A model generated the notes under the pieces. The model saw only the letters and a list, made by a program, of their open reading frames with translations. It made no database searches and was not told where the DNA came from. A stretch of 64,000 bases of DNA, from positions 62,001-126,000 of the forward strand of contig JAKANO010000008.1 in the NCBI GenBank assembly GCA_021812385.1, given 5' to 3'. This document shows positions 1 to 64,000 of the stretch, piece after piece. Numbering within the stretch: position 1 is the first letter of the stretch; each line of letters begins with the position of its first letter. The position numbers and the translations under genes are program-made. The stretch comes from Pseudomonadota bacterium (GTDB lineage: Bacteria > Pseudomonadota > Gammaproteobacteria > Burkholderiales > Thiobacteraceae).

Positions 1-2650
1 TCAGGCGCGGCAGTTCGGTTTTGATCAGCGCCAATTCGGACTCGGGCACTTCCAGCACCAGCTCGTCGTGCACTTGCATGATGATGCGCGATTGCATTTT
101 TTCACTCAGCAAATAGCGGTGCACGGCGATCATGGCGAGCTTGATCAAGTCCGCCGCGGTGCCTTGCATCGGCGCATTGATCGCGGCGCGCTCCGCGGCC
201 TGGCGGCGCATGCCGTTGCCGCCGTGGATTTCCGGTAGCCATAGGCGGCGTCCGAACACGGTTTCGACATAACCTTGGGCGCGCGCCGTTTCGCGGGTGC
301 GGTTCATGTAATCGGCCACGCCGGGGTAACGCGCGAAATAGCGGTCGATATACGACTGCGCCGCCGTGCGCTCGATGCCCAGCTGGCTCGCCAAACCGAA
401 GGCCGACATGCCGTAGATCAAGCCGAAGTTGATCACCTTGGCGTAGCGCCGCTGTTCGCTGCTGACTTCATCCACACCGACGCCGAACACTTCTGCGGCA
501 GTGGCGCGGTGGATGTCCTCGCCCGCCGCGAAGGCGTTGAGGAAGCCCGCGTCGTGCGATAAATGCGCCATGATGCGCAGCTCGATTTGCGAATAGTCGG
601 CCGACACCAGCACGCTGCCCGGCGGGGCAATAAAGGCTTCGCGAATGCGCCGGCCTTCGACGGAGCGCACCGGGATATTTTGCAGATTCGGATCGGAACT
701 CGCCAAGCGCCCGGTGACCGCCACCGCTTGGTTGTAGCTGGTGTGCACGCGGCCGGTGCGCGCATCCACCATGCGCGGCAGCTTGTCGGTGTAGGTGGAC
801 TTGAGCTTGGCCATGCCGCGATATTCGAGCAATAATTTCGGCAGCGGATAATCGAGCGCAAGTTCCTGCAACACGTCCTCGTCGGTCGAGGGCGTGCCGC
901 TGGGGGTTTTCTTCTTCACCGGCAGGCCGAGCTGATTGAATAAAATCTCCTGGATCTGTTTCGGCGAATTGAGGTTGAACGGCTGCCCGGCCAGCGCCTG
1001 CGCTTGGCGCTCCAGCTCAACCAGCTTCATGCCCAGCTCATGGCTTTGGTCGGCCAGCAATTGGCTGTCCAGCAGCACGCCGGTGCGCTCGATGTCGAAC
1101 AACACTTCGGCCGTCGGCATTTCGATTTGTTCATACACATATTGCAGTTTTTCTTCGCGCGCGATTTGCGGGTACAGCGCCTGATGCAGGCGCAGCGTGA
1201 TGTCCGCGTCTTCCGCCGCGTAGTGCGCGGCGGTTTCGATATCCACTTGGTCGAAGCCGATCTGTTTCGCGCCCTTGCCCGCGACTTCTTCATAACTCAC
1301 GGTTTTGTAGTTGAGATGGCGCTGCGCCAGCGAATCCATGCCGTGCGGTTTGTGCGCTTCCAGCACATACGATTGCAGCAGCGTGTCGTGCGCCACGCCC
1401 TGTAGGCGAATGCCGTGATTGGCCAGTACGTGCGTGTCGTATTTTAAATTTTGGCCGAGCTTTTTCTGCTGCGGATTTTCCAGCCACGGTTTGAGCCGCG
1501 CCAGCACCAGATCCAAATCCAATTGCTGCGGCGCGCCGCCATAGCGGTGCGCCAATGGAATATAAGCGCCGCTGTAGGGTGTCACCGCAAGCGAGATGCC
1601 GACCAGGCGCGCCAGCATCGGGTCGAGGCTGGTGGTTTCGGTATCCAGCGCCACCAGCTCGGCGCGCGTGATGGTGTCGAGCCAGGCATCCAACTGCGCC
1701 TCGCTCAACACGGTCTCATACGCCGCAGCGCGTTCCGGCTCCACCGAACTTTCTGACGCCTGATGCCCGACGCCCGACGCCTGATTTTCTGTCGCCTGAC
1801 TTTCCGACGCCTGCAATTCCCGCAACCAAGTTTTGAATTCAAAGCGGCCAAACAGCGCGACCAATTTATCGCGATCCTGCGCCTGCGGCGCCAGCGTCGA
1901 CACATGCACCGGCAATTCCACATCGCATTTGATGGTCAGCAATTCGCGCGCCTTGGGCAGCCAGTCCAGCGCCTTGCGCAGGTTCTCGCCCACCACGCCG
2001 CCGATGTCCTGCGCGTGCGCCACGATGTTGTCCAGCGTGCCGTATTGCGTGAGCCATTTGACCGCGGTCTTGGGCCCGACCTTTTCCACGCCCGGCACGT
2101 TGTCCACGCTATCGCCGATCAGGGTCAAATAATCGACGATGCGTTCCGCCGGCACGCCGAACTTGGCCAGCACGCCCGGCTCGTCGAGCTTTTCGTTGCT
2201 CATGGTGTTGACCAGCATCACCTGCGGGTTGACCAGTTGCGCGATGTCCTTGTCGCCGGTGGAGATCACGGTGCGCATGCCGTTTTTTTCGGCTTCATGC
2301 GCCAGCGTGCCGATCACGTCGTCGGCCTCCACGCCTTCGATCATCAAGATGGGCCAGCCCATGGCTGCTACCGCCGCATGCAGCGGTGCGATCTGCACCG
2401 CGAGATCTTCCGGCATGGACGGACGATGCGCCTTGTATTCCGGATACAGCTCGTCGCGGAAGGTCTTTCCTTTTGCATCGAACACGCACGCGATATAATC
2501 CCCTGGAATATCCTTGCGCAGGCGTTGCAGCATGTTCAGCACGCCATAAATCGCGCCGGTGGGCTCGTTATTGGCGTTGCGCAAATCCGGCAGCGCATGG
2601 AATGCGCGATACAGGTAGGAAGAACCGTCGACTAACAGCAAGGTTTTCAT
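1..2650 (-). CDS. polA: DNA polymerase I (3' end cut by window edge)
   Basis: Repair and Okazaki-fragment-processing polymerase. Reading from the ATG at 2650, the protein opens MKTLLLVDGSSYLYRAFHAL, the start of the 5'-nuclease domain (about residues 1-275). A Ser/Gln/Ala-rich linker follows (about 279-299). The 3'-5' exonuclease domain carries an intact DTET acidic motif near residue 331, so proofreading is probably active. The polymerase domain follows, with the YSQIELR stretch of motif A and, close to the window edge, motif C (MQVHDELVLEV). The frame is open to base 1, and only about 20-30 C-terminal residues should be missing. No good ribosome binding site precedes the ATG. The divergent LOG gene starts 12 bases away, so the promoter must lie inside that gene or overlap its start. 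Confidence 0.97.
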   Translation of the reverse strand, partial: MKTLLLVDGSSYLYRAFHALPDLRNANNEPTGAIYGVLNMLQRLRKDIPGDYIACVFDAKGKTFRDELYPEYKAHRPSMPEDLAVQIAPLHAAVAAMGWPILMIEGVEADDVIGTLAHEAEKNGMRTVISTGDKDIAQLVNPQVMLVNTMSNEKLDEPGVLAKFGVPAERIVDYLTLIGDSVDNVPGVEKVGPKTAVKWLTQYGTLDNIVAHAQDIGGVVGENLRKALDWLPKARELLTIKCDVELPVHVSTLAPQAQDRDKLVALFGRFEFKTWLRELQASESQATENQASGVGHQASESSVEPERAAAYETVLSEAQLDAWLDTITRAELVALDTETTSLDPMLARLVGISLAVTPYSGAYIPLAHRYGGAPQQLDLDLVLARLKPWLENPQQKKLGQNLKYDTHVLANHGIRLQGVAHDTLLQSYVLEAHKPHGMDSLAQRHLNYKTVSYEEVAGKGAKQIGFDQVDIETAAHYAAEDADITLRLHQALYPQIAREEKLQYVYEQIEMPTAEVLFDIERTGVLLDSQLLADQSHELGMKLVELERQAQALAGQPFNLNSPKQIQEILFNQLGLPVKKKTPSGTPSTDEDVLQELALDYPLPKLLLEYRGMAKLKSTYTDKLPRMVDARTGRVHTSYNQAVAVTGRLASSDPNLQNIPVRSVEGRRIREAFIAPPGSVLVSADYSQIELRIMAHLSHDAGFLNAFAAGEDIHRATAAEVFGVGVDEVSSEQRRYAKVINFGLIYGMSAFGLASQLGIERTAAQSYIDRYFARYPGVADYMNRTRETARAQGYVETVFGRRLWLPEIHGGNGMRRQAAERAAINAPMQGTAADLIKLAMIAVHRYLLSEKMQSRIIMQVHDELVLEVPESELALIKTELPRL

Positions 2651-2662
2651 TGGAGCGGGCTC

Positions 2663-3385
2663 ATGAAAGTAAAACTACCGAAGATGATTGGCGCCGAAGC
2701 GGCGACGCAGGCTTACTCGGCGCGCGAATCCTGGCGCGTGTTCGAGATTATGGCAGAATTCGTCGAAGCGACCGAACGCTTGAATCCGATCAGCCCCGCC
2801 GTATCGATTTTCGGCAGCGCGCGCACCCCGCCCGACGACAAATATTATCTGCTCACCGAACAGATCGCGCGCCAACTATCCGATGCCGGCTTTTCCGTCA
2901 TCTCCGGCGGCGGCCCGGGCATCATGGAAGCGGCCAACAAGGGCGCGTATTTCGGCGCATCGCCCAGCGTCGGCCTGAACATCCAATTGCCGCACGAGCA
3001 GCACAACAACCCGTTCCAGGACATCTCGCAGACCTTCAGCCACTTTTTTGCGCGCAAGGTCATGTTCGTCAAATTCGCTTCGGCCTATGTCGTCATGCCC
3101 GGCGGCTTCGGCACCATGGACGAATTGATGGAAGCGCTGACCCTGGTACAGACCGGCAAGACGCGCAAGATTCCCATCATCCTGGTGCACGAGCCGTTCT
3201 GGCGCGGCCTGGTGGATTGGTTCAAGAATACCCTGGTCACGGAAGGCATGGTCGACCCCAAGGACATGGATTTGATTCAAGTCATCAACGAGCCCAAAGA
3301 CGTCGTGGCTGCGATCTTCAAGCACTATGAAACACGCGGTTTCGAGCCGACGGCGGCGGAACGCGAAATTCAGTTGAATTTGTAA
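2663..3385 (+). CDS. LOG family protein (TIGR00730, nucleotide phosphoribohydrolase type)
   Basis: A 240-residue Rossmann-fold protein of the LOG / 'lysine decarboxylase-like' family. Known members hydrolyse cytokinin riboside monophosphates or other nucleoside monophosphates to the free base and ribose 5-phosphate. The glycine-rich SGGGPGIMEAAN and the signature PGGFGTMDE (PGGxGTxxE) are both intact. It is longer than the shortest family members because of an N-terminal extension of about 45 residues (AYSARESWRVFEIMAEFVE), usual in the proteobacterial long form. GGAG lies just upstream of the ATG. It leads a rightward run that includes DUF2782, thrB and a membrane protein. The true substrate cannot be read from sequence. 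Confidence 0.92.
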   Translation: MKVKLPKMIGAEAATQAYSARESWRVFEIMAEFVEATERLNPISPAVSIFGSARTPPDDKYYLLTEQIARQLSDAGFSVISGGGPGIMEAANKGAYFGASPSVGLNIQLPHEQHNNPFQDISQTFSHFFARKVMFVKFASAYVVMPGGFGTMDELMEALTLVQTGKTRKIPIILVHEPFWRGLVDWFKNTLVTEGMVDPKDMDLIQVINEPKDVVAAIFKHYETRGFEPTAAEREIQLNL

Positions 3386-3439
3386 GCGCGGCACATGCGC
3401 CGCTGTATAATTGCCCGCTCAATCATGAGGATTCACTCC

Positions 3440-3784
3440 ATGCGCCGTGCCCTATTCATTTTTGCCGTATTGCTCGCCGCGCCAGCGATGGCCGACGAAA
3501 AAGCCAAACTGCCAGCCGATCTGCAATCGCTCCCGGATGTGCCGCCGCCACCGCCCGGCGTGAACCTGGATGCCGGCCCGGATGTGGAACAACGCATCGT
3601 CATTCGCCCGGAAGGGGAGGCCGTGGAATACCGCGTCGGCGGCAGGCTGTTCATGATCAAAATCACCCCTAAAATCGGCAAGCCTTATTACTTGATCGAC
3701 AATAAAGGCGACGGCACCTTTGCGCGCCAAGAAGGCCTGGATTCGGGGATCCGCCCGCCTATGTGGGTCATTCATCAGTTTTAA
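3440..3784 (+). CDS. DUF2782 family secreted protein
   Basis: A 114-residue protein with a clear signal peptide (MRRALFIFAVLLAAPAMA, then DE). A Pro-rich stretch (PDVPPPPPGV) follows, then a compact domain with YRVGGRLFMIKITPKIGKPYY and a C-terminal ...RPPMWVIHQF. This matches the small DUF2782 family, commonly found beside polA and thrB in betaproteobacteria. Function is unknown and location is probably periplasmic. The start at 3440 is preferred because TGAGGA sits about 9 bases upstream and the signal peptide then begins cleanly. ATGs at 3425 and 3395 are in frame but would add residues before the signal peptide. It ends 9 bases before thrB, so co-transcription is likely. Confidence 0.85.
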   Translation: MRRALFIFAVLLAAPAMADEKAKLPADLQSLPDVPPPPPGVNLDAGPDVEQRIVIRPEGEAVEYRVGGRLFMIKITPKIGKPYYLIDNKGDGTFARQEGLDSGIRPPMWVIHQF

Positions 3785-3793
3785 TCCTATCGC

Positions 3794-4747
3794 ATGTCTG
3801 TTTACACCACCGTCACGTCCGACGAATTACAGACGTGGCTTAAAAACTATTATTCGCTGGGGGTTTTAACCGATCTCCAGGGCATCGCCTCCGGCATCGA
3901 GAACACCAACTATTTCGTCACCACCAGTCATGGGCGATTTGTTCTCACCCTGTTCGAAAAAATTTCCGCCGCCGAACTGCCTTACTTCATCAATTTGATG
4001 GCGCATTTAGCGCGCCACGGCATCCCTTGCCCGAGCCCGATCGCGACGCTGCAAAACGATTATTTAAACCAGCTCAACGGCAAGCCGGCGTGCATCGTGA
4101 GCTGTTTGAAGGGCGCATCGATTACCGCGCCCAGCGCCGATCACTGCGCACAAGTGGGCGAGATGCTGGCCAATATGCACTTGGCGGGCAAAAGCTACCC
4201 GGCGCACATGCCCAATCCGCGCGGCCCCGCTTGGTGGCGCGCCACGGCGCCACAAGTCATGCCCAAGCTCGATGCCGACGACGCGGCGCTGTTGTCGGAA
4301 GAGCTGCGCTTCCAATCGCTGTATCGCCACGAAGACTTGGCGCGCGGCGTCATCCATGCCGATTTGTTCCGCGACAACATCCTGTTCGACGGCGATCAAC
4401 TCGCCGGCGTGATCGATTTCTACTATGCCTGCGACGACGTTTGGCTGTACGACTTGGCGATCACCGTCAACGATTGGTGCGTGACCGAGCACAGCGCACT
4501 CGACCTGGCGCGCATGCAGGCCATGCTTGCCGCCTATCACGCGGTGCGCCCGCTCACCGCCATCGAGCGCGGCGCCTGGCCGGTGATGTTGCGCGCCGGC
4601 GCTTTGCGTTTTTGGCTGTCGCGTTTATACGATTTCCACTTCCCGCGTCCGGGCGAGCTCACCCACGCCAAAGACCCCAACCACTTCCAGCGCTTGTTGC
4701 GGCACTACGTCGCGCAACACGGCGACCTGACGCGTCATTGGGTCTAA
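3794..4747 (+). CDS. thrB: homoserine kinase (APH-fold type)
   Basis: A 317-residue homoserine kinase of the aminoglycoside-phosphotransferase fold, distinct from the GHMP-type ThrB of E. coli. It phosphorylates L-homoserine in threonine synthesis in the cytoplasm. The N-terminal lobe has the [13 protein letters not shown] nucleotide loop typical of this family. The catalytic loop is HADLFRDN, and [11 protein letters not shown] is the metal-binding Asp motif. Length and motifs match betaproteobacterial ThrB. The stop overlaps the next gene's start in TAATG, indicating translational coupling with the membrane protein downstream. Confidence 0.95.
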
Positions 4748-5544
4748 TGAACTATCGTAAATGCAATCCGCTGTACGGCTATCGCTGGTTCGCCGAAGGC
4801 ATTAAATTGTTCTTCAGCCAGCCCTGGCCCTGGCTAGCCCTGGTGGGCGTGACGCTGTTGCTGCTGCTGGTGCTGAGTTTTTTGCCCTTCTTGGGCTTAG
4901 TCGGCATTTTTACCCTATTCCCCGGCATCGCCGCAGGCTTCATGCTGGCCAGCCGCGCGGCCATGGACCGGCAAGCCATCAACTTTCAACACTTGCTCGC
5001 CGGCTTTAAAACCGCCGCCCAGCCCTTATTGGCGGTGGGTGGCTTGTCGTTCATGATTTTTTTTGTGGCGCTCATCATGATCCTGCTGGGCTGGCGCGAG
5101 GAATTTCAGCACCTGGTGCAATTAATGCAAAGCGATGCTCCTGACAAGGAGGTGTTGATGAACGCAGCGCAACAATTGACCCAGCCGTCGCTGCTGGTGT
5201 TGGCGGTGATGCTGCTATTGGCGATTGCGACTTGGTTCGCGCCGGCCTTGGTGCTGTTTCGCCAAGCCGGGGCGCGCGCCGCCATGGCATTATCGTTTCG
5301 CGCCTGCCTGGTGAATTTCGCGCCCTTCTTGGTGTTTTGCGTTTTGCTGCTGCTATTGGATGTGGCCACCTCGTTCATCCTGCGCCTGCTGCTGTTGGCC
5401 GCGCAAAGCCTGGGCGGGGAACACGTCGCGAATGCTGCCGCCATGGTCTTCACTTTTCCCATTTTTTGCGGCTTTCTGGCGATTCTGTTTGCCGCAGCAT
5501 ATGTGAGCTACATGGACGTATTTGAATCGAAGCCCAATCCTTGA
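4747..5544 (+). CDS. BPSS1780-like integral membrane protein
   Basis: A 265-residue polytopic membrane protein starting [18 protein letters not shown]. At least five hydrophobic segments are visible (WPWLALVGVTLLLLLVLSF, LGLVGIFTLFPGIAAGFML, PLLAVGGLSFMIFFVALIMIL, SLLVLAVMLLLAIATWFAPALVLF, FLVFCVLLLLLDVATSF, IFCGFLAILFAAAYVSYMDV). The pattern resembles the BPSS1780 family often encoded next to polA and thrB in betaproteobacteria. Function is unknown. The ATG shares a base with the thrB stop. The frame is open further upstream inside thrB, but the overlap, the clean membrane-protein N-terminus and thrB conservation argue for this start. Confidence 0.85.
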   Translation: MNYRKCNPLYGYRWFAEGIKLFFSQPWPWLALVGVTLLLLLVLSFLPFLGLVGIFTLFPGIAAGFMLASRAAMDRQAINFQHLLAGFKTAAQPLLAVGGLSFMIFFVALIMILLGWREEFQHLVQLMQSDAPDKEVLMNAAQQLTQPSLLVLAVMLLLAIATWFAPALVLFRQAGARAAMALSFRACLVNFAPFLVFCVLLLLLDVATSFILRLLLLAAQSLGGEHVANAAAMVFTFPIFCGFLAILFAAAYVSYMDVFESKPNP

Positions 5545-5657
5545 GCCGCTGACGCTTACCGCTCAAGCCAAGCCGGCCCAGGGAACGAATTTCAGCGCTC
5601 ACTGCCGAAACTAGCTGCGCTCTTAAGGATTATGTCTGGGAAGGTACCCTTTAATTT

Positions 5658-7601
5658 ATGAAAACAATGCTGCGACTGACGCACAAACTTCCGCAAATAC
5701 CGGTATTGATGGCCTTGGTGCTGCTGGCGATCTACACCGCAACGCGCATCGGGCTGGCGCTTTACACCGGCACCGATTCCGCGCCGTTGCGCCTATGGCC
5801 GGGTATTTTCGCCAAGGGCTTATGGTTCGATTTGGCGGTCGCGTCGGTGTTGCTGGCGCCGGTTTTTTTGTACGAAGCCTTGCTGCCGAACCGTTGGCGC
5901 GCGAGCCGCCTGCATCGTGCGCTGCGGCTGTTTTGGATGTGGTTTTCGGTCTCGCTGCTGTTGTTCGGCGCGGTGGCGGAATTTACCTTTTGGCTGGAGT
6001 TTTCGACGCGCTTTAATTTTATTGCGGTCGATTACCTGATTTACACCCATGAAGTCATCGGCAATATTCGCCAGTCTTATCCGGTGGGCTGGATCTTTGC
6101 TGCAATCGGCGTCCTTGCAGCGCTGATCGTGTGGATGATTCAAAAATGGGTGCGCCACGCGGATAGCGCCTCCCTTACCCGCAAGCAGCGTTTCAGCCTG
6201 GCAGCCGCCGCCGTCATCGTGCCTACGCTGGCCATGCTGTCCGCCAACATCGATCAAATGGAAGGGCAGGGCAATAGTTTTGCCACCGAGCTTTCCGGCA
6301 ATGGCTTATTTACCTTCGCTGCGGCGATGCGCCGCAATGAGCTCGATTACGACAAGTTTTATCGTACGATTCCAGAAGACGTGGCCGAGGCCACGCTGCG
6401 CAAACTGGGCGTCGAACGCACGCCCAAAAGCGCGGCTTTAAGCGCCGGCGCGCCGGAATCTGCGGCGAGCTTGGCGTTCTTTAGCAAGCGCCCGCGCAAC
6501 GTCATTTTGATTACCGTGGAAAGCCTGTCCGCTGAATATATGGGCGCTTACGGCGCCAGCACCGGGCTGACCCCGAATCTGGATGCAATCACGCGAGACG
6601 GCTTGAAATTCGAGCGTCTGTTCGCCACCGGCACGCGCACCGTGCGCGGCCTGGAAGCGACCTCGCTGGGCACGCCGCCGATTCCCGGCCAGGCCATCGT
6701 GCACCGCCCCAACAACGAACACCTCGCCACCATCGGCGAGCTGCTGAAGCAGCAAGGCTTTTCCACGTTCTTCTTTTATGGCGGCTACGGTTACTTCGAC
6801 AATATGAACGCGTATTACCGCGCGAATGATTACCGCGTCGTGGATCGCACCGACTTTCCGAAAGCATCGATCATGTTCGAGAACGTCTGGGGCGTTGCGG
6901 ATGAGTCCTTATTCAATAACGTGCTGCAGTTTTTTGACGCCAAGTCCGAAACCGACAAGCCGTTCTTTGCGCAAATCATGACGACCTCGAATCACCGTCC
7001 TTATACGTACCCGGATGGCCGCATTGACATCCCCTCGCCCGGCGGGCGCGACGGCGCGGTGAAATACACCGATTACGCCATCGGCAAATTCATTCGCGAC
7101 GCCAAGAGCAAGCCGTGGTTCAAGGATACGCTGTTCGTGATCGTGGCCGATCATTGCGCCTCGGTTGCCGGCAAAACCAAGCTGCCGGTCGACCGTTATC
7201 ACATCCCCTTGATTTTCTATGCGCCGGAATTGCTCAAGCCCGCGCGCTACGCGCCCATACTGAGTCAAATCGACATCCCGCCGACCTTGATTGACGTACT
7301 CGGCATGAAGGGCAGCAACCTGTTTTATGGTCATTCAGCTTTTGCCTCAGCGCCGATCGCGGAACGCGCCTTCATCAGCAATTACCAGGAGCTGGGCTAC
7401 CTGAAAAACGGCATCCTCACGGTGCTGTCGCCCAAGCAGCGCGTCGAGAGTTTCAGTGTCGATCCCAAGACCTATGCCAGCACCCCGACGGCCATCGATC
7501 CGCAATTACTGACCGAAGCCATCGCCTATTATCAGACGGCGTCGGAAGCCTATAAATCGGGAACACTGCTGGCGCCGGCCTACCGTAAGGCCAAACCATA
7601 A
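5658..7601 (+). CDS. membrane sulfatase / LtaS-OpgB-like phosphotransferase
   Basis: A 647-residue protein with about five N-terminal membrane segments (within residues 14-200) and a large extracytoplasmic domain of the alkaline-phosphatase superfamily (from about 280). It has the metal-site motif NVILITVESLSAEYMGAYG (Glu288). A candidate nucleophile Thr lies near 326-328 in ATGTRTVRGLEA. TTSNHRPYTYPDG and VIVADHCAS supply the remaining metal ligands. Relatives move phosphoglycerol or phosphoethanolamine groups onto glucans or lipid headgroups (OpgB, EptA, LtaS). The Thr nucleophile in GxRTxRGLEA points to phosphotransfer rather than sulfate ester hydrolysis. The exact acceptor is unknown. 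It is preceded by a 113-base gap with no obvious feature and has no operon partner. Confidence 0.88.
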   Translation: MKTMLRLTHKLPQIPVLMALVLLAIYTATRIGLALYTGTDSAPLRLWPGIFAKGLWFDLAVASVLLAPVFLYEALLPNRWRASRLHRALRLFWMWFSVSLLLFGAVAEFTFWLEFSTRFNFIAVDYLIYTHEVIGNIRQSYPVGWIFAAIGVLAALIVWMIQKWVRHADSASLTRKQRFSLAAAAVIVPTLAMLSANIDQMEGQGNSFATELSGNGLFTFAAAMRRNELDYDKFYRTIPEDVAEATLRKLGVERTPKSAALSAGAPESAASLAFFSKRPRNVILITVESLSAEYMGAYGASTGLTPNLDAITRDGLKFERLFATGTRTVRGLEATSLGTPPIPGQAIVHRPNNEHLATIGELLKQQGFSTFFFYGGYGYFDNMNAYYRANDYRVVDRTDFPKASIMFENVWGVADESLFNNVLQFFDAKSETDKPFFAQIMTTSNHRPYTYPDGRIDIPSPGGRDGAVKYTDYAIGKFIRDAKSKPWFKDTLFVIVADHCASVAGKTKLPVDRYHIPLIFYAPELLKPARYAPILSQIDIPPTLIDVLGMKGSNLFYGHSAFASAPIAERAFISNYQELGYLKNGILTVLSPKQRVESFSVDPKTYASTPTAIDPQLLTEAIAYYQTASEAYKSGTLLAPAYRKAKP

Positions 7602-7617
7602 AGCGCAAAAGCTTTGC

Positions 7618-8010
7618 TTAGCGTCCCGGCAAAATGGCTTGCATGGTCCTGCCGCCGTAACCGTACTTCTGATCGCGCGCTTGGATCACGACCGTGCGCA
7701 CCCCGGGCGGAATCGATACGCCATACAAATCCCGGGTGAAGGGCTGCTCGTCTGCATGGTCGTGCAGCAGTTTACGTTCGCCGAAGGGCTGGCCCGTCAT
7801 GCTCAACACACGAAACGCATCGGCGTAGCGCTGCGGCGAGTCGTAGGGCGAAGCTATCGTGACATCGAAATCGAAGCGATTATTACCGCTCGCCGCTACG
7901 TTGACATCCACCACGTCCGGGTATTTCTGTTCGGCCCCCTGCGCGCCAGCTGCTGCGCCCAGCATAGCGACACTGACTAAAACCGCGACTAAACCAAAAT
8001 AGCGCTGCAT
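7618..8010 (-). CDS. secreted conserved hypothetical protein, Ig-like
   Basis: A 130-residue protein starting MQRYFGLVAVLVSVAML with a signal peptide ending near AGAQGA. The mature part is beta-rich (DVNVAASGNNRFDFDVTIASPYDSPQRYADAFRV) and ends with IPPGVRTVVIQARDQKYGYGG. The last part resembles the C-terminal half of small periplasmic beta-sandwich proteins, but I do not recognise a named family. GGGAG precedes the ATG at 8010; the in-frame ATG at 8052 would put extra residues before the signal peptide. It diverges from the DsrE-like gene across a 217-base spacer. Function unknown. Confidence 0.75.
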   Translation of the reverse strand: MQRYFGLVAVLVSVAMLGAAAGAQGAEQKYPDVVDVNVAASGNNRFDFDVTIASPYDSPQRYADAFRVLSMTGQPFGERKLLHDHADEQPFTRDLYGVSIPPGVRTVVIQARDQKYGYGGRTMQAILPGR

Positions 8011-8154
8011 GCTTGCTCCCGATAATGATTGGTATTGGTTCAAGATAGACAATTAATCCTGCGCCAAATAATACGGCACCCCGCCCTTGCTGGCACCCGT
8101 TCCTGCGTCCTACGTTAGCTTGTTTTACGCTGCATTTGCGTTAGCCGCCGCCGA

Positions 8155-8182
8155 TTGACAAGCGCACAATTTGGCATATAGT
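8155..8182 (+). promoter_or_regulatory. sigma-70-type promoter for the DsrE-like gene
   Basis: A perfect TTGACA (8155-8160) is separated by 16 bases from TATAGT (8177-8182), placing transcription start near 8190, about 40 bases ahead of the ATG at 8228. Predicted by eye only. Confidence 0.6.
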
Positions 8183-8227
8183 CAGCGGCTGCAGTCAGAC
8201 TTTTCAAAAACCAAAGGAGACCACTTT

Positions 8228-8758
8228 ATGAAAACCACCCCCTTAGTAGCAGGGCTTTTTGCCCTGGGGTTCTTGTCGATACATGGCACGGCAATGGCCG
8301 ATGACATGACGCCGTTCGGCGATGCAAAAGTCGACATGCACAAATACCCGAAAATCAACCGGGTTTATGATGTCAATTACGACGATCCGAAGAAACTCAA
8401 CGCCCTCGTCGGCTTCATCAAGAACGTGAACAATGTTGTGCCCGGCAAGGCCGTCGTGGTGCTGCATGGCACCGAAATCCGCGCCTTTGCCAAAGAAAAC
8501 TACGAGAAATATCAAGGCGTGATCGACCAGCTCGCCGACTTAACCAAAAGCGGCGTGGAATTCCGCATGTGCAACAACGCCATGCACGCAGCGGGCTTCG
8601 AAGCCAAGGATATGGACGGATTCATCACCGTCATCCCGGCCGGATTCGCCGAGGTCGTCAGCCTGCAACAGAAGGGTTATAAGGTCATCGACGCTTCCGC
8701 CACGCCGGTCAAAGATAGCCGCTACCTCGATCATCCCGAGAAAAAGCCAAAGTCCTAA
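8228..8758 (+). CDS. periplasmic DsrE-like protein
   Basis: A 176-residue protein with a signal peptide (MKTTPLVAGLFALGFLSIHGTAMA, then DD) and a DsrE/DsrF-like domain. It shows KAVVVLHGTEIRAFA, a YQGVIDQLADLTKSGVEFRMCNNAM segment carrying the conserved Cys, and VIPAGFAEVVSLQQKGYKVI. Cytoplasmic DsrE proteins carry or transfer sulfane sulfur on this Cys. Exported members are common in sulfur-oxidising betaproteobacteria, but their role is less clear. The start at 8228 is supported by AAAGGAG 9 bases upstream and by the signal peptide. A terminator follows. The exporter gene downstream has the same CCAAAGGAGAC ribosome-binding context. Confidence 0.88.
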   Translation: MKTTPLVAGLFALGFLSIHGTAMADDMTPFGDAKVDMHKYPKINRVYDVNYDDPKKLNALVGFIKNVNNVVPGKAVVVLHGTEIRAFAKENYEKYQGVIDQLADLTKSGVEFRMCNNAMHAAGFEAKDMDGFITVIPAGFAEVVSLQQKGYKVIDASATPVKDSRYLDHPEKKPKS

Positions 8759-8783
8759 GCCGAAACACTCTTTGTTGCCGGAA

Positions 8784-8807
8784 GGGCGCCTGCGGGCGCC
8801 CTTTTTT
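8784..8807 (+). terminator. rho-independent terminator after the DsrE-like gene
   Basis: A seven-base-pair GC stem GGGCGCC / GGCGCCC with a TGCG loop is followed by six T residues. Confidence 0.9.
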
Positions 8808-9147
8808 GTTGGCCGCGCCGGGGATAAATTGCGCTAAGCCATTTTGCATAACTTTGCGACCCCTTTTTGTAAAATTAATTAATTGCAAATAAATAAATTT
8901 TATCGTACAAATAGTCGCACAAAAAAAGGCTTTCCCGAGCCAGATAACATTCCGTTTTCGCAGTCGACCAGCGCCACACAGCAAATAGCCCCATAAAAGA
9001 GGGCTCCAAAAAAAACGCCCGGTCTTCCCCTTGCGGGAAGAAAGTGAAGGCGTCTTTGCGTAACTTGCATCACGTGGACCTAGTGCATTAGGTGCGGCCA
9101 ACAATACGCATGGCCGCGCAACTAACAACACCAAAGGAGACTGGAGA
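8808..9147. other. 340-base non-coding region before the YeiH gene
   Basis: No convincing gene. 8860-8920 is strongly AT-rich (TTAATTAATTGCAAATAAATAAATTT) and could hold a promoter. 9015-9053 contains nested inverted repeats: an outer ACGCC / GGCGT pair around CTTCCC / GGGAAG, flanked on the left by eight A residues. Read on the minus strand this would be a terminator; on the plus strand it is a possible leader hairpin. AAGGAG at 9133-9138 is the ribosome binding site of the next gene. Confidence 0.5.
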
Positions 9148-10536
9148 ATGAGTACGCAGGAAACCTGGAATGAAAGTAGTGAAAATGCCGTGCCGCGCCG
9201 CTTAGGCTGGCGCGAGTTATACCTCAAGGAAGACTGGTGGGCGATTTGGGTGGGCATCGGCCTGATGGCCCTCGCGATCGCCTTGTTCAACCAGGGCAAC
9301 CCCCTGCTGAAGACCCTGGCCATCAATCCCGGCGGCCTCAAGTGGACTTCGTTTGACCAGCTCGCGGGGCATTTTTCCAGCAACGCTCAAACCTATTTCC
9401 TGCAATTCATCAGTTGGCTCGTGATCTTTGGCGTGAGTTCCCGCGTCATGGGGATCAAGCTGTCCCGCTTCATTCCCTCGTTCATCTTTCTGTATGTCCT
9501 GTCGATCATCATGTTTTCGATCGCGGGCTGGGCGAGTGCGGCGAAATTCAACCTGGAAGCGCCGCTGGTCGCGTTGGTCGTCGGCCTGGTGCTGGCCAAC
9601 ACGGTTCGCATGCCGGATTGGATGGACAGCGCCTTTCGCGTGGAATACTTCATCAAGGTGGGGATCGTGCTGCTCGGCGCGACCTTTCCCATCACGCTGG
9701 TGCTGACCGCGGGGCCGGTGGCGATCTTGCAGGCCACGATCATCTCGGTCACGACGTGCACGGTGATCTATTTCGTGGCGACGCGCATGTTCGGCCTGGA
9801 CAAGCGGCTGGCGGCTGTGATCGGCGTGGGGGGATCGGTGTGCGGCGTTTCTGCGTCCATGGCGATTGCCGCTTCCGTGAATGCAAAGAAGGATCATCTT
9901 TACACCTCGGTCACCCTGGTCGTGGGCTGGGCCTTGGTCATGATCCTGGTCCTGCCCTTCATCTCGCAGGCGCTCGGTCTGTCGGCCGGCGTGGCGGGCG
10001 CATGGGTCGGCACCTCGGAGTTTGCTGACGCGGCGGGTTTTGCGGCGGCCAGCGCTTACGGCAAGATGGCCGGCAATGAAGACGCGGCGATCAAGGCCTT
10101 CACCTTGATGAAAGTCATCGGGCGCGATCTGTGGATCGGCATCTGGTCCATCGTCTGGGCGCTCATCGCCACCGTCGTCTGGGAGAAAAAGGAAACCGGC
10201 GTCAGACCCGATGCCCGTGAAATCTGGTGGCGCTTTCCGAAGTTCGTCATCGGCTTCTTTGTCGCGTCCCTTCTGATGACCATGGTCACCAGCGGCTTCA
10301 GCGCCGACGATTTCAACAAAGTGGTCAAGCCGAATCTGATCATGCCCTTGGTTTCGTTGCGCACTTGGGCTTTCATCTTCTGCTTCCTGAGCATCGGACT
10401 GACCACGCGCTTCCGCGATCTCAAGCCGGTCGGCTGGAAGACCTTCTCCGCCTTTACCATCGGCGTGCTCATGAATGTCATCCTCGGCTACATCCTCTCG
10501 GTGCATGTCTTCGCCGAGCATTGGGCCGCCCTGTAA
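9148..10536 (+). CDS. YeiH-family putative sulfate/sulfur-compound exporter
   Basis: A 462-residue integral membrane protein of the 'conserved hypothetical 698' (PF03601 / YeiH) family, with roughly 10-11 hydrophobic segments. Diagnostic stretches are the VGIVLLGATFPITLVL helix, GVGGSVCGVSASMAIAASV (the conserved Gly/Ser-rich re-entrant region) and VGTSEFADAAGFAAASAYG. Members are annotated as putative sulfate exporters and some are tied to taurine or sulfite metabolism; the transported substrate here is not known. It is longer than E. coli YeiH (about 350) because of an N-terminal cytoplasmic stretch and extra loops. AAGGAG supports the start. The DsrE-like gene upstream and the Cys-rich ORF downstream suggest a sulfur-related unit. 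Confidence 0.85.
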   Translation: MSTQETWNESSENAVPRRLGWRELYLKEDWWAIWVGIGLMALAIALFNQGNPLLKTLAINPGGLKWTSFDQLAGHFSSNAQTYFLQFISWLVIFGVSSRVMGIKLSRFIPSFIFLYVLSIIMFSIAGWASAAKFNLEAPLVALVVGLVLANTVRMPDWMDSAFRVEYFIKVGIVLLGATFPITLVLTAGPVAILQATIISVTTCTVIYFVATRMFGLDKRLAAVIGVGGSVCGVSASMAIAASVNAKKDHLYTSVTLVVGWALVMILVLPFISQALGLSAGVAGAWVGTSEFADAAGFAAASAYGKMAGNEDAAIKAFTLMKVIGRDLWIGIWSIVWALIATVVWEKKETGVRPDAREIWWRFPKFVIGFFVASLLMTMVTSGFSADDFNKVVKPNLIMPLVSLRTWAFIFCFLSIGLTTRFRDLKPVGWKTFSAFTIGVLMNVILGYILSVHVFAEHWAAL

Positions 10537-10544
10537 CACAACAG

Positions 10545-10577
10545 CCCATGGCCGGTTTTCGCCGGCCCTGGGTTTTC
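10545..10577 (+). terminator. probable terminator after the YeiH gene
   Basis: Stem CCCATGGCCGG pairs with CCGGCCCTGGG (one mismatch) around a TTTTC loop, followed by TTTTC. It lies just before the small Cys-rich ORF, so that ORF depends on read-through or its own promoter. Confidence 0.65.
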
Positions 10578-10590
10578 TTGGAGTCAGCTC

Positions 10591-10803
10591 ATGATCTGCT
10601 CAACCTGCCAGGATTGTCGTCATTTGATCATTCAGCCGGATCGGCTGGAACAGGCAATCCCGGGGCTGAATATTCTCAGCTCTGCCTACGGATGCGTCAG
10701 GGGCGAGACCGGCCTGTGTCAACGCCACGACAAATTCACAACGGCGCGCTCCACCTGCCCCGACTTCGCCTGTCGGACCGACACCTCTCAAGAAGCATCC
10801 TGA
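10591..10803 (+). CDS. small cysteine-rich protein
   Basis: A 70-residue ORF beginning MICSTCQDCRH, with seven cysteines: three spaced CxxCxxC at the N-terminus, two near residues 35-43 and two near 56-61 (STCPDFACR). CTTGGAG lies about 8 bases before the ATG, which supports translation. The Cys pattern suggests a metal or Fe-S site, but no family is recognised. It follows the YeiH gene on the same strand and runs towards uvrD on the other strand. It could be a chance ORF; the ribosome binding site and biased composition make a real gene more likely. Confidence 0.6.
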   Translation: MICSTCQDCRHLIIQPDRLEQAIPGLNILSSAYGCVRGETGLCQRHDKFTTARSTCPDFACRTDTSQEAS

Positions 10804-10840
10804 TCCATCCGCAGCAACGCGCATAGCGAACGCTGCCGGC

Positions 10841-13039
10841 TTAAACCGGGCTCAATTTTGCGTACTGCAAGGCCAAGCGCTTCATCCCGCTTTGGCGAAA
10901 ATTCACTTCCACTTCGGCGTTAACGCCGCGGCCGTGGCAATGCACGATGACGCCGGGGCCGAATTTGGCATGCAAAACATTCTGGCCGATGCGAAACGTT
11001 TGGCCGGTTTCGGTCTCCGTGGTCGGCGTGAGCAAAGTGCGCGGCTCCTCCCAGGCTGATGCGGCCGCTGCTTGTGCTTGCGGCGCGTTGATCGGCTTGA
11101 GGAGTTTTTCCGGAATTTCGTGCAGGAAGCGCGAAGGCACGCCGTAACGCAGCTGGCCGTGCAACATGCGGCTCTGCGCGAAGGAGAGATACAGCCGGCG
11201 CCGCGCGCGCGTGATGGCGACATACATCAGGCGCCGCTCTTCTTCCAGGCCGTCTTGCTCGAACATGCTGTTCTCGTGCGGGCACAGGCCTTCTTCCAAG
11301 CCGCTGATGAATACGCTGTGAAATTCCAGGCCCTTGGCGGCGTGCACCGTCATCAGTTGCACCGCATCCTGGCCGCTGGCGGCCTGGTTGTCGCCCGCTT
11401 CCAGCGCGGCGTGGGTGAGGAAGGCGGTGAGTGCGTCGGGCATTTCTTCCGTGCGCTCGCCGTCGTATTCCTTGAGGAAGGCGTTGGCGGCGTTGATCAG
11501 CTCTTCCAAGTTTTCCACGCGGTCGGCCTCGGTCTTGGAGGCCTGATAGTGCGCCACCAGGCCGCTCGCATGCAGCAGGTGCTCGACTTGCTCGGCCAGA
11601 TCCAAGCCGGCGCTATCGCGGCGCATGGATTCGATCAGCAGGACGAAGGCCGGCACGCCCTTGCTGCTATCCTTGCCGCCTTTTTTACACGCCGCTTGCC
11701 ATAGTGAAACGCCTTGCTCGCGCGCCGTTTCTTGCAGCTGCTCAATGCTGCGCGCGCCGATACCGCGCGTGGGAAAGTTGATCACGCGCAGCAGCGCGGT
11801 ATCGTCTTCGGGATTGGCGATGAGGCGCAAATACGCCAGCGCGTGCTTGACTTCCTGGCGCTCGAAAAAGCGCAGGCCGCCGTACACGCGATACGGCACG
11901 GTTGCCGAAAACAAGGCGTGTTCCAGCACGCGCGATTGGGCGTTGGAGCGGTATAACAGTGCGATTTGCGAGGCGGCCACGCCGTCCTTGATCAGGGCGC
12001 GGATTTCTTCCACGATAAATTGCGCTTCGTCGAAGTCGGAGCTGGCGGCATACAAGCGAATCGGCTCGCCCGCGCCTTCCGCCGTCCATAGATTCTTGCC
12101 CAGGCGTTCGCTGTTATGGCCGATGAGGATGTTGGCCGCGTCCAGGATGTTGCCTTGCGAGCGGTAGTTTTGTTCCAGCTTGATGATTTTTTCGACGGCG
12201 AACTCGCGCACAAAGGTTTGCATATTGCCGGCATGCGCGCCGCGAAAAGCATAAATGGATTGATCGTCGTCGCCCACCGCGAACACGGCGTTCTCATTGC
12301 CGGCGATTTGTTTCAGCCATTCGTATTGAAAGCGGCTGGTGTCCTGGAACTCGTCCACCAAAATAAATTTGAAGCGCGCCTGGTAGTGCTGGCGCAGCGG
12401 TTCGTTGCGCTGCAACAGCTCGTAGGAGCGCAGCAGCAGCTCGGCAAAATCCACCACGCCTTCGCGCTGGCATTGCTGTTCGTAGGCACTGTAAATCTCG
12501 CGGTAGCGTTGCGTCATGTCGTCCAGGGCCTCGACATCATTGGCGCGCAAGCCTTGCTCCTTGGCGTTGTTGATGAAGTACACGACTTGCTTGGGCGCGT
12601 ATTTTTCATCGTCGATATTGAGTTGCTTCATCAAGCGCTTGATCGCCGAGAGCTGGTCCTGCGAGTCGAGGATTTGAAACAGCGCCGGCAGATTCGCCTC
12701 GCGGTGATGCGCGCGCAGCAGGCGATTGCATAGGCCGTGGAAAGTGCCGACCCACATGCCGCGCGGATTGATCGGCAACAGGCTGGAAATGCGCGTGAGC
12801 ATCTCCTTCGCCGCCTTGTTGGTGAAGGTGACCGCCAAGATGCCGCCCGGACTGACTTGTCCGGTTTGAATGAGATGCGCAATGCGCGTGGTCAGCACGC
12901 GCGTTTTGCCGCTGCCGGCGCCGGCCAAAATCAGCGCCGATTGGCGCGGCAAGGTCACGGCGGCGAGTTGTTCGGGATTCAGGTGTTCGAGATACGCAGC
13001 GGAGGTCACGGGACGAGGCTCAGGGGAATAAGCCGTCAT
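10841..13039 (-). CDS. uvrD: DNA helicase II (UvrD)
   Basis: A 732-residue superfamily 1A helicase for nucleotide-excision and mismatch repair. Q-motif LNPEQLAAV, Walker A AGAGSGKTRVL, motif II VDEFQDTS, motif III GDDDQSIYAFRGA, VMTVHAAKGLEF-type motif V (LMTVHAAKGLEFHSVF) and YVAITRARRRLYL motif VI are all intact. The C-terminal Tudor-like tail (VLHAKFGPGVIVHCHGRG...LQYAKLSPV) is the UvrD signature that binds RNA polymerase and distinguishes it from Rep. The start at 13039 (MTAYSPEPRPV) gives the standard length. The frame is open to 13195, but that would overlap the next gene's start and add an Arg-rich tail not typical of UvrD. Confidence 0.95.
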   Translation of the reverse strand: MTAYSPEPRPVTSAAYLEHLNPEQLAAVTLPRQSALILAGAGSGKTRVLTTRIAHLIQTGQVSPGGILAVTFTNKAAKEMLTRISSLLPINPRGMWVGTFHGLCNRLLRAHHREANLPALFQILDSQDQLSAIKRLMKQLNIDDEKYAPKQVVYFINNAKEQGLRANDVEALDDMTQRYREIYSAYEQQCQREGVVDFAELLLRSYELLQRNEPLRQHYQARFKFILVDEFQDTSRFQYEWLKQIAGNENAVFAVGDDDQSIYAFRGAHAGNMQTFVREFAVEKIIKLEQNYRSQGNILDAANILIGHNSERLGKNLWTAEGAGEPIRLYAASSDFDEAQFIVEEIRALIKDGVAASQIALLYRSNAQSRVLEHALFSATVPYRVYGGLRFFERQEVKHALAYLRLIANPEDDTALLRVINFPTRGIGARSIEQLQETAREQGVSLWQAACKKGGKDSSKGVPAFVLLIESMRRDSAGLDLAEQVEHLLHASGLVAHYQASKTEADRVENLEELINAANAFLKEYDGERTEEMPDALTAFLTHAALEAGDNQAASGQDAVQLMTVHAAKGLEFHSVFISGLEEGLCPHENSMFEQDGLEEERRLMYVAITRARRRLYLSFAQSRMLHGQLRYGVPSRFLHEIPEKLLKPINAPQAQAAAASAWEEPRTLLTPTTETETGQTFRIGQNVLHAKFGPGVIVHCHGRGVNAEVEVNFRQSGMKRLALQYAKLSPV

Positions 13040-13160
13040 TATAAAACAAGCCGCGCGCCGCCGCCTTGCGATGCGCCGGGGCGTTGCTATACTGTTAGCA
13101 TAATTCGCTTTGTTTTGGGCCGTCGCCCATTTCTGTGGTTTATAAAAAGGCCGCGCACGC

Positions 13161-16100
13161 ATGTCCCCATTTACTCTAATCTGGCAGCGCCTCACGCGCC
13201 CGCCGGATCAAGTCACCGATCCCGAACGCCGCCGCCAGTTGCAACTGCTGGCGGGATTACAACTCCTGCTGGTGGTTCTCGGCGCCGTGGCGATTACCCT
13301 GGAAAGCCGCGTCCTGCCGACATTTAAGCCAACCTACACCGCGGTTAGCATTGGCATGTTGCTGTTATTGGGCGGCTACGCTTTAACGCGCATGGGGCGC
13401 TACAACGTGGCCGCGGTCATTGCCGTCAGCGTCACCACGCTAACCTGTTTTGCCATCATCTTTTTGAATCCACGGCAGGATGCAACCTATGCCTTTTTGT
13501 CGGTATCCCTGGTATTGGCTTCCTTGCTGTTCTACCGGCGCGGCCTGCTGCTCACGGCGCTGATCCTGCTGCTGGGTGTCTGCCTAGGACTGCCGGCACT
13601 GGGCCTGCCCCCGCCCAACGACAACCCGCTAACCGTGCCGATTTTCCTGGTCGTGGTTTGCGCCATGCTGCTGAGCTACCGGCAGCATCTACGCGCCGTG
13701 GCGCACGACCAGCACGCGGCTTTGGCCAATCAGAGCGCGCGCCTGCGCGCGCTTGTCGATAACGCCTTCGATGCCATTATTACCTTTGATGCGAAGGGCG
13801 CGATTAACGCATTCAACCCGGCCGCCGCGCAGTTGTTCGGGTATTCGGCGCAAGAAATCCTCGGTAAAAACGTCTCGATCCTGCTACCCGTACCCTTATC
13901 GGAAAAAACGATTGCCTGCGTTCCCAGCGAATTGCCGGCGCGGCACAAGGAAGGGCGCGAATTTCCTGTCGAGCTGACGATCAGTGAAATGCAAATCGAG
14001 GGACGGCGCTACTCCACCGCCTTCATTCGCGACATTAGCTTGCGCCGCGCGGCTGAAGAACGGGTCATGCAACTCAACCGCTTGCTGCGCACCATTACCG
14101 CCGTCAGCCAGATGGTGGTGCGCGAACGCTCCCGCGATCGATTGCTGGCCGAAACCTGCCGCATTCTCATAGAGTATGGCGAATATCGCATGGCCTGGAT
14201 CGGCCTCGCCGATAACGCCAGCGGTGAGGTGCGTGTCGCCGCACGGGCCGGGGTTGACGAGGGCTACTTGGCGCAAGCCAATATTCGCTGCGACGATTCG
14301 CCGCAAGGCCGCGGCCCCACCGGGCTTGCGATTCGCGAAGGGCGGTTTGTCGTTAACAACGATGGGCAGAACAACCCCAGTTTCGCACCGTGGCAAGAGA
14401 GTGCACGACAGCACGGCTATGGCGCATCCGCGGCCTTTCCGCTACGCGTGCGCGATCAAGTGATAGGCGCCGTGACGGTGTATGCGACTAAAACCGGCGC
14501 CTTTCAGCAGGAGGAAGTGGAGCTGCTCAACGAATTGGTTGAAGACCTGGGCTATGCGCTGCTGATGATCGAGATGATGGCGGCGCACGAGCAGGCCGAA
14601 CAAGCACTGGAACAGAGCGAGGCGAATTTCCGCGCGCTGACGGTGAACGCGAATGTAGGCATTTTGGTGAATTGCCACGGCCGGCATGTGTTCGGCAACG
14701 CGCAAATCCTAAAACTGCTGGGCTATACCCTGGAGGAGTTTCGTCAAACGGGGATCGCGCAATTGGTCCACCCGGATGAATACGCCAAGGTTGTGGCGCG
14801 CTTTGAAGGACGCATGTCCGGCGCGCCGAGCGAGAACGTTTACGAAACCATTTTCCTCACCCGCGATGGGCGCGAGTTGCCGGTGGAAATCACGGCGACG
14901 GAAACCGTCTGGGAAGACGTGCCCTGCGGCCTGGTGTTCGTGCACGACATTAGCGAGCGCCAGCGTGCCGCGGCGCGCATGCGCCAGCTTTCCAGCGCCT
15001 TGGAGCAAACCGCCGACGCCGTGATGATCACCAATAAACTCGGCGTGATCGAGTACGTCAATCCCGCCTTCGAACAAATCACCGGCTTTAGCGCCGCGGA
15101 AGTAATTGGGCAAAGCCCGCGCCTGATCCGCTCCGGCAAGCATAGCCCGGCGTTCTACCAAAACATGTGGCAAACCATTCTCGCCGACAAGGTGTTTCGC
15201 GATGTATTCATTAATAGCCGCAAAAACGGCGAGCATTATTTCGAGGAAAAAACCATTTCGCCGCTCAAGAACGCGGCCGGCCAGATCACGCATTTCATTT
15301 CCACCGGCAAGGATGTCACGGAGCGGGTGCAGGCGCAGGAGCGCTTGGAATACATCGCACAGCACGATGCGCTGACCGAGCTGCCGAATCGCTTGCTGCT
15401 GCTGGATCGCCTCAATCAGGCGATTGCGCGGGCGCGCTGGCATCAGCGCGTGGTGGCGCTACTGTTCGTCGACCTGGATCGCTTCAAAACCATCAACGAT
15501 ACGCTGGGACACGAAACCGGCGACTTGATCCTGCAACAGATCGCGATCCGTTTAAACGCCTGCGTGCGCGCGGGCGATACCGTGGCGCGCTTTGGCGGCG
15601 ATGAGTTTGTTGTGCTACTGGATGATGTGGCCAACGAAAGCGACATTCGCAATATTGCGAAAAAAGTCTTGGATGCGCTGCTGCCCCCGTTCCGGGTCGC
15701 CGCGCAACAATTTTATGTCACCGCCAGTATCGGCGTGAGCTTGTATCCGAACGATGGCGCAGACGCATCGACGCTGCTTAAAAACGCCGATATCGCCATG
15801 TATCGCGCCAAGGAGCAGGGCAAGAACGCCTATCAATTCTATTCCGCCGAGATGAGTGCACGCGCCTTCGAGCGCCTGTCCTTGGAATCCAGCCTGCGCC
15901 ATGCGCTCGAGCGCGGCGAATTGCGCTTACATTACCAGCCGGTGGTCGATGCGGATAGCGGCGCCATCGTCAGCGTCGAGGCGCTGCTGCGCTGGCAGCA
16001 TCCGGATTTGGGCTTGGTGCTGCCCGGCGATTTTATCGCGCTGCTGGAAGAGACGGGGTTGATCGTGCCCGCCGGCGAATGGGTGCTGGAAAGCGCCTGC

Positions 16101-16673
16101 GAGCAGTTACACGCCTGGCATGCCCTGGGTTGGCCGAATCTGCGCATGGCGGTTAATCTCTCGACCCGGCAACTCCAGAGCGACGGGCTGTTGCGCGCCT
16201 TTGAACGAAATCTTTCGAAGCGCCCGTTTCATCCTGGGCAGCTGGAATTGGAAATCACCGAGGGCATGCTCATGCAGCAAGGCGGCACCACCACGGAAAT
16301 CCTCAGCGCGCTGCGCGCCTTGGGGGTGCGCCTGGCGATCGACGATTTCGGCACCGGCTACTCCTCGCTCAGTTATTTGCGGCGCTTTCCCATCGATACC
16401 CTGAAAATCGACCGCAGCTTCGTCCATGACATTCCGGGCGACGCCACCGATAGCGCCATCACCACCGCGATTATCGTGTTGGCGCAAAGCTTAAAGCTGA
16501 ATGTGATTGCCGAGGGCATAGAAACGCCGGCCCAGCGCGATTTCTTGCGCAGCTTGGGGTGTCGCTTGATGCAGGGTTATTTATTCAGTAAACCCTTGCC
16601 ACCCGAAGCCCTTACGCACCTGTTGGCAGCACGCAATGCCCGCGCCTTTGTCGATCCCGGGGTTGGCGCCTGA
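13161..16673 (+). CDS. membrane c-di-GMP enzyme: 6TM-PAS-GAF-PAS-PAS-GGDEF-EAL
   Basis: 1170 residues. Six hydrophobic segments (about 27-175) lead into PAS (about 190-300, DAIITFDAKGAINAFNPAA), GAF (about 320-480), two more PAS domains (about 487-730, ADAVMITNKLGVIEYVNPAF), GGDEF (about 735-900) and EAL (about 905-1160). FGGDEF is intact and preceded by an RAGD inhibitory site, so feedback by c-di-GMP is likely. The EAL module is complete (EALLRW, LEITEGML, IDDFGTGYSS, AEGIET). Both synthesis and breakdown are possible. It converges on the REC-GGDEF-EAL gene with only 19 bases between stops. The signal sensed is unknown; the GAF and three PAS domains suggest small-molecule or redox input. 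Confidence 0.93.
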   Translation: MSPFTLIWQRLTRPPDQVTDPERRRQLQLLAGLQLLLVVLGAVAITLESRVLPTFKPTYTAVSIGMLLLLGGYALTRMGRYNVAAVIAVSVTTLTCFAIIFLNPRQDATYAFLSVSLVLASLLFYRRGLLLTALILLLGVCLGLPALGLPPPNDNPLTVPIFLVVVCAMLLSYRQHLRAVAHDQHAALANQSARLRALVDNAFDAIITFDAKGAINAFNPAAAQLFGYSAQEILGKNVSILLPVPLSEKTIACVPSELPARHKEGREFPVELTISEMQIEGRRYSTAFIRDISLRRAAEERVMQLNRLLRTITAVSQMVVRERSRDRLLAETCRILIEYGEYRMAWIGLADNASGEVRVAARAGVDEGYLAQANIRCDDSPQGRGPTGLAIREGRFVVNNDGQNNPSFAPWQESARQHGYGASAAFPLRVRDQVIGAVTVYATKTGAFQQEEVELLNELVEDLGYALLMIEMMAAHEQAEQALEQSEANFRALTVNANVGILVNCHGRHVFGNAQILKLLGYTLEEFRQTGIAQLVHPDEYAKVVARFEGRMSGAPSENVYETIFLTRDGRELPVEITATETVWEDVPCGLVFVHDISERQRAAARMRQLSSALEQTADAVMITNKLGVIEYVNPAFEQITGFSAAEVIGQSPRLIRSGKHSPAFYQNMWQTILADKVFRDVFINSRKNGEHYFEEKTISPLKNAAGQITHFISTGKDVTERVQAQERLEYIAQHDALTELPNRLLLLDRLNQAIARARWHQRVVALLFVDLDRFKTINDTLGHETGDLILQQIAIRLNACVRAGDTVARFGGDEFVVLLDDVANESDIRNIAKKVLDALLPPFRVAAQQFYVTASIGVSLYPNDGADASTLLKNADIAMYRAKEQGKNAYQFYSAEMSARAFERLSLESSLRHALERGELRLHYQPVVDADSGAIVSVEALLRWQHPDLGLVLPGDFIALLEETGLIVPAGEWVLESACEQLHAWHALGWPNLRMAVNLSTRQLQSDGLLRAFERNLSKRPFHPGQLELEITEGMLMQQGGTTTEILSALRALGVRLAIDDFGTGYSSLSYLRRFPIDTLKIDRSFVHDIPGDATDSAITTAIIVLAQSLKLNVIAEGIETPAQRDFLRSLGCRLMQGYLFSKPLPPEALTHLLAARNARAFVDPGVGA

Positions 16674-16692
16674 GGCAAACGTAAAATTGGCA

Positions 16693-19365
16693 TCAGGTGG
16701 CCGCTTTCGAATGTGCCGGCTGCGTAGGTAATTGAGCGCTTGGGGCACTCAGAATTTCCAGCGGCTGCGGATGCTGGATAGCATAACCCTGCGCATGGTC
16801 CACGCCCAACTCCTTCAAGACACCCAAAATATTCTGGCTTTCCGCGCATTCCGCTACGGTCTGGATCGCCATGACGTGCGCGACGCGGTTGATCGCTTCC
16901 GCAATGGCGCGATGAATGCGGTCTTCACCGATGCGCTTGATGAAACCGCCATCGATTTTAAGGAAATCCACCGGCAGCGCTTTGATTTGCTCGAACGAGG
17001 AAAGGCCGGCGCCGAAATGATCCAGGGCAAACAAGCAGCCGAGATTTTTCAGTTCCCGGATCATGCTCGCGGCGCGATGCAGGTTGGAGAGGGCGATGGT
17101 TTCCGTGATTTCAAAACAAAGCATATGCGCCGGTACGCCGGATTCTTCGAGTCCTAGCCGAATCGCGTCGACCAAGCCGGCATCCTCCAGCGCGGCCGCC
17201 GATAGATTGATGGCGTACAGCGGGGGCGCCTCGCCATAGGCCGGGCCATGCCGCGCGGCGCAACTGGCGATCACGTGGCGCACCACCCAGCGATCGATCG
17301 CCGCCGACATATGGTAACGCTCGGCCGCTGGCAGGAATGCGCCCGGCAAAATCATCTGGCCGTCCTCATCCCGCATGCGCAATAGGATTTCGTAGTGCAG
17401 GCGCCCGGTCGTAGGGGCGACAAGCGGGGTGATGGGCTGGTAGCAGAGATGGAACCGGTCGTCATGCAACGCTTGGTTGATGCGCGCCACCCACTGCATT
17501 TGCGCGTGGCGCTCGACCGACTCGGCTTCGGTGGGCTGGTACACGTGCACGCGGTTGCGGCCTTTTTCCTTGGCCATGTAACACGCGGCATCCGCCGCGC
17601 TGAGCGCCGCCGCCGCGCTTTCGGTGGCTTCCGTCAACAAGGCCACGCCGATGCTGACCCCCATGGAAAAACTCTTGTCGCGCCAATGGAAACGAAAATC
17701 TCGCACCGCTTCCAGCAGCTCGCCGGCGATGCGCCCAGCTTGATCCAAGGGGCAATGCTCCAACAGCGCGCCGAATTCATCGCCGCCCAAGCGCGCCAGC
17801 GTATCCCGGTGCCGTAGTTTCTTTTGCAGCACGCCGCTCAACTGCTGCAGCAGCTCATCGCCGGCGGCATGGCCGCAGCTGTCGTTCACCGCCTTGAACT
17901 GATCCAAGTCCAGGTAACACAGCGCATGCTCGGAGCGCTCGCCGCGCGCGCTTTCCAACACGCGCGCCAGGCGCCATTCAAATTCCTTGCGATTGACCAG
18001 CCCCGTCAAGCCATCGTGCGTGGCCTGATAAAATAATTGCTGCTTCATCGCCTGGGCTTCGGTGACATCGTGGAACACCATCACCGCGCCCACGATCTGG
18101 CCACCCTCCCGGATCGGTTGAGTGGAAAATTCCACCGGGAAGATCGCGCGATCCCGGCGCAACAACCATTCGACCACGCCACGGCTCGTCTCGCCACCGC
18201 GCAGTACAGCACACAGCGGGCAGTCCTGCGCCGACAACGGCTCCCCATCCGGTGCGCATGGATGCAGCAAGTCGTGCGCGGGCAGACCGAGCACTTGTTC
18301 CCGCTCATAACCCAGCATCGTCAGCGCCGCATCGTTGATGAAGGTGCAGCAGCCTTTGGCATCGACGCCGTAGATGCCCTCGCCGGCGGATTCCAGCAAC
18401 AGGCGGAAGCGCGCCTCGCTGTCGCGCAGCGCACGCTCCACACGGTTACGCTCACTCAACTCCTTGACCAGATTGGCATTCGCATCTTCGAGCAGCACGG
18501 TGCGTTTATCCAGCAAGGCGGTGCGCTGGGCCACCAGATGCTCGAGCCGGCGCCGGTGCTGTTCCAGTTCTTCCTGCAGGTTCTTGTCCTCGGTAATGTC
18601 CACCAAGATCCCCTGCACAAACAGCGCTTGGTCGTGCTCGTCTTTGACTACGGCGGCCTCGTCGAGAAACCAGCGGTAAGCGCCGTCGCGCCCCTGCAGC
18701 CGGTATTCGCAGCGCTGCGGCTGTACGCTGCTGCACATCGCGTCGCATTGCTCGACAGCCTGTGGCCGGTCTTCCGGGTGGATGTGGTTGCGCACGAAGC
18801 CGATCTCCGCCAAGCACGCCTCGGGCGTGAAGCCGAGAATCGCCACTTGCGGACTGATGTACAACAGCTTGCCGGGGGTGACAAGATCGGCGATATAAGC
18901 GATGGCGGGAATTTGCTCCACCAGCGTGCGATATTTGGCCTCCGCCAAGCCCTTTTGCTCGCGCATCTGGCGCTCGTTCACCACGCGCTCGATAATCGCA
19001 GGCAGCAGTTCCAGATACAGGCGATCGACATCTTTCACCAGGTAATCGCGCGCGCCGCGGCGCATCGCTTCCACCGCGATGCTCACATTGTCCGCGCCGG
19101 TCAACATCATCACCGGCACCGGGAGGGTGCCTGCCTCGCCCGCCAACTCGGCGAGGAACTCAATGCCGGTCAAATCCGGCAAATGATGGTCGAGTAAAAC
19201 ACAGTCGGGGTGTTGCGTCGCTGCAAGCTGTAGTCCCTCGCGCCCGGTTTCCGCCTCCAAAATTTCGAATTCGAACAAGGGATGCTGCGCCAATGCGCGC
19301 CGGCACGCCAGGCGGTCGACTATGTCGTCCTCGACAATCAATAGGCGGAGGTGCTGCTTGCTCAT
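16693..19365 (-). CDS. response regulator REC-PAS-PAS-GGDEF-EAL
   Basis: About 890 residues. The receiver (about 1-120) has LLIVEDD, the phosphorylatable Asp in VLLDHHLPDLTG, and LVKD. Two PAS regions follow (about 150-260 and 330-440), then GGDEF (RLGGDEFGALLEH with an RHRD inhibitory site) and an EAL-fold domain. The EAL motif is altered: EILLRM instead of EAxLR, ALDHFGAG instead of DDFG, AECAES instead of AEGVE. Cyclase activity is likely retained, and phosphodiesterase activity is doubtful. The ATG at 19365 overlaps the stop of the upstream receiver gene as ATGA, fixing the start and showing translational coupling; the frame is open 8 residues further upstream. It is the last gene of a kinase-receiver-effector operon. 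Confidence 0.93.
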   Translation of the reverse strand: MSKQHLRLLIVEDDIVDRLACRRALAQHPLFEFEILEAETGREGLQLAATQHPDCVLLDHHLPDLTGIEFLAELAGEAGTLPVPVMMLTGADNVSIAVEAMRRGARDYLVKDVDRLYLELLPAIIERVVNERQMREQKGLAEAKYRTLVEQIPAIAYIADLVTPGKLLYISPQVAILGFTPEACLAEIGFVRNHIHPEDRPQAVEQCDAMCSSVQPQRCEYRLQGRDGAYRWFLDEAAVVKDEHDQALFVQGILVDITEDKNLQEELEQHRRRLEHLVAQRTALLDKRTVLLEDANANLVKELSERNRVERALRDSEARFRLLLESAGEGIYGVDAKGCCTFINDAALTMLGYEREQVLGLPAHDLLHPCAPDGEPLSAQDCPLCAVLRGGETSRGVVEWLLRRDRAIFPVEFSTQPIREGGQIVGAVMVFHDVTEAQAMKQQLFYQATHDGLTGLVNRKEFEWRLARVLESARGERSEHALCYLDLDQFKAVNDSCGHAAGDELLQQLSGVLQKKLRHRDTLARLGGDEFGALLEHCPLDQAGRIAGELLEAVRDFRFHWRDKSFSMGVSIGVALLTEATESAAAALSAADAACYMAKEKGRNRVHVYQPTEAESVERHAQMQWVARINQALHDDRFHLCYQPITPLVAPTTGRLHYEILLRMRDEDGQMILPGAFLPAAERYHMSAAIDRWVVRHVIASCAARHGPAYGEAPPLYAINLSAAALEDAGLVDAIRLGLEESGVPAHMLCFEITETIALSNLHRAASMIRELKNLGCLFALDHFGAGLSSFEQIKALPVDFLKIDGGFIKRIGEDRIHRAIAEAINRVAHVMAIQTVAECAESQNILGVLKELGVDHAQGYAIQHPQPLEILSAPSAQLPTQPAHSKAAT

Positions 19366-19778
19366 TGCGGCAATTCGCTGATGGTCCAATAGGCGTCGAT
19401 GGTGCGAATCATTTCCACGAAATTCGGGTAGTCCACCGGCTTGCGCATATAGCCAGCGACACCGAGCTGGAAGCTTTCGACTTTATCCTCCTGCTCTTCC
19501 GAGGTGGTAAGCACGACCACGGGAATGCCCTTCAACGCCTCGTCCTTTTTAGCGATCTGCAAAAATTCGATGCCGCCCATGATCGGCATGTTGAGATCGA
19601 GCAGAATCAGACACGGCTGCGGGTTGGCGGGGTTGCGCAGATAACTCAGCGCCTCTTCGCCATTTTCCAAATGCTGCAAGGGGTTCGTGACGTGCAGCTC
19701 CTTGAGCGCGCGCCGCACGGTCATGGTGTCCACCTGATCGTCCTCTACCAGCATGATCGATTTGCAAGTTGTTTTCAT
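19362..19778 (-). CDS. single-domain response regulator (Rcp1-like receiver)
   Basis: A 138-residue stand-alone receiver. Acidic pair in SIMLVEDDQVDT, phospho-acceptor Asp in LILLDLNMPIMGG, switch Thr in VVVLTTSEEQED and conserved Lys in YMRKPVD. The LNMP and TTSEE forms are typical of Rcp1-type regulators that partner with PAS/phytochrome kinases and relay phosphate without a DNA-binding domain. The ATG at 19778 overlaps the kinase stop (ATGA), and its own stop overlaps the next gene's ATG, so the three genes are translated as a chain. A GTG one codon upstream is a possible alternative start. Confidence 0.93.
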   Translation of the reverse strand: MKTTCKSIMLVEDDQVDTMTVRRALKELHVTNPLQHLENGEEALSYLRNPANPQPCLILLDLNMPIMGGIEFLQIAKKDEALKGIPVVVLTTSEEQEDKVESFQLGVAGYMRKPVDYPNFVEMIRTIDAYWTISELPQ

Positions 19779-21259
19779 CACGATTCTCCTATTGTGATCG
19801 CTACGCCCTTAGGCAAAGTAAAGAAAAAAGTGCTGCCTTCACCCGGTTTGGATTCCAGCCAGATCCTGCCGCCGTACATCTCGACGATTTTTTTCACCAG
19901 CGCCAGCCCGACGCCGGTGCTCTCCACTTTGTCACGTGGCGCGAGGGTCTGGAACAGTTGAAAGATCCGTTTGTGGTGCCGCACTTCAATACCCGGACCG
20001 TTGTCGCGCACGCTGAATTCCCAATCCTCGCCGGCGTCGGTGCAGTCGACGCGGATTTCACCTTGGGGTTTGTCCAGGTATTTGATGGCATTGCTGAGCA
20101 GGTTTTGGAACACCTGCTGGATGCGGGTTTTTTCGGTCTTGATCGTCGGCAGTGCGCCGGCTACGGTGATGGCGATATGCGCCGGCGGCGCCAGCAAATC
20201 GATCACCTCCCGCAGCAGTTGATTCAAGTCGACTTCCGCCAGGGTTTCCCGAATGCGCCCGACGCGCGAATATTGCAGGATGCCGTCGATCAGCCCGTCC
20301 AGGCGCCGCACGCGTTGCGTGATCAGGCGCAGGTATTCGCGGCCTTCGTCGTCCAGCTTCGCAGCTTGGTCCGCGACCAGCCAATCGGCCAGCGAGCCGA
20401 TAGCGCGCAGCGGCGCTTTCAAGTCGTGAGAAACGACGTAGGCGAAGTTTTTCAATTCTTCGTTAGCGCCCTCCAACTCGCGGATCAGCTTTTCCTGGCG
20501 CGCCTCGGCCTGCTTGCGTTGGGTGATGTCATGCACCAGCCCGGTGAACAAGCGCCGCCCGCCCACCCGCATTTCGCTCACCGCCAATTCGATCGGGAAA
20601 GTCGTGCCGTCCTTGCGTTGTGCGACGACTTCGCGCCCGATGCCGATGATGCGTTTTTCGCCGGTGTCGCGATAATGTTGCAGGTAGCCGTCGTGTTCCT
20701 CATGGTAGGGCGCGGGCATCAGCAGGGATACGTTTTTGCCCTGCACCTCCGCCGGTGTGTAGCCAAACAGGCGTTCGGCGGCTGGATTGAAGGAATCGAT
20801 CATACCGCGCTCGTCGATGGTGATGATGGCGTCGACCGCGGTGTCGACGATGGCGCGCAGGCGCGCGCTCTGCTCGGCCAGGGCCTCCTCGGCGCGCTTG
20901 CGGCGCGTGATGTCATGCACCGCGGTCAAGACCAGACCGTCTTCGAGCGGACTCAGGCTGACATCCGCAGCAAATTCTGACCCGTCCTTGCGCAGCCCGT
21001 ACAGCTCGATCCCGGCGCCCATGACGCGGCTGGCGGGGTGCTCGGCATACTGCGCGCGCTGCGTCAGATGGGTCTGCCGGAAACGCGGCGGGATCAAACT
21101 TTCGACGCTGAGGCCGGACAACTCTTCGGTGGCGTAGCCGAACAGGGTTTCGAAGGCGCGATTCGCGAACAGAAGGCGGCCGTCGGGGCCGGCGATGAAC
21201 ATCGCATCCGCAGCCGAATCGAACAACCAACGCGGGTCTTTCTCTGCTAAACCCTTCAC
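19778..21259 (-). CDS. PAS-PAS sensor histidine kinase
   Basis: About 493 residues with no membrane segment. Two PAS domains (SAADAMFIAGPDGRLLFANRAF, then AIVDTAVDAIITIDERGMIDSFNP, the second with a FixL-like VSLLMPAPYHEEHDGY loop) precede a HisKA helix with phospho-acceptor His (FAYVVSHDLKAPLRAI) and an HATPase domain (N box, DNGPGIEVRHHKRIFQLFQTL, TGVGLALVKKIVE). This resembles soluble phytochrome/FixL-like kinases that act on Rcp1-type receivers, which fits the gene directly downstream. The GTG start at 21259 is preferred (GGGGA upstream, domain start soon after). The frame is open to an ATG at 21427, which would overlap the uup upstream region. Confidence 0.9.
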   Translation of the reverse strand: MKGLAEKDPRWLFDSAADAMFIAGPDGRLLFANRAFETLFGYATEELSGLSVESLIPPRFRQTHLTQRAQYAEHPASRVMGAGIELYGLRKDGSEFAADVSLSPLEDGLVLTAVHDITRRKRAEEALAEQSARLRAIVDTAVDAIITIDERGMIDSFNPAAERLFGYTPAEVQGKNVSLLMPAPYHEEHDGYLQHYRDTGEKRIIGIGREVVAQRKDGTTFPIELAVSEMRVGGRRLFTGLVHDITQRKQAEARQEKLIRELEGANEELKNFAYVVSHDLKAPLRAIGSLADWLVADQAAKLDDEGREYLRLITQRVRRLDGLIDGILQYSRVGRIRETLAEVDLNQLLREVIDLLAPPAHIAITVAGALPTIKTEKTRIQQVFQNLLSNAIKYLDKPQGEIRVDCTDAGEDWEFSVRDNGPGIEVRHHKRIFQLFQTLAPRDKVESTGVGLALVKKIVEMYGGRIWLESKPGEGSTFFFTLPKGVAITIGES

Positions 21260-21462
21260 CAAATCTTTTCCCCGATAACCGAGCAGACCATCATTGTTTT
21301 TGAACCCGCGGGACGCCCCGATGCGCCATGATAAAGGGGAGCGTATTCGCTTGTATATACCGCTTTTCCCGTAAATTAGCAGCATTGGCGCGGGAATACG
21401 TGCGCACCTGTTCCAGGCCGGGTACAATGCGCGCCCGGCTTTCGCATTCGATTTTGACCCCC

Positions 21463-23361
21463 ATGGCTATCCTGACTTTTCGCGATATCGTTCTCGGCTT
21501 CGGCCATCCGCCCTTGCTCGAGGGCATTAATTTTCAAATCGACCGCGGCGAGCGCCTGTGCCTGATCGGGCGCAATGGCGCCGGCAAATCCACGCTGCTG
21601 AAGTTGATCGCGGGCGAGATTCAGCCGGATGGCGGCGAGATCGTGCGCGCCCAGGGCTTGCGCGTGGCGCAGCTGGCGCAAGAAGTGCCCTTGGGTACCA
21701 GTGGCAGCATTTTTCATGTGGTGGCGGAAGGCCTGGGCAAAGCCGGCGAACTGATCGACCGCTATCACCAGCTGGCGCACGACGTGGCCGATGATCACAG
21801 CCTGATGGATGCGCTGGAGGAATGTCAGCATGCGCTGGAGAGCATCGACGGCTGGGCGCTGACGCAGCGCGTGGACACGGTGTTGACCAAGCTTGCGCTG
21901 GATCCGGATGTGGATATTGCGAGCCTGTCCGGCGGCATGAAGCGCCGCGTGATGTTGGCGCGCGCCTTGGTGGCCGAGCCGGATCTGCTGCTGCTGGACG
22001 AGCCCACCAACCATCTCGATATCGCCGCCATTACCTGGATTGAAGAATTCCTGCTGAACTGGAACGGCGCCTTGCTGTTCATCACCCATGACCGGGCTTT
22101 CTTGCAGCGTTTGGCTACGCGCATCATCGAACTCGATCGCGGCAAACTGACGGACTTCCCCGGCGACTACGCGACTTATCTGGCGCGCAAGGAAGCCATG
22201 CTGGTCAACGAGGAGAAACAAAACGCGCTGTTCGACAAGCGCCTGGCGCAAGAAGAAGTGTGGATTCGCCAGGGCATCAAAGCCCGGCGCACGCGCAATG
22301 AAGGCCGCGTGCGCGCGCTGGAAGCGATGCGCAATGAACATGCCGCACGCCGCACCCGCACCGGCTCGGTCAACATGGGCATCCAAAGCGGCGATCGTTC
22401 CGGCAAGATCGTGGTTGAAGCAGAAGGCGTGGGATTCGATTACGACGGCCGCGCCATCGTGCGCGATCTCACCACCACCATTTTGCGCGGCGACAAGATC
22501 GGCATCATCGGCCCCAATGGTTCCGGCAAGACGACGCTGTTGCGTTTGTTGCTGGGCGAACTGGCGCCCACGCGCGGCCAACTGCGGCTCGGCACGAATT
22601 TGCAAATCGCCTACTTCGATCAATACCGCGCCGTGCTCGACGAAGAAGAAACCGTGGTGGATAACGTGGGCGAGGGTTCCGACACCGTCACCATCAACGG
22701 CCAGCCCAAGCATGTGCTGAGCTATCTGCAAGATTTTTTGTTCGCCCCGCAACGCGCGCGCCAGCCGGTGAAAGCGCTCTCCGGTGGCGAGCGCAATCGC
22801 CTGCTGCTGGCCAAGCTGTTCACCAAGCCCTCGAATCTGCTGGTGCTAGACGAACCGACCAACGACCTCGATGCCGATACGCTGGAGCTGCTGGAAGAAC
22901 TGCTCATCGACTACAAAGGCACGGTGCTGCTGGTGAGCCACGACCGCGCATTTTTGAACAACGTGGTGACCAGCACGCTGGTGTTCGAAGGCGATGGCGT
23001 GGTGAACGAATACGTCGGCGGCTACGACGATTGGCTGCGCCAGCGTTTCACGCCCGCGTCTGCCAAGACCAGCACGAAACCCGCCGAATCCAAATCCGCG
23101 CCCACTGCGCCGGCCGAGAAGCCGCCCGCAAAAACCAAGAAGCTTTCATTCAAAGACCAGCGCGAGCTGGAAGCGCTGCCGCAAAAGATTCAAGCGCTCG
23201 AGTCCGAGCGCGAGCAGATCAATGCGCGCATGGGCGATCCGGTTTTTTACCAGCAAGACAAGAGCATCATCAGCACCGCGCAAAATCGTCTGGTCGCGAT
23301 CGACAAGGATTTGGCCGCGGCCTATGCACGTTGGGAAGCCTTGGAATCGCTGCAAGGCTAG
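21463..23361 (+). CDS. uup: ABC-F ATPase Uup
   Basis: A 632-residue soluble protein with two ABC ATPase domains: Walker A GRNGAGKSTLL and GPNGSGKTTLL, signatures LSGGMKRRV and LSGGERNRL, Walker B LLLLDEPTNHLD and LLVLDEPTNDLD. Between them lies the ABC-F linker of charged helices (about 230-310). The C-terminal tail after about 560 is Lys/Ala/Pro-rich and then a coiled coil (DQRELEALPQKIQALESERE), the Uup DNA-binding extension. Uup acts on ribosomes and reduces precise transposon excision. The start at 21463 (MAILTFRDIVLGFG) gives the usual length; the longer upstream frame has no homology-like content. Confidence 0.93.
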   Translation: MAILTFRDIVLGFGHPPLLEGINFQIDRGERLCLIGRNGAGKSTLLKLIAGEIQPDGGEIVRAQGLRVAQLAQEVPLGTSGSIFHVVAEGLGKAGELIDRYHQLAHDVADDHSLMDALEECQHALESIDGWALTQRVDTVLTKLALDPDVDIASLSGGMKRRVMLARALVAEPDLLLLDEPTNHLDIAAITWIEEFLLNWNGALLFITHDRAFLQRLATRIIELDRGKLTDFPGDYATYLARKEAMLVNEEKQNALFDKRLAQEEVWIRQGIKARRTRNEGRVRALEAMRNEHAARRTRTGSVNMGIQSGDRSGKIVVEAEGVGFDYDGRAIVRDLTTTILRGDKIGIIGPNGSGKTTLLRLLLGELAPTRGQLRLGTNLQIAYFDQYRAVLDEEETVVDNVGEGSDTVTINGQPKHVLSYLQDFLFAPQRARQPVKALSGGERNRLLLAKLFTKPSNLLVLDEPTNDLDADTLELLEELLIDYKGTVLLVSHDRAFLNNVVTSTLVFEGDGVVNEYVGGYDDWLRQRFTPASAKTSTKPAESKSAPTAPAEKPPAKTKKLSFKDQRELEALPQKIQALESEREQINARMGDPVFYQQDKSIISTAQNRLVAIDKDLAAAYARWEALESLQG

Positions 23362-23389
23362 CAGCGCAAGGCTAGCAGCGCATTACGCC

Positions 23390-24139
23390 TTATCTACACT
23401 GCTGAGGACGATACCTTTTATCGAGTGTGCCGCCGGTACAGTTCCAACGCAACTCGTTATTTTCGATAATCGGTTCCAGCGTTAAGGTCTTATCTTTTAG
23501 CTGCGCTTGTGTGCCGCCATATTCGATCACGATCACGCCGCCTGTTGTAACCGCGATTGATTGAACGAATGGGGTTTTTATCTCCGCGGAAAGCTCCAAG
23601 TCCGCATTGCTATTCGGCAACTTGCCTTTTTGTACAATGTATTCCGTTGCTTTGGTTTTTGTCTGCTGTGCCAGCGCCAGACTTTCGGCAACGTGTGCAC
23701 GAATGGTGTAGTCGTTATAAGCTGGTATCGCGATGGCCGCCAAGATACCAATGATAGCGATCACAACAAATACGCCGACAATGGCGACGACGATCATGAC
23801 CGCGGAGCTTTCTCCCCCGCTGGATTCTTGGCCGTCATTATATTTATCGTCCCAACTTTGCTGATTGCCGGCTAAAAATACGATGCCTTCGATGAAGGCG
23901 ATAAGCCCCGGTATGAACGTCCAAAAAAATAACAGATAAAAAATTCCCCACCACTGACCCAGATAAAAACGGTGGATCCCCAGATTGCCCAGCAAAATAG
24001 CCAAAATGCCGGCCGTGACTTTGCTCTTGTAGTTCCGCGTTTTTTGTCTAGCGCCACATTGTGGGCAGCTTATCGCGGTTTTGTGAATTTGTTTACCACA
24101 GCCGCGACAGAAAACCATATTCGAATTCGAAGTTGCCAT
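23390..24139 (-). CDS. zinc-ribbon / TM2 / type IV pilin-like fusion protein
   Basis: A 249-residue membrane protein with an unusual domain order. Residues 8-30 form a zinc ribbon (C11, C14, C25, C28). Residues 41-92 are a TM2 domain (AGILAILLGNLGIHRFYLG... with the IPGLIAFIEGI second helix). A linker rich in Ser/Gly/Glu follows. Residues 113-249 resemble a type IV major pilin: IAIIGILAAIAIPAYNDYTI helix, an AESLALAQQTKTKATEYI segment, and a C-terminal Cys pair (C234, C248, RWNCTGGTLDKRYRPQQC). The prepilin peptidase site and Glu5 are missing: the aligned position 5 is Gly122. It is therefore probably not processed or assembled as a pilus. Topology fits: ribbon in cytoplasm, pilin head outside. 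AGGGGGA precedes the ATG. Confidence 0.85.
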   Translation of the reverse strand: MATSNSNMVFCRGCGKQIHKTAISCPQCGARQKTRNYKSKVTAGILAILLGNLGIHRFYLGQWWGIFYLLFFWTFIPGLIAFIEGIVFLAGNQQSWDDKYNDGQESSGGESSAVMIVVAIVGVFVVIAIIGILAAIAIPAYNDYTIRAHVAESLALAQQTKTKATEYIVQKGKLPNSNADLELSAEIKTPFVQSIAVTTGGVIVIEYGGTQAQLKDKTLTLEPIIENNELRWNCTGGTLDKRYRPQQCR

Positions 24140-24212
24140 GTTTTATCCCCCTAATTTTCTTTGAATTATTTGATTGACACGCTTGCCATCATATTAAAAC
24201 ACATGACGGAGT

Positions 24213-26033
24213 CTATAGGGCGCCGAGGACTTCACGTATCACGGCCAAAAACGCCTCGCCATACGCCGCGAGTTTGCGCTCGCCCACGCCGGAAATGTGC
24301 GCGAATTCGCCCAGCGTTTGCGGTCGCACCGCGACCATTTCGGCCAGCGTCGCATCGTGGAATACCACATACGGCGGTACGCTTTGTTTCTCGGCTAATT
24401 GCCGGCGCAGGGTGCGCAAGGCTTCCCATAAATGCTGGTCGCGCTCATCGGTGAAGGGGCTGGCGCTGCCGCGCGCGGATTTGGTTTTCTTGCTGCGCGA
24501 GGGCTTGAGTTCGCGCCGCAACCATAAGCTTTCTTCGCCGCGCAAGATGGGCCGGCAGGCATCGCTTAAACGCAGTGCGCCATGGCCTTCCAAATCTATC
24601 GTAAGCAGGCCGCGCGCGATGAGTTGGCGGTAGATGCCGCGCCATTCCGGCGTGCTGAGATCGCGTCCGATGCCGAAGGTGCTGATGGCGTCATGCCCGA
24701 AGCGCTGGATGCGCTCGTCGTCTTTGCCCAACAACACGTCGATCAAATAATTCACGCCGAAACGTTGCCCGGTGCGGTGCACGCACGATAATGCTTTTTG
24801 CGCCGGCAGGCTGGCGTCCCAGGTTTCGGGCGGCGACAAACAGGTATCGCAATTGCCGCAGGGCTGCTCCAAAGTTTCGCTGAAATAAGCGAGCAAGGCT
24901 TGGCGGCGGCAGGTGGTGAGCTCGCATAGACCGAGCATGGCGTCGAGCTTGTGGCGCTCGACGCGCTTGTGCGCATCGTCCGATTCCGAACTCTCCAGCA
25001 TTTGGCGCAAGGTGATGACGTCTTGCAGGCCGTAAATCATCCAAGCATCGGAAGGCAATCCATCGCGCCCGGCGCGGCCGGTTTCTTGGTAATACGCCTC
25101 TACGCTTTTAGGCAAACTCAAGTGCGCGACGAAGCGCACATTGGGCTTGTCGATGCCCATCCCGAAAGCAATCGTCGCGACCATGATCACGCCTTCTTCG
25201 TTCAGGAAACGCGCTTGATGCTTGGCGCGCACATGGTTGTCCAAGCCTGCATGGTAGGGCAGCGCGCTTAATCCTTGTGCGGCGAGCCAAGCGGCCACTT
25301 CATCCACGCGCTTGCGCGATAGGCAATACACGATGCCGGCGTCGCCGGCATGTTCTTCGCGGATGAAGCGCAACAATTGCTCGCGCGCACCGCCTGGATT
25401 CTGCGCGATGCGATAGCGAATATTCGGCCGGTCAAAACTGCTGATGAAGACGCGCGCCTGTTGCAGTCCCAAGCGCGTGATGATTTCGCGCCGCGTCGGC
25501 TCATCCGCCGTGGCGGTGAGCGCGATGCGCGGCACGCCGGGAAAGCGCGCCTGCAAGATGGAAAGCTGGATATATTCCGGGCGAAAGTCGTGGCCCCATT
25601 GCGATACGCAATGCGCTTCGTCGATGGCGAACAAAGCGATTTCAATGCGCCCCAACAAGTCCAGCATGCGCTCCATCAGCAAGCGCTCGGGCGCGACATA
25701 CAGCAGGTCGAGCTTACCCTGGATTAGTTGCTGCTCGACGTCGCGTGCTTCGCTAAGGCTGAGGGACGAATTCAGAAATGCCGCGCTAACGCCGGCCTGC
25801 TTTAGCGCGACCACTTGATCTTGCATCAGCGCGATCAGCGGGGAAACGACAATGCCGGTACCGGCGCGCGCCATGGCTGGAATTTGGTAGCACAGGGATT
25901 TGCCGCCGCCGGTGGGCATCAGCACCAGCGCGTCTTGGCCGTGCAGCAAGGTGTCAATGACTTCTGCTTGCGGCGCGCGAAACTGTTCGTAGCCGAAGGT
26001 GCTGCGCAGGATTTGGAGGGCTTGGGGATTCAT
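24213..26033 (-). CDS. recQ: ATP-dependent DNA helicase RecQ
   Basis: A 606-residue superfamily 2 helicase for recombination and fork repair. Motif 0/I region [13 protein letters not shown] and [15 protein letters not shown], motif [20 protein letters not shown], motif [13 protein letters not shown]. The RQC zinc-binding Cys are in [12 protein letters not shown] and CGNCDTC. A winged-helix region follows, and the C-terminal HRDC domain is complete ([20 protein letters not shown] ... [17 protein letters not shown]). Length matches E. coli RecQ (about 610). The palindromic repeat region lies between it and topA. Confidence 0.96.
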
Positions 26034-26050
26034 TCCATCAAGGTGTTATC

Positions 26051-26128
26051 AACCGCCAAGACGCCAAGAGCGCCAAGAAAAACATATCGAATTTGATCTT
26101 ATTGGCGACCTTGGCGGCCTTGGCGGTT
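26051..26128. repeat. intergenic inverted repeat built of CGCCAAG units
   Basis: The left arm 26051-26077 holds three CGCCAAG copies in roughly 9-base steps (aaccgccaag acgccaag agcgccaag). The right arm 26101-26128 holds the complementary CTTGGCG series and ends GGCGGTT. The arms can fold into a long hairpin with a 23-base AT-rich loop. It sits in the 105-base gap between topA and recQ, both leftward. Similar 'CGCCAAG' series occur between genes in many proteobacteria; it may act as a terminator/mRNA stabiliser. Confidence 0.75.
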
Positions 26129-26138
26129 ATTTTGGTTT

Positions 26139-28448
26139 TTAATCGTCCTTCGGCGCGGGCGGCGCGACCAGCTCAACGTAGCCGCATTCTTTTTGCGGGC
26201 ACACTTTTTCCGTGCCGCGGCGCTTGGTGATTTTGATCGTCAGCAAGGGCCAGCCGCATTTGGGGCAGGGTTCGTTGATCGGTGGATTCCACACCGCATA
26301 TTTGCAATCGGGATAGGTATTGCAGGAATAAAACATCTTGCCGTAGCGGCTCTTGCGCTCGATCAAGCTGCCTTTTTTGCACTCCGGGCAAACCACGCCG
26401 GAGTCCTTGGGTTTTTCCAGCGGCTCGATGAAGCGGCACTTGGGGTAATTCGAGCAGCCGATGAATTTGCCATAGGGACCGGATTTGATTACCAAGGGGC
26501 TTTCGCACTTGGGACAAGTGCGGCCTTCCAAAATTTCCGGCCCCGGCGCCGCTGCGCGCTCGGCCTCGGTTTCGTTGGCATTGCGCGTGTAATCGCACTC
26601 CGGATAGCCGCTGCATCCGACAAAACGGCCGCGCTTGCCCAAGCGTAAGTTCAAGGGTTTGCCGCACTTGGGACAGGCTTCGTCCATCACCTCGGTGGTG
26701 ATGTCTTTGCGCTCGATGTTTTTCTTTTCTTCCAGTTGTTGTGAAAAACCGTCCCAGAATTCTTTCAGCACCGGCAGCCATTCGATCTTGCCGTCAGCGA
26801 TGAAGTCGAGCTGATCTTCCAGCTTGGCGGTGAAATCGTAATCGACGTAGCGCGTGAAGTGCTCGGTGAGGAATTTGTTGACGATGCGGCCGACATCTGT
26901 GGGCATGAAGCGCTTTTTATCCAGAACCACATATTCGCGCTTCACCAGCGTGGACATAATGCTGGCGTAAGTGGAAGGACGGCCAATGCCGTGCTCTTCC
27001 AGCGTTTTCACCAGGCTCGCTTCCGAGTAGCGCGGCGGCGGCTGGGTGAAATGCTGTTCGCCGAACAGTTTATCGACCGGGACAAATTCACCGGCTTCCA
27101 TCGGCGGCAGCTTGGCTTCGCCTTCTTCGTCTTCTGCCGGCTCTTCGTCCACGTCTTCCAAATACACCGCGATGAAACCGGGAAACACCATCACTTGGCC
27201 GCTGGCGCGGAACAGATTTTGCGGCCCGCCGAGACTGATATCCAGACTGACGGTATCGAATTTCGCCGGCGTCATTTGACATGCGAGGGCGCGCTTCCAG
27301 ATCATTTCATACAGCTTGGCTTGATCTGGGGTGAGATGCTTTTTCATTTCCTGCGGCGTGCGCAGGATCGAGGTAGGGCGCACCGCTTCATGCGCTTCCT
27401 GCGCATTTTTGGATTTGTTTTTGTAGGTGACAACGGCTTTCGGTAAATATTCCGGCTCGAAATTATTTTGAATATAGCCGCGAATTTCTTCCAGCGCCTC
27501 GGCTGCCAGATTCACCGAGTCGGTGCGCATGTAGGTGATCAAGCCTACAGTAGCGCCGCCGATGTCCACACCTTCATACAATTGCTGCGCCACGCGCATG
27601 GCGCGGTCGGCTGAGAATCCGAGCTTGCGCACGGCTTCTTGTTGCAGCGTTGATGTCGTAAAGGGCGCGGCCGGTTGGCGGGTCTTTTTACGTTTCTCGA
27701 CGGACTCGATTTTGGCCTTGTCGCCTGCGGCCTTAAGCTTGGCTAATACTTCGTCGCTGGCGCCGGCGTTGCCAATGGCAAACTGGTCGAGTTTTTTACC
27801 TTCGAATTGAAATAGCTTAGCGGAAAACTTCTGCTTTCCCTTGCGCGAATCGAGATGCACGCTCCAATATTCTTGCGTGGTGAAGGCTTCGATTTCGATT
27901 TCGCGTTCGCAAATCAGGCGCAACGCCGGGCTTTGCACGCGCCCCGCCGATAGGCCGCGCCGTATCTTGCGCCACAACAGCGGCGAGAGATTGAAGCCCA
28001 CCAAATAATCCAGCGCGCGCCGCGCTTGCTGCGCATTCACCAAAGGCATGGCGATTTCTCGCGGCGACTCGATGGCGGCCAGCACCGCTTTTTGCGTGAT
28101 CTCGTAGAACACCACGCGCTTCAGCGGCTTTTTCTTGATCAGTTTCTTTTCTTGCAGCAGCTCGGCGATGTGCCAAGCGATCGCTTCGCCTTCGCGATCC
28201 GGGTCGGTTGCGAGCAGGATTTGATCGGCGCTCTTGACCGCCTTGGTCAGCGCATCGACATGCTTGGCGTTGCGTTCGACCAATTGATACTTCATGGCGA
28301 AGCCATTCTCGGGGTCAACCGCGCCGGTCTTGGGCACGAGATCGCGCACATGGCCGTAAGACGCAAGGACTTCAAAGCCGGCGCCGAGATATTTCTTCAG
28401 CGTTTTGGCTTTGGAGGGGGACTCAACGATTAGTAGGCTGTATGACAT
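26139..28448 (-). CDS. topA: DNA topoisomerase I (type IA)
   Basis: 769 residues. It relaxes negative supercoils. The N-terminal Toprim has LLIVESPSKAKTL and the DPDREGEAIAWH metal site. The catalytic Tyr lies in GLITYMRTDSV. FTTSTLQQEAVRKLGFS and GIGRPSTYASIM are further type IA signatures. The C-terminal third carries several zinc fingers (CPKCGKPLNLRLGKRGRFVGC, CPKCESPLVIKSGPYGKFIGC, CPECKKGSL..., CPKCGWPLL...CPQKECGY), as in E. coli. The smg-topA order is typical for betaproteobacteria. Confidence 0.97.
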   Translation of the reverse strand: MSYSLLIVESPSKAKTLKKYLGAGFEVLASYGHVRDLVPKTGAVDPENGFAMKYQLVERNAKHVDALTKAVKSADQILLATDPDREGEAIAWHIAELLQEKKLIKKKPLKRVVFYEITQKAVLAAIESPREIAMPLVNAQQARRALDYLVGFNLSPLLWRKIRRGLSAGRVQSPALRLICEREIEIEAFTTQEYWSVHLDSRKGKQKFSAKLFQFEGKKLDQFAIGNAGASDEVLAKLKAAGDKAKIESVEKRKKTRQPAAPFTTSTLQQEAVRKLGFSADRAMRVAQQLYEGVDIGGATVGLITYMRTDSVNLAAEALEEIRGYIQNNFEPEYLPKAVVTYKNKSKNAQEAHEAVRPTSILRTPQEMKKHLTPDQAKLYEMIWKRALACQMTPAKFDTVSLDISLGGPQNLFRASGQVMVFPGFIAVYLEDVDEEPAEDEEGEAKLPPMEAGEFVPVDKLFGEQHFTQPPPRYSEASLVKTLEEHGIGRPSTYASIMSTLVKREYVVLDKKRFMPTDVGRIVNKFLTEHFTRYVDYDFTAKLEDQLDFIADGKIEWLPVLKEFWDGFSQQLEEKKNIERKDITTEVMDEACPKCGKPLNLRLGKRGRFVGCSGYPECDYTRNANETEAERAAAPGPEILEGRTCPKCESPLVIKSGPYGKFIGCSNYPKCRFIEPLEKPKDSGVVCPECKKGSLIERKSRYGKMFYSCNTYPDCKYAVWNPPINEPCPKCGWPLLTIKITKRRGTEKVCPQKECGYVELVAPPAPKDD

Positions 28449-28520
28449 GCGCGCGGTTTTAGTTGTGGCCGAGCGCAGGATATTAAGGGGTTAGGCTTAT
28501 CGGTGGCAAGTCAAAGCGCA

Positions 28521-28976
28521 TTAATGCAGGCGCGGCGCGGCGTCGCTGGTGAGGAAGTCTTCCATAAAGACATAGTCTTGACCGTGACTCCAGAGCACCA
28601 TCAGCACGATCCACTTTACATGTTCAAGGCTTACTTCGGACTCCGCCAAGGCCAGCACGCGGTCGATTACGCACTCGCGCTGAATCGGGTTGAGAATGCC
28701 CGACCCCTCCAGAAAGGTCAGCAAACCTTGTGCTTGATGGTCCAGGCGCTGCTGTTCCTGCGGGGCATAGCAGCGTGTTGCAGCGCTGGCCGCAAAGGCC
28801 TCCGGATAAACCGTGCTGGCGGATAGCTGCTCTAACCCGGTAAACCAATCAAAAGCGCGCGAAATCTCGTCGGAATCGAAACCAGCGGCCGATAACTCGC
28901 GCGCCAGCTTGCTATGATCGGGGTGAATTTCCGCCTCGAAATAATTTTCAAAGAGGTAAACCAAGATATCAAACAT
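28521..28976 (-). CDS. smg: Smg family protein (DUF494)
   Basis: A 151-residue small acidic helical protein beginning MFDILVYLFENYFEAEIHPD, the hallmark N-terminus of Smg/DUF494, ending HGQDYVFMEDFLTSD. It is conserved between dprA and topA in beta- and gammaproteobacteria; function is unknown. The start at 28976 matches the family N-terminus; an in-frame ATG at 29012 would add 12 residues and crowd the dprA stop. The gap to dprA is 42 bases and to topA 72 bases. Confidence 0.93.
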   Translation of the reverse strand: MFDILVYLFENYFEAEIHPDHSKLARELSAAGFDSDEISRAFDWFTGLEQLSASTVYPEAFAASAATRCYAPQEQQRLDHQAQGLLTFLEGSGILNPIQRECVIDRVLALAESEVSLEHVKWIVLMVLWSHGQDYVFMEDFLTSDAAPRLH

Positions 28977-29018
28977 GGATTCTCTCATGGCGGTGATTGG
29001 TAAAAACTTCAATATAAA

Positions 29019-30104
29019 TCAAACAATTGCCTGATATAAGCCGCCAGGAAGAGACGCCACCCGGCCATTCATTTCAAGCTCCAACAGAATGGCGCAAACC
29101 CGTTCCGCCGTCAACCCTGTACGAGAAGCCATGGTGTCGATAGAGCAGGGGTTGTGTCCCAGTTGGCGCACGAACTCAATATGCGCTGTTTCAGCTTGCT
29201 CCGGCACTGGTGAGCCGGTGCTGAGCGGCGCGCTATAGCCGAGCTCTTCAAGAATGTCTTGGGCGCTTTCGACCAACTTTGCGCCTTGTTTGATAAGCCG
29301 GTGACAGCCTTTGGCAAGCGGGGAATGGATCGAGCCCGGTATGGCGAACACTTCCCGGCCCTGCTCCCCGGCCAGCCGTGCCGTAATCAAAGAGCCGCTG
29401 CGCACCGCCGCCTCGATCACCAGCACGCCGCGGGCCAAACCGCTAATAATGCGATTGCGGCGCGGAAAATTTTGCGCCATCGAGGGCGTGCCCAAGGCAA
29501 ATTCGGAAATGATGGCGCCTTGTTGCGCAAGCTGATGCGCCAAATCCCGGTTGCGCGCCGGATACACAATGTCCAGACCGGTGCCAACAACCGCTATCGT
29601 AGATGCCGCCCCTTTCAAACCACCGCGATGTGCGGCTGCATCTATCCCCAAGGCCATGCCGCTAACGATGCTGAATCCGGCATCGGATAAGGCTTGCGCA
29701 AACGCTTCCGCGTCCTTTTCTCCCTGGGGTGTCGCGCGCCGACTGCCAACGATGGCCAGCGCCGGTTGCTGTAGTAAATCGAGCCGGCCTTTAACATATA
29801 AGAGCGGCGGTGGATCGGCCGTTTGCAGCAGCGTCTGGGGGTATTCCGGATCGGCCAAGGTGAGCAGGTGATTGCCGGGCTCGGCAAGCCACTGCATGGA
29901 GGGGGCTAGGGCTTCATCCTCAATACCGGCAGAAATCGCGCGCGCAACTTTGGCTTCGCACACGGCGTTCAGTTGTGCCGTCGAGGCGGAAAATATGTTT
30001 TGCGGCGGGCCGAAAGCGGAGAGCAGGCGGCGAAAGGTTTCGCCGCCCAGGCCGGGGATAGAACTTAGCGCTAGCCAGTAACGCGCTTCATCCCGATCGG
30101 CCAT
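29019..30104 (-). CDS. dprA: DNA processing protein DprA
   Basis: 361 residues. It loads RecA on incoming single strands during transformation. An N-terminal SAM-like region (WLALSSIPGLGGETFRRLL) leads into the Rossmann DprA core (IVGSRRATPQGEKDAE, SIVSGMALGIDAAAHRGGL, VVGTGLDIVYPARNRDL, RRNRIISGLARGVLVIEA). A C-terminal winged-helix domain follows (about 300-361, MASRTGLTAERVCAILLELEMNGRV). The gap to the LysM gene upstream is 9 bases, so the two are co-transcribed. Confidence 0.95.
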   Translation of the reverse strand: MADRDEARYWLALSSIPGLGGETFRRLLSAFGPPQNIFSASTAQLNAVCEAKVARAISAGIEDEALAPSMQWLAEPGNHLLTLADPEYPQTLLQTADPPPLLYVKGRLDLLQQPALAIVGSRRATPQGEKDAEAFAQALSDAGFSIVSGMALGIDAAAHRGGLKGAASTIAVVGTGLDIVYPARNRDLAHQLAQQGAIISEFALGTPSMAQNFPRRNRIISGLARGVLVIEAAVRSGSLITARLAGEQGREVFAIPGSIHSPLAKGCHRLIKQGAKLVESAQDILEELGYSAPLSTGSPVPEQAETAHIEFVRQLGHNPCSIDTMASRTGLTAERVCAILLELEMNGRVASLPGGLYQAIV

Positions 30105-30113
30105 GCGAAAGAA

Positions 30114-31154
30114 TCAGGGGGTTTCAACCGCGTCGCCGATTTTTATCGAGCGATCCGATTTCATCACCAGGGCATAGGACACATTGTCAAAAACACGGAA
30201 CACGAGCGCTAAGCCGATGCGTTCTTCAGGCAGCTTTACGGTAAGATTCTTATTGCCTTCGCGGTAAGCAGCCACATCGCCGGCACGCAGCAATGCCAGT
30301 ACGTGGCCCGATTCCAGGCCCTGTTTGCTGCCCAGGTTAATCGTAATAATAGAGTCTTTCCCGACTTCAGCCACGCCGGCATAAGCCGCCATCACGCGGC
30401 CGTGCACCAATTCTGAGGGGGCATGCGGAACAAAGTTGGCCAGTTCGATGTTCGTCGCGGCAACCAAGCGGTCGTCGCGCAAGATCTCTTGGTTTGATTT
30501 GATAACCTCGATGGTAGCGGGGTCGCCTTCCTTCACAACCCGCGCATCCCCTACATAAATGGCTTCATAACCCAAGATTGCTTTGGTCTCCGGATCCAGC
30601 AAAGGCTTGCCGGGCCGAAAAATTTGCCATTGTTTTTGGCTGTTGGAAGGCAAGCCCATGGCATAGGCACGGCCACCGGCACCGATTGCGACGCGATTTT
30701 CTTCATTGGCAATAATCCGCGGCGCATTTTCTAAGCCGTCCTTCTCAATCACTAACGGCTGGCTCAAGAATGGGCCAATATCGGCAGGGGAAATAATCGG
30801 GATCGCTAAATGCGTGCTGGGTTCGATGCGCGTTTGCGGTTCACGTTTTTCGAAACCGCGTCCACGATATTTTTCGTTCTTGGATAAGCGCAAGGTTCCA
30901 TTCGCCCGATCCAATAACACGACATCCCCAGGATAAATCCAATGCGGGTTTTTGATTTCGTCTTTATTTAATTGCCAAACTTCTGGCCAACGCCATGGAC
31001 TTTTAAGGAATCGCCCTGAGATCGCCCATAGCGTATCGCCCTTGACCACGACATAGCGATCCGGCGCGGTTTCTTTAATTTGTGATTCATCCGCATGAAC
31101 TGCCGCGGCAAACAGCGTGCAGGAACTAAGCAAGGCTATAATAATATTTCGCAT
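30114..31154 (-). CDS. LysM domain secreted protein
   Basis: 346 residues with a signal peptide (MRNIIIALLSSCTLFAAAVHA, then DES) and one N-terminal LysM domain (about 33-85, VVKGDTLWAISGRFLKSPW...NPHWIYPGDVVLL) that should bind peptidoglycan. The remaining 260 residues (EAIYVGDARVVKEGDPATIEV, LGSKQGLESGHVLAL) form a beta-rich region common to the LysM protein found upstream of dprA in betaproteobacteria. It probably helps cell-wall maintenance. It diverges from def across a 127-base spacer that must hold both promoters. Confidence 0.9.
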   Translation of the reverse strand: MRNIIIALLSSCTLFAAAVHADESQIKETAPDRYVVVKGDTLWAISGRFLKSPWRWPEVWQLNKDEIKNPHWIYPGDVVLLDRANGTLRLSKNEKYRGRGFEKREPQTRIEPSTHLAIPIISPADIGPFLSQPLVIEKDGLENAPRIIANEENRVAIGAGGRAYAMGLPSNSQKQWQIFRPGKPLLDPETKAILGYEAIYVGDARVVKEGDPATIEVIKSNQEILRDDRLVAATNIELANFVPHAPSELVHGRVMAAYAGVAEVGKDSIITINLGSKQGLESGHVLALLRAGDVAAYREGNKNLTVKLPEERIGLALVFRVFDNVSYALVMKSDRSIKIGDAVETP

Positions 31155-31281
31155 GGGCGGGCGACCTCGGTCACAATGGGTTGCGAATCCACGCTATATT
31201 GCGCTGACCTTTATGCAAAACAGATCGTGGAGTTTGCTTTAAATTCTGCATGTAAAAGTTTAATTAAGCAAGCCTTTTGAG

Positions 31282-31785
31282 ATGGCCATATTACCTATTA
31301 TTCATTATCCGGACGAGCGCCTGCACACCCAAGCCAAGCCCGTAGACCTTGTGGACAGCCGCATTCGCCAACTTGTCGCGGACATGGCTGAAACCATGTA
31401 TGCCGCGCCCGGCATCGGCCTGGCTGCGACCCAAGTCGATGTGCACCTGCAAGTGATCGTGATCGACATTTCGGAAAACCATGACAAACTATTTTCTTTG
31501 ATCAACCCTGTCATTGTTAAAGCCGAGGGTCGCGCCATCCACGAAGAGGGCTGTTTGTCCGTACCCGGGATTTACGAGCCGGTTGCGCGCGCCGCGCACA
31601 TCAGCGTCAAATTTCTGGATCTAGAGGGAAAAGAGCTTGTGCTGGAAGCCGAAGGCTTGCTCGCGGTGTGCATACAGCACGAAATGGATCACTTAAAAGG
31701 CAAAGTATTTGTTGAGTATTTATCGCAGCTAAAGCAAGCACGGCTTAAGCAAAAGCTTAAAAAGCGTGCACGCGAGACGATGTAG
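31282..31785 (+). CDS. def: peptide deformylase
   Basis: A 167-residue metalloenzyme that removes the formyl group from nascent proteins. All three motifs are intact: [18 protein letters not shown] and QHEMDHLKG, giving the Cys/His/His metal site and the catalytic Glu. Length matches E. coli Def (169). It is directly followed by fmt: the TAG stop touches the fmt ATG. Confidence 0.97.
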
Positions 31786-32709
31786 ATGCGTCTAATTTTT
31801 GCCGGTACGCCGGATTTCGCGGCTACCGCGCTGCAAGCGCTGATCCAAGCCGGGCACGACATCGTTTTGGTTTTGACCCAACCCGACCGGCCCGCCGGGC
31901 GCGGCATGCAGCTCCGGCACAGCAGCGTCAAAACCGTAGCCTTGCAGCATGGCCTGCCCGTAGCACAACCGCAATCCCTCAAAGATGCCGAAGCACAGGC
32001 GCAATTGCGCGCGCTGGGTGCGGATTTAATGATTGTCGCGGCCTATGGCTTGATTTTGCCGCAATCGGTCTTGGATATTCCGCGCCTGGGCTGTCTTAAC
32101 ATTCATGCGTCGCTGCTGCCGCGCTGGCGCGGCGCGGCGCCGATACAGCGCGCTTTGCTGGCGGGCGACGCTGAAACCGGCATCACAATTATGCAAATGG
32201 ACGCCGGTTTGGATACCGGCGCCATGCTGTTGCGGAAAAGTCTTGCCATTGCGCCTGCCGACACGGCGCAAACGCTGCATGACAAACTTGCCGCCTTGGG
32301 CAGCATGGCCATCGTAGAAGCCTTGAATCAATTACCGCAACACCTGCTGGTGCCGCAAGCCCAAGATGAAGCGCTTGCAACCTACGCCGCCAAAATTAGC
32401 AAGGAAGAAGCGCGCATCGATTGGAATCAGCCGGCCGCTAAAATCGAACGCGCGGTGCGCGCGTATAATCCGGTGCCGGGCGCTTTTGCCATGCGCAATG
32501 GCGAACCCCTGAAATTGTGGGCGGCACAAATTGCCAGCGGCCAGGGCGCGCCCGGCACGGTTCTGGCATCCGACAAGGGGGGCATACTCGTGGCCTGCGG
32601 CGATGGCGCACTGCGCGTGACCGAATTACAGCGCGCCGGCGGCAAGCGTCTGGATGTGGCGCAATTTCTCGCTGGGGTGGCGATCGCGCCCGGTGAGCGC
32701 TGGACTTGA
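31786..32709 (+). CDS. fmt: methionyl-tRNA formyltransferase
   Basis: 307 residues. It formylates initiator Met-tRNA using 10-formyl-THF. The N-terminal Rossmann domain begins [13 protein letters not shown]. The folate and catalytic region has [20 protein letters not shown] and the Asp in [10 protein letters not shown]. The C-terminal OB-like domain ([10 protein letters not shown]...[10 protein letters not shown]) binds tRNA. The start immediately abuts the def stop, so the opposing deformylation/formylation pair is co-translated. Confidence 0.97.
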
Positions 32710-32768
32710 ATTTTTTCTTTTACTGACCATCTAATTTGCCTAATCCCTAATTTCTGGAGAGCAGTAGC

Positions 32769-33614
32769 ATGTTCGGCAATTGGCTAAAAACCGCGGTTTT
32801 GATGGCTGGCATCGTGGCCTTGTTTGGCGCCGTGGGTCTGGCTTTGGGCGGCCAGAGCGGCATGCTGCTGGGCTTGCTGGTTGCCGGGGCCATGAATTTC
32901 TTCGCTTATTGGAATTCGGACACAATGGTTTTGCGCATGTACGATGCGCAACAAGTCGATGAAAGCAGCGCGCCGATGCTGTATCGGATGGTGGCCGAAT
33001 TGGCCCGCAACGCCGAAATTCCCATGCCCAAGGTATACATCGCCAATCAAGCCCAGCCCAATGCTTTTGCCACCGGGCGCAATCCCGAGCATGCTGCGGT
33101 GTGCGCCACCACCGGCATTATGCAACTGCTGAGCGCGCGCGAGTTGCGCGGCGTGATGGCGCACGAGCTCACCCATGTGAAACACCGCGATACCTTGATC
33201 TCGACCCTTTCCGCCACCGTCGCCGGCGCAATTTCGATGCTGGCGCAATTCGGTATGTTCTTCGGCGGGCGCAATCGCGAAGAAGGCGGCAACCCTTTTC
33301 TGAGTATACTGGTGATGATTCTGGCGCCGATTGCCGCCATGCTGATTCAAATGGCCATTTCGCGCGCGCGCGAATTTGAGGCGGATCGCGGCGGCGCGGA
33401 AATCAGCCGCGACCCGGAAGCGCTGGCCAGCGCCCTGCAAAAAATACACAACTATGCGCACCAAATTCCCAACGACACCGCAGAACAACATCCGGAAACA
33501 GCGCAAATGATGATTATCAATCCCCTCTCGGCTGGCGGCATCAGCGGCTTGTTCAGCACCCATCCGCAGACCGAAGAACGCGTCGCGCGCCTGATGAGCA
33601 TGGCGCGTGCTTGA
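32769..33614 (+). CDS. htpX: membrane zinc protease HtpX
   Basis: A 281-residue M48 metalloprotease of the inner membrane that degrades misfolded membrane proteins. Two N-terminal membrane segments (about 6-50) precede the zinc motif [10 protein letters not shown] (HExxH). Two more hydrophobic segments ([32 protein letters not shown]) come before the third ligand in [17 protein letters not shown] precedes the ATG. Its 3' end overlaps rsmB by 8 bases. Confidence 0.96.
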
Positions 33615-34881
33615 ACCGCAGGCCCTCGCCGCTGGCGTCATAGCGGAGGTGCTTTCGGGCAGGAACCTTAACGAAGTTTTGGCCGAACTGTGGCCGCGCC
33701 ATCCCGATTTGCTGCCGCGTCAGCGCAGTGCGGTACAGGATTTAAGCTATGGCACGCTGCGCTTTTTTTCGCGCCTGGATTTTTTACTGCAAGCGCTGAT
33801 TACGCGCCCCATCACCCACGAAGGCGTGCGCTGCTTGCTGTTGGCGAGCTTATATCAATTAAATTACGCAAAAACCCGCCCCTATGCCGTGGTGGACCGG
33901 GCGGTGGAAGCGGCGCGCGCCTTGGATGCGCCTTGGGCGGCCAAGTTTGTGAATGGCGTGCTGCGCAACTTTTTGCGCCGAAAGCCGGAATTGTTGCTGC
34001 GCGCAAATGATTTCGAGCCTGCGCGCTACTGCCATCCACAGTGGTGGATTGACCGACTGCGCACGGAATATCCGCAGGATTGGGCCGCGACGCTCAACGC
34101 GAATAACAGCCACCCTCCCATGACCTTACGCGTCAATCGCCTGCAAACCAGCCCCGAGAATTATTTAGCGCTATTGCAAGCAGCCGAGTTAGAAGCTGAA
34201 TTAATAGCGCCGGGCGCGATTCGCCTCATAAAACCCGTAGCCGTCGACAAGCTTCCTGGATTCAGGGATGGCATGGTCTCGGTGCAAGATGCCGGCGCAC
34301 AACATGCCGCCGCCTTGCTGGATCTAGTTTCCGGGCAAAGAGTTTTGGATGCTTGCGCCGCACCGGGCGGCAAGGCTGCGCATATTTTAGAGACTGCCGG
34401 CGTCGATTTAGTCGCGCTCGACAAAGACCCGGCACGGCTTCAGCAGGTAGCGGACAATTTCCAGCGCTTACAGCTCAAAGGGCAGATCGTGACGGGCGAT
34501 GCCGCAGAGCCGAATGGCTGGTGGGATGGCCGGCCATTCGACCGCATCTTGGCGGATGTGCCATGTTCCGCCTCCGGCGTGGTACGGCGCCATCCGGATA
34601 TTAAATGGCTGCGCAGACCCACCGATATAGCGCAATTTGCCGCCGCGCAGAGATTGATTCTCGCTTCCCTGTGGCGTCTGCTCGCGCCCGGTGGTAAATT
34701 GCTGTACGCAACTTGCTCTGTATTCAAGGAAGAAAACGAGGAAATCGTCGCCGGCTTTACCGCGAACCAGTCAAATGCCCATCGCCTTGCCCTTGCCAAC
34801 CTTAACGGCCAACTGCTGCCTGACCCGACTCATGACGGCTTTTTCTATGCCCTGCTGGAAAAAACTGCAGGCGCTGCTTAG
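33607..34881 (+). CDS. rsmB: 16S rRNA m5C967 methyltransferase RsmB
   Basis: 424 residues. An N-terminal NusB-like RNA-binding domain (about 1-130) is followed by a SAM methyltransferase domain. AdoMet site is [34 protein letters not shown] supplies the first catalytic Cys motif, and [14 protein letters not shown] the second. The start is a GTG at 33607 inside the htpX 3' end. The DUF4390 gene starts before its stop. Confidence 0.95.
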
Positions 34882-35413
34882 CGCGCTCTCCATCGCCCTG
34901 GTTAGCGTCGCGCCGCTTTCTGCCCATGCCGAGGGCCTTGCGGTTAAAAAAGCGGAGCTGATTGCCAGCGAGGATTGGTATTTTCTGCAGGCTGATTTTG
35001 ATATCGATTTGAATAAATCGCTGGAAGAGGCTTTGGAAAAAGGCGTTAGCCTCAATTTCTTGGTCGACCTCGAAGTAACGCGGCCTCGCTGGTACTGGAC
35101 CGACGAAGTCATGGTCTCCGCGCGGCAAAATATCCGCATCAACTACCATGCGCTAACACGCCAGTATCATTTATCCAGCAACAATATTACGCTGTCTTTC
35201 AATAGCTTGGCCGAAGTCAAAGAGCAATTAAAGCATATTGCCGATTGGAAAGTATTTGAGCGTAGCGTGCTCAAAAAAGGTACGGCTTACCGCGCGGCCT
35301 TGCGCATGAAGCTCGATATCAAGCAACTTCCGAAACCGCTGCAAGTGGAAGCCTTGGGGACCAAGGAATGGGATCTCGCTTCCGAGTGGTTTCGCTTTCC
35401 CCTGGCCCCCTAA
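34847..35413 (+). CDS. DUF4390 family secreted protein
   Basis: A 188-residue exported protein. The N-terminus [20 protein letters not shown], with SAHA just after, is a signal peptide. The mature domain (VKKAELIASEDWYFLQADFD, YHLSSNNITLSFNSLAEV, SEWFRFPLAP) fits DUF4390, which is almost always found between rsmB and ntrY in betaproteobacteria. Function unknown; context suggests envelope stress or nitrogen/redox signalling with NtrY. The chosen ATG lies inside the last codons of rsmB, giving coupled translation. Another ATG at 34832 is possible. The ntrY GTG is 6 bases beyond the stop. Confidence 0.87.
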   Translation: MPCWKKLQALLSALSIALVSVAPLSAHAEGLAVKKAELIASEDWYFLQADFDIDLNKSLEEALEKGVSLNFLVDLEVTRPRWYWTDEVMVSARQNIRINYHALTRQYHLSSNNITLSFNSLAEVKEQLKHIADWKVFERSVLKKGTAYRAALRMKLDIKQLPKPLQVEALGTKEWDLASEWFRFPLAP

Positions 35414-35419
35414 AATAAC

Positions 35420-37555
35420 GTGTCCAAACTGCGCTATGTCGTAATAGCCTGTGTCGGCCTTGGCGCCGTGCTGTTATATTTGCTGTCGCGCGCCAGCAGC
35501 AATACTGCTTCTTTTGGCGAGTATTACACGCTGTTGATCGTGTTGAACAGCTTGCTCGCCGTGACCCTGGCGGGGCTGATCGCCTATCAAATATGGGTCG
35601 TCAGCAAGCGCATCCGGGCGCGGGTGTTCGGTGCCCGACTCACCCTGCGTCTCATCATTTTATTTGCCTTAATGGCGGTCGTGCCGGGCACCTTGATTTA
35701 TGGTGTTTCGGTGCAGTTTCTGACGCGATCCATCGAGTCCTGGTTCGACGTTCGGGTAGACAGCGCCTTAGAGGGCGGGATTAATTTGGGCCGTAGTGTG
35801 CTCGATGCGCAATTGCAGGACTTGGTTAAAAAATCGGAAGCGGCCGCCCTGTCGCTGGCCGATGAGCCAACGAGTTCGCAGTTTTCCGCCTTGAACCGCA
35901 TCCGCGAACAAACCGGGGTGCAAGAAGCCACTTTATTTTCCTCACGCGGCCAAGTTCTGGCGTTCTCCAGTTCGGAAACCAGTTCATTGTTGCCGCAGTT
36001 CCCCTCGCCGGCGATTTTGCGCACCGTGCGCGCCCAACGCCCTTTTAGCAGCATTGAATCCCTGGGCGGCAAAGGTCTTTATTTGCGCGTAATTGTCCCC
36101 GTCAATGTCTTGTCTTTAAGCGAAGACATCCGGATTTTGCAGTTATTGCACCCCGTGCCCGCAAAAGTTGCGCGCGATGCTGAGGCCGTGCAAGAGGTCT
36201 ACCGCGATTACAAGGAACTGGCCTTTTCGCGCCACGGCTTAAATAAAATCTTTTCGCTCACGCTAACCATGACACTGCTGTTCTCGCTACTTTCGGCGGT
36301 GGCTTTAGCGTTTGTTTTGTCGCAACGCATGAGCGCGCCGCTGGGCTTATTGGCGGAGGGAACGCGTGCCGTTGCGAAAGGTGATTTCAGCCCCATGCAG
36401 CCGGTGAAGGCGCGCGATGAGCTGGGGCAGCTGATGCAATCGTTCAATACCATGACGCGGCAGTTGGCGGAAGCGAGTTCGGTGGTTGAGCACAAACAAC
36501 AGCAATTAGAGGCTTCAAAGGGTTATTTGGAAAACATCCTGGCGCATTTATCCAGCGGCGTAATTGCTATTGATGAGCGATTTTTTGTGAAGAGCGCGAA
36601 CCCTATCGCCACCCAATTGTTGGGGGTTGATTTCGATGACTTACGGGATTCGCGCATTTTTAACTTGGGTGAAAGTTTTCCCAAGCTTGAGCCTTTTGCA
36701 GAAGCGCTGACGCGCCGCTTGCGCAGCGACGAGCAAAAGGAATGGCAAGAGCAAATTGAGATCTCCACGGATGGCGGCATTAAAATTTTAATGATTCGCG
36801 GCAGCCGCCTGCCCGCTGCGATCGATAGCGGCTATGTTGTGGTTTTCGACGATGTGACGCACCTGATCCAGGCGCAACGCGATGCTGCTTGGGGCGAAGT
36901 TGCTAGGCGCTTGGCGCATGAAATTAAAAACCCGCTAACGCCGATTCAACTATCTGCCGAACGCTTGGCCCACAAGCTCGGGACTAAGCTTGAAACCGCC
37001 GATGCGGAAATGCTGGAACGTTCCACCCAAACCATCGTCAATCAGGTGGCCGCCTTAAAAACCATGGTGGATGAATTTAGCCAATATGCGCGACAACCTT
37101 CTCTTAACTTGCAAAGCCTGGATTTGAATTCCTTGGTTGAGGACGTGCTTACCCTTTATGAAAACTCGCCGGTTCCGGTTCATCCATTTTTGACCGACCA
37201 GCTGCCCCCCATCAGCGGCGACGCAAAATTATTGCGCCAAGTTGTTCATAATTTATTGCAGAACGCCCAGGATGCTTTAGCGAATCAACGCGAGCCTTTA
37301 ATTATGGTGCGCACCAGCGTCGAGCAGGGTTTTGCCTCATTGCGCGTGATCGATAATGGGTGTGGTTTTCCGCCAGAAATACTCTCCCGTGTTTTCGAGC
37401 CCTATGTAACAACCAAACCCAAGGGCACGGGGCTCGGTTTGGCGATCGTTAAGAAAATTGTTGAAGAACATCAAGGCCTGGTTGAAATTCGAAATCTAGA
37501 CGAGGGCGGCGCGTGCGTTTGCGTGAAATTGCCCTTGCGCGGGTCTATTGCATGA
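35420..37555 (+). CDS. ntrY: NtrY-like sensor histidine kinase
   Basis: 711 residues. Three N-terminal membrane segments (about 5-100) and a periplasmic region (about 110-270) lead to a fourth membrane segment, HAMP (MSAPLGLLAEGTRAVAKGDF), PAS (about 370-480), HisKA with phospho-His in RRLAHEIKNPLTPIQLSAERL, and HATPase (NLLQNAQDAL, DNGCGFPPEI, GTGLGLAIVKKIVEEH). This is the NtrY layout, linked in other bacteria to nitrogen or redox/oxygen control and envelope gene expression. The start is a GTG. It overlaps the region just before ntrX, with its stop 14 bases before the ntrX ATG. Confidence 0.93.
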   Translation: MSKLRYVVIACVGLGAVLLYLLSRASSNTASFGEYYTLLIVLNSLLAVTLAGLIAYQIWVVSKRIRARVFGARLTLRLIILFALMAVVPGTLIYGVSVQFLTRSIESWFDVRVDSALEGGINLGRSVLDAQLQDLVKKSEAAALSLADEPTSSQFSALNRIREQTGVQEATLFSSRGQVLAFSSSETSSLLPQFPSPAILRTVRAQRPFSSIESLGGKGLYLRVIVPVNVLSLSEDIRILQLLHPVPAKVARDAEAVQEVYRDYKELAFSRHGLNKIFSLTLTMTLLFSLLSAVALAFVLSQRMSAPLGLLAEGTRAVAKGDFSPMQPVKARDELGQLMQSFNTMTRQLAEASSVVEHKQQQLEASKGYLENILAHLSSGVIAIDERFFVKSANPIATQLLGVDFDDLRDSRIFNLGESFPKLEPFAEALTRRLRSDEQKEWQEQIEISTDGGIKILMIRGSRLPAAIDSGYVVVFDDVTHLIQAQRDAAWGEVARRLAHEIKNPLTPIQLSAERLAHKLGTKLETADAEMLERSTQTIVNQVAALKTMVDEFSQYARQPSLNLQSLDLNSLVEDVLTLYENSPVPVHPFLTDQLPPISGDAKLLRQVVHNLLQNAQDALANQREPLIMVRTSVEQGFASLRVIDNGCGFPPEILSRVFEPYVTTKPKGTGLGLAIVKKIVEEHQGLVEIRNLDEGGACVCVKLPLRGSIA

Positions 37556-37568
37556 TAATCGAGGAAGC

Positions 37569-38831
37569 ATGAGTAATATTTTAGTGGTTGACGATGAGGC
37601 CGGCATTCGCGAATTGTTGCAGGAAATTCTCAACGATGAAGGCCATCAAGTGCTATTGGCGGAGAACGCAGAAGCCGCAAGACTGGCCTTTGATCGCAAC
37701 GCCCCCGATCTGGTTTTGCTCGATATTTGGATGCCCGACACGGATGGCATCACCTTGCTTAAAGAGTGGTCTGCAGGCGGGCAACTGTCTATGCCCGTCA
37801 TCATGATGTCGGGGCACGGAACGATTGATACCGCGGTAGAGGCAACTAAAATCGGCGCCTTTGATTTTTTGGAAAAACCCATCGCGCTGCAAAAGCTTTT
37901 GCATACGGTCGGCCGCGCCATTAAACATAAAACGACGCGCAGCAAGCCCTTTTCCGGGCTTTCCGCTTTAGGCAAGAGCCCGGCCATTCTCGAATTGCAA
38001 AACCGATTGCAACAAGTCAGTCAATCACGGGGCGCGGTTTTATTGCTTGGTGAGCAAGGCAGTCATTTTGAATTGGCGGCGCGCGCATTGCACCCCAACG
38101 ATGCGCCGTGGGTTGGGCCCGACGATATGGCTTGGTTGGCCAACAACCCCTTGGATCTGTTGCAACAGGCCGAAAAAGGCACGCTGTTTTTAAACGGCGA
38201 AATTGCGCATCTTGGAAAGCTTGAACAAAAAGGCTTATCGCTGTTGATTGCGCGCCTGGATAAATTTGAAGTGCGCTTAATTTGTTGTTCTAGCCGCGCA
38301 CTACCGCGCCTGGTTTCCGAAGGACTGTTTGACCCGGACCTGTTTCAAGCCCTCAGCGGCCTTACGGTTTCTCTGCCGAGCTTGCGCGAGCACCGGGAAG
38401 ATGTTCCCGAAATCGCCAAACAATTATTGCTTTCCTTAATTGATGCAAAGGAAACATCGGCCAAAAGCTTTAATATTGCCGCCTTAAATCTATTGCGTTT
38501 ATATGACTGGCCCTTTAATTGGCGGGAGCTGCAAAATGTCGTTCGCACTGTCGCCATAACCTGCTTAACCGAGGAGATAGCCGCTGCCGATGTGAAGCGC
38601 GTGCTTGCGCAATTCGAGCAAGTCAACACGGTTGATGCGGCGAACAGCTTTAGTTTTGATTTGCCCTTGCGCGAAGCGCGCGATATGTTCGAGCGCTTAT
38701 ATTTCGAGCACCATATCGAAAAGGCTTCTGGCAATATGAGTCGTATCGCGGATACGGTGGGCTTGGAGCGTACGCATCTTTATCGTAAGTTGAAACAATT
38801 GGACGTTAAGTTTTCACGTAAACCTGATTAG
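37569..38831 (+). CDS. ntrX: NtrX-like response regulator with degenerate AAA+ module
   Basis: 420 residues, short for an NtrC-family regulator (NtrX about 450-480). The receiver is intact (ILVVDDEAG, Asp52 in LLDIWMPD, EKPI Lys103). The AAA+ region keeps the fold outline but not the machinery. Walker A reads GEQGSHFE where GESGTGKE is expected. The GAFTGA loop and its surroundings are absent. Walker B reads GTLFLNGEIAHL, and the arginine-finger stretch is FDPDLFQAL. A C-terminal Fis-type HTH remains (NMSRIADTVGLERTHLYRKL). It is probably a phosphorylation-controlled DNA-binding protein that no longer drives sigma-54 open complexes. GAGGA precedes the ATG at 37569. Its partner is the NtrY kinase directly upstream. 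Confidence 0.88.
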   Translation: MSNILVVDDEAGIRELLQEILNDEGHQVLLAENAEAARLAFDRNAPDLVLLDIWMPDTDGITLLKEWSAGGQLSMPVIMMSGHGTIDTAVEATKIGAFDFLEKPIALQKLLHTVGRAIKHKTTRSKPFSGLSALGKSPAILELQNRLQQVSQSRGAVLLLGEQGSHFELAARALHPNDAPWVGPDDMAWLANNPLDLLQQAEKGTLFLNGEIAHLGKLEQKGLSLLIARLDKFEVRLICCSSRALPRLVSEGLFDPDLFQALSGLTVSLPSLREHREDVPEIAKQLLLSLIDAKETSAKSFNIAALNLLRLYDWPFNWRELQNVVRTVAITCLTEEIAAADVKRVLAQFEQVNTVDAANSFSFDLPLREARDMFERLYFEHHIEKASGNMSRIADTVGLERTHLYRKLKQLDVKFSRKPD

Positions 38832-38839
38832 GAATCCAC

Positions 38840-39466
38840 ATGAGCGATGCTCTCAACTATCTCGTAACTGTTCGCGGCGACGCGTTAGGCCATTATTTTA
38901 AGTTTCTTAAAGATGCCGGAAAGCACTTGGACCCCAAGACGCGCAATTTAATTTCCGTCATTAGCAAGGTGCATTCGCAAACCGAGGGAGGCTTTAAGCA
39001 ATATTTGATGCGCGCGTTGCGCGAAGGCGCCACCCCATTGGAAATCATTGACGCTTTAGTGATGGCGTTTCCCACGCTCGGATTGGCTAAAATTGTTTGG
39101 GCCGCCGAGATAATTCTGGAAATGGATATCCCGGAATTTCACCCCGACATGATCAATAGCCAGCCCGGCTGGCATGAAGTTGGGTCTGCGGATGATTTTA
39201 TCGATCATGAAACCAAGCGCATAAGTTGTGAAACACGGGAGTTATTTGTTTACCGCAGCGGTTCCGATTTCAAGGTCTATGACAGCCGTTGCCCGCATCA
39301 AGTTACCAACATTCCCCATCTTGCTTTGCAGGGTAACCACCTGACGTGCCCGAAACATCATTGGAAGTTTGATATCACTAGCGGGGCTTGTATTGAAAAG
39401 GGAAATCAACCCTTGAAGGCTTTCCAGACCAAGCTTGAAAATGGCAAACTGCTCGCCTTCTGGTAA
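38840..39466 (+). CDS. carboxymuconolactone decarboxylase-like / Rieske [2Fe-2S] fusion
   Basis: 208 residues. Residues 1-100 look like an AhpD/CMD-type helical domain (HYFKFLKDAGKHLDPKTRNLI, PLEIIDALVMAFPTLGLAKI) but have no CxxC pair. Residues 110-208 form a Rieske domain with both ligand motifs, C151-P-H153 and C170-PK-H173, 16 residues apart between motifs. The Rieske part is of the soluble ferredoxin type. The fusion suggests a redox role with an unknown partner. The start is 8 bases beyond the ntrX stop, so it may be part of the ntrYX transcript; prkB follows after 72 bases with its own -10-like sequence. Confidence 0.82.
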   Translation: MSDALNYLVTVRGDALGHYFKFLKDAGKHLDPKTRNLISVISKVHSQTEGGFKQYLMRALREGATPLEIIDALVMAFPTLGLAKIVWAAEIILEMDIPEFHPDMINSQPGWHEVGSADDFIDHETKRISCETRELFVYRSGSDFKVYDSRCPHQVTNIPHLALQGNHLTCPKHHWKFDITSGACIEKGNQPLKAFQTKLENGKLLAFW

Positions 39467-39499
39467 AGGCGGATGTGGCAAAAACCGCGCTATAACGCT

Positions 39500-39505
39500 A
39501 TAATT
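39500..39505 (+). promoter_or_regulatory. -10 element candidate for prkB
   Basis: A perfect TATAAT lies 33 bases before the prkB ATG. The -35 position is poor (TGGCAA near 39476), so an activator may be needed. GGGAG at about 39530 is the ribosome binding site. Confidence 0.4.
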
Positions 39506-39538
39506 TCCCGTTTCGTTTCGTTATTTTAGGGAGTTACC

Positions 39539-40420
39539 ATGTCCGCTAAGCACCCCGTCATTGCTGTTACGGGTTCATCCGGGTCGGGGACGACTACGGT
39601 CAAACGCGCGTTTGAGCATATTTTTCGTCGTGAAAGTCTCCATGCATTAGTTGTCGAAGGCGATAGTTTTCATAGCCTTGATCGCAAAGCTTTCAAAGCC
39701 GCCGTTGTTAACGCGGAAAAAACCGGAACCGTTGCGCCATCGCATTTCGGCCCGGAAGCCAATCATTTCGACCTGATCGAAAAATGCTTCAAGGACTATA
39801 GCGCCAAGGGCGAATGTCAGCGTCGCTACTATTTGCATAATGATGAGGAAGCGCGCCCCTTTAAACAGGAATCCGGCACCTTTACCCCATGGGAAAAGGT
39901 AGGCAAGGGCACCGACATTCTGTTCTATGAAGGCTTGCATGGCGGCGTGGTCGCCGGCAAGGTTGATGCGGCCAAACATGTCGATTTGCTGGTTGGCGTG
40001 GTGCCGATCGTGAATCTTGAATGGATTCAAAAAATTCATCGCGATGCGGCGGAGCGCGGCTATTCACCCGATGTGATTGTCGACACCATCCTGCGTCGTA
40101 TGCCGGATTATGTACATTACATCACGCCGCAATTCTCGCGCACGCATATCAACTTCCAGCGCGTGCCCACGGTTGACACTTCAAACCCTTTCATTGCGCG
40201 CGATATTCCAACGCCCGATGAAAGCTTTGTAGTGATCCACTTCAGCAATCCGGTACGCGACAAAGTTGATTTTCCGTATTTGCTCAATATGATTCATGAT
40301 TCCTTCATGTCCCGCCCCAACACCATTGTGGTTCCTGGTGGAAAAATGGGTTTTGCCATGGAAGTCATTATTACCCCCATGATTCATGAGATGGTGGCGA
40401 AGAAAAAGAAGTCTAAGTAA
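39539..40420 (+). CDS. prkB: phosphoribulokinase (proteobacterial class)
   Basis: 293 residues. It makes ribulose 1,5-bisphosphate from ribulose 5-phosphate and ATP in the Calvin cycle. P-loop TGSSGSGTTTVKRAF, the conserved EGDSFHSLDR, catalytic region FYEGLHGGVV, VVPIVNLEWIQKIHRD and ILRRMPDYVHYITPQFSRT are all present. This is the short octameric bacterial type, not the cyanobacterial/plant form. No Rubisco gene is in the window, but the gene strongly implies autotrophy. A bidirectional terminator follows. Confidence 0.96.
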   Translation: MSAKHPVIAVTGSSGSGTTTVKRAFEHIFRRESLHALVVEGDSFHSLDRKAFKAAVVNAEKTGTVAPSHFGPEANHFDLIEKCFKDYSAKGECQRRYYLHNDEEARPFKQESGTFTPWEKVGKGTDILFYEGLHGGVVAGKVDAAKHVDLLVGVVPIVNLEWIQKIHRDAAERGYSPDVIVDTILRRMPDYVHYITPQFSRTHINFQRVPTVDTSNPFIARDIPTPDESFVVIHFSNPVRDKVDFPYLLNMIHDSFMSRPNTIVVPGGKMGFAMEVIITPMIHEMVAKKKKSK

Positions 40421-40434
40421 ATCCTCTTTCGCCC

Positions 40435-40465
40435 GAAAAAAAAGGCCGCTTTTGCGGCCTTTTTT
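40435..40465. terminator. bidirectional terminator between prkB and the GGDEF/EAL gene
   Basis: Stem GGCCGC / GCGGCC (40444-40449 / 40454-40459) with a TTTT loop, flanked by A residues on the left and T residues on the right, between two convergent genes. Confidence 0.88.
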
Positions 40466-40483
40466 CTTTCTGATTTCACCCTA

Positions 40484-42826
40484 CTAAACCTTGACTGCGA
40501 CAGCCACTTTGCCCGGCTCTGGCGTTGCGGCGCGCTTCCCGGATTCCCAGTCGGCGAAGGCGGATACCGCCATGGGCCGGGCGATAAAATAACCCTGCCC
40601 GATGTCGCAGCCGGCGTTGCGCAGCCACGCAAGGTCCGCCGCGGTTTCGATGCCCTCGGCCACGACCGCCAGGCCCAGTGCGTGCCCCAGCGCGATCGTC
40701 GACTGCACGATGGCGGCATCCTTAGGCGCGCTGGCAAGCGAGCGGACAAAGCTCTGATCGATCTTGAGCTCATGCACCGGCAGCGACTTGAGGTAGGCGA
40801 GGGACGCCTGACCTGCCCCATAGTCGTCGATGGAAAGCTTGACGCCGAAGCGGGCCAGCTCGGTGAGGTGTGCCTGTGCCAGGGCCGGATCCTCCATCAG
40901 CGCGCTTTCGGTGATTTCCAGGCAAAGCGCTTCGGGCGGAAGACCATGCTGCTCGATCTGATCGCGCACCAGCGCCACAAGGCCCGGGTCCAACAGGTCG
41001 CGCGCCGACAAATTTGCCGAGAGCACCATGGCCCGGCCTTCCCTGCGCCAGGTCGCTGCCTGCGCCACTACCTCGGCGAGCAGCCAAGGCGTGATCTCGC
41101 GGATGAAGCCGGTGCGTTCCGCGAAGGGAATGAAACGTCCTGGAGGCACCAGGCCGCGCTCGGGGTGCTGCCAGCGCAGCAGCGCCTCCGCGCCCGTCAC
41201 CCGGCCGCTGGCTAGATCGAGCTTGGGTTGGTAGTGCAGGATAAACTCGCGCCTTTCCAGCGCATCGCGCATCTCGCCGATCAGGGACAAGTCTTCGGGC
41301 GAGGGGCCGGGTCCGACTTCCTCGGCCAGCATGAAACCGCACTGCCGGCGCTTAGCCTCGTACATGGCCAGCTCCGCGCGCTGCAGCAGCGCGTTGATAT
41401 CCACCCCATCCGCGGGGCGGAAGGCGATGCCCAGGCTAGCGCTGACATCCAGCCGCTGCCCCCTAACTTCGATGGGTGCGCGTAGCGCAACCAGCAGCGT
41501 TTGTGCGAAGGCTTGCACCGTCGGTTTATCCATGCCTTGGAGCAGGAACGCGAACTCGTCGCCCCACAAGCGCGCCAGCATCTGCCCCGGCGGCAACTGT
41601 TGTTCGAGCCGGGCGCCGACTTGTTGCAGCAACTGGTCGCCCACAGGGTGACCGAGCGCGTCATTGATCGCCGCGAAGCGGTCGAGGTCGAGCACTACGA
41701 TGGTTGCTTCAGTGGTGGAATCTAAGCTGTTCAGTCGATCCTCAATGCGCACGCGGTTGGGCAATCCGGTCAGGCTGTCTTCGTAGGCTAGGCGGGTTAT
41801 TTTCTGTTCGCGTGCCGCAATGCCCAGGCGCATGTTTTCGAAGCTTGCGGCCAGTTGGCCGATTTCGTCTTGCGACCGCATGGCTATGGGCAAGCTGTAA
41901 TCCCCCGCTGCGATGCGTTGCGCCGCCATCGCGAGGGTATTGGCGGGGCCGGCAATGCGCCGGGCGAGCCAGAGACTGCCCATGATGAATAGCAGAATGC
42001 CCGCGCCCGCCGTCACCAGCAGGGTTTGGTGAAGTTTGCGGAATACGGCCTCGCTTTTTTCTACCGAGTGCAGCAGTATTCCGCGCGCCTGCTGTCCGAG
42101 CGGAACGACGACACTGTGATAATGGTGTCCATTCAGCATGACTTGTTGCGGGGTGTCCCTCAAGCTGACAGCGCTTTGCGTCAACGCGCTGTAGCGTGAT
42201 TCTGGCAGCGAGCTCGCCAGCAAGCTGCCGCTCGCGGCGTCGACCAAGGTCACTTCCAAGCCGCTGGTTTGCGACAATTCATGCGCCCACGCGTTGTCTA
42301 CTGGAAAACCCATAACGATCCAGGCGATGCGCACCGGGGCGAGAATGGGCACCACAACCACTTGATAGATGCGGCCATCGGCGATGCGCACGAAGTCGCT
42401 ACTGTGGCCATTGTCTTCGGCTGCGCGCAGCAACGCTGCGAACGGGAAAGCCGCGCCGGACTGTCGTGGCTGTTGGGTATTGGCCATAATGCGACCATCG
42501 GGAGCGACGGCCATCATGACGCGAGCACCGATGCGCGAGCCGTGGTTGTTCAGCACGGACAGCATCGTGGGACGGTCTTGGGTGGCGATGGCTTCGCGGA
42601 AACTGAAATCGCTTGCCAGTACGGAGGCGGCGAGTTCGAGCTGCCTCCGATTCTGATCTACCAGAATCTGAAAGCTCATGCGGCCGGCGGCGAGCTGACG
42701 CTGCGCTTCGGCGAGGACGATTTGTTCGCCGCTACGCTGCACCAGCAACAGCATCAGCAACATCATCAGCATCACCAATCCGACGAATACTATGGCGATG
42801 CGCCGTTCCAGTTTCAGCCAGTGCAT
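40484..42826 (-). CDS. membrane c-di-GMP phosphodiesterase: sensor-HAMP-GGDEF(degenerate)-EAL
   Basis: 780 residues. A membrane segment (about 8-30), a periplasmic sensor of about 240 residues, a second membrane segment ([20 protein letters not shown]), HAMP, then GGDEF and EAL domains. The GGDEF motif is WGDEF ([11 protein letters not shown]), and the inhibitory RxxD is absent (PPGQ in its place), so cyclase activity is unlikely. The EAL is intact ([36 protein letters not shown]). It is therefore probably a phosphodiesterase whose periplasmic domain reads a signal. It starts 3 bases after the cupredoxin gene's stop, itself coupled to the NTF2-like gene. Confidence 0.9.
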
Positions 42827-42829
42827 CGT

Positions 42830-43465
42830 TCAGTAACCCGCATCGGCCGGTGGTTTCGCGTGCGCTGCTCGCGGCGCAACATCGAGCGCCAGTTCCATGC
42901 GTTTCTGGGGCATATTTGTTAATTCAATGCGTTTTATTTCCGCCTCAGCCTTTTGGCGCGGGTGCCAAAGCCGCAGTCGATACGCGCCGGCCGGCACGTT
43001 AGCAATATGCGCCACGCCATTGGCTCCCGTCTTGGCAAACCACGGCGTATCGACTACCAAGACATGCGCTTCCATCCAATCGTGAATGTTGCAACCGATC
43101 GCGATTTCACCTGTTTTATCGAACACGATGGGCTGCGCCGGCTTTCCTGCGTAAAGCTTGATCTCGAAGGTTTTGGCGGGAGAAAACGAATACACATGGT
43201 GCTTAATTTTGTCGCGGTTTGGAAAATCCACCGCCGTGCCTTTTTGCACGATGGTGAGATAGGGAACAAATTCGCGATCGCGCTGCTCGATGTTGGCATG
43301 GGTCTTTAATTTTGGAACATTGCCGGATGCGGGCTCTAGTATCAGCGCTGCATCTTCGACCGGCTGGCCGCCCGCTGTCTTGACTATTACTTCAATGTTC
43401 GCGGCTCCCGCATCAAGCGCCGCCCAACAGGCCAGCGCGGCGAGCGTTCGGCAAAACGCCTTCAT
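42830..43465 (-). CDS. periplasmic cupredoxin-like protein
   Basis: 211 residues. A signal peptide (MKAFCRTLAALACWAALDAGA) is followed by a beta-sandwich with a type-1 copper-like ligand set: His in IKHHVYSFS and, at the end of the domain, C, H and M in IGCNIHDWMEAHVLVV. A carboxypeptidase-regulatory-like beta domain follows (GVAHIANVPAGAYRLRLWHP). Relatives are often annotated as methylamine utilisation proteins, but nothing else of that pathway is nearby. Its ATG overlaps the stop of the NTF2-like gene (ATGA). Probably a copper-binding periplasmic protein feeding the downstream c-di-GMP receptor. Confidence 0.82.
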   Translation of the reverse strand: MKAFCRTLAALACWAALDAGAANIEVIVKTAGGQPVEDAALILEPASGNVPKLKTHANIEQRDREFVPYLTIVQKGTAVDFPNRDKIKHHVYSFSPAKTFEIKLYAGKPAQPIVFDKTGEIAIGCNIHDWMEAHVLVVDTPWFAKTGANGVAHIANVPAGAYRLRLWHPRQKAEAEIKRIELTNMPQKRMELALDVAPRAAHAKPPADAGY

Positions 43466-43890
43466 TCTTCAACCTTCGCCCCAGGCGCAATCTGCCATAC
43501 CTCGGTGCTAAGTTCTCCGTCTCGATAAACCAGAACATGCCACACCTTTACCTGGGTTTTGCCGCTGTATTCCGCCGCGACGGTAAACGTAGCGCCCTTG
43601 GGGTTAGCTTGCTGTGTCATCTTTGCTATGCGCGATGTGCGCGGCTGGCCGGCGTTGAGCGCAGCAAATTTTTTCCATACTTCTCGTATCGCTTCCTTGC
43701 CGCGATAACGACCGTCTAACGGACCGCCAACCCAATCCAGATAGGCGTCCTCCGTGTAATCGCGCATGATGGCATCGGTGTCACCGGCAGCAATTGCCTG
43801 CAAATGGGCCTCAGCTTTTTTTTCATCCAACGGCCCAGCTGTGGCGCTTACTGCAGCCATGCAGCACAGCAGCGATAGAATAAATTTCAT
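43462..43890 (-). CDS. secreted NTF2-like (SnoaL-fold) protein
   Basis: 142 residues with a signal peptide (MKFILSLLCCMAAVSATA, then GP) and a cone-shaped SnoaL/NTF2-like domain: EAHLQAIAAGDTDAIMRDYT, DAYLDWVGGPLDGRYRGKEA, WKKFAALNAGQPRT, VKVWHVLVYRDGELSTEVWQI. The fold binds small ligands or acts enzymatically in many unrelated settings; the ligand is unknown. The start at 43890 is favoured by the signal peptide and a GGAAG-type site upstream; the open frame to 44025 adds only basic residues. It is the first gene of a three-gene operon. Confidence 0.8.
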   Translation of the reverse strand: MKFILSLLCCMAAVSATAGPLDEKKAEAHLQAIAAGDTDAIMRDYTEDAYLDWVGGPLDGRYRGKEAIREVWKKFAALNAGQPRTSRIAKMTQQANPKGATFTVAAEYSGKTQVKVWHVLVYRDGELSTEVWQIAPGAKVEE

Positions 43891-44093
43891 GATGCTACTT
43901 CCCCTAAATTGGCTAGTAATACGACTTGGATAGGCTCTTGAGCACTTCGGCGGCGGCTTCCGTTTTAATTTCCTAATCACCTGATATAACGGGCCTGTAG
44001 CTGCATACTTGAGTCCTTTCTGCATGCGCTGGTTTGTCTCTAGAGCGCAATATTTCTAGTATTTTCCTTCAATTGTTTATTTGTTTTGATCAA

Positions 44094-44127
44094 GTGAAAA
44101 GGCCCCGCAATTGCGGGGCCTTTTCAC
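44094..44127. terminator. perfect 34-base palindrome, gyrB terminator
   Basis: GTGAAAAGGCCCCGCAA is followed directly by its reverse complement. The core GGCCCCGC / GCGGGGCC flanked by A and T runs fits a rho-independent terminator on either strand. It lies 35 bases beyond the gyrB stop. Confidence 0.88.
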
Positions 44128-44161
44128 TCTTGGTGCTGACAATTTTTGAATTGAAGCTTTT

Positions 44162-46672
<2,511 letters not shown>

Positions 46673-46680
46673 TTACTCTC

Positions 46681-46696
46681 TGTTTCACGTGAAACA
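46681..46696. promoter_or_regulatory. parS: parS centromere site
   Basis: TGTTTCACGTGAAACA, a perfect 16-base palindrome identical to the consensus ParB-binding site, lies between the dnaN stop and gyrB start. ParB encoded at 58268-59125 should bind it and spread around the origin to support chromosome segregation with ParA. Confidence 0.95.
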
Positions 46697-47806
46697 CTAA
46701 ATGCGCATCGGCATAACAACATATTTGAAGCTATGGTTTCCGGGCAAAGTAAAAACTCCGCTGCTATTGGAATCGCCAAACGAACACTCTATTTCCTGGC
46801 TATTCACATTATTCAAAACATCCAACAAATAACTTACATTGAACCCTATATCAATAGCGTCGCCATCGTACTTAATTTCCACTTCCTCTTGCGCTTCCTC
46901 TTGCTCGCTATTGCTTGAAATAACGCTCACGCTATCCTTCGTTAAAACCATGCGTACACCACGGAATTTCTCATTGCTTAAAATCGCTGCGCGTTGCAGG
47001 GCCTGTAGCAAAGTGATTCGATCTACAGTAAACACGTTTTTATACGCGGCGGGAATAACCTTGGTGTAATCAGGAAATTTCCCTTCTACTATTTTTGAAT
47101 TTAAATTCACATTATTAAATCCAAACTTTATTTGGTTCTTTCCGATCTCTAAAACCACTTTATCTTCGCTATCCGTCAAAAGCCGCATCAATTCCATGAC
47201 GGTTTTTCTAGGCACAATTACTTCTGCATTGATCTCTGACTTTTCATCGATTGGGGCTTCGGCATAACTTAAACGATGCCCATCTGTGGCTACAACGCGT
47301 ATCTTTCCTTCGCGCAACACCACCAACATTCCATTCAAGTAATAGCGAATGTCTTGCTGTGCCATTGCAAACTGAACTTGGTTCAATAAATTTCTTAATA
47401 CTTTTTGTTCAATTTCAATTGTTTGCTCATTTCCTTCACCAATGGGGAATTTTGGGAAATCCTCCGCCGGAAGTGTTTGTAAATTGAATCTGCTTTTTCC
47501 AGCCTTTACTAAAATTTTACTATCTACTTGATTTAAAGATATTTTTGTTCCTTCTGCTAAGGCACGCAGAATATCTTGAAGTTTTTTGGCAGAAAGCGTT
47601 ATTGAAAAATCATTGTCAAAATTTACTTCTTCCGAATCAGCCCTTACTTGGATTTCTAGGTCCGTTGCAGTAAAAGAAAGTTTATTGCCTTTTCCTTCGA
47701 GCAAAACGTTTGAAAGGATTGGAAGGGTATGACGTCTTTCTACAATTCCCGTTACAGACTGCAAGGTTTTTAATAAAGCTTCCCGATCTGTTTGAACTAA
47801 TAGCAT
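46697..47806 (-). CDS. dnaN: DNA polymerase III beta clamp
   Basis: 369 residues forming the sliding clamp. Typical start MLLVQTDREALLKTLQSVTG, central VRVVATDGHRLSYAEAPI and C-terminus HSFKYVVMPMRI. AAAGGAAT lies before the ATG. Base composition is clearly more AT-rich than in the flanking 30-kb regions, as with dnaA. The order dnaA-dnaN-gyrB on one strand is the classic origin order without recF. Confidence 0.97.
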   Translation of the reverse strand: MLLVQTDREALLKTLQSVTGIVERRHTLPILSNVLLEGKGNKLSFTATDLEIQVRADSEEVNFDNDFSITLSAKKLQDILRALAEGTKISLNQVDSKILVKAGKSRFNLQTLPAEDFPKFPIGEGNEQTIEIEQKVLRNLLNQVQFAMAQQDIRYYLNGMLVVLREGKIRVVATDGHRLSYAEAPIDEKSEINAEVIVPRKTVMELMRLLTDSEDKVVLEIGKNQIKFGFNNVNLNSKIVEGKFPDYTKVIPAAYKNVFTVDRITLLQALQRAAILSNEKFRGVRMVLTKDSVSVISSNSEQEEAQEEVEIKYDGDAIDIGFNVSYLLDVLNNVNSQEIECSFGDSNSSGVFTLPGNHSFKYVVMPMRI

Positions 47807-48017
47807 TGTTTATTCCTTTTGATAGTAGTTAATAACACTACCAATTTTTTTGTATAACTAATATTAGTTATTAAAATCATCTTATTAAAATAATAAACAG
47901 ATGTGTATAAGATCTGTTTTAATTTCATTAAAGTTATGGATAAAAATATTAAAAAAATAAAAAGCTAATTTATCCACTTCTTTTCAACATCAAATAATTA
48001 ACTTATCAACAGGGTAG
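47807..48017. other. oriC: candidate chromosomal origin (oriC) between dnaA and dnaN
   Basis: A 211-base, very AT-rich spacer with four DnaA-box-like 9-mers: TTATACACA (minus, 47902-47910), TTATCCATA (minus, 47935-47943), TTATCCACT (plus, 47970-47978) and TTATCAACA (plus, 48003-48011). A run of A/T between 47941 and 47965 could be the unwinding element. Genes diverge around the nearby dnaA-rpmH gap, and parS is about 1.1-1.3 kb away. Confidence 0.6.
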
Positions 48018-49373
48018 CTAGCTTCTTAGCGTTTGTACTAAAAAATTAAAATCCTTCGCAATATTTGGATCTAAACCACGCAATTCTTCTATTTTACGAC
48101 AAGCATGTATCACCGTAGTATGATCTCGTCCGCCAAAAGCATCGCCAATGACAGGAAGACTTAATTGCGTTAATTCCTTTGCCAATGCCATGGCAAGCTG
48201 CCGTGGCCGCGCAACGACGCGAGAGCGCTTTTTCGAATACATTTCCGCAACCTTGATTTTGTAATAATCGGCAACGGTCTTTTGAATATTATCAATGGAA
48301 ACCTGGCGCATTTGAACCGCAAGAAGATCTTTTAATGCTTCTTTTGCCAATTCCAGGGTTATTGGATGACCAGTAAATCGGGAGAAAGCCAGCACCCGCT
48401 TTAGCGCACCTTCTAATTCTCTGACATTTGACTGAATTTGTTTCGCAATAAAGAAAGCGATGTTTTCATCCAGCACTAACTTTTCCAAGGCAGCCTTCTT
48501 AATTAAGATAGCTACGCGCATTTCTAACTCGGGGGGCTCGACTGCAACAGTAAGGCCCCATCCGAAACGGGAAACCAAACGATCTTCAATGCCTTGCATT
48601 TCTCGGGGGTAAGTATCGCAGGTGATGATGACTTGCTTATGGCCTTCAGTTAAGGCATTAAAAGCATAGAAAAACTCTTCCTGGGTACGATTTTTACCCG
48701 CAAAAAACTGAATATCATCAATAAGCAGCAAATCCAGCGAATGATAATAGCGTTTAAAATCATTGAAAGATTTGTGCTGATAGGCGCGAACAACGTCAGA
48801 AACATAACGCTCAGCATGGATATAACTGATTTTCGCATTACGATTCTGCTCGTAAACTAAGTTTCCAATCGCTTGAATTAAATGAGTTTTTCCAAGACCA
48901 ACCCCACCATAAACAAATAGAGGGTTATAGGCGGTACCAGGATTTTCGGCGACTTGTAAGGCGGCTGCGCGCGCTAATTGGTTAGCCTTGCCAGGAACAA
49001 AGCTTGCAAAAGTAAAAAGTGGGTTAAGGCCAGATTGATTAGTTTTCGAAGCTGTCGCGACAACTGGGGAAAAGGGTTTAGCCTGATCTTCGTTTGCAAC
49101 TTTGCTTTGGGGCGCGTTGTTTTGAGGAGAAGCTGCATTCTCCTCAAGTTTTAAACTTACCGTCGTTACCTTGCCGAATTGAGATTCAGCCAAAGCTTCA
49201 ATTTTTTCCAAAAACTTCTCTTTAACCCATTGCAGCACGAATCGATTCGGGGCAAGCAACAACACGGAATCGTCCGTTAAGATAGCCTTCAACGGTTTGA
49301 TCCATGTATTATATTGTTGAATTGTCAGATCTTTTTTAAATTGATCAAGACAAAATTGCCAAAAACCATCCAT
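48018..49373 (-). CDS. dnaA: chromosomal replication initiator DnaA
   Basis: 451 residues. Domain I starts [17 protein letters not shown] short Gln/Asn/Ser-rich linker follows. AAA+ domain has [16 protein letters not shown], Walker [22 protein letters not shown] and sensor motifs. Domain IV has the DnaA-box reader [18 protein letters not shown]. The start at 49373 matches the family N-terminus; the frame is open to 49439 but would add a hydrophobic stretch not expected in DnaA. A DnaA box at 49461 upstream suggests autoregulation. Confidence 0.97.
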
Positions 49374-49460
49374 TGAGAAAGACCAAAGTAGGGAAAGGTT
49401 ATTATTGGAAAGAAAGCTGAAAAGGCAAAACAGCACCAATTTTAGTCTTTTTGATAAGAG

Positions 49461-49469
49461 TTATCCACA
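49461..49469 (+). promoter_or_regulatory. DnaA box upstream of dnaA
   Basis: A perfect TTATCCACA 9-mer in the 186-base gap between dnaA and rpmH, placed to mediate DnaA autoregulation or a secondary origin function. Confidence 0.75.
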
Positions 49470-49490
49470 GGCCAAATAAAGAATTTAATC

Positions 49491-49520
49491 TTGACAATTG
49501 CAACTGAAAAAAGGTTAAAT
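49491..49520 (+). promoter_or_regulatory. promoter for rpmH operon
   Basis: Perfect TTGACA (49491-49496), 18-base spacer, then TTAAAT (49515-49520). It lies about 40 bases before the rpmH ATG. Confidence 0.65.
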
Positions 49521-49559
49521 ATCGGGTTATCTGATCCAAAAATACCCTGAAGGAAAAGC

Positions 49560-49694
49560 ATGAAACGCACTTATCAACCCTCAGTAATACGCCGCTTGCG
49601 CACCCACGGCTTCCTTGTTCGCATGCGTTCCAAAAACGGACGTGCCGTAATTAATGCTCGCAGAGCCAAGGGCCGGAAAAGCCTCTCGGTTTAA
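49560..49694 (+). CDS. rpmH: 50S ribosomal protein L34
   Basis: A 44-residue basic protein, [20 protein letters not shown] at the N-terminus and [11 protein letters not shown] at the end, the standard L34 pattern. AAGGA precedes the ATG. Too short for usual ORF lists but unmistakable from its sequence and its position ahead of rnpA. Confidence 0.97.
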
Positions 49695-49733
49695 GCTTAA
49701 TCAAGCTTTGGTTTTACTACGGATCGATGGTAA

Positions 49734-50108
49734 ATGAAAGGCGATTTAGCCGCCAAAGATAGTAAAGATAAAAAGCGCGAACACCTTCGAAAAGCGGACG
49801 ATATTTCGTCCGTTTTTGGTTTTAAATGTCGGGTTTCTAGTGAGCATTTAGTGGCATTAGGCAAACCTAATTATCTAGAATTTCCTCGGCTGGTAATTAT
49901 GGTTGCAAAAAAAACGAACCGATTGGCCGTGCGCAGAAACTATATGCGTCGGGTGGTTCGAGAATGTTTTCGTAAAAACCGATCAAATCTTATTTCACTT
50001 GATATTGTCCTGCGAATAACAAAAACTTTTGAAAAACAGGATTTTAATTTAATAAATCAAGAAACTAACCAGATCTTCAATAGATTAAGCAAATGTCGCG
50101 CATCCTAG
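49734..50108 (+). CDS. rnpA: ribonuclease P protein component
   Basis: 124 residues; assists the RNase P RNA in tRNA 5' maturation. [16 protein letters not shown] matches the N-terminal hydrophobic cleft, and [16 protein letters not shown] is the RNR-type motif (RNxxRR), here with the first Arg pair shifted. LDIVLRITK is the variable C-terminal strand. The start is approximate, since the ribosome site is weak. The last 16 bases overlap yidD. Confidence 0.93.
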
Positions 50109-50308
50109 ACTTATTAATTAGAGCGTATCAATACTTTATAAGTCCAATGCTAGGATCAAATTGCCGTTTTACCCCGAGTTGTTCGCAATATGCGCGCGAA
50201 GCAATTAGTCAGCGCGGTGCGGCAGCTGGACTTTACTTAAGCATTAAGCGCGTAGGCCGCTGCCATCCCTGGTGTGAAGGCGGTTACGATCCTGTACCGA
50301 AAAAATAA
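50093..50308 (+). CDS. yidD: membrane protein insertion efficiency factor YidD
   Basis: 71 residues with the whole family signature: [28 protein letters not shown], and [15 protein letters not shown]. Helps YidC-dependent insertion. It overlaps rnpA by 16 bases and ends 9 bases before yidC. Confidence 0.96.
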
Positions 50309-50317
50309 AGAAGCTAA

Positions 50318-51964
50318 ATGGATACCCAACGATTAATCATATTCGCCGTATTTTCACTATCCATCTTTATGTTATGGAATGCATGGCAACGCGATCAGAA
50401 CCCACAAGCAACCGTAAGCCAAACCGCAACCATAGGCCAAAAGATAAATGAAGTACCGTCGCCGACACTAGGAAAAACAGCAACAGCCGTCATACCAAAC
50501 CAAAGCGCATCTAATGCCCAACTCCAAAAAGGACCGCGCATACACGTTAAAACGGACCTTATTGACGCCGAAATTGACCTTAACGGCGGCGATCTTCGGC
50601 GATATGTATTGCTAAAGCATGGAGACACCCAAGATAAGACTAAGCCTCTAGTGCTTTTGGCCGACGAACCGCCCCACTACTATGTAGCGCAGAGTGGATT
50701 GATAGGCCAAGGACTCCCCACGCATAAGTCTCTATTTACCGCCCAAGCCAAAGAGTATGACTTGCAAAAAAATGCAAACACCTTGGAAGTGCGCCTCGCT
50801 TGGCATGGCGACAATTCCGTACAAGTTGAAAAAATATTTACCTTTCACCGTGATAGCTACGAAGTAAATATCAGCTATGAAATAAAAAACGGATCCGCCG
50901 CAAGCATAAATGCAGAGGGATATTTTCAATTTCTACGCGACGGCACGCCACCCGCAGGCGATTCCCGGATGTTGCCTACCTATACCGGACCGGCAATGTA
51001 TACCGATGAACACAAATTTCAAAAACACGCGTTCGATAAAATTGGACAAGATCCAAAAGAAGACTCGGTTATCACGAAAAATGGATGGATTTCTGTACGG
51101 CAACATTATTTTATTTCGGCCTTCATTCCCCAAGGAAACACGCAGCATGAGTTTTACTTCAAAAAAGTCAGCGATAATTTATACGCTACAGGGGTAATTG
51201 TTCCTGTTGGCGAAATTGCACCGAATACGACAAAAAATATTTCCATGAAGATGTATGCAGGGCCGCAAGACCAAGAAACGCTTAAAAAAGTGGCCCCAGG
51301 ACTAGATTTAGCCGTGGATTACGGCTGGTTGACCGTGATAGCCGTGCCGATATATTGGTTACTGAGTTTTATCCATAAATGGATCGGAAACTGGGGCTGG
51401 TCAATAATAATTTTAACGATATTAATTAAAGCCGCTTTCTACCCATTATCTGCAGCAAGCTATCGTTCGATGGCGAAAATGAAAGCGCTTGCGCCGCGCT
51501 TGCAGCGCCTCAAAGAACAATATGGAGAAGACCGTCAAAAGCTGCATCAAGCCATGATGGAAATTTATAAAACCGAAAAAATTAATCCACTCGGCGGCTG
51601 CTTACCGGTGGTGATTCAAATCCCCGTATTCATATCGTTGTACTGGGTATTGTTGTATAGCGTTGAAATGCGGCATGCACCGTTTGCGTTCTGGATCCAT
51701 GATCTAACCGCACAAGATCCGTATTACATTCTGCCGGTGCTCATGGGGATCTCGATGTTTGTGCAAGCGCGCTTAAATCCCACGCCACCAGATCCGATCC
51801 AAGCCAAAATCATGATGATCATGCCCCTGGCTTTCTCGGTGATGTTCTTTTGGTTCCCGGCCGGATTAGTCATGTACTGGGTTGTCAATAACACGCTATC
51901 AATTGCGCAGCAATGGCGCATCAACAGTGTCATGCAGAATGCGCCCAAAAAGGTTAAAAGATGA
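50318..51964 (+). CDS. yidC: membrane protein insertase YidC
   Basis: 548 residues. N-terminal membrane segment (about 5-20), a large periplasmic beta domain (about 65-320, [25 protein letters not shown]) and the conserved insertase core with five membrane helices from about 350 ([83 protein letters not shown]). The conserved Arg of the hydrophilic groove should be that in YRSMAKM. Gram-negative layout. The mnmE start overlaps its last 26 bases. Confidence 0.97.
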
Positions 51965-53285
51965 CACGATCGCGGCCATTGCCACCGCACCAGGACGCGG
52001 CGGCATTGGCGTGGTACGGGTATCAGGTTCACGCGTAAGCGAAATCGCGCAGGCCATTCTTGGCAAAGTGCCTAGCGCGCGCAGCGCACATCTTGCCAAT
52101 TTCCGTGATAGCGCTGGCGAAACTATCGACCAAGGGATTGCGCTGTATTTCTCAAATCCCCACTCTTTCACCGGGGAAGATGTTTTAGAACTGCAAGGCC
52201 ATGGCGGTCCCGCAGTCCTACAAAGCCTTCTATCGCGTTGCCTAGAACTGGGGGCAAGGTTAGCCGAACCCGGGGAATTCACGCGCCGCGCCTATTTAAA
52301 TGACAAACTCGATTTAGCCCAAGCCGAAAGCGTTGCCGACCTGATCGATGCAGCATCAACACAAGCGGCCAAAAGCGCCATGCGCTCGCTACAAGGGGAT
52401 TTTTCTCGACAAATACGATCCTTAGTTGATGCGCTGATTAACCTGAGGATGTTGGTAGAAGCAACGCTAGATTTTCCCGAAGAGGAAATCGATTTTTTAG
52501 AAGCTGCACAGGCTAAACAAAAACTCGAAAAAATCCACAAAGAACTAATCGATGTTCTTAAAAAGGCTAAGCAGGGCGCATTGCTCCGCGAGGGTTTGCA
52601 GATTGTATTAATCGGGCAACCCAATGTCGGAAAATCCAGCTTATTAAATCGCCTCGCGGGCGATGAAGTTGCCATTGTGACAGCCGTTGCCGGGACAACC
52701 CGCGATACCGTGCGGGAACAAATTCTCCTCGACGGCATACCGCTGCATCTAATCGATACCGCTGGGCTAAGAGAAACCAAAGACGAAGTAGAACAGATAG
52801 GAATTTCGCGCACTTGGCTCGCCATAGAAAAGGCGGACATAGCCTTGGTCATTATCGATGCAGTGAAAGGGATTAGCGCCGAAGATCAGGCCATTCTTGA
52901 CCGCTTGCCGCAAAAATTGCCAGTCGTGCAAATATTTAACAAAGCCGATCTTTTGGCGCAAATCCCTATCGCGAAAGATCAAAAAAACGAAATTTATCTG
53001 TCAGCGAAAACAGGTTCAGGCCTAGAAAATTTACATGATCGATTATTGGAATTAGCGGGCTGGCAACAAACAGGAGAAGGCGCATTCATGGCGCGGGAAC
53101 GGCATATACGCGCGCTAAAAGAAGCAAACCAACACTTGGATCAGGCAGTGCTACGCTGGCAGCAATTGGAGTTGCTGGCAGAAGAATTAAACCTAGCGCA
53201 AAAAGCACTCAGCACGATTACCGGCGAGTTTACGGCGGATGATTTGTTGGGAGAAATTTTTAGCCGCTTTTGCATAGGAAAATAG
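51939..53285 (+). CDS. mnmE: tRNA modification GTPase MnmE
   Basis: 448 residues. With MnmG it makes cmnm5U34 in tRNA. N-terminal folate-binding domain ([23 protein letters not shown]), helical domain, and the inserted Ras-like G domain ([45 protein letters not shown]). The C-terminal FCIGK carries the catalytic Cys. The ATG at 51939 ([14 protein letters not shown]) gives the usual length; the start overlaps yidC. The mate mnmG lies 1.7 kb on, with the reductase-like gene between them in the opposite direction. Confidence 0.96.
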
Positions 53286-53288
53286 TCC

Positions 53289-54782
53289 CTAATCGGAATC
53301 AACATAGATTTGATTTTCAGGCACAGCTAGACCGAGCAAGATTTTTTTCATCGCATCCACCGCCAATTCCGGCCCAGCAATATAAACATCCGAACGGGTC
53401 AAAGATGGAATAGCCAGCAGCTTAGGCCCGAGCGTTCGCGCCACGGCATTTTCTTGACGCGAGGCGGTAGCATCTAAATCGCCGCCGACCACAATCGGCA
53501 CATAGTGAAAATTATCCAGCGCATCCGCCCATGCGCGCGCCAAACCGGGTAAATAAAGGCCGGATTCTTTGGTAGCAATCCACAGCAAATGGATCGACTC
53601 GGCTTGATCCAAAGCCATGGCATGCTCCATCAAGCTTTTAACCGCCGCAAAGCCATTACAAAAAGCTAAAAATACGATGGGTCGTTGCGACTCGGTATTC
53701 AGCACAAAATGACCCAGGGGACCACGAATCAAAACCGCGTCGCCGGGCTTCAACCGATCAAAAACATAATCGGAAAAAAGATTGCCGTGCATGCGCCGCA
53801 CGTGAAACTCCAAATGTCGATCTTCGCAAGGACAGCTGGCGATGGACAGCTGCGCGGATAAGCTTCGATCTAAAGTTAACACCGCCCGTTGACCGGCCAG
53901 AAAACGCAAGCGCTCATTGGGCGGAGTCTTGATATGGATCACCGCGATTTCATCCGTCGGATGCTCGATGGAACGCACAGCGCCGCCAATAAATTGATCA
54001 GGTAAATCCGAAGGCGCTTGTGCCACCTCGCCCTCAATAACCAAATCGGATACTGCGGTGCAGGAACACATCAGGGCATAGCCCTGTGCTTGCAGTGTTG
54101 GCGGGATGATGTATTCGTGCGGACGCACCTGTTTTATTTCGCCTGAAATCACGCGCGCCTTGCATTTACCGCAACTACCGTTAGAGCAGCCATAAGTAAG
54201 CGGAATGCCGGCACGCAATGCGGCTTCGAGCAAGCTATCGTTGCCTTCAACAAAAAAATCTTCACCCGAAGGCAAAATTTTTACTTGCGCTGAAATCACG
54301 CGTAAAAAATTATCGCGGATCAACAAGGCGCGCGCAGCATCCGATGCCGGCGGCGTTTGCATGCGTTGCGCATGCAGCCAATTGCTTAACTTCTGGGCAA
54401 ATTTTGCTTCGGCGCCGCCTTGTACAATGATCGCTTCAAGCTCGTGGCCCAGGCCATCGAGCATAATGCGCGCGTGATTTAACAATGCTTTCGCCTCGAC
54501 CAGCTCTTTGCTTAAATCATGTAAGCGCGCCGCCAGGACTTCCTTGTCAGGCAAGCTGCGCTCCAGGATGCGCCGACCAAAAGCCATCTCCTTAATCTGC
54601 TCGACTTGCTCCAGCACGGAGTTGTTTTCCAGGGAAGCATCCGGATAAGCCCGATACAGTTCGTCGAGCGTGATCATGCCATCGAAGGATTCGAGATCCC
54701 CGTCTTGAATTTTCTTTTGCAGCGCCCCACGTGTAACCCCTACCAGCCGGGCTGCGCGGTGCAAGTTCATGAGCTTTGCCAT
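53289..54782 (-). CDS. HTH / 2Fe-2S ferredoxin / reductase-like fusion protein
   Basis: 497 residues. Residues 5-50 look like an excisionase/MerR-type helix-turn-helix (MNLHRAARLVGVTRGALQKK, ITLDELYRAYP). Residues 55-140 form a predicted coiled-coil. Residues 165-255 are a plant-type 2Fe-2S domain with ligands C199, C204, C207 and C239. Residues 260-497 resemble an FNR-like reductase, but the flavin motif RxYS is replaced by SAQLSIAS, the NAD-binding GGTG by AFCNG, and CGPP by AGPE. Without those residues, flavin and nucleotide binding may be weak or absent. It may therefore be a redox sensor rather than a reductase. Divergent from mnmG and convergent with mnmE, so it is alone. Confidence 0.8.
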   Translation of the reverse strand: MAKLMNLHRAARLVGVTRGALQKKIQDGDLESFDGMITLDELYRAYPDASLENNSVLEQVEQIKEMAFGRRILERSLPDKEVLAARLHDLSKELVEAKALLNHARIMLDGLGHELEAIIVQGGAEAKFAQKLSNWLHAQRMQTPPASDAARALLIRDNFLRVISAQVKILPSGEDFFVEGNDSLLEAALRAGIPLTYGCSNGSCGKCKARVISGEIKQVRPHEYIIPPTLQAQGYALMCSCTAVSDLVIEGEVAQAPSDLPDQFIGGAVRSIEHPTDEIAVIHIKTPPNERLRFLAGQRAVLTLDRSLSAQLSIASCPCEDRHLEFHVRRMHGNLFSDYVFDRLKPGDAVLIRGPLGHFVLNTESQRPIVFLAFCNGFAAVKSLMEHAMALDQAESIHLLWIATKESGLYLPGLARAWADALDNFHYVPIVVGGDLDATASRQENAVARTLGPKLLAIPSLTRSDVYIAGPELAVDAMKKILLGLAVPENQIYVDSD

Positions 54783-54938
54783 GGGTGTAGTTTATGCGTT
54801 CTTCGGAAAATTGAGAAAGGCGCTCTCGGCGCTAAACCTAAGTACATGTTTCCATGAGGCTCCTGGGTCAGCCATGCTAACGCAACCAGCACAAATCGCG
54901 TATGATTGGAGTCTTTCCCGAAAATTCGTGAGCAAACC

Positions 54939-56828
54939 ATGGATTTCCCACAAGTCTTTGATGTAATGGTCATTGGCGGCGGTCACGCCGGCACGGAGGC
55001 GGCGCTCGCCAGCGCCCGTATGGGCCAAAAAACCGTGCTCTTGACGCATAACATCGAAACCTTGGGGCAGATGTCCTGCAACCCATCGATAGGCGGCATC
55101 GGCAAAGGCCACTTAGTAAAGGAAGTCGACGCCTTAGGCGGCGCCATGGCGGCTGCGACCGATGAGGCCGGGATCCAATTCCGCATACTGAATTCCAGCA
55201 AAGGGCCGGCGGTGCGCGCCACGCGCGCCCAGGCCGATCGCGTGTTATATCGGCAAGCCATCCGCAGCCGCCTGGAAAACCAAGAAAATTTATGGTTGTT
55301 TCAGCAAGCGGTCGACGATTTGATTTTAGATGGCGAGCAAGTCGTCGGCGCCGTAACCCAGCTCGGCATTAAATTCCGCGCCCGCGCCGTTGTGCTCACC
55401 ACCGGCACTTTTCTCGATGGACTCATCCATGTCGGTTTATCCAATTACCGCGCCGGGCGCGCCGGCGACCCGGCCTCGATCAGCTTGGCGGCCCGCTTGC
55501 GCGAACTGCAACTTCCCGTGGGGCGCCTCAAGACCGGCACGCCGCCGCGCATCGATGGCCGCAGCCTCGATTATTCGGTAATGACCATGCAAGCCGGCGA
55601 CGACCCGGCCCCGGTGTTTTCATTCCTGGGAAATGCGGCGCAACACCCGCAACAATTGCCTTGCTGGATCACCCACACAAACGCCGAAACACATGAGATT
55701 ATTCGCCAAGGCCTGGACAGATCGCCCATGTATACCGGCGTTATCGAGGGAGTGGGTCCTCGCTATTGTCCTTCCATAGAGGACAAAATACACCGCTTTG
55801 CGGATAAAGACTCACACCAAATTTTCGTTGAACCGGAAGGTTTGCACACGCATGAAATCTACCCCAACGGTATCTCCACCAGCCTGCCGTTCGACGTGCA
55901 ATTAAACCTGGTGCGCTCCATCAAGGGTTTTGAAAACGCCCATATCACGCGCCCGGGCTATGCCATCGAATACGATTATTTCGACCCGCGCGGCCTAAAA
56001 AGCTCGCTGGAAACCAAGGCGATCAAGGGCCTGTTCTTTGCCGGTCAAATCAACGGTACCACCGGTTATGAAGAAGCTGCCGCGCAGGGCTTGCTGGCCG
56101 GCCTCAACGCCGGCCTATACGCACAAGAGCAAGAAGCCTGGTGTCCCGGCCGTGGCGAGGCCTATATCGGTGTGCTGGTAGACGACCTCATCACCCGCGG
56201 CGTGCAAGAACCCTACCGCATGTTCACCAGCCGCGCCGAGTACCGCCTGAGCCTGCGCGAAGACAATGCCGACCTGCGGCTCACAGAAATGGGCCGCAAA
56301 CTGGGGGTGGTGGACGATGTGCGGTGGGCGCATTTCGAACAAAAACGCGAAGCCATTGCGCGCGAACAAGAGCGCCTGAAAACCACCTGGGTCAATCCGA
56401 ATTTGCTGACCGAAGCAGACGCTGTCCGGGTGCTAGGACAAAATATAGAGCGTGAGTACTCGCTCACAGACCTGTTGCGGCGGCCGCAAGTTACTTACGC
56501 CAGCCTCATGAGTTTGCCGGGCGCAGGTCCCGGGGAGGGCGATCCGCAAGTCGTGGAGCAAGTTGAAATCCAGGCGAAATACGCCGGTTACATCCAGCGT
56601 CAGCAAGACGAAGTGGATCGTAGTCGCGGCCAAGAGGCGCTTAAGCTGCCCATGGATTTTGACTACCGCGAGGTGCGCGGACTCTCCATTGAAGTCAGCC
56701 AAAAGCTCAACCAGCACAAGCCTGAAACCCTAGGCCAAGCGGGGCGCATTTCAGGCGTAACCCCGGCCGCGATCTCCTTGCTCTTGGTGCATTTAAAGCG
56801 CAGCGGCGCCAAAAAGAAAAGCGCATGA
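54939..56828 (+). CDS. mnmG: tRNA uridine-5-carboxymethylaminomethyl modification enzyme MnmG
   Basis: 629 residues, the same length as the E. coli protein. FAD-binding [13 protein letters not shown], conserved [48 protein letters not shown] and the tail [21 protein letters not shown]. The ATG at 54939 ([16 protein letters not shown]) is the family start; a TTG at 54906 is in frame but unneeded. Its stop overlaps the rsmG ATG. Confidence 0.97.
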
Positions 56829-57457
56829 ACCTGGAGCAACCCTTGGCGTCCGGGCTGAGCGCGCTCGGTTTGGATCTGAATTCCGCGCAGCAACAAAAAC
56901 TGTTGGATTATGTGGCGTTGATCGCTAAGTGGAACAAGGTCTACAACCTCACGGCAGTGCGCGAACCCGAAGCCATGATTACGCAGCACCTGCTGGATAG
57001 CTTAACGGTATTGCCGCATTTGAAACAGGTAACACGCTTAATCGACATTGGAACCGGCGCAGGGCTACCGGGTATCCCGCTGGCTATTGCGCGTCCAGAG
57101 TTGCAAATCACCCTGCTCGACTCCATCCACAAGAAGACCACTTTTCTCCGCCAAGCCTGTTTAGAGTTAGTGCTTACTAACGCCGAAGTGGTTTGTGAGC
57201 GGGTAGAGCACTTCCAACCGAAGCTCGGATATGAAGCGGTGATTTCACGCGCCTTTGCAGATTTAGGCGAATTTGCGCGGCTCACCGCGCATTTGCTGGC
57301 AAAAGGCGGTAAGCTTTACGCCATGAAAGGCATCTACCCGCATGAAGAACTGAGTAGGCTGCCGCAACAATTCAAGTTAGAAGAAGTCATCCCGTTGACG
57401 GTGCCAGGGATGGATGCCAACCGGCACCTCGTCATATTAAGGGTGGAGGAACAATGA
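56825..57457 (+). CDS. rsmG: 16S rRNA m7G527 methyltransferase RsmG
   Basis: 210 residues. AdoMet-binding [16 protein letters not shown]-terminal [26 protein letters not shown] and [13 protein letters not shown] are intact. The start overlaps the mnmG stop by 4 bases (ATGA), and its own stop overlaps the parA ATG the same way, so mnmG-rsmG-parA form a coupled string. Confidence 0.96.
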
Positions 57458-58236
57458 CCAAAATACTCGCCATCGCCAACCAAAAAGGCGGCGTAGGAAA
57501 AACCACTACCAGCGTCAACTTGGCCGCCAGCTTAGCCGCGGCCGAGCGGCGCGTATTGCTCATCGACTTAGACCCGCAAGGCAATGCCACCACCGGCAGC
57601 GGCGTCAACAAAAGCGAACTGACAACGACGGTCTACCATGTCTTGTTGGGCAGCCATGGCTTGCTCGACGTGCGGGTCAGCGCCAAACAAGGCGGCTACG
57701 ACGTGATACCCGCCAACCGCGAATTGGCCGGCGCCGAGATTGAACTGGTGGACGAAGAGCAACGCGAACAACGTTTACGCCAGGCGCTGCAAGTCGTGGC
57801 CAATGATTACGACTACATCCTGATCGACTGCCCGCCGGCGCTCAGCCTGCTTACCCTGAATGGCCTGGTCGCCGCGCAATCGGTGATGATCCCGATGCAA
57901 TGCGAATACTACGCCCTGGAAGGCTTGAGCGATTTGGTCAACACGGTTAAAAAAGTGCGCGCCAACCTCAACCCAGAACTGGAAATCGAAGGCCTGTTGC
58001 GCACCATGTTCGACCCGCGCAATGCGCTGGCGCAGCAAGTGTCGGAACAATTACAGCGCCATTTCGGCGACAAGGTTTACAGCACGGTGATACCGCGCAA
58101 TATTCGCTTGGCCGAAGCACCCAGCTATGGAACGCCGGTATTGTTCTATGACCGTGCGTCGAAAGGCGCGCAGGCGTATATAGCCCTCGCGGGCGAATTT
58201 TTACAGCGGCGCGAAGGCGCTGCAATCCCTGCTTAA
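57454..58236 (+). CDS. parA: chromosome-partitioning ATPase ParA (Soj)
   Basis: 260 residues of the deviant Walker A family: ANQKGGVGKTTTSVNLAASL, with DLDPQGNATTGSG and DYILIDCPPALSLLTLNG. MQCEYYALEGLSDL is the conserved chromosomal ParA segment. It binds DNA non-specifically with ATP and drives ParB-parS movement. It ends 31 bases before parB. Confidence 0.97.
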   Translation: MTKILAIANQKGGVGKTTTSVNLAASLAAAERRVLLIDLDPQGNATTGSGVNKSELTTTVYHVLLGSHGLLDVRVSAKQGGYDVIPANRELAGAEIELVDEEQREQRLRQALQVVANDYDYILIDCPPALSLLTLNGLVAAQSVMIPMQCEYYALEGLSDLVNTVKKVRANLNPELEIEGLLRTMFDPRNALAQQVSEQLQRHFGDKVYSTVIPRNIRLAEAPSYGTPVLFYDRASKGAQAYIALAGEFLQRREGAAIPA

Positions 58237-58267
58237 ACAAATTCAGTCGTAACCCGGAACTACCCTA

Positions 58268-59125
58268 ATGGCAAAACCCAAAGGCCTCGGCCGCGGCTTA
58301 GACGCCCTGCTTGGCGACTCATCCAGCGGCAGCGGCACGCAACAACCAGACAGCCTGCGCGATCTCGACGTTGGCAAACTGCAACCCGGCAAATACCAGC
58401 CGCGTGCACATATGGACCAAGCATCGCTCACCGCCTTAGCGGATTCGATTAAATCGCAAGGCGTCATGCAACCGATCATCGTGCGCAAGCTGCAACAAAA
58501 CGGCTATGAAATTATCGCCGGCGAGCGCCGTTGGCGCGCCGCGCAAATCGCCGGTTTAAAACAGGTGCCGGTGGTGATCCGCGAAGTAGCGGACGAAGCA
58601 GCGCTGGCCATGGCGCTGATCGAAAACATTCAGCGCGAAGACCTGAACCCGATTGAAGAAGCGCTCGGCATTCAACGCCTGATCAATGAATTTGCCATGA
58701 CGCACGAAGGGGCCGCCGAAGCCGTGGGCCGCTCGCGCTCCGCCGTGAGTAATTTGTTGCGCTTGCTCAACCTGCCCAAAACCGTGCAAGACATGGTGCT
58801 GCAAGGCACGCTCGACATGGGGCATGCGCGCGCCTTGCTGCCGCTGGCGACCGCCAAGCAATTGGAAGCGGCGCACGAGATTACGCACAAGGGCTTATCG
58901 GTGCGCGAAGCGGAAAAGCTGGTGGCAAAACTGCTCAAGCCGGAAGTCCCCAAAAAACACCTTGGCCCGGACCGCGACACCTTGCGCTTGCAAGAGGACT
59001 TAGCCGAAAAGCTGGGCGCTAAAGTCACCATCAAGCATGACAAAAAGGGCGCGGGACAACTGATTATCGACTACGCCGATTTAGCGCAGCTGGACGGACT
59101 TATTCAAAGGATTAAGCGCGAATAG
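58268..59125 (+). CDS. parB: chromosome-partitioning protein ParB (Spo0J)
   Basis: 285 residues. The N-terminal CTPase region has QPGKYQPRAHMDQASLTALA and the GERRWRAAQIAGL motif, with LIENIQREDLNPIEEA. The HTH is in HEGAAEAVGRSRSAVSNLLR. The C-terminal dimerisation domain ends ...LIIDYADLAQLDGLIQRI. It should load onto the parS site at 46681-46696, 11.6 kb away. A terminator follows. Confidence 0.97.
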   Translation: MAKPKGLGRGLDALLGDSSSGSGTQQPDSLRDLDVGKLQPGKYQPRAHMDQASLTALADSIKSQGVMQPIIVRKLQQNGYEIIAGERRWRAAQIAGLKQVPVVIREVADEAALAMALIENIQREDLNPIEEALGIQRLINEFAMTHEGAAEAVGRSRSAVSNLLRLLNLPKTVQDMVLQGTLDMGHARALLPLATAKQLEAAHEITHKGLSVREAEKLVAKLLKPEVPKKHLGPDRDTLRLQEDLAEKLGAKVTIKHDKKGAGQLIIDYADLAQLDGLIQRIKRE

Positions 59126-59150
59126 CTATTTATATCAGACGTGAAAACAC

Positions 59151-59181
59151 CAGGGCCGCAATTGCGGCCCTGATGCTTTTT
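59151..59181 (+). terminator. terminator after parB
   Basis: A 22-base palindrome CAGGGCCGCAA / TTGCGGCCCTG is followed by ATGC and five T residues. Confidence 0.85.
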
Positions 59182-59274
59182 CGGCCGCGCAAAAGTGTTA
59201 TGGATTTTATGATTACGTACTAGAATACGCCCAGCCCCGTTCCCAGATACGGGCAAAAAACTAGAGGAGCGTTC

Positions 59275-60630
59275 ATGAAAAACTTAAAAGCAATAAAAAG
59301 CGCTGTCGTAATTTTTCTGTTTGCGTTTGGTTTTATCGCAACGGCGCAAGCAGACACGCACAAGGACTGGAAAAAAATCGATGTCGCACCCGGCACCTAT
59401 CAAACCACCGATGGTAATGGTGCAAGTCGCGAGATTGCGCCGAGTTGTTCGGGTGGCCCTGTTTGCACCCTGGACGCAGCAGGCAAGCCCATCAGTTGCA
59501 AATTAGGCGACAAGCAGTTTTCTTTCTATTTCAAACCCGGCAAGGAAAAAGAAAAGTTAGTCGTCTATTTCGATGGCGGCGGCGCGTGTTGGGACTCGAA
59601 TACCTGCGTGACTGGCCAGCAAACGCCGTTAGCGGCGTATGTGCCGGAGATTAAGGACAAGCTCAGCACCGAGGGTTTATTCGACCAAAACAATCCACAA
59701 AATCCTTACCGCGATTGGAACATCGCCGTCATCCCCTATTGCACCGGGGATATCCACTGGGGTTCTAAGGACCAAAACTACACAGACTATACGGGTGCCG
59801 TAACCGGCGCGCCCGGCGGCACAGTCACGATACATCATCGCGGCTTCGACAATTTTCTGTATGTGCGCGATTGGTTAATGAAGCGTTATGCGAAAGATAA
59901 AAAGCACGCAGATGAAAATGAAGACGATGGGCTTAAAAAGCTTCTGGTAACCGGATCTAGCGCCGGTGCATATGGTGCCGTATTTGCTTATCCGCACATG
60001 AAGCAAGCATTTCCGCAGGCGAAAGGTTATTTGATGGCCGACGCCGGCAATGGCGTGGTGAGCGAGGCCTTGTTGCAACAAGCGGTGCGCGCACCGGATG
60101 ACCACTGGGGCGCGTCGAACAACTTAGTGCATGCAATCCCCGGCATGGATGGCATTTTCAATTTGCCGGCAAACAGTTTTGCGCAGGGCTTTTACTCCGC
60201 CTTGGCGGGCAACTATCCGCAAGATCGCTTTTCGCAATACAGCACCCTGTTTGACGTCATTCAGGCCTTGTTCTACAACATATCGCTGAACCAAAATGAC
60301 ATAGCCGCATGGGGACAAATAAGCCCGCAAGTTTACGGCGCATGGTCGCAGCAAATGGTGAACAATGCCTTTATCACGGCAGCCAATCCAAACTACCGCT
60401 TTTATATCGCCAGCGGATGTAACCACACGGTGTTGCGTTTTAACGATGATTTTTACAACACACAAATGGCGCAAGACGTGTCATTCCTATCTTGGTTTAA
60501 GGCCCTCACTAAGCAAGGCGACGATGGCGCTTATCCCGACAACTGGAAAAACAGTTTTTGTGTCGGATGTACAATTCCACCTACGCAGCAAGAGGTTGGC
60601 GCTTGTTTAGCAAGAAGTTTTAGCCGTTAG
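59275..60630 (+). CDS. secreted pectinacetylesterase-family hydrolase
   Basis: 451 residues with a signal peptide (VVIFLFAFGFIATAQA, then DT). The mature enzyme is an alpha/beta-hydrolase of the pectinacetylesterase/Notum family: oxyanion region VVYFDGGGACWD, nucleophile Ser in VTGSSAGAYGA, IPYCTGDIHWGS, and the C-terminal His in ASGCNHTVLRF. An acidic low-complexity run (KKHADENEDDGLKK) sits before the nucleophile. Bacterial members are poorly characterised and the substrate may be an O-acetylated or fatty-acylated polymer, not pectin. GAGGAG precedes the ATG. A terminator on each side makes it a single-gene unit. Confidence 0.85.
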   Translation: MKNLKAIKSAVVIFLFAFGFIATAQADTHKDWKKIDVAPGTYQTTDGNGASREIAPSCSGGPVCTLDAAGKPISCKLGDKQFSFYFKPGKEKEKLVVYFDGGGACWDSNTCVTGQQTPLAAYVPEIKDKLSTEGLFDQNNPQNPYRDWNIAVIPYCTGDIHWGSKDQNYTDYTGAVTGAPGGTVTIHHRGFDNFLYVRDWLMKRYAKDKKHADENEDDGLKKLLVTGSSAGAYGAVFAYPHMKQAFPQAKGYLMADAGNGVVSEALLQQAVRAPDDHWGASNNLVHAIPGMDGIFNLPANSFAQGFYSALAGNYPQDRFSQYSTLFDVIQALFYNISLNQNDIAAWGQISPQVYGAWSQQMVNNAFITAANPNYRFYIASGCNHTVLRFNDDFYNTQMAQDVSFLSWFKALTKQGDDGAYPDNWKNSFCVGCTIPPTQQEVGACLARSFSR

Positions 60631-60643
60631 ACTTAAGCCGGAT

Positions 60644-60686
60644 TTACACATCGCGCAACATGCCGTTGCGCGATGTGTAAGCTTTT
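60644..60686 (+). terminator. terminator after the pectinacetylesterase-like gene
   Basis: Perfect 16-base-pair stem (TTACACATCGCGCAAC pairs with GTTGCGCGATGTGTAA) with an ATGCC loop, followed by GCTTTT. The T run is short. Confidence 0.75.
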
Positions 60687-60734
60687 CAGGATAGAGCCGA
60701 CATACCAAACTCAATAATAAATACAGGAGTTGTC

Positions 60735-61190
60735 ATGGCAGCCATTTCCGCGCTTCGGCGCAGCATCGTGTCCTTGTTGGAGAATTTGCATAGCGTGTTT
60801 TCACCCTTAGGATTGCGGCTGCTGCTCGCTTATGAGTATTGGGATTCCGGGGTGATGAAGTTTAAAGGCGAGAACTGGTTCGGCGATATCCAGGACAAGT
60901 TTCCCTTCCCCTTCAATTTGATCCCGGCGGATTTGAACTGGCAGCTCGCGACCTACACGGAGATGATCGGCGCCATCGCCCTGCTCATAGGTTTGGGAAC
61001 CCGTTTCTTTAGCTTTTCGCTGATTGTGGTGACGGTGATTGCTTGGGCGGCGGTACATGCCGGCAATGGTTACAACGTCTGCGAAAATGGCTGGCAGTTG
61101 CCGCTGTTTTATCTGGCCATGTTTGTGCCCTTAGTGCTGGGCGGCGCCGGTAAGTTAAGCTTGGATCACTTGTTCTTCGGGCGTAAATAA
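60735..61190 (+). CDS. DoxX-family membrane protein
   Basis: 151 residues with four hydrophobic segments: LGLRLLLAYEYWDSGVMKF, WQLATYTEMIGAIALLIGLG, FFSFSLIVVTVIAWAAVHAG and LFYLAMFVPLVLGGAGKL. GENWFGDIQDKFPFPFNLIP after helix 1 is typical of proteobacterial DoxX, resembling the HvfX type that sits in copper/RiPP operons; none is seen here. AGGAG lies 7 bases before the ATG. The next gene starts 47 bases on. Confidence 0.88.
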   Translation: MAAISALRRSIVSLLENLHSVFSPLGLRLLLAYEYWDSGVMKFKGENWFGDIQDKFPFPFNLIPADLNWQLATYTEMIGAIALLIGLGTRFFSFSLIVVTVIAWAAVHAGNGYNVCENGWQLPLFYLAMFVPLVLGGAGKLSLDHLFFGRK

Positions 61191-61237
61191 GCTTAGTGGG
61201 TGCTTGGGCTGATGGTTATTTATCGGGTGCCGCAACA

Positions 61238-61714
61238 ATGAAAACAAAAGCATTATGGTTCGCATGCTGGGCGCTCTGTTCTGGCGCGGCATGCGCCGAA
61301 ACACCGCGTATGCATTTATGGATTACGCAACCGATTGCGGCTGTGTCTGACGTATCTGTTTGTCGCTTGCCCACAGCGGATGCATCCAAGCCGCCAAATA
61401 TAAGCCTCATGCTCACGGAGCAGGACGTGGCCGCGTGGAACGATAAAACCGGCGTGTGGCGCTTGGATGAGCATCGGTTTCCGAATCAAGCAGCAGGCTG
61501 GCAACTCGCGGATCATTGTTTTGTTCTGGCGATCGATGGCAAGCAAGTTAGCAGTGGCGTGGTGCTGTGGAAGCATAGTGCGCGCCTGACGAAAATTCCG
61601 ACCTTGTTGGTTTCGACGCGGCATCATGCGCTCGTCTTGCAGCTCGCCTCCGGCAGCAAAAGACCGATCGAATTAATTCATCAAAGTGAATTAGCCGCAA
61701 TTTTGCAAAAGTAG
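61238..61714 (+). CDS. secreted hypothetical protein
   Basis: 158 residues with a signal peptide (MKTKALWFACWALCSGAACA, then ETPR). The mature part has two cysteines likely to pair (DVSVCRLP and ADHCFVLA) and beta-rich segments (VVLWKHSARLTKIPTLLVST, ALVLQLASGSKRPIELIH). No family is recognised. A GTG at 61196 is in frame but would extend ahead of the signal peptide. Probably co-transcribed with the DoxX gene. Confidence 0.7.
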   Translation: MKTKALWFACWALCSGAACAETPRMHLWITQPIAAVSDVSVCRLPTADASKPPNISLMLTEQDVAAWNDKTGVWRLDEHRFPNQAAGWQLADHCFVLAIDGKQVSSGVVLWKHSARLTKIPTLLVSTRHHALVLQLASGSKRPIELIHQSELAAILQK

Positions 61715-61747
61715 TTATAGAAAATAAAAGCGCGTGCGCCGGAAATT

Positions 61748-62266
61748 TTAAGCGCCCGCTTCATCCAAGAGCGCTGTATAAAGCGCCAGATCAGCGGCCG
61801 AGAAACAGCAAAAAATAATTTCACGCAGCCCGGGGAATTCCACGATTGCCGCCCGCACCGCGGACACCGCCACCTTGGCGGCCAAGGCCTTTGGGTAGCC
61901 ATAGACCCCGGTGCTAATCGCAGGAAAAGCCAGTGAGCTGATTCCTGCGTCGGCGGCAAGCTCGATGCAGCGGCGGTAACAAGAAGCCAACAGCGCTGCT
62001 TCATTGTGCGTGCCGCCATGCCACACCGGGCCGACGCTATGAATGATAAATTTTGCAGGCAGTCGATAAGCCTTGGTGCGTTTTGCATCGCCCGTTTTAC
62101 AGCCGCCGAGTTCGCGGCACTCCTGAAGCAGTTCCGGCCCAGCAGCGCGATGGATTGCGCCATCCACGCCGCCGCCGCCAAGCAAAGAGGCATTCGCGGC
62201 ATTGACGATGGCGTCAACAGCCAGGGTTGTAATATCGGCTTGCATCGCGCGTAGCGTGGCGGTCAT
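61748..62266 (-). CDS. macrodomain ADP-ribose hydrolase (YmdB-like)
   Basis: 172 residues. O-acetyl-ADP-ribose deacetylase-type macrodomain: [26 protein letters not shown] carries the ligand-binding loop, [10 protein letters not shown] follows, and [13 protein letters not shown] is the second loop. The fold may also reverse ADP-ribosylation on proteins. It is convergent with the secreted hypothetical gene, with a 33-base gap. Confidence 0.93.
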
Positions 62267-62371
62267 GCTTAACTCGGCTTACCTAAATGGGGGTGGGAAT
62301 GATTTTACGCCGATCCCATTAGCGCTATCCTATGATGAAGTTCCACCCCTATCATCGAGTGAGGAGGAATC

Positions 62372-62875
62372 ATGTCCAAACTGCTATCGAGTTTTATCTT
62401 GTTATTTTCCCTGGTTGCGGCCCCAGCTTTTGCTGAAGATCAGCCGGTAATCATCAAGATCCCGCGGCTTACGTTGGAAACAGCGCAGAAAATAGCGCAT
62501 GCCGTCATTGTGGAATGCCGCAAAAATGCCTTGCAGGTGGGCGTAACGGTGATTGATCGGGGCGGTCATCCGGTGGTCGTTTTGCGCGATACGCTCGCCC
62601 CCGACCTTACCCTCGATATCAGCCGTCAGAAGGCCTACACGGCGATGTCATTCAATGCCGCCACTTCGACCATGGAAAACCGTTTCACCCAGCCGTTTTC
62701 GGTCGGCAAAGTTCCGGGCCTGATATTTTCTGCTGGGGGCGTTCCGATTGAGGCGGCGGGCAACATCGTCGGCGCAGTCGGCGTGAGCGGCGCACCTACA
62801 GGTGAACAAGATGAGAAATGTGCCAAAGCCGGCGTGCAGGCCGTACTGTTCGACCTGGAAACTGCGGCGCCCTAG
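62372..62875 (+). CDS. secreted GlcG/HbpS-like heme-binding family protein
   Basis: 167 residues, signal peptide (MSKLLSSFILLFSLVAAPAFA, then ED) and a complete GlcG/HbpS (DUF336) domain: LTLETAQKIAHAVIVECRKN, VTVIDRGGHPVVVLRDT, SRQKAYTAMSF, GGVPIEAAGNIVGAVGVSGAP. Some members bind heme or small metabolites. GAGGAGG precedes the ATG. Confidence 0.9.
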   Translation: MSKLLSSFILLFSLVAAPAFAEDQPVIIKIPRLTLETAQKIAHAVIVECRKNALQVGVTVIDRGGHPVVVLRDTLAPDLTLDISRQKAYTAMSFNAATSTMENRFTQPFSVGKVPGLIFSAGGVPIEAAGNIVGAVGVSGAPTGEQDEKCAKAGVQAVLFDLETAAP

Positions 62876-62926
62876 CAAAACGATTTAGACGGAAAGCGAT
62901 TACAAGCGGAGGCCAAGGAGTCACCC

Positions 62927-63556
62927 ATGAAAACAAAAATTCTGGTTTGGGATGTACCGACACGCGTCTTTCACTGGCTGCTGGCGCTGTCTTTTCTGGG
63001 CGCCTATCTCACCGGTGAGGAAGAAAACTATCAAAACCTGCATCTTGAGTTCGGCTACATTTTGCTGGGCTTAATTGGCTTTCGGTTGATCTGGGGCGTG
63101 GTTGGCAGCCGTTATGCGCGCTTTAGCGCCTTTTGGTTTAAGCCGCGCGAGATCATGCGCTACTTGCAGTCGCTGTGGCGCAAAAATCCCGAGCATTATG
63201 TCGGACACAACCCGGCCGGCAGCGCGGACATCTTCCTTTTGTTGGGCTTGGGCCTGATTTCCAGTATTTCGGGGCTCATGGCGTACTATAAAGTCGGGGG
63301 CGAGTGGCTGGAAGAACTGCACGAAGTTAGCGTGAATATTATGCTCGCCGTGGTGCTGGCGCATATCGCAGGCGTCGCGCTCAGCAGTTATCTGCACCGG
63401 GAAAACCTGCCGCGCGCGATGCTGACCGGCACTAAATTCGGCGAGCCGAGCCAGGGCATCAGCAGGGCTTACGCGTGGCTTGGCGTCTTGTTGATACTGG
63501 CGGTCGCGGCTTTTTGGTATTGGTTTCCAGCCTTGGGCTTAACCGTCAGCAAATAA
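62927..63556 (+). CDS. cytochrome b561-type membrane protein
   Basis: 209 residues of the bacterial cytochrome b561 / Ni-hydrogenase-cytochrome-b family: WDVPTRVFHWLLALSFLGAY, NLHLEFGYILLGLIGFRLIWG, LLGLGLISSISGLMAYY, LHEVSVNIMLAVVLAHIAGV and a final membrane segment. His in FHW, LHL, LHE and AHI are candidate heme ligands. This family often pairs with c-type cytochromes; no partner is nearby except the GlcG-like protein. AAGGAG precedes the ATG. Confidence 0.9.
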   Translation: MKTKILVWDVPTRVFHWLLALSFLGAYLTGEEENYQNLHLEFGYILLGLIGFRLIWGVVGSRYARFSAFWFKPREIMRYLQSLWRKNPEHYVGHNPAGSADIFLLLGLGLISSISGLMAYYKVGGEWLEELHEVSVNIMLAVVLAHIAGVALSSYLHRENLPRAMLTGTKFGEPSQGISRAYAWLGVLLILAVAAFWYWFPALGLTVSK

Positions 63557-63570
63557 AAAGCGGCCGCTTT
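63557..63570. terminator. small palindrome between convergent genes
   Basis: AAAGC-GGCC-GCTTT, a 5-base-pair stem with a GGCC loop between the cytochrome and TPR stops; a weak bidirectional terminator at most. Confidence 0.35.
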
Positions 63571-63904
63571 AAGGCGCGCCCGCGCCAAGCAGCTTTTCGA
63601 TGCGCTTGGCAAATACCGCCATTTCTTTCGCCGCCTGCTTATCGCCGCGCTTTTCTGCGACGGCGATGCCGCTTTGGTAAGCAGCCAAGGCTGCGTTTAA
63701 TTGGCCGGTTTCGTTCAAGGCTTTACCCAATAATTTCCACGCGGCCGAGTAATTGGGGTCGAACGTGACGGCCTGCTGCAAATGCGCGGCGGCTTGATCG
63801 AACTGGCTCAGCTTGGAAAATTCATTGCCCAGGCTGAAGCGCAGCAAGGCATTGTCGCGGCCAGCAGCCAGCATTTTTTCTAAGTTTTGAATCACGGCAT
63901 TCAT
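63569..63904 (-). CDS. tetratricopeptide repeat protein
   Basis: 111 residues built of about three TPR units: NALLRFSLGNEFSKLSQFDQ, AAAHLQQAVTFDPNYSAAWK and LLGKALNETGQLNAALAAYQ, with helical tail. No signal peptide or membrane segment. Function unknown; it probably mediates a protein-protein contact. Confidence 0.88.
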   Translation of the reverse strand: MNAVIQNLEKMLAAGRDNALLRFSLGNEFSKLSQFDQAAAHLQQAVTFDPNYSAAWKLLGKALNETGQLNAALAAYQSGIAVAEKRGDKQAAKEMAVFAKRIEKLLGAGAP

Positions 63905-63971
63905 CGGTGGGGCATCCTAGCTTAAGGCTTTAGCGGGTATAATCGCGGGCTTGATTTGTAAGGGATTCCAG

Positions 63972-64000
63972 ATGCAAGTGCATTATTCACCACGTGATGT
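63972..64000 (+). CDS. start of a possible gene cut by the window edge
   Basis: An ATG at 63972 (MQVHYSPRD) after AAGGGAT, open to the window end. Only nine codons are visible, so the product cannot be named. Confidence 0.35.

Follow-up and report, generated by a model that had tools for sequence, protein, structure and literature searches.

Pilins are defined by their processing and assembly. Glu5, which has been called critical, is needed for pilus assembly (PMC5059446), and in Neisseria pili the Gly14-Pro22 region melts upon entry of the subunit into the fibre, while positions 14-28 of the pilin are located outside the globular head (PMC5059446). In Pseudomonas, the PilA-PilS pair is an established example of a membrane sensor that reads a membrane pilin, PilS contacting PilA directly via its transmembrane segments (PMC6058289). 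A leaderless pilin is already on record: XAC3805 of Xanthomonas is described in PMC10333488 (citing Dunger 2014) as a DUF4339 (GYF_2) pilin that has no prepilin leader and is encoded away from pil genes. TM2 is a domain without a known function (PMC3581485), and no paper reporting a TM2 domain or DUF2628 combined with a pilin was found in the literature searches made.

The gene described here occupies positions 23390..24139 on the minus strand of the window, i.e. the whole 64,000-nucleotide stretch of DNA that was analysed. Translation, Pfam searches and comparison with relatives established that the gene is complete and specifies a 249 aa protein in which a putative zinc ribbon, a TM2 domain and an uncleavable type IVa pilin follow one another. 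The reading frame begins at an ATG, contains zero internal stops and is preceded by the purine-rich ribosome-binding site TTAGGGGGATAAAACATG. A preliminary description of this DNA, which named no strand, had placed a CxxC...CxxC ribbon at residues 11-28, a pair of TM2 helices at residues 41-92 and a pilin-like helix with a C-terminal disulfide region at residues 113-249, and had called for an HMM search on both halves; this outline held, with both TM2 (PF05154) and Pilin (PF00114) being matched above their cut-offs. The four cysteines of the ribbon (C11, C14, C25 and C28; 24054..24109, minus strand; predicted to be cytoplasmic) are present and are at least 90% conserved in the alignment of relatives, the Pfam zinc-ribbon models giving weak matches below their cut-offs to residues 8-32. 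The two membrane helices were covered by a PF05154 match at residues 37-86 (23882..24031, minus strand) with E=3.2e-15 and 56.5 bits against a cut-off of 27.9. An acidic Gly/Ser-rich linker, evident from the sequence and predicted to be cytoplasmic, follows at residues 93-112 (23804..23863, minus strand), with a net charge of -4 across residues 92-112. The PF00114 match spans residues 147-249 (E=1.1e-19; 71.8 bits against a cut-off of 22), and a GYF_2 match was absent from the Pfam results for this protein.

By sequence, the nearest solved structure is Neisseria PilE 5kua, which phmmer aligned to residues 120-235 with E=9e-22. AlphaFold, for which a 43-row family alignment was the input, modelled the fusion with a mean pLDDT of 92.2; in the model, a single unbroken helix (residues 111-171) leads into a sheet of four strands and a C-terminal loop. 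The good structural matches obtained with Foldseek were all type IVa pilins, while VIA alignment of the predicted fusion to Neisseria PilE gave Z scores of 15.1 for 4v1j and 14.5 for 5vxx. The structure prediction proposed in the preliminary description, which had named absence of a pilin fold as grounds for rejecting its assignment, places the pilin half among the type IVa pilins, and the predicted type IVa fold disposes of that objection. The head (residues 149-249; 23393..23695, minus strand), delimited by PF00114, AlphaFold and VIA, carries C234 and C248, which are invariant in 46 of 46 aligned relatives and are predicted to form a periplasmic disulfide. A frameshift or assembly error, the other objection that had been raised in advance, was likewise ruled out, since ribbon-TM2-pilin genes recur in over 50 further genomes, many of which come from cultured isolates. 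It is nearly certain that the anatomy of the fusion protein is real, conserved and commoner than one odd gene.

The signals required for pilus assembly were found to be missing, as had been claimed beforehand for the prepilin cleavage site and Glu5. The F1-T-L-I-E5 of mature pilin aligns with V118-A-I-V-G122 of the fusion, which leaves neither a processing site nor Glu5, and the prepilin peptidase site (G-1/F+1) is replaced by V117/V118; neither the cleavage motif nor a Glu at position 5 occurs in any of the 46 aligned fusion relatives. The earlier proposal that the pilin domain is held by a polytopic anchor is likewise supported. As two defining features of a type IVa pilin, cleavage site and Glu5, are absent, the fusion protein is best termed a tethered pilin paralogue and not a pilin.

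The survey for the same fusion that had been called for covered one genome per species and used DNA patterns derived from the TM2 half, which kept the choice of loci independent of their pilin part. It returned 79 loci, more than 50 of which encode ribbon-TM2-pilin at approximately 40-48% identity to the protein of the window; the genomes with the fusion, which number more than 50 and include those of cultured isolates, belong to beta- and gammaproteobacteria. Culturable carriers include Cellvibrio mixtus, Hahella and Chitiniphilus. The carriers include members of the Chitinibacteraceae, Oxalobacteraceae, Rhodocyclaceae, Zoogloeaceae and Hahellaceae, in addition to the Cellvibrionaceae, Pseudomonadaceae, Halieaceae, Zooshikellaceae and Alteromonadaceae. 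Uncleavable pilins were also found behind DUF2628 at four loci (L024, L145 and L146 by Pfam, with L145 just below the cut-off, and L058 by sequence similarity), always without GF...E5, and fused to GYF_2 at L153, also without GF...E5, the latter being a GYF_2-pilin relative of the XAC3805 kind. When the trait columns were removed from the pilin alignment the best tree mixed tethered and canonical pilins, and a single tethered clade was not rejected (p-AU 0.285); for the TM2 half, one clade of fusions and headless forms was not rejected (p 0.476).

Further modules accompany some of the TM2-pilins. Certain members have an extra N-terminal domain, and an extra C-terminal domain of approximately 130 aa is present at L070, L071, L075, L077, L078, L087, L104, L111, L120 and L124, so the pilin can sit mid-protein; at L087 this domain weakly matches PsbP (E=6e-4). 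Another possible tethered-pilin architecture is represented by L060, where, at a locus starting on a contig edge, a pilin without a cleavage motif lies behind at least 500 apparently non-pilin residues. A short N-terminal motif resembling (N/S)PYxxPxxxLE precedes ribbon-TM2 or DUF2628 at L066, L067, L113, L117, L120 and L145, and a similar motif is carried on a gene for a small membrane protein next to L087. L074 and L093 show two TM2-pilin fusions in tandem, a third copy (L114) being present on a different contig of the L074 genome.

In the window the fusion gene is located in a variable spot (23361..24232) between recQ (24213-26033, minus strand) and a gene for a Uup-type ABC ATPase (21328-23361, plus strand). 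Comparison of the genus at this point (L183, L184, L186 and L187) revealed a recQ-uup gap of 31 bp in G004, approximately 160 bp in G007, approximately 730 bp with a different ORF in G005, and approximately 1.26 kb with an ATPase-like ORF (GPRQCGKTT) in G001, the gap in the window being approximately 870 bp and containing the fusion gene. None of the other genomes of the genus showed the fusion. The variability of this spot, together with a GC content of 0.48 in the fusion gene as compared to 0.61 in both neighbours, indicates that the gene was probably acquired horizontally. Elsewhere in the window, whose GC content is 0.55, the genes at 44165-49376 have a GC content of 0.39-0.46 and possibly constitute an island.

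A check for linked pil genes, also advised in the preliminary description, yielded none: pilus genes were absent within approximately 6 kb of the fusion in the relatives and throughout the 64-kb window, a motif scan of the relatives' flanks and of the window identified no prepilins, and no neighbouring gene was common to the relatives beyond the clade level or across genera. Of 37 carrier genomes, 32 have a PilB above the family cut-off, among them that of the window, which encodes three other PF00114 pilins as well; the remaining five carriers all have PilQ over its cut-off, so that type IV pilus machinery is present in each carrier examined, on one measure or the other. As compared to 127 of 184 genomes in the class background, the frequency of PilB in carriers represents a weak enrichment (Fisher p=0.04, uncorrected for phylogeny and genome size). 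The five carriers in which PilB fell short are Alteromonadaceae, three of them with a degenerate helix motif, and were considered as a pilus-free natural experiment; this was dropped since PilQ over its cut-off in all five means that they are not pilus-free.

The alpha-1 helix of the pilin has been retained in part. Positions 1-13 (residues 118-130; 23750..23788, minus strand) have drifted and hold no G-1, F1 or E5, whereas positions 14-31 (residues 131-148; 23696..23749, minus strand), GILAAIAIPAYNDYTIRA, constitute by entropy the most conserved segment of the protein, with the motif GILAAIAIPAYQDYT.RA across the fusions. Across 55 TM2-pilin fusions the mean entropy was 2.25 bits at positions 1-13 and 0.74-0.75 bits at positions 14-31, the corresponding values for 50 canonical pilins that the same searches had yielded being 0.16 and 0.50 bits. 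The stretches flanking positions 14-31 reach 2.2 and 2.7 bits, and elsewhere in the fusion values of 1.07 bits for TM2, 2.68 bits for the rest of the helix and 2.61 bits for the head were obtained. The constraint on positions 14-31 is not accounted for by folding of the head, since positions 14-28 are not part of the globular head. Moreover, seven headless relatives (L113, L116-L119, L122 and L134) from at least four lineages, including Microbulbifer, Amphritea and two Pseudomonas species, still keep positions 14-31, with a close version of G-I-L-A-A-x-A-x-P-A-Y. That these forms lost the head by frameshift was rejected, as no remnant of a head was found downstream.

The loss of the cleavage site and of the key charge, coupled with the occurrence of relatives in many unrelated lineages, suggests that the fusion may sense or tune pili instead of forming them. 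As to the roles raised in the preliminary description (decoy, sensor or assembly factor), the conservation of helix positions 14-31 speaks for an interaction with pilins or with the machinery of the pilus, and the predicted cytoplasmic ribbon for a sensing or regulatory role. Our tentative reading is that the protein may be a permanently membrane-held pilin mimic, which contacts pilins or the pilus machine via helix 14-31 and signals to the cytoplasm. In its favour are the pilin fold, the loss of the assembly signals, the selective conservation of positions 14-31, also in the headless, DUF2628 and GYF_2 forms, the pilus machinery of the carriers and the PilA-PilS precedent; against it stand the lack of pilus genes nearby and of neighbours shared between genera, the weakness of the PilB enrichment, the degenerate motif of three Alteromonadaceae and the acidic linker. 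It is possible, albeit doubtful, that the protein is a membrane receptor unconnected with pili, in which the pilin head now serves as a generic periplasmic domain for binding ligands or surfaces, as might be expected from the absence of linkage to pil genes, from the variety of unrelated modules, cytoplasmic or membrane, to which the pilin is joined, sometimes with the (weak) PsbP-like C-terminal domain, and from three Alteromonadaceae (L126, L136 and L138) in which the 14-31 motif is degenerate while the C-terminal cysteines of the head remain and PilQ is present; the head is, however, the fast-evolving part of the protein (2.6 bits) and is missing in several relatives, whereas helix 14-31 persists. 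An unlikely account attributes the conservation of positions 14-31 solely to the structural needs of a membrane helix or of TM2 packing, with no pilin partner. P22, Y24, Y27 and R30 would be expected near the periplasmic membrane surface (a Pro kink and interfacial Tyr/Arg) and helix packing would be favoured by the small size of G14, A17 and A18, yet the exact pilin residues are kept and not just their class, the adjacent 13 membrane residues vary freely, and the same string is kept beside DUF2628 and GYF_2, unrelated partners without TM2 helices. It is highly improbable that a protease other than the prepilin peptidase cuts the fusion and thereby releases a pilin that enters the pilus as one of its minor subunits; although head and helix closely resemble those of fibre-forming pilins, Glu5 is absent in every member examined and the drifted region holds no conserved cut site. 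The chance of a decaying two-gene fusion without function is slighter still: within its own genus the gene is found only in the genome of the window and in a variable spot, but the frame is open at approximately 40-48% identity across many families, with the cysteines and the helix motif invariant.

For a membrane-held pilin mimic, the parity of three membrane segments, taken together with the placing of the ribbon cysteines and of the conserved cysteine pair at opposite ends, leads us to infer a topology in which the zinc ribbon would be cytoplasmic and followed by the two TM2 helices and a short cytoplasmic linker, with the pilin alpha-1 helix serving as a third membrane span that takes the pilin head into the periplasm; support from the positive-inside rule is only partial, as the linker is acidic. 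The fusion is not expected to be extruded into a fibre, since the prepilin peptidase cannot cut it and it has neither a free N-terminus nor Glu5. The retained surface at positions 14-31 may allow it to interact inside the membrane either with mature pilins or with a pilin-reading protein, candidates for the latter being the pilus platform and the pilin-sensing kinase PilS. As a putative partner of these, the fusion could sense or limit the pilin pool and signal to the cytoplasm via the ribbon or the module swapped for it (DUF2628 or GYF_2). Real pilin folds without either assembly signal are widespread, yet half of their membrane helix is nearly invariant. Residues used for assembly only (1-13) are in this way set apart from those preserved by evolution to some other end (14-31); this provides a direct handle on the membrane contacts of the latter segment, and pilus control in many proteobacteria may include a new layer. 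More speculatively, these proteins might form a new class of uncleavable intramembrane pilin mimics whose exchangeable cytoplasmic modules (ribbon-TM2, DUF2628 and GYF_2) allow the cytoplasm to respond, via helix 14-31, to the state of the pilus machine or of the pool of pilins in the membrane.

The architecture, predicted fold, lost assembly signals, selective conservation and module swapping obtained here may be set beside the systems already described. With the type IVa major pilins (PF00114; Neisseria PilE and Pseudomonas PilA) the fusion has in common its fold, positions 14-31 of the alpha-1 helix and the C-terminal cysteine pair; it differs from them in lacking a leader, a cleavage site and Glu5, in being unlinked to pil genes, and in carrying a ribbon and two extra membrane helices ahead of the pilin. 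As compared to Neisseria pilin in particular, the fusion, although expected never to enter a fibre, keeps the Gly14-Pro22 region and has lost Glu5. The stand-alone zinc-ribbon/TM2 proteins ('NINE protein', PF05154), of approximately 100 aa, possess the same ribbon and TM2 half at up to 68% identity but stop after TM2, whereas the fusion continues for 150 residues with a pilin. The XAC3805-type pilin, compared by its published description only, is like the fusion leaderless and away from pil genes, its N-terminal module being GYF_2 and not ribbon-TM2. The DUF2628-pilin fusions resemble the protein of the window in placing an uncleavable pilin behind a polytopic membrane module at the N-terminus, and differ from it in that DUF2628 replaces TM2.

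Follow-up and report, generated by a model that had tools for sequence, protein, structure and literature searches.

The window, the whole 64,000-nucleotide stretch of DNA analysed here, encodes an NtrX response regulator that we regard, with a probability of roughly 0.8, as the regulator of a PlrP–NtrY–NtrX system whose AAA+ domain has decayed to a folded, catalytically dead module and which controls ordinary (sigma70-type) promoters while neither hydrolysing ATP nor contacting sigma54. Sequence comparison established the basis of this reading, namely motif loss beside an intact receiver and HTH, a conserved operon, purifying selection and repeated deletion of the AAA+ core in relatives.

The ntrX locus and the motifs of its product

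The ntrX gene (37569..38831; forward strand, as are all features given below) is an uninterrupted frame of 420 codons, running from an ATG at 37569 to a stop at 38831. Its 420-residue product combines a receiver, an AAA+-type domain and a Fis-type HTH, with NtrX as the top family model, which places it in the NtrX class. The best NCBIfam model was NF051870 (NtrX), at 276.7 bits, below its 600-bit cut-off. In Pfam, the protein passed Sigma54_activ_2 (PF14532, 129 bits; gathering cut-off 25), and the ordinary sigma54 domain PF00158 gave a weak, broken match of 34 bits against a cut-off of 20.2.

Directly upstream, ntrY (35420..37555) encodes a membrane sensor kinase with NtrY_N, HAMP, PAS, HisKA and HATPase_c domains. 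It is preceded directly by rsmB (33607..34881; PF01189, 173.7 bits), a conserved upstream neighbour, and by plrP (34832..35413), a DUF4390 gene (PF14334, 178 bits at 34832-35410) whose start codon we placed at a signal-like N-terminus. PlrP is the predicted third component, with a role as described in PMC13001219. This arrangement is that of a PlrP-type NtrYX system. An earlier note on this DNA had described NtrX as the sole partner encoded beside ntrY, and whole-genome searches agree, finding a single NtrX (E ≤ 1e-30) adjoining the only NtrY. They returned no second, intact NtrX at E ≤ 1e-30 and no second NtrY; the next NtrY matches are confined to the kinase part, with identities of 32% and 30%.

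For comparison, 80 named betaproteobacterial loci were used, those of 595 that matched the degenerate query best, so that the sample leans to the degenerate form. The order rsmB-plrP-ntrY-ntrX was complete in 75 of these best 80 loci, the other five being cut by contig ends, and NtrY was present in 79, the exception (L214) being a sequence that begins 32 bases before ntrX. Downstream, positions 38840-39466 of the window, between ntrX and a phosphoribulokinase-like gene, encode a fusion of a carboxymuconolactone-decarboxylase-like and a Rieske domain. This fusion was absent from all 80 loci (best 80 of 595) within the available flanking sequence; in L154, a locus from the same genus, the kinase gene comes right after ntrX.

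The receiver (residues 1-119; 37569..37925; Response_reg, 101 bits) carries D8, D9, D52, S81 and K103, each kept in 59/59 aligned rows (58 loci plus the window), and the Fis-type HTH (residues 364-413; 38658..38807) matched PF02954 HTH_8 at 27.6 bits; both are intact, as had been claimed. The receiver being intact, the expectation that NtrX responds to NtrY is probably right, with phosphorylation by NtrY as the presumed route. Between these domains lie the eroded AAA+ core (residues 132-272; 37962..38384), recognised by PF14532 and by its predicted fold, and the AAA+ lid (residues 273-344; 38385..38600; PF25601 AAA_lid_14, 51.1 bits).

Alignment with intact activators of the same genome confirmed the motif changes listed in the earlier note. 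The former Walker A reads GEQGSHFE (residues 161-168; 38049..38072), and the Lys of intact enhancer-binding proteins is replaced by Phe167. The L1 loop that bears GAFTGA is excised (residues ~186-200; 38124..38168), the corresponding stretch spanning 13 residues (7 in another alignment) versus about 25 in intact proteins. The former Walker B reads LFLNGE instead of LFLDE, with one residue more (residues 206-211; 38184..38201). In alignment A1, the column of this extra residue, Gly210 (38196-38198), is otherwise filled only in the same-genus L019. In the former arginine-finger motif (residues 254-262; 38328..38354), FRxDLYYRL has become FDPDLFQAL, so that both arginines are lost. The protein thus has neither GAFTGA in L1 nor any of the Walker A Lys, Walker B Asp and arginine fingers of a bacterial enhancer-binding protein, and its sequence excludes the usual ATPase mechanism of sigma54 activators, which upholds the earlier statement that it cannot act as a normal enhancer-binding ATPase.

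Distribution of the eroded form and deletion of the AAA+ domain

An NtrX match at E ≤ 1e-42 was found in 378 of the 399 genomes of the window's order. About 258 of these matches extend over most of the protein, about 119 cover the receiver only, and one (G401, excluded from the receiver-only tally) is cut by a contig end. The receiver-only figure was tallied from E-values of ~1e-44 to 1e-54 and comprises families f3, f4, f8, f10, f18, f20, f25, f32, most of f35, and f50. In family f42, at least 11 genomes had no NtrX match at E ≤ 1e-42, and the system may be lost there.

The earlier note had proposed searching for the degenerate form in related genera, and the eroded architecture was found in all 80 loci (best 80 of 595). 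This set includes Neisseria, Snodgrassella, Chromobacterium, Nitrosomonas, Nitrosospira, Methylophilus, Thiobacillus, Aromatoleum, Dechloromonas and Accumulibacter; some metagenome-bin titles in it (Bordetella parapertussis, Klebsiella pneumoniae) are probably mislabels. Among these best 80 of 595, the Walker A Lys was kept in 0/80, the Walker B Asp in 5/80, the first arginine-finger Arg in 0/80 and GAFTGA in 0/80, and the L1 segment measured 11-13 residues versus 25 in intact proteins. Across the 39 full-length NtrX rows of the order, L1 was lost in all 39, and GAGK was retained in one, L059, an order member outside the 80-locus set. A genome of the same genus (L019/L154; 75% identity) shows identical losses at equal length. 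On the sequence evidence, degenerate NtrX is the ordinary form of this order and not a genome-specific oddity.

A graded series emerged across the classes of Pseudomonadota. The alignment against ATPase-intact NtrX that had been proposed as a check showed that 24/24 NtrX from other classes (presumably mostly Alphaproteobacteria) keep the Walker A Lys, Walker B Asp and arginine finger, all of which the window protein has lost together with L1; GAFTGA was found in 0/24. Gammaproteobacterial NtrX from outside the order gave intermediate counts (Walker A Lys in 35, Walker B Asp in 18, arginine finger in 35, all three ATPase residues in 15 and a long L1 in 31 of 50), which do not describe a random sample, since the 50 consist of 29 best-scoring loci, 19 short-span regions and two others. 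The short-span regions were chosen mainly for their short span, and 19 of 20 were used (L126 was dropped as truncated). Several outside-order gammaproteobacterial families (L107-L119, L092) also have a shortened NtrX AAA+ domain, apparently independently; L107 and L108 were placed inside the order in a weak 116-row tree, perhaps by long branches. Overall, GAFTGA was present in none of the 134 NtrX checked, including 17 without any AAA+ domain and a few truncated ones; its absence is no peculiarity of the window protein. Because GAFTGA is absent even where the ATPase motifs are intact, the simplest reading of these sequences is that the sigma54 contact was lost first and the ATPase residues later.

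The series extends to complete deletion of the domain. All 17 receiver-only relatives that were read encode proteins of 210-271 residues in which receiver and HTH are joined by a variable linker, with no AAA+ domain, and in all 17 ntrY lies directly upstream, indicating that receiver and HTH suffice for a maintained system. One genus (g36 of family f35) comprises 14 genomes, two with an eroded AAA+ domain (L055, L056) and 12 with the short form as assigned by E-value, five of which were read (L069, L070, L072, L074, L076). Within this genus, the eroded and the AAA-less NtrX share one ntrY setting, which amounts to a natural domain-deletion experiment.

Three trees bear on the number of deletions, with the AAA-less group for the AU tests defined before both tested trees were built. 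The first tree (116 rows, including 10 of the 24 other-class rows) was weakly resolved, and its starred branches force only one change. With 169 receiver and HTH columns, a single AAA-less clade was not rejected (AU p = 0.081). Once NtrY was added to receiver and HTH, a single origin was rejected (AU p = 0.0014), and the starred branches require three changes or more; this test used LG+G4 without a mixture model and carried a warning of two long branches meeting (L061 and L062), neither of which is an AAA-less row. The truncated rows L065, L066 and L126, as well as L019, were left out of all three trees; the two later trees contained no other-class rows and omitted the long or odd rows L046, L060 and L063, and L025 and L031 were also omitted from the NtrY-added tree. 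Given at least three changes and an AAA+-bearing outgroup, these sequences indicate that the whole AAA+ domain has been lost at least three times.

A broader scenario, which we consider possible but rather doubtful, is a one-way exit from sigma54 control whose steps are still visible in living lineages: GAFTGA would have gone first, followed by the ATPase residues, by L1 and finally by the whole AAA+ domain, the last in at least three parallel losses. The eroded module, kept by most of the order, would have acquired another role that needs no catalysis, as a dimer interface or a ligand sensor, and in some lineages, even within a genus, a variable linker could replace it.

The motif observations of the earlier note stand in full; its interpretation holds in part, as it did not include the general absence of GAFTGA, the order-wide degeneracy or the repeated deletion. 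To our knowledge, regulators with dead AAA+ domains have usually been described singly. In the present case, the orthologues of a single gene, with its operon unchanged, include ATPase-intact, eroded and AAA-less versions, and genus g36 has both of the latter; the contribution of the dead AAA+ domain thus becomes testable by swapping natural versions. Eroded NtrX proteins also match sigma54-interaction families, are likely to be misannotated for this reason, and are unsuitable for predicting betaproteobacterial sigma54 regulons.

Constraint, predicted fold and proposed mode of action

Selection on the eroded core was assessed from 15 close pairs and from alignment A2, which comprises 58 of the 80 loci (best 80 of 595) plus the window (59 rows). 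Core dN/dS was 0.01-0.21 in the 14 computable pairs, the window pair being saturated at synonymous sites; over the same pairs, receiver and HTH gave 0-0.08 and 0-0.06, respectively, where computable. Mean identity of the 58 relatives to the window was 0.75 for the receiver, 0.41 for the core, 0.43 for the lid, 0.23 for the linker and 0.69 for the HTH, and invariant columns numbered 44/119, 2/141, 2/72, 0/19 and 11/50, respectively. These estimates show purifying selection on the eroded core that is weaker than on receiver and HTH. An AlphaFold2 model of the window NtrX had a mean pLDDT of 88.5 and a pTM of 0.57, with blocks of residues 131-350 (core and lid) at 88-98. Core and lid superposed on the AAA+ domains of sigma54 activators at about 2.3-2.4 Å over 214-218 residues (ZraR, 1ojl_B: 2.4 Å over 218), and the eroded core is thus predicted to fold still as an AAA+ domain. 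Relaxed but real constraint, without conserved catalytic residues, fits selection for the fold rather than for the reaction.

Under the preferred reading, NtrY would set the phosphorylation of Asp52 under the influence of PlrP, the periplasmic DUF4390 protein; this input is proposed by analogy with Bordetella, where genetics indicates that PlrP keeps the kinase's phosphatase activity in check (PMC13001219). The phosphorylated receiver would promote a DNA-binding state and place the Fis-type HTH on DNA; the eroded AAA+ core would probably serve as a spacer or as the interface of a presumed dimer. NtrX would then activate or repress sigma70-type promoters, as proposed from GAFTGA-less relatives (PMC10274813).

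The constraint on the core could also reflect retained binding of something, and a switch without hydrolysis, set by a nucleotide or other small ligand bound to the core, is the strongest alternative, although an unlikely one. The core is confidently folded as well as under purifying selection, and the residue adjoining the lost Walker B Asp is acidic (E or D) in 76/80 loci (best 80 of 595). The fold matches of the model include VpsR and FleQ, with c-di-GMP named in the titles of their PDB entries, and Rhodobacter capsulatus NtrC reportedly depends on binding ATP but not on hydrolysing it (PMC10274813). However, the P-loop Lys is gone from every one of those best 80 of 595 loci, no more than two of the 141 core columns are invariant in the 59 rows, and the whole domain has been deleted at least three times.

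That ntrX is a decaying, functionless remnant is very improbable. The catalytic motifs are gone and change in the core outpaces that at the two ends, but dN/dS is low, the frame is full-length across the order, receiver and HTH are near-invariant, and the operon is conserved. Moreover, mutants of the like Neisseria gene have phenotypes (PMC8445170), with reduced expression of respiratory genes (Atack 2013, as told in PMC8445170 and PMC12697260); since the degenerate form occurs in Neisseria (L206, L223), this supports a function for degenerate NtrX.

A working sigma54 activator with unusual motifs is less credible still. The AAA+ fold is retained and the genome encodes sigma54 (RpoN), but L1 is excised, P-loop Lys and arginine fingers are missing, and GAFTGA occurs in 0/134 NtrX. 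The genome also encodes nine strong Sigma54_activat (PF00158) proteins, eight of which matched the patterns of Walker A GK and GAFTGA or GSFTGA, so that it did not abandon sigma54 control in general, and an indirect sigma54 role for NtrX is possible. The ninth (L008; G000:C12:286905-287405) has a Walker A but did not match the GAFTGA pattern, and may carry another variant of it. Finally, a frameshift or assembly error masking a normal AAA+ domain, which the earlier note had named as a possible refutation, can be dismissed, because the same-genus L019/L154 and orthologues throughout the order lack the same motifs in proteins of matching length.

Comparison with named systems

The closest structural match to the whole model was Brucella abortus NtrX (5m7n, 5m7o, 5m7p; Z 26.1, 35% identity), which shares the order of receiver, AAA+ fold and HTH with the window protein; the rmsd of 14.8 over 397 residues indicates that the domains are placed differently. 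Among closer relatives, the Neisseria proteins L206 and L223 (48-49% identity) share the degenerate architecture, the end of Walker A reading SPFE in L206 versus SHFE in the window. PDB entry 3co5, which we take to be from N. gonorrhoeae, aligns to residues 129-269 of L206 (4.3e-49) and to the window core (2.9e-18); given the match to L206, the structure of an eroded core of this kind has apparently been solved.

A four-class scheme of NtrX probably stems from Atack 2013. Neither graded loss nor parallel deletion was described in the results of our literature search, and in view of this scheme we do not claim that they are unpublished. That four classes of NtrX exist is stated in PMC12697260, and GCAn9TGC has been proposed as an NtrX site (PMC7240162). 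The NtrC proteins of Caulobacter and R. capsulatus are of the enhancer-binding type, lack GAFTGA and act at sigma70 promoters, and Caulobacter NtrX also lacks GAFTGA (PMC10274813). These NtrC proteins, however, reportedly depend on binding or hydrolysing ATP (PMC10274813), whereas the window NtrX has no P-loop Lys.

Among the nearest described systems are PlrR of Bordetella and NtrX of Herbaspirillum, whose operon order rsmB-plrP-ntrY-ntrX and kinds of receiver and HTH are those of the window. Both are described as AAA-less, in line with the statement that betaproteobacterial NtrX lacks the AAA+ domain of alphaproteobacterial NtrX (PMC13001219, citing Bonato 2016), whereas the window protein keeps a folded, eroded AAA+ domain. 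Our data refine this published view: most NtrX proteins of the order keep a recognisable, folded but inactive AAA+ domain, and its full absence arose several times.

Follow-up and report, generated by a model that had tools for sequence, protein, structure and literature searches.

A conserved HTH-ferredoxin-reductase-like fusion protein that tracks dsrA, a candidate sensor or regulator of reverse-Dsr sulfur oxidation

What does a DNA-binding-type domain do on a protein that otherwise resembles a reductase? The question is raised by one gene of the window, the whole 64,000-nucleotide stretch of DNA analysed here. The gene lies on the minus strand at positions 53289-54782 and is an intact open reading frame with an ATG start, coding for 497 amino acids. 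The initial annotation had described an excisionase-type HTH, a long helical stretch, a plant-type 2Fe-2S site with four cysteine residues and an FNR-like half with damaged flavin and nucleotide motifs, and had proposed a redox-sensing regulator standing alone beside mnmE/mnmG. As checks it had suggested a domain search with the first 50 residues, a structure prediction, an alignment of the RxYS and GGTG positions and a look at whether relatives keep the HTH.

We found 14 full-length relatives of the fusion in nearby genomes, the window's own included, and the best 80 matches among named genomes all span the whole length of the protein, HTH included; their titles include Sulfuricella, Sideroxydans, Gallionella, Thiobacillaceae, Sulfuricaulis, Acidiferrobacterales and Muproteobacteria. 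The domain order described at first was borne out by Pfam, by the structural models and by the alignment of 87 full-length relatives, in which the layout is kept. The four ferredoxin cysteines, the HTH residues R9, R18, Q22 and G28 and the motif G354-P355-x-G357 are invariant in the 87 sequences, as are A315, C317, P318, C319, R322 and H327, and S316 is found in 86 of them with Asn in the remaining one. The gene belongs to a conserved family and is not damaged; the reading as a pseudogene or decayed reductase was dropped because of these invariant residues. Beyond these, one more family of the order and one genome from outside the class also have full-length fused proteins (L257 in G685, L258 in G683). 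In the papers searched, from an open-access library and not exhaustively, we found no named description of such an HTH-ferredoxin-reductase-like fusion; its parts, a MerR-like domain, a ferredoxin and an FNR fold, are known ones, here joined in an arrangement and a setting worth testing directly.

The N-terminal 47 residues (54642-54782, minus strand) correspond to a MerR/excisionase-like winged HTH. Pfam and PDB sequence searches with the single sequence missed this domain, with HTH_8 only below threshold (E 0.089). Searched member by member, 17 of 27 family members matched HTH_8 (best 4.8e-5) and 17 of 27 matched HTH_17, weakly (best 6.1e-4); Pfam MerR was absent from the families listed for these 27. 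When the N-terminal 162 residues were folded alone, the model exhibited a winged HTH (E4-6, H7-14, H18-27, E36-38, H39-45) with pLDDT around 90, followed by long helices at 55-76, 80-121, 126-141 and 148-161. These helices make up the coiled-coil-like linker of residues 55-162 (54297-54620, minus strand), supported by the models and by the conservation of P78, E81, L83, R86 and W135, and agree with the long helical stretch noted at first. The nearest solved folds of the N-terminus in Foldseek, all weak at E 0.06 or worse, are mostly MerR-family regulators, together with an excisionase (RdfS) and CbpM, which is MerR-like and binds a protein partner. As judged from the model the HTH is real as a fold, in line with the excisionase-type HTH first proposed, and it is kept in all 87 fused relatives.

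The distribution of this domain gives a strong functional signal. Among 220 genomes of the order, each searched with a profile of the HTH+coil region (A3) and with the dsrA profile TIGR02064, 37 carry the HTH+coil domain and 44 carry dsrA. dsrA is present in every one of the 37 carriers, and the domain in not a single one of the 176 dsrA-negative genomes (Fisher p 2.8e-35, the genomes not being independent). In a class sample of 239 genomes, with the window's own left out, 40 of 43 carriers have dsrA (p 1.6e-19), or 41 of 43 once a dsrB fragment at a contig end of G290 is counted, and the two remaining dsr-less carriers are genomes 72% and 81% complete. The carriers represent 12 families in the order and 30 in the class sample; a wider profile (A4) added two matches, both weak. 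Scanning DNA for the strict pattern ASCPC[DE][DE]R, which describes the motif of the reductase-like half, gave 33 genomes in the order; 32 are dsr+, and the remaining one is a Cys-codon false hit. The class sample gave 11 genomes, of which all but the incomplete G408 are dsr+. The HTH+coil domain thus tracks dsrA as a marker of reverse-Dsr sulfur oxidation, and the link is strong. The fusion almost certainly belongs to this pathway, an assignment much safer than any mechanism, and may act in it as a sensor or regulator. The pathway does not strictly need the protein, since 7 of the 44 dsr+ genomes of the order do without it.

Gene order points the same way in part of the family. At about 18 of the best 80 named loci, mainly from Gallionellaceae, the order is dsrJ-dsrO-dsrP-dsrN-(DUF4202)-cysG-[fusion gene], and the gene also adjoins cysG in L108, L117 and L119. 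A DsrC-like gene lies near it in Sulfuricella loci; in G091 the gene is divergent from dsrA at about 1.5 kb, and in G023, G110 and G195 it lies within 9-16 kb of dsrA. Elsewhere it is found in dsr clusters, beside dsrC-like genes or alone. The dsr-region genes of Sideroxydans ES-1 are contiguous, Slit_1671-1686 (PMC3770913), with dsrP as Slit_1675 (PMC8788666), and the end of that cluster may include the fusion gene. Genetic linkage to dsr genes holds for Gallionellaceae and a few other genomes and was not seen in the window's genome, which has dsrA on contig C3 and the fusion gene on C1, so that the link is not visible from the window. The position alone beside mnmE/mnmG is correct for this genome and its GTDB family but carries little functional meaning, the gene having other positions elsewhere; a functional role of this position was dropped, as it is confined to that GTDB family. 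In the Gallionellaceae dsr loci L086, L103, L104 and L112, DUF4202 lies upstream of cysG, and unnamed conserved genes follow downstream, coding for a secreted-looking protein of about 305 aa, an ankyrin-repeat protein and a Cys-containing protein of 148 aa. In several Sulfuricella- or Sulfurimicrobium-like genomes (L061, L062, L063, L066, L067) the fusion gene is divergent beside a GlcF-like Fe-S protein with CCG and Fer4 domains.

The promoters of dsrA were searched for an operator. Of 40 dsrA promoters of the order (L201-L240), 31 have a palindrome, TACCC-N4/5-GGGTA, ahead of the gene, compared to 0.7 expected from shuffles; the spacer is 4 or 5 bases, and a scan with a fixed 4-base spacer is misleading for most promoters. 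The palindrome often comes with a TAATAT/TAACAT-like -10 element and with another, weaker copy about 30 bp downstream, and its strict form occurs once in the window's whole genome, at dsrA (G000:C3:32482-32497). The palindrome is, however, equally present in dsr+ genomes without the fusion protein (5 of 6 tested), and it was dropped as evidence for the operator of the fusion. This candidate operator would rather point to another, more widespread dsrA regulator, or at least not to the fusion protein. Footprinting upstream of the fusion gene itself turned up nothing beyond a short GAAACATGTACTTA-like stretch conserved in the genus, and no repeated dyad.

Both halves of the protein also occur separately. 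Stand-alone HTH+coil proteins of about 150 aa were found in 22 sampled dsr+ Gammaproteobacteria, and 9 of 11 aligned exhibit a conserved cysteine near the end of the coil or the C-terminus, in an xxCxxKQK-like context (L188:5541-6005, L190, L191, L192-L195, L197-L200); thiol sensors often carry such a conserved cysteine. In L188 and L197 the stand-alone gene is followed by a separate ferredoxin-reductase-like gene, also of the ASCPC type, and it occurs as well without an adjacent reductase partner. In L190, L191 and L199 the gene ahead of it, on the same strand, codes for a small protein (L190:7280-7783, L191:6746-7183, L199:6747-7163) that by eye resembles the C-terminal part of MbcA/ParS/Xre antitoxins. 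The tree of the reductase-like halves, built by a quick search that left some forks open, placed the ASCPC group apart from ordinary reductases with 100% support, with the two-gene and several HTH-less forms lying outside the fused group. On the same tree the label "fused" has to change three times, for which one fusion plus two losses is the simplest account, and a single origin of the fusion fits as the simplest reading. Two lineages thus dropped the HTH and kept the reductase-like half. One HTH-less paralog of the ASCPC type is in the window's own genome (L031:5386-6381, contig C9 of G000), 45% identical and beside an rlmM-like gene; in the tree it descends from a fused ancestor after loss of the HTH. 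Because the adjacent gene pair and the fusion both occur, these forms argue that the two halves work together, while the persistence of HTH-less copies in two lineages, this paralog included, favours some activity of the reductase-like half alone.

The larger part of the protein has the fold of a working reductase. Pfam Fer2 matched residues 170-243 (E 2.6e-12), with the spacing C199-x4-C204-x2-C207-x31-C239; this plant-type [2Fe-2S] domain (residues 164-252; 54027-54293, minus strand) has its four cysteines invariant, as the initial annotation had read it. FAD_binding_6 matched residues 273-359 (E 2.1e-7), within an FAD-barrel-like domain of the FNR superfamily at residues 260-362 (53697-54005, minus strand), and a nucleotide-binding-like domain, assigned by fold and motifs, follows at residues 363-497 (53292-53696, minus strand). 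The AlphaFold2 model exhibited pLDDT mostly of 88-97 over most of the C-terminal two thirds, lower at 430-450. Its fold is that of benzoate dioxygenase reductase and of the P450 reductase GcoB (Z about 24), which upholds the FNR-like half; the comparison with 1krh gave Z 24.3 over 312 aligned residues of the Fer2-FNR part with an rmsd inflated by domain placement, and the FAD/NAD part alone fits 7qu3 at 2.6 Å. The class I dioxygenase and monooxygenase ferredoxin-NAD(P)H reductases (BenC 1krh, CarAd 7c3a, GcoB 5ogx, T4moF) share the order Fer2, FAD barrel, nucleotide domain (Z 23-25), with 23-26% identity over the aligned part. In contrast to the BenC type, the fusion lacks the RxYS Arg, has a partly altered GGTG loop, an invariant Cys-Pro-Cys and an extra winged HTH and coil, and stays far under the NCBIfam cut-offs: BenC-type reductases are the nearest families, but the BenC equivalog NF040810 gave 134.1 bits against a cut-off of 430.

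Such a fold, together with a fully intact Fer2 domain, is what an electron-transfer enzyme of sulfur oxidation would exhibit, and we regard this main rival to a regulator as possible but unlikely. The Fer2-FNR-like half would then pass electrons between a carrier and a Dsr component or sulfur-carrier thiol, the Cys-Pro-Cys would form a redox disulfide and the MerR-like N-terminus would dock a protein as CbpM does. The presence of CbpM among the nearest N-terminal folds, the ASCPC-type copies that persist without HTH in dsr+ genomes and the location of the gene beside cysG and dsrN in the dsr cluster agree with it. However, the flavin-phosphate Arg is absent in all members and the nucleotide loop is partly altered, the invariant Arg and Gln of the HTH suit DNA contact, and the HTH+coil is also found alone, away from any adjacent reductase partner.

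The cofactor motifs themselves bear on a second rival, an ordinary NAD(P)H-dependent flavoprotein reductase with drifted motifs and an unimportant N-terminal domain. None of the 87 relatives has the RxYS flavin Arg, which 14 of 15 ordinary Fer2-FNR proteins of related genomes possess; at its place residues 315-322 (ASCPCEDR; 53817-53840, minus strand) carry Cys317-Pro-Cys319 and Arg322, invariant in all 87, so the replacement of RxYS claimed at first holds. The loss of GGTG holds in part: in the loop (AFCNGFA, residues 373-379) 60 of 87 relatives have Asp in place of the middle Gly, with the last Gly of GGTG/GxGxxP kept in 86 of 87 and AP kept, but the literal GGTG is also absent from 12 of 15 ordinary relatives, the ordinary Fer2-FNR protein of the window's own genome having ATGTG in its place. 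The CGPP motif, YIAGP at residues 467-471, was wrongly counted as damage; AGP is shared with the solved carbazole dioxygenase reductase, and CGPP to AGP was dropped as such evidence. This shared AGP, the largely kept GPxGxF and phosphate-loop Ser (Ser337 in 62 of 87) and the RxYS Tyr, kept in 16 of 87 fused relatives and 8 of 9 HTH-less copies, speak for a drifted reductase. Against drift, the replacement residues do not vary from family to family, so that the flavin site appears from the alignment to be remodelled in a fixed way and not lost, and "damaged" was the wrong word for it; the HTH, moreover, is kept in all fused relatives and tracks dsrA. We consider this explanation improbable. The nearest ordinary relatives, the Fer2-FNR proteins of the same genomes, which we take to be CDP-6-deoxy-delta-3,4-glucoseen-reductase-like, are about 31-37% identical, keep RxYS (14 of 15) and form a separate clade with 100% support. 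An accessory factor for sirohaem (siro(haem)amide) or DsrAB maturation, acting as reductant or scaffold at cofactor making or insertion, is the least probable explanation: the gene directly follows cysG in the Gallionellaceae dsr cluster and adjoins it at the three other loci, and the stand-alone HTH gene adjoins a gene read from sequence as hemD in L192 and L193, but most loci have no such neighbour, the HTH is left unexplained and the seven dsr+ genomes do without the protein.

We hold with moderate confidence that the fusion is a one-component regulator of reverse-Dsr sulfur oxidation, responding to redox or sulfane sulfur. This regulator reading is supported by the co-occurrence with dsrA, the clustering with dsr genes, the HTH with invariant R9, R18 and Q22 and the stand-alone and paired HTH+coil genes; it is limited, and kept in balance, by the operator search that pointed elsewhere, the MerR fold match at E 0.06 with CbpM included, the HTH-less halves and the 7 of 44 genomes without the protein. 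The redox-sensing regulator of the initial annotation stands as the best single reading, from the HTH fold, its conservation in relatives and the one fusion origin; the DNA binding and the targets are what we infer. The MerR-like winged HTH, paired through the long helices, would bind DNA as a dimer, and the [2Fe-2S] ferredoxin domain and the remodelled FNR-like body would read the cytoplasmic redox or sulfane-sulfur state, with the invariant Cys-Pro-Cys, at the site of the usual flavin-phosphate Arg motif, as a putative part of the sensor. The sensed state would be passed to the HTH and alter target genes of sulfur oxidation. A more specific form is doubtful and put forward tentatively: in a MerR-like protein with a ferredoxin-reductase as sensor, the Cys-Pro-Cys in the emptied flavin site might react with sulfane sulfur while the 2Fe-2S cluster reads electron supply, which might make it the first regulator specific to reverse-Dsr, with the HTH-coil and reductase-like gene pair, or HTH-coil alone, as older forms.

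The proposed working would resemble that of SoxR, in which a dimer of MerR fold is switched by a 2Fe-2S cluster, except that here the sensor would be a ferredoxin-reductase module. MerR-family operators lie in the 19-20 bp spacer of the target promoter. SoxR/MerR regulators share with the fusion, as modelled, a winged HTH followed by a long helix, the fold match being weak; the cluster of the fusion is plant-type (C-x4-C-x2-C-x31-C), whereas the short C-terminal C-x2-C-x-C-x5-C of SoxR is not present, and its sensor would be the whole reductase-like module. The sHdrR and SoxR proteins of Hyphomicrobium are ArsR-type, sulfane-sulfur-responsive repressors of its thiosulfate oxidation (PMC12423496, PMC10451225); their fold is unrelated, and the fusion would share their role, tuning sulfur-oxidation genes to reduced sulfur. 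DsrL, an NAD(P)H-linked iron-sulfur flavoprotein and known partner of rDsrAB (PMC7596348), shares the tie to rDsr and was not found as a relative of the fusion in any search of this analysis.

How sulfur oxidisers sense reduced sulfur is described as poorly known (PMC10451225), and in the papers searched, from an open-access library and not exhaustively, no transcription regulator assigned to the reverse-Dsr route was found. With its DNA-binding-type fold and its absence from all 176 dsrA-negative genomes sampled in the order, the fusion protein is a direct, testable candidate for such a regulator, and its reductase fold, remodelled at a flavin motif that is now strictly conserved, is a useful case of an enzyme scaffold possibly turned into a sensor.
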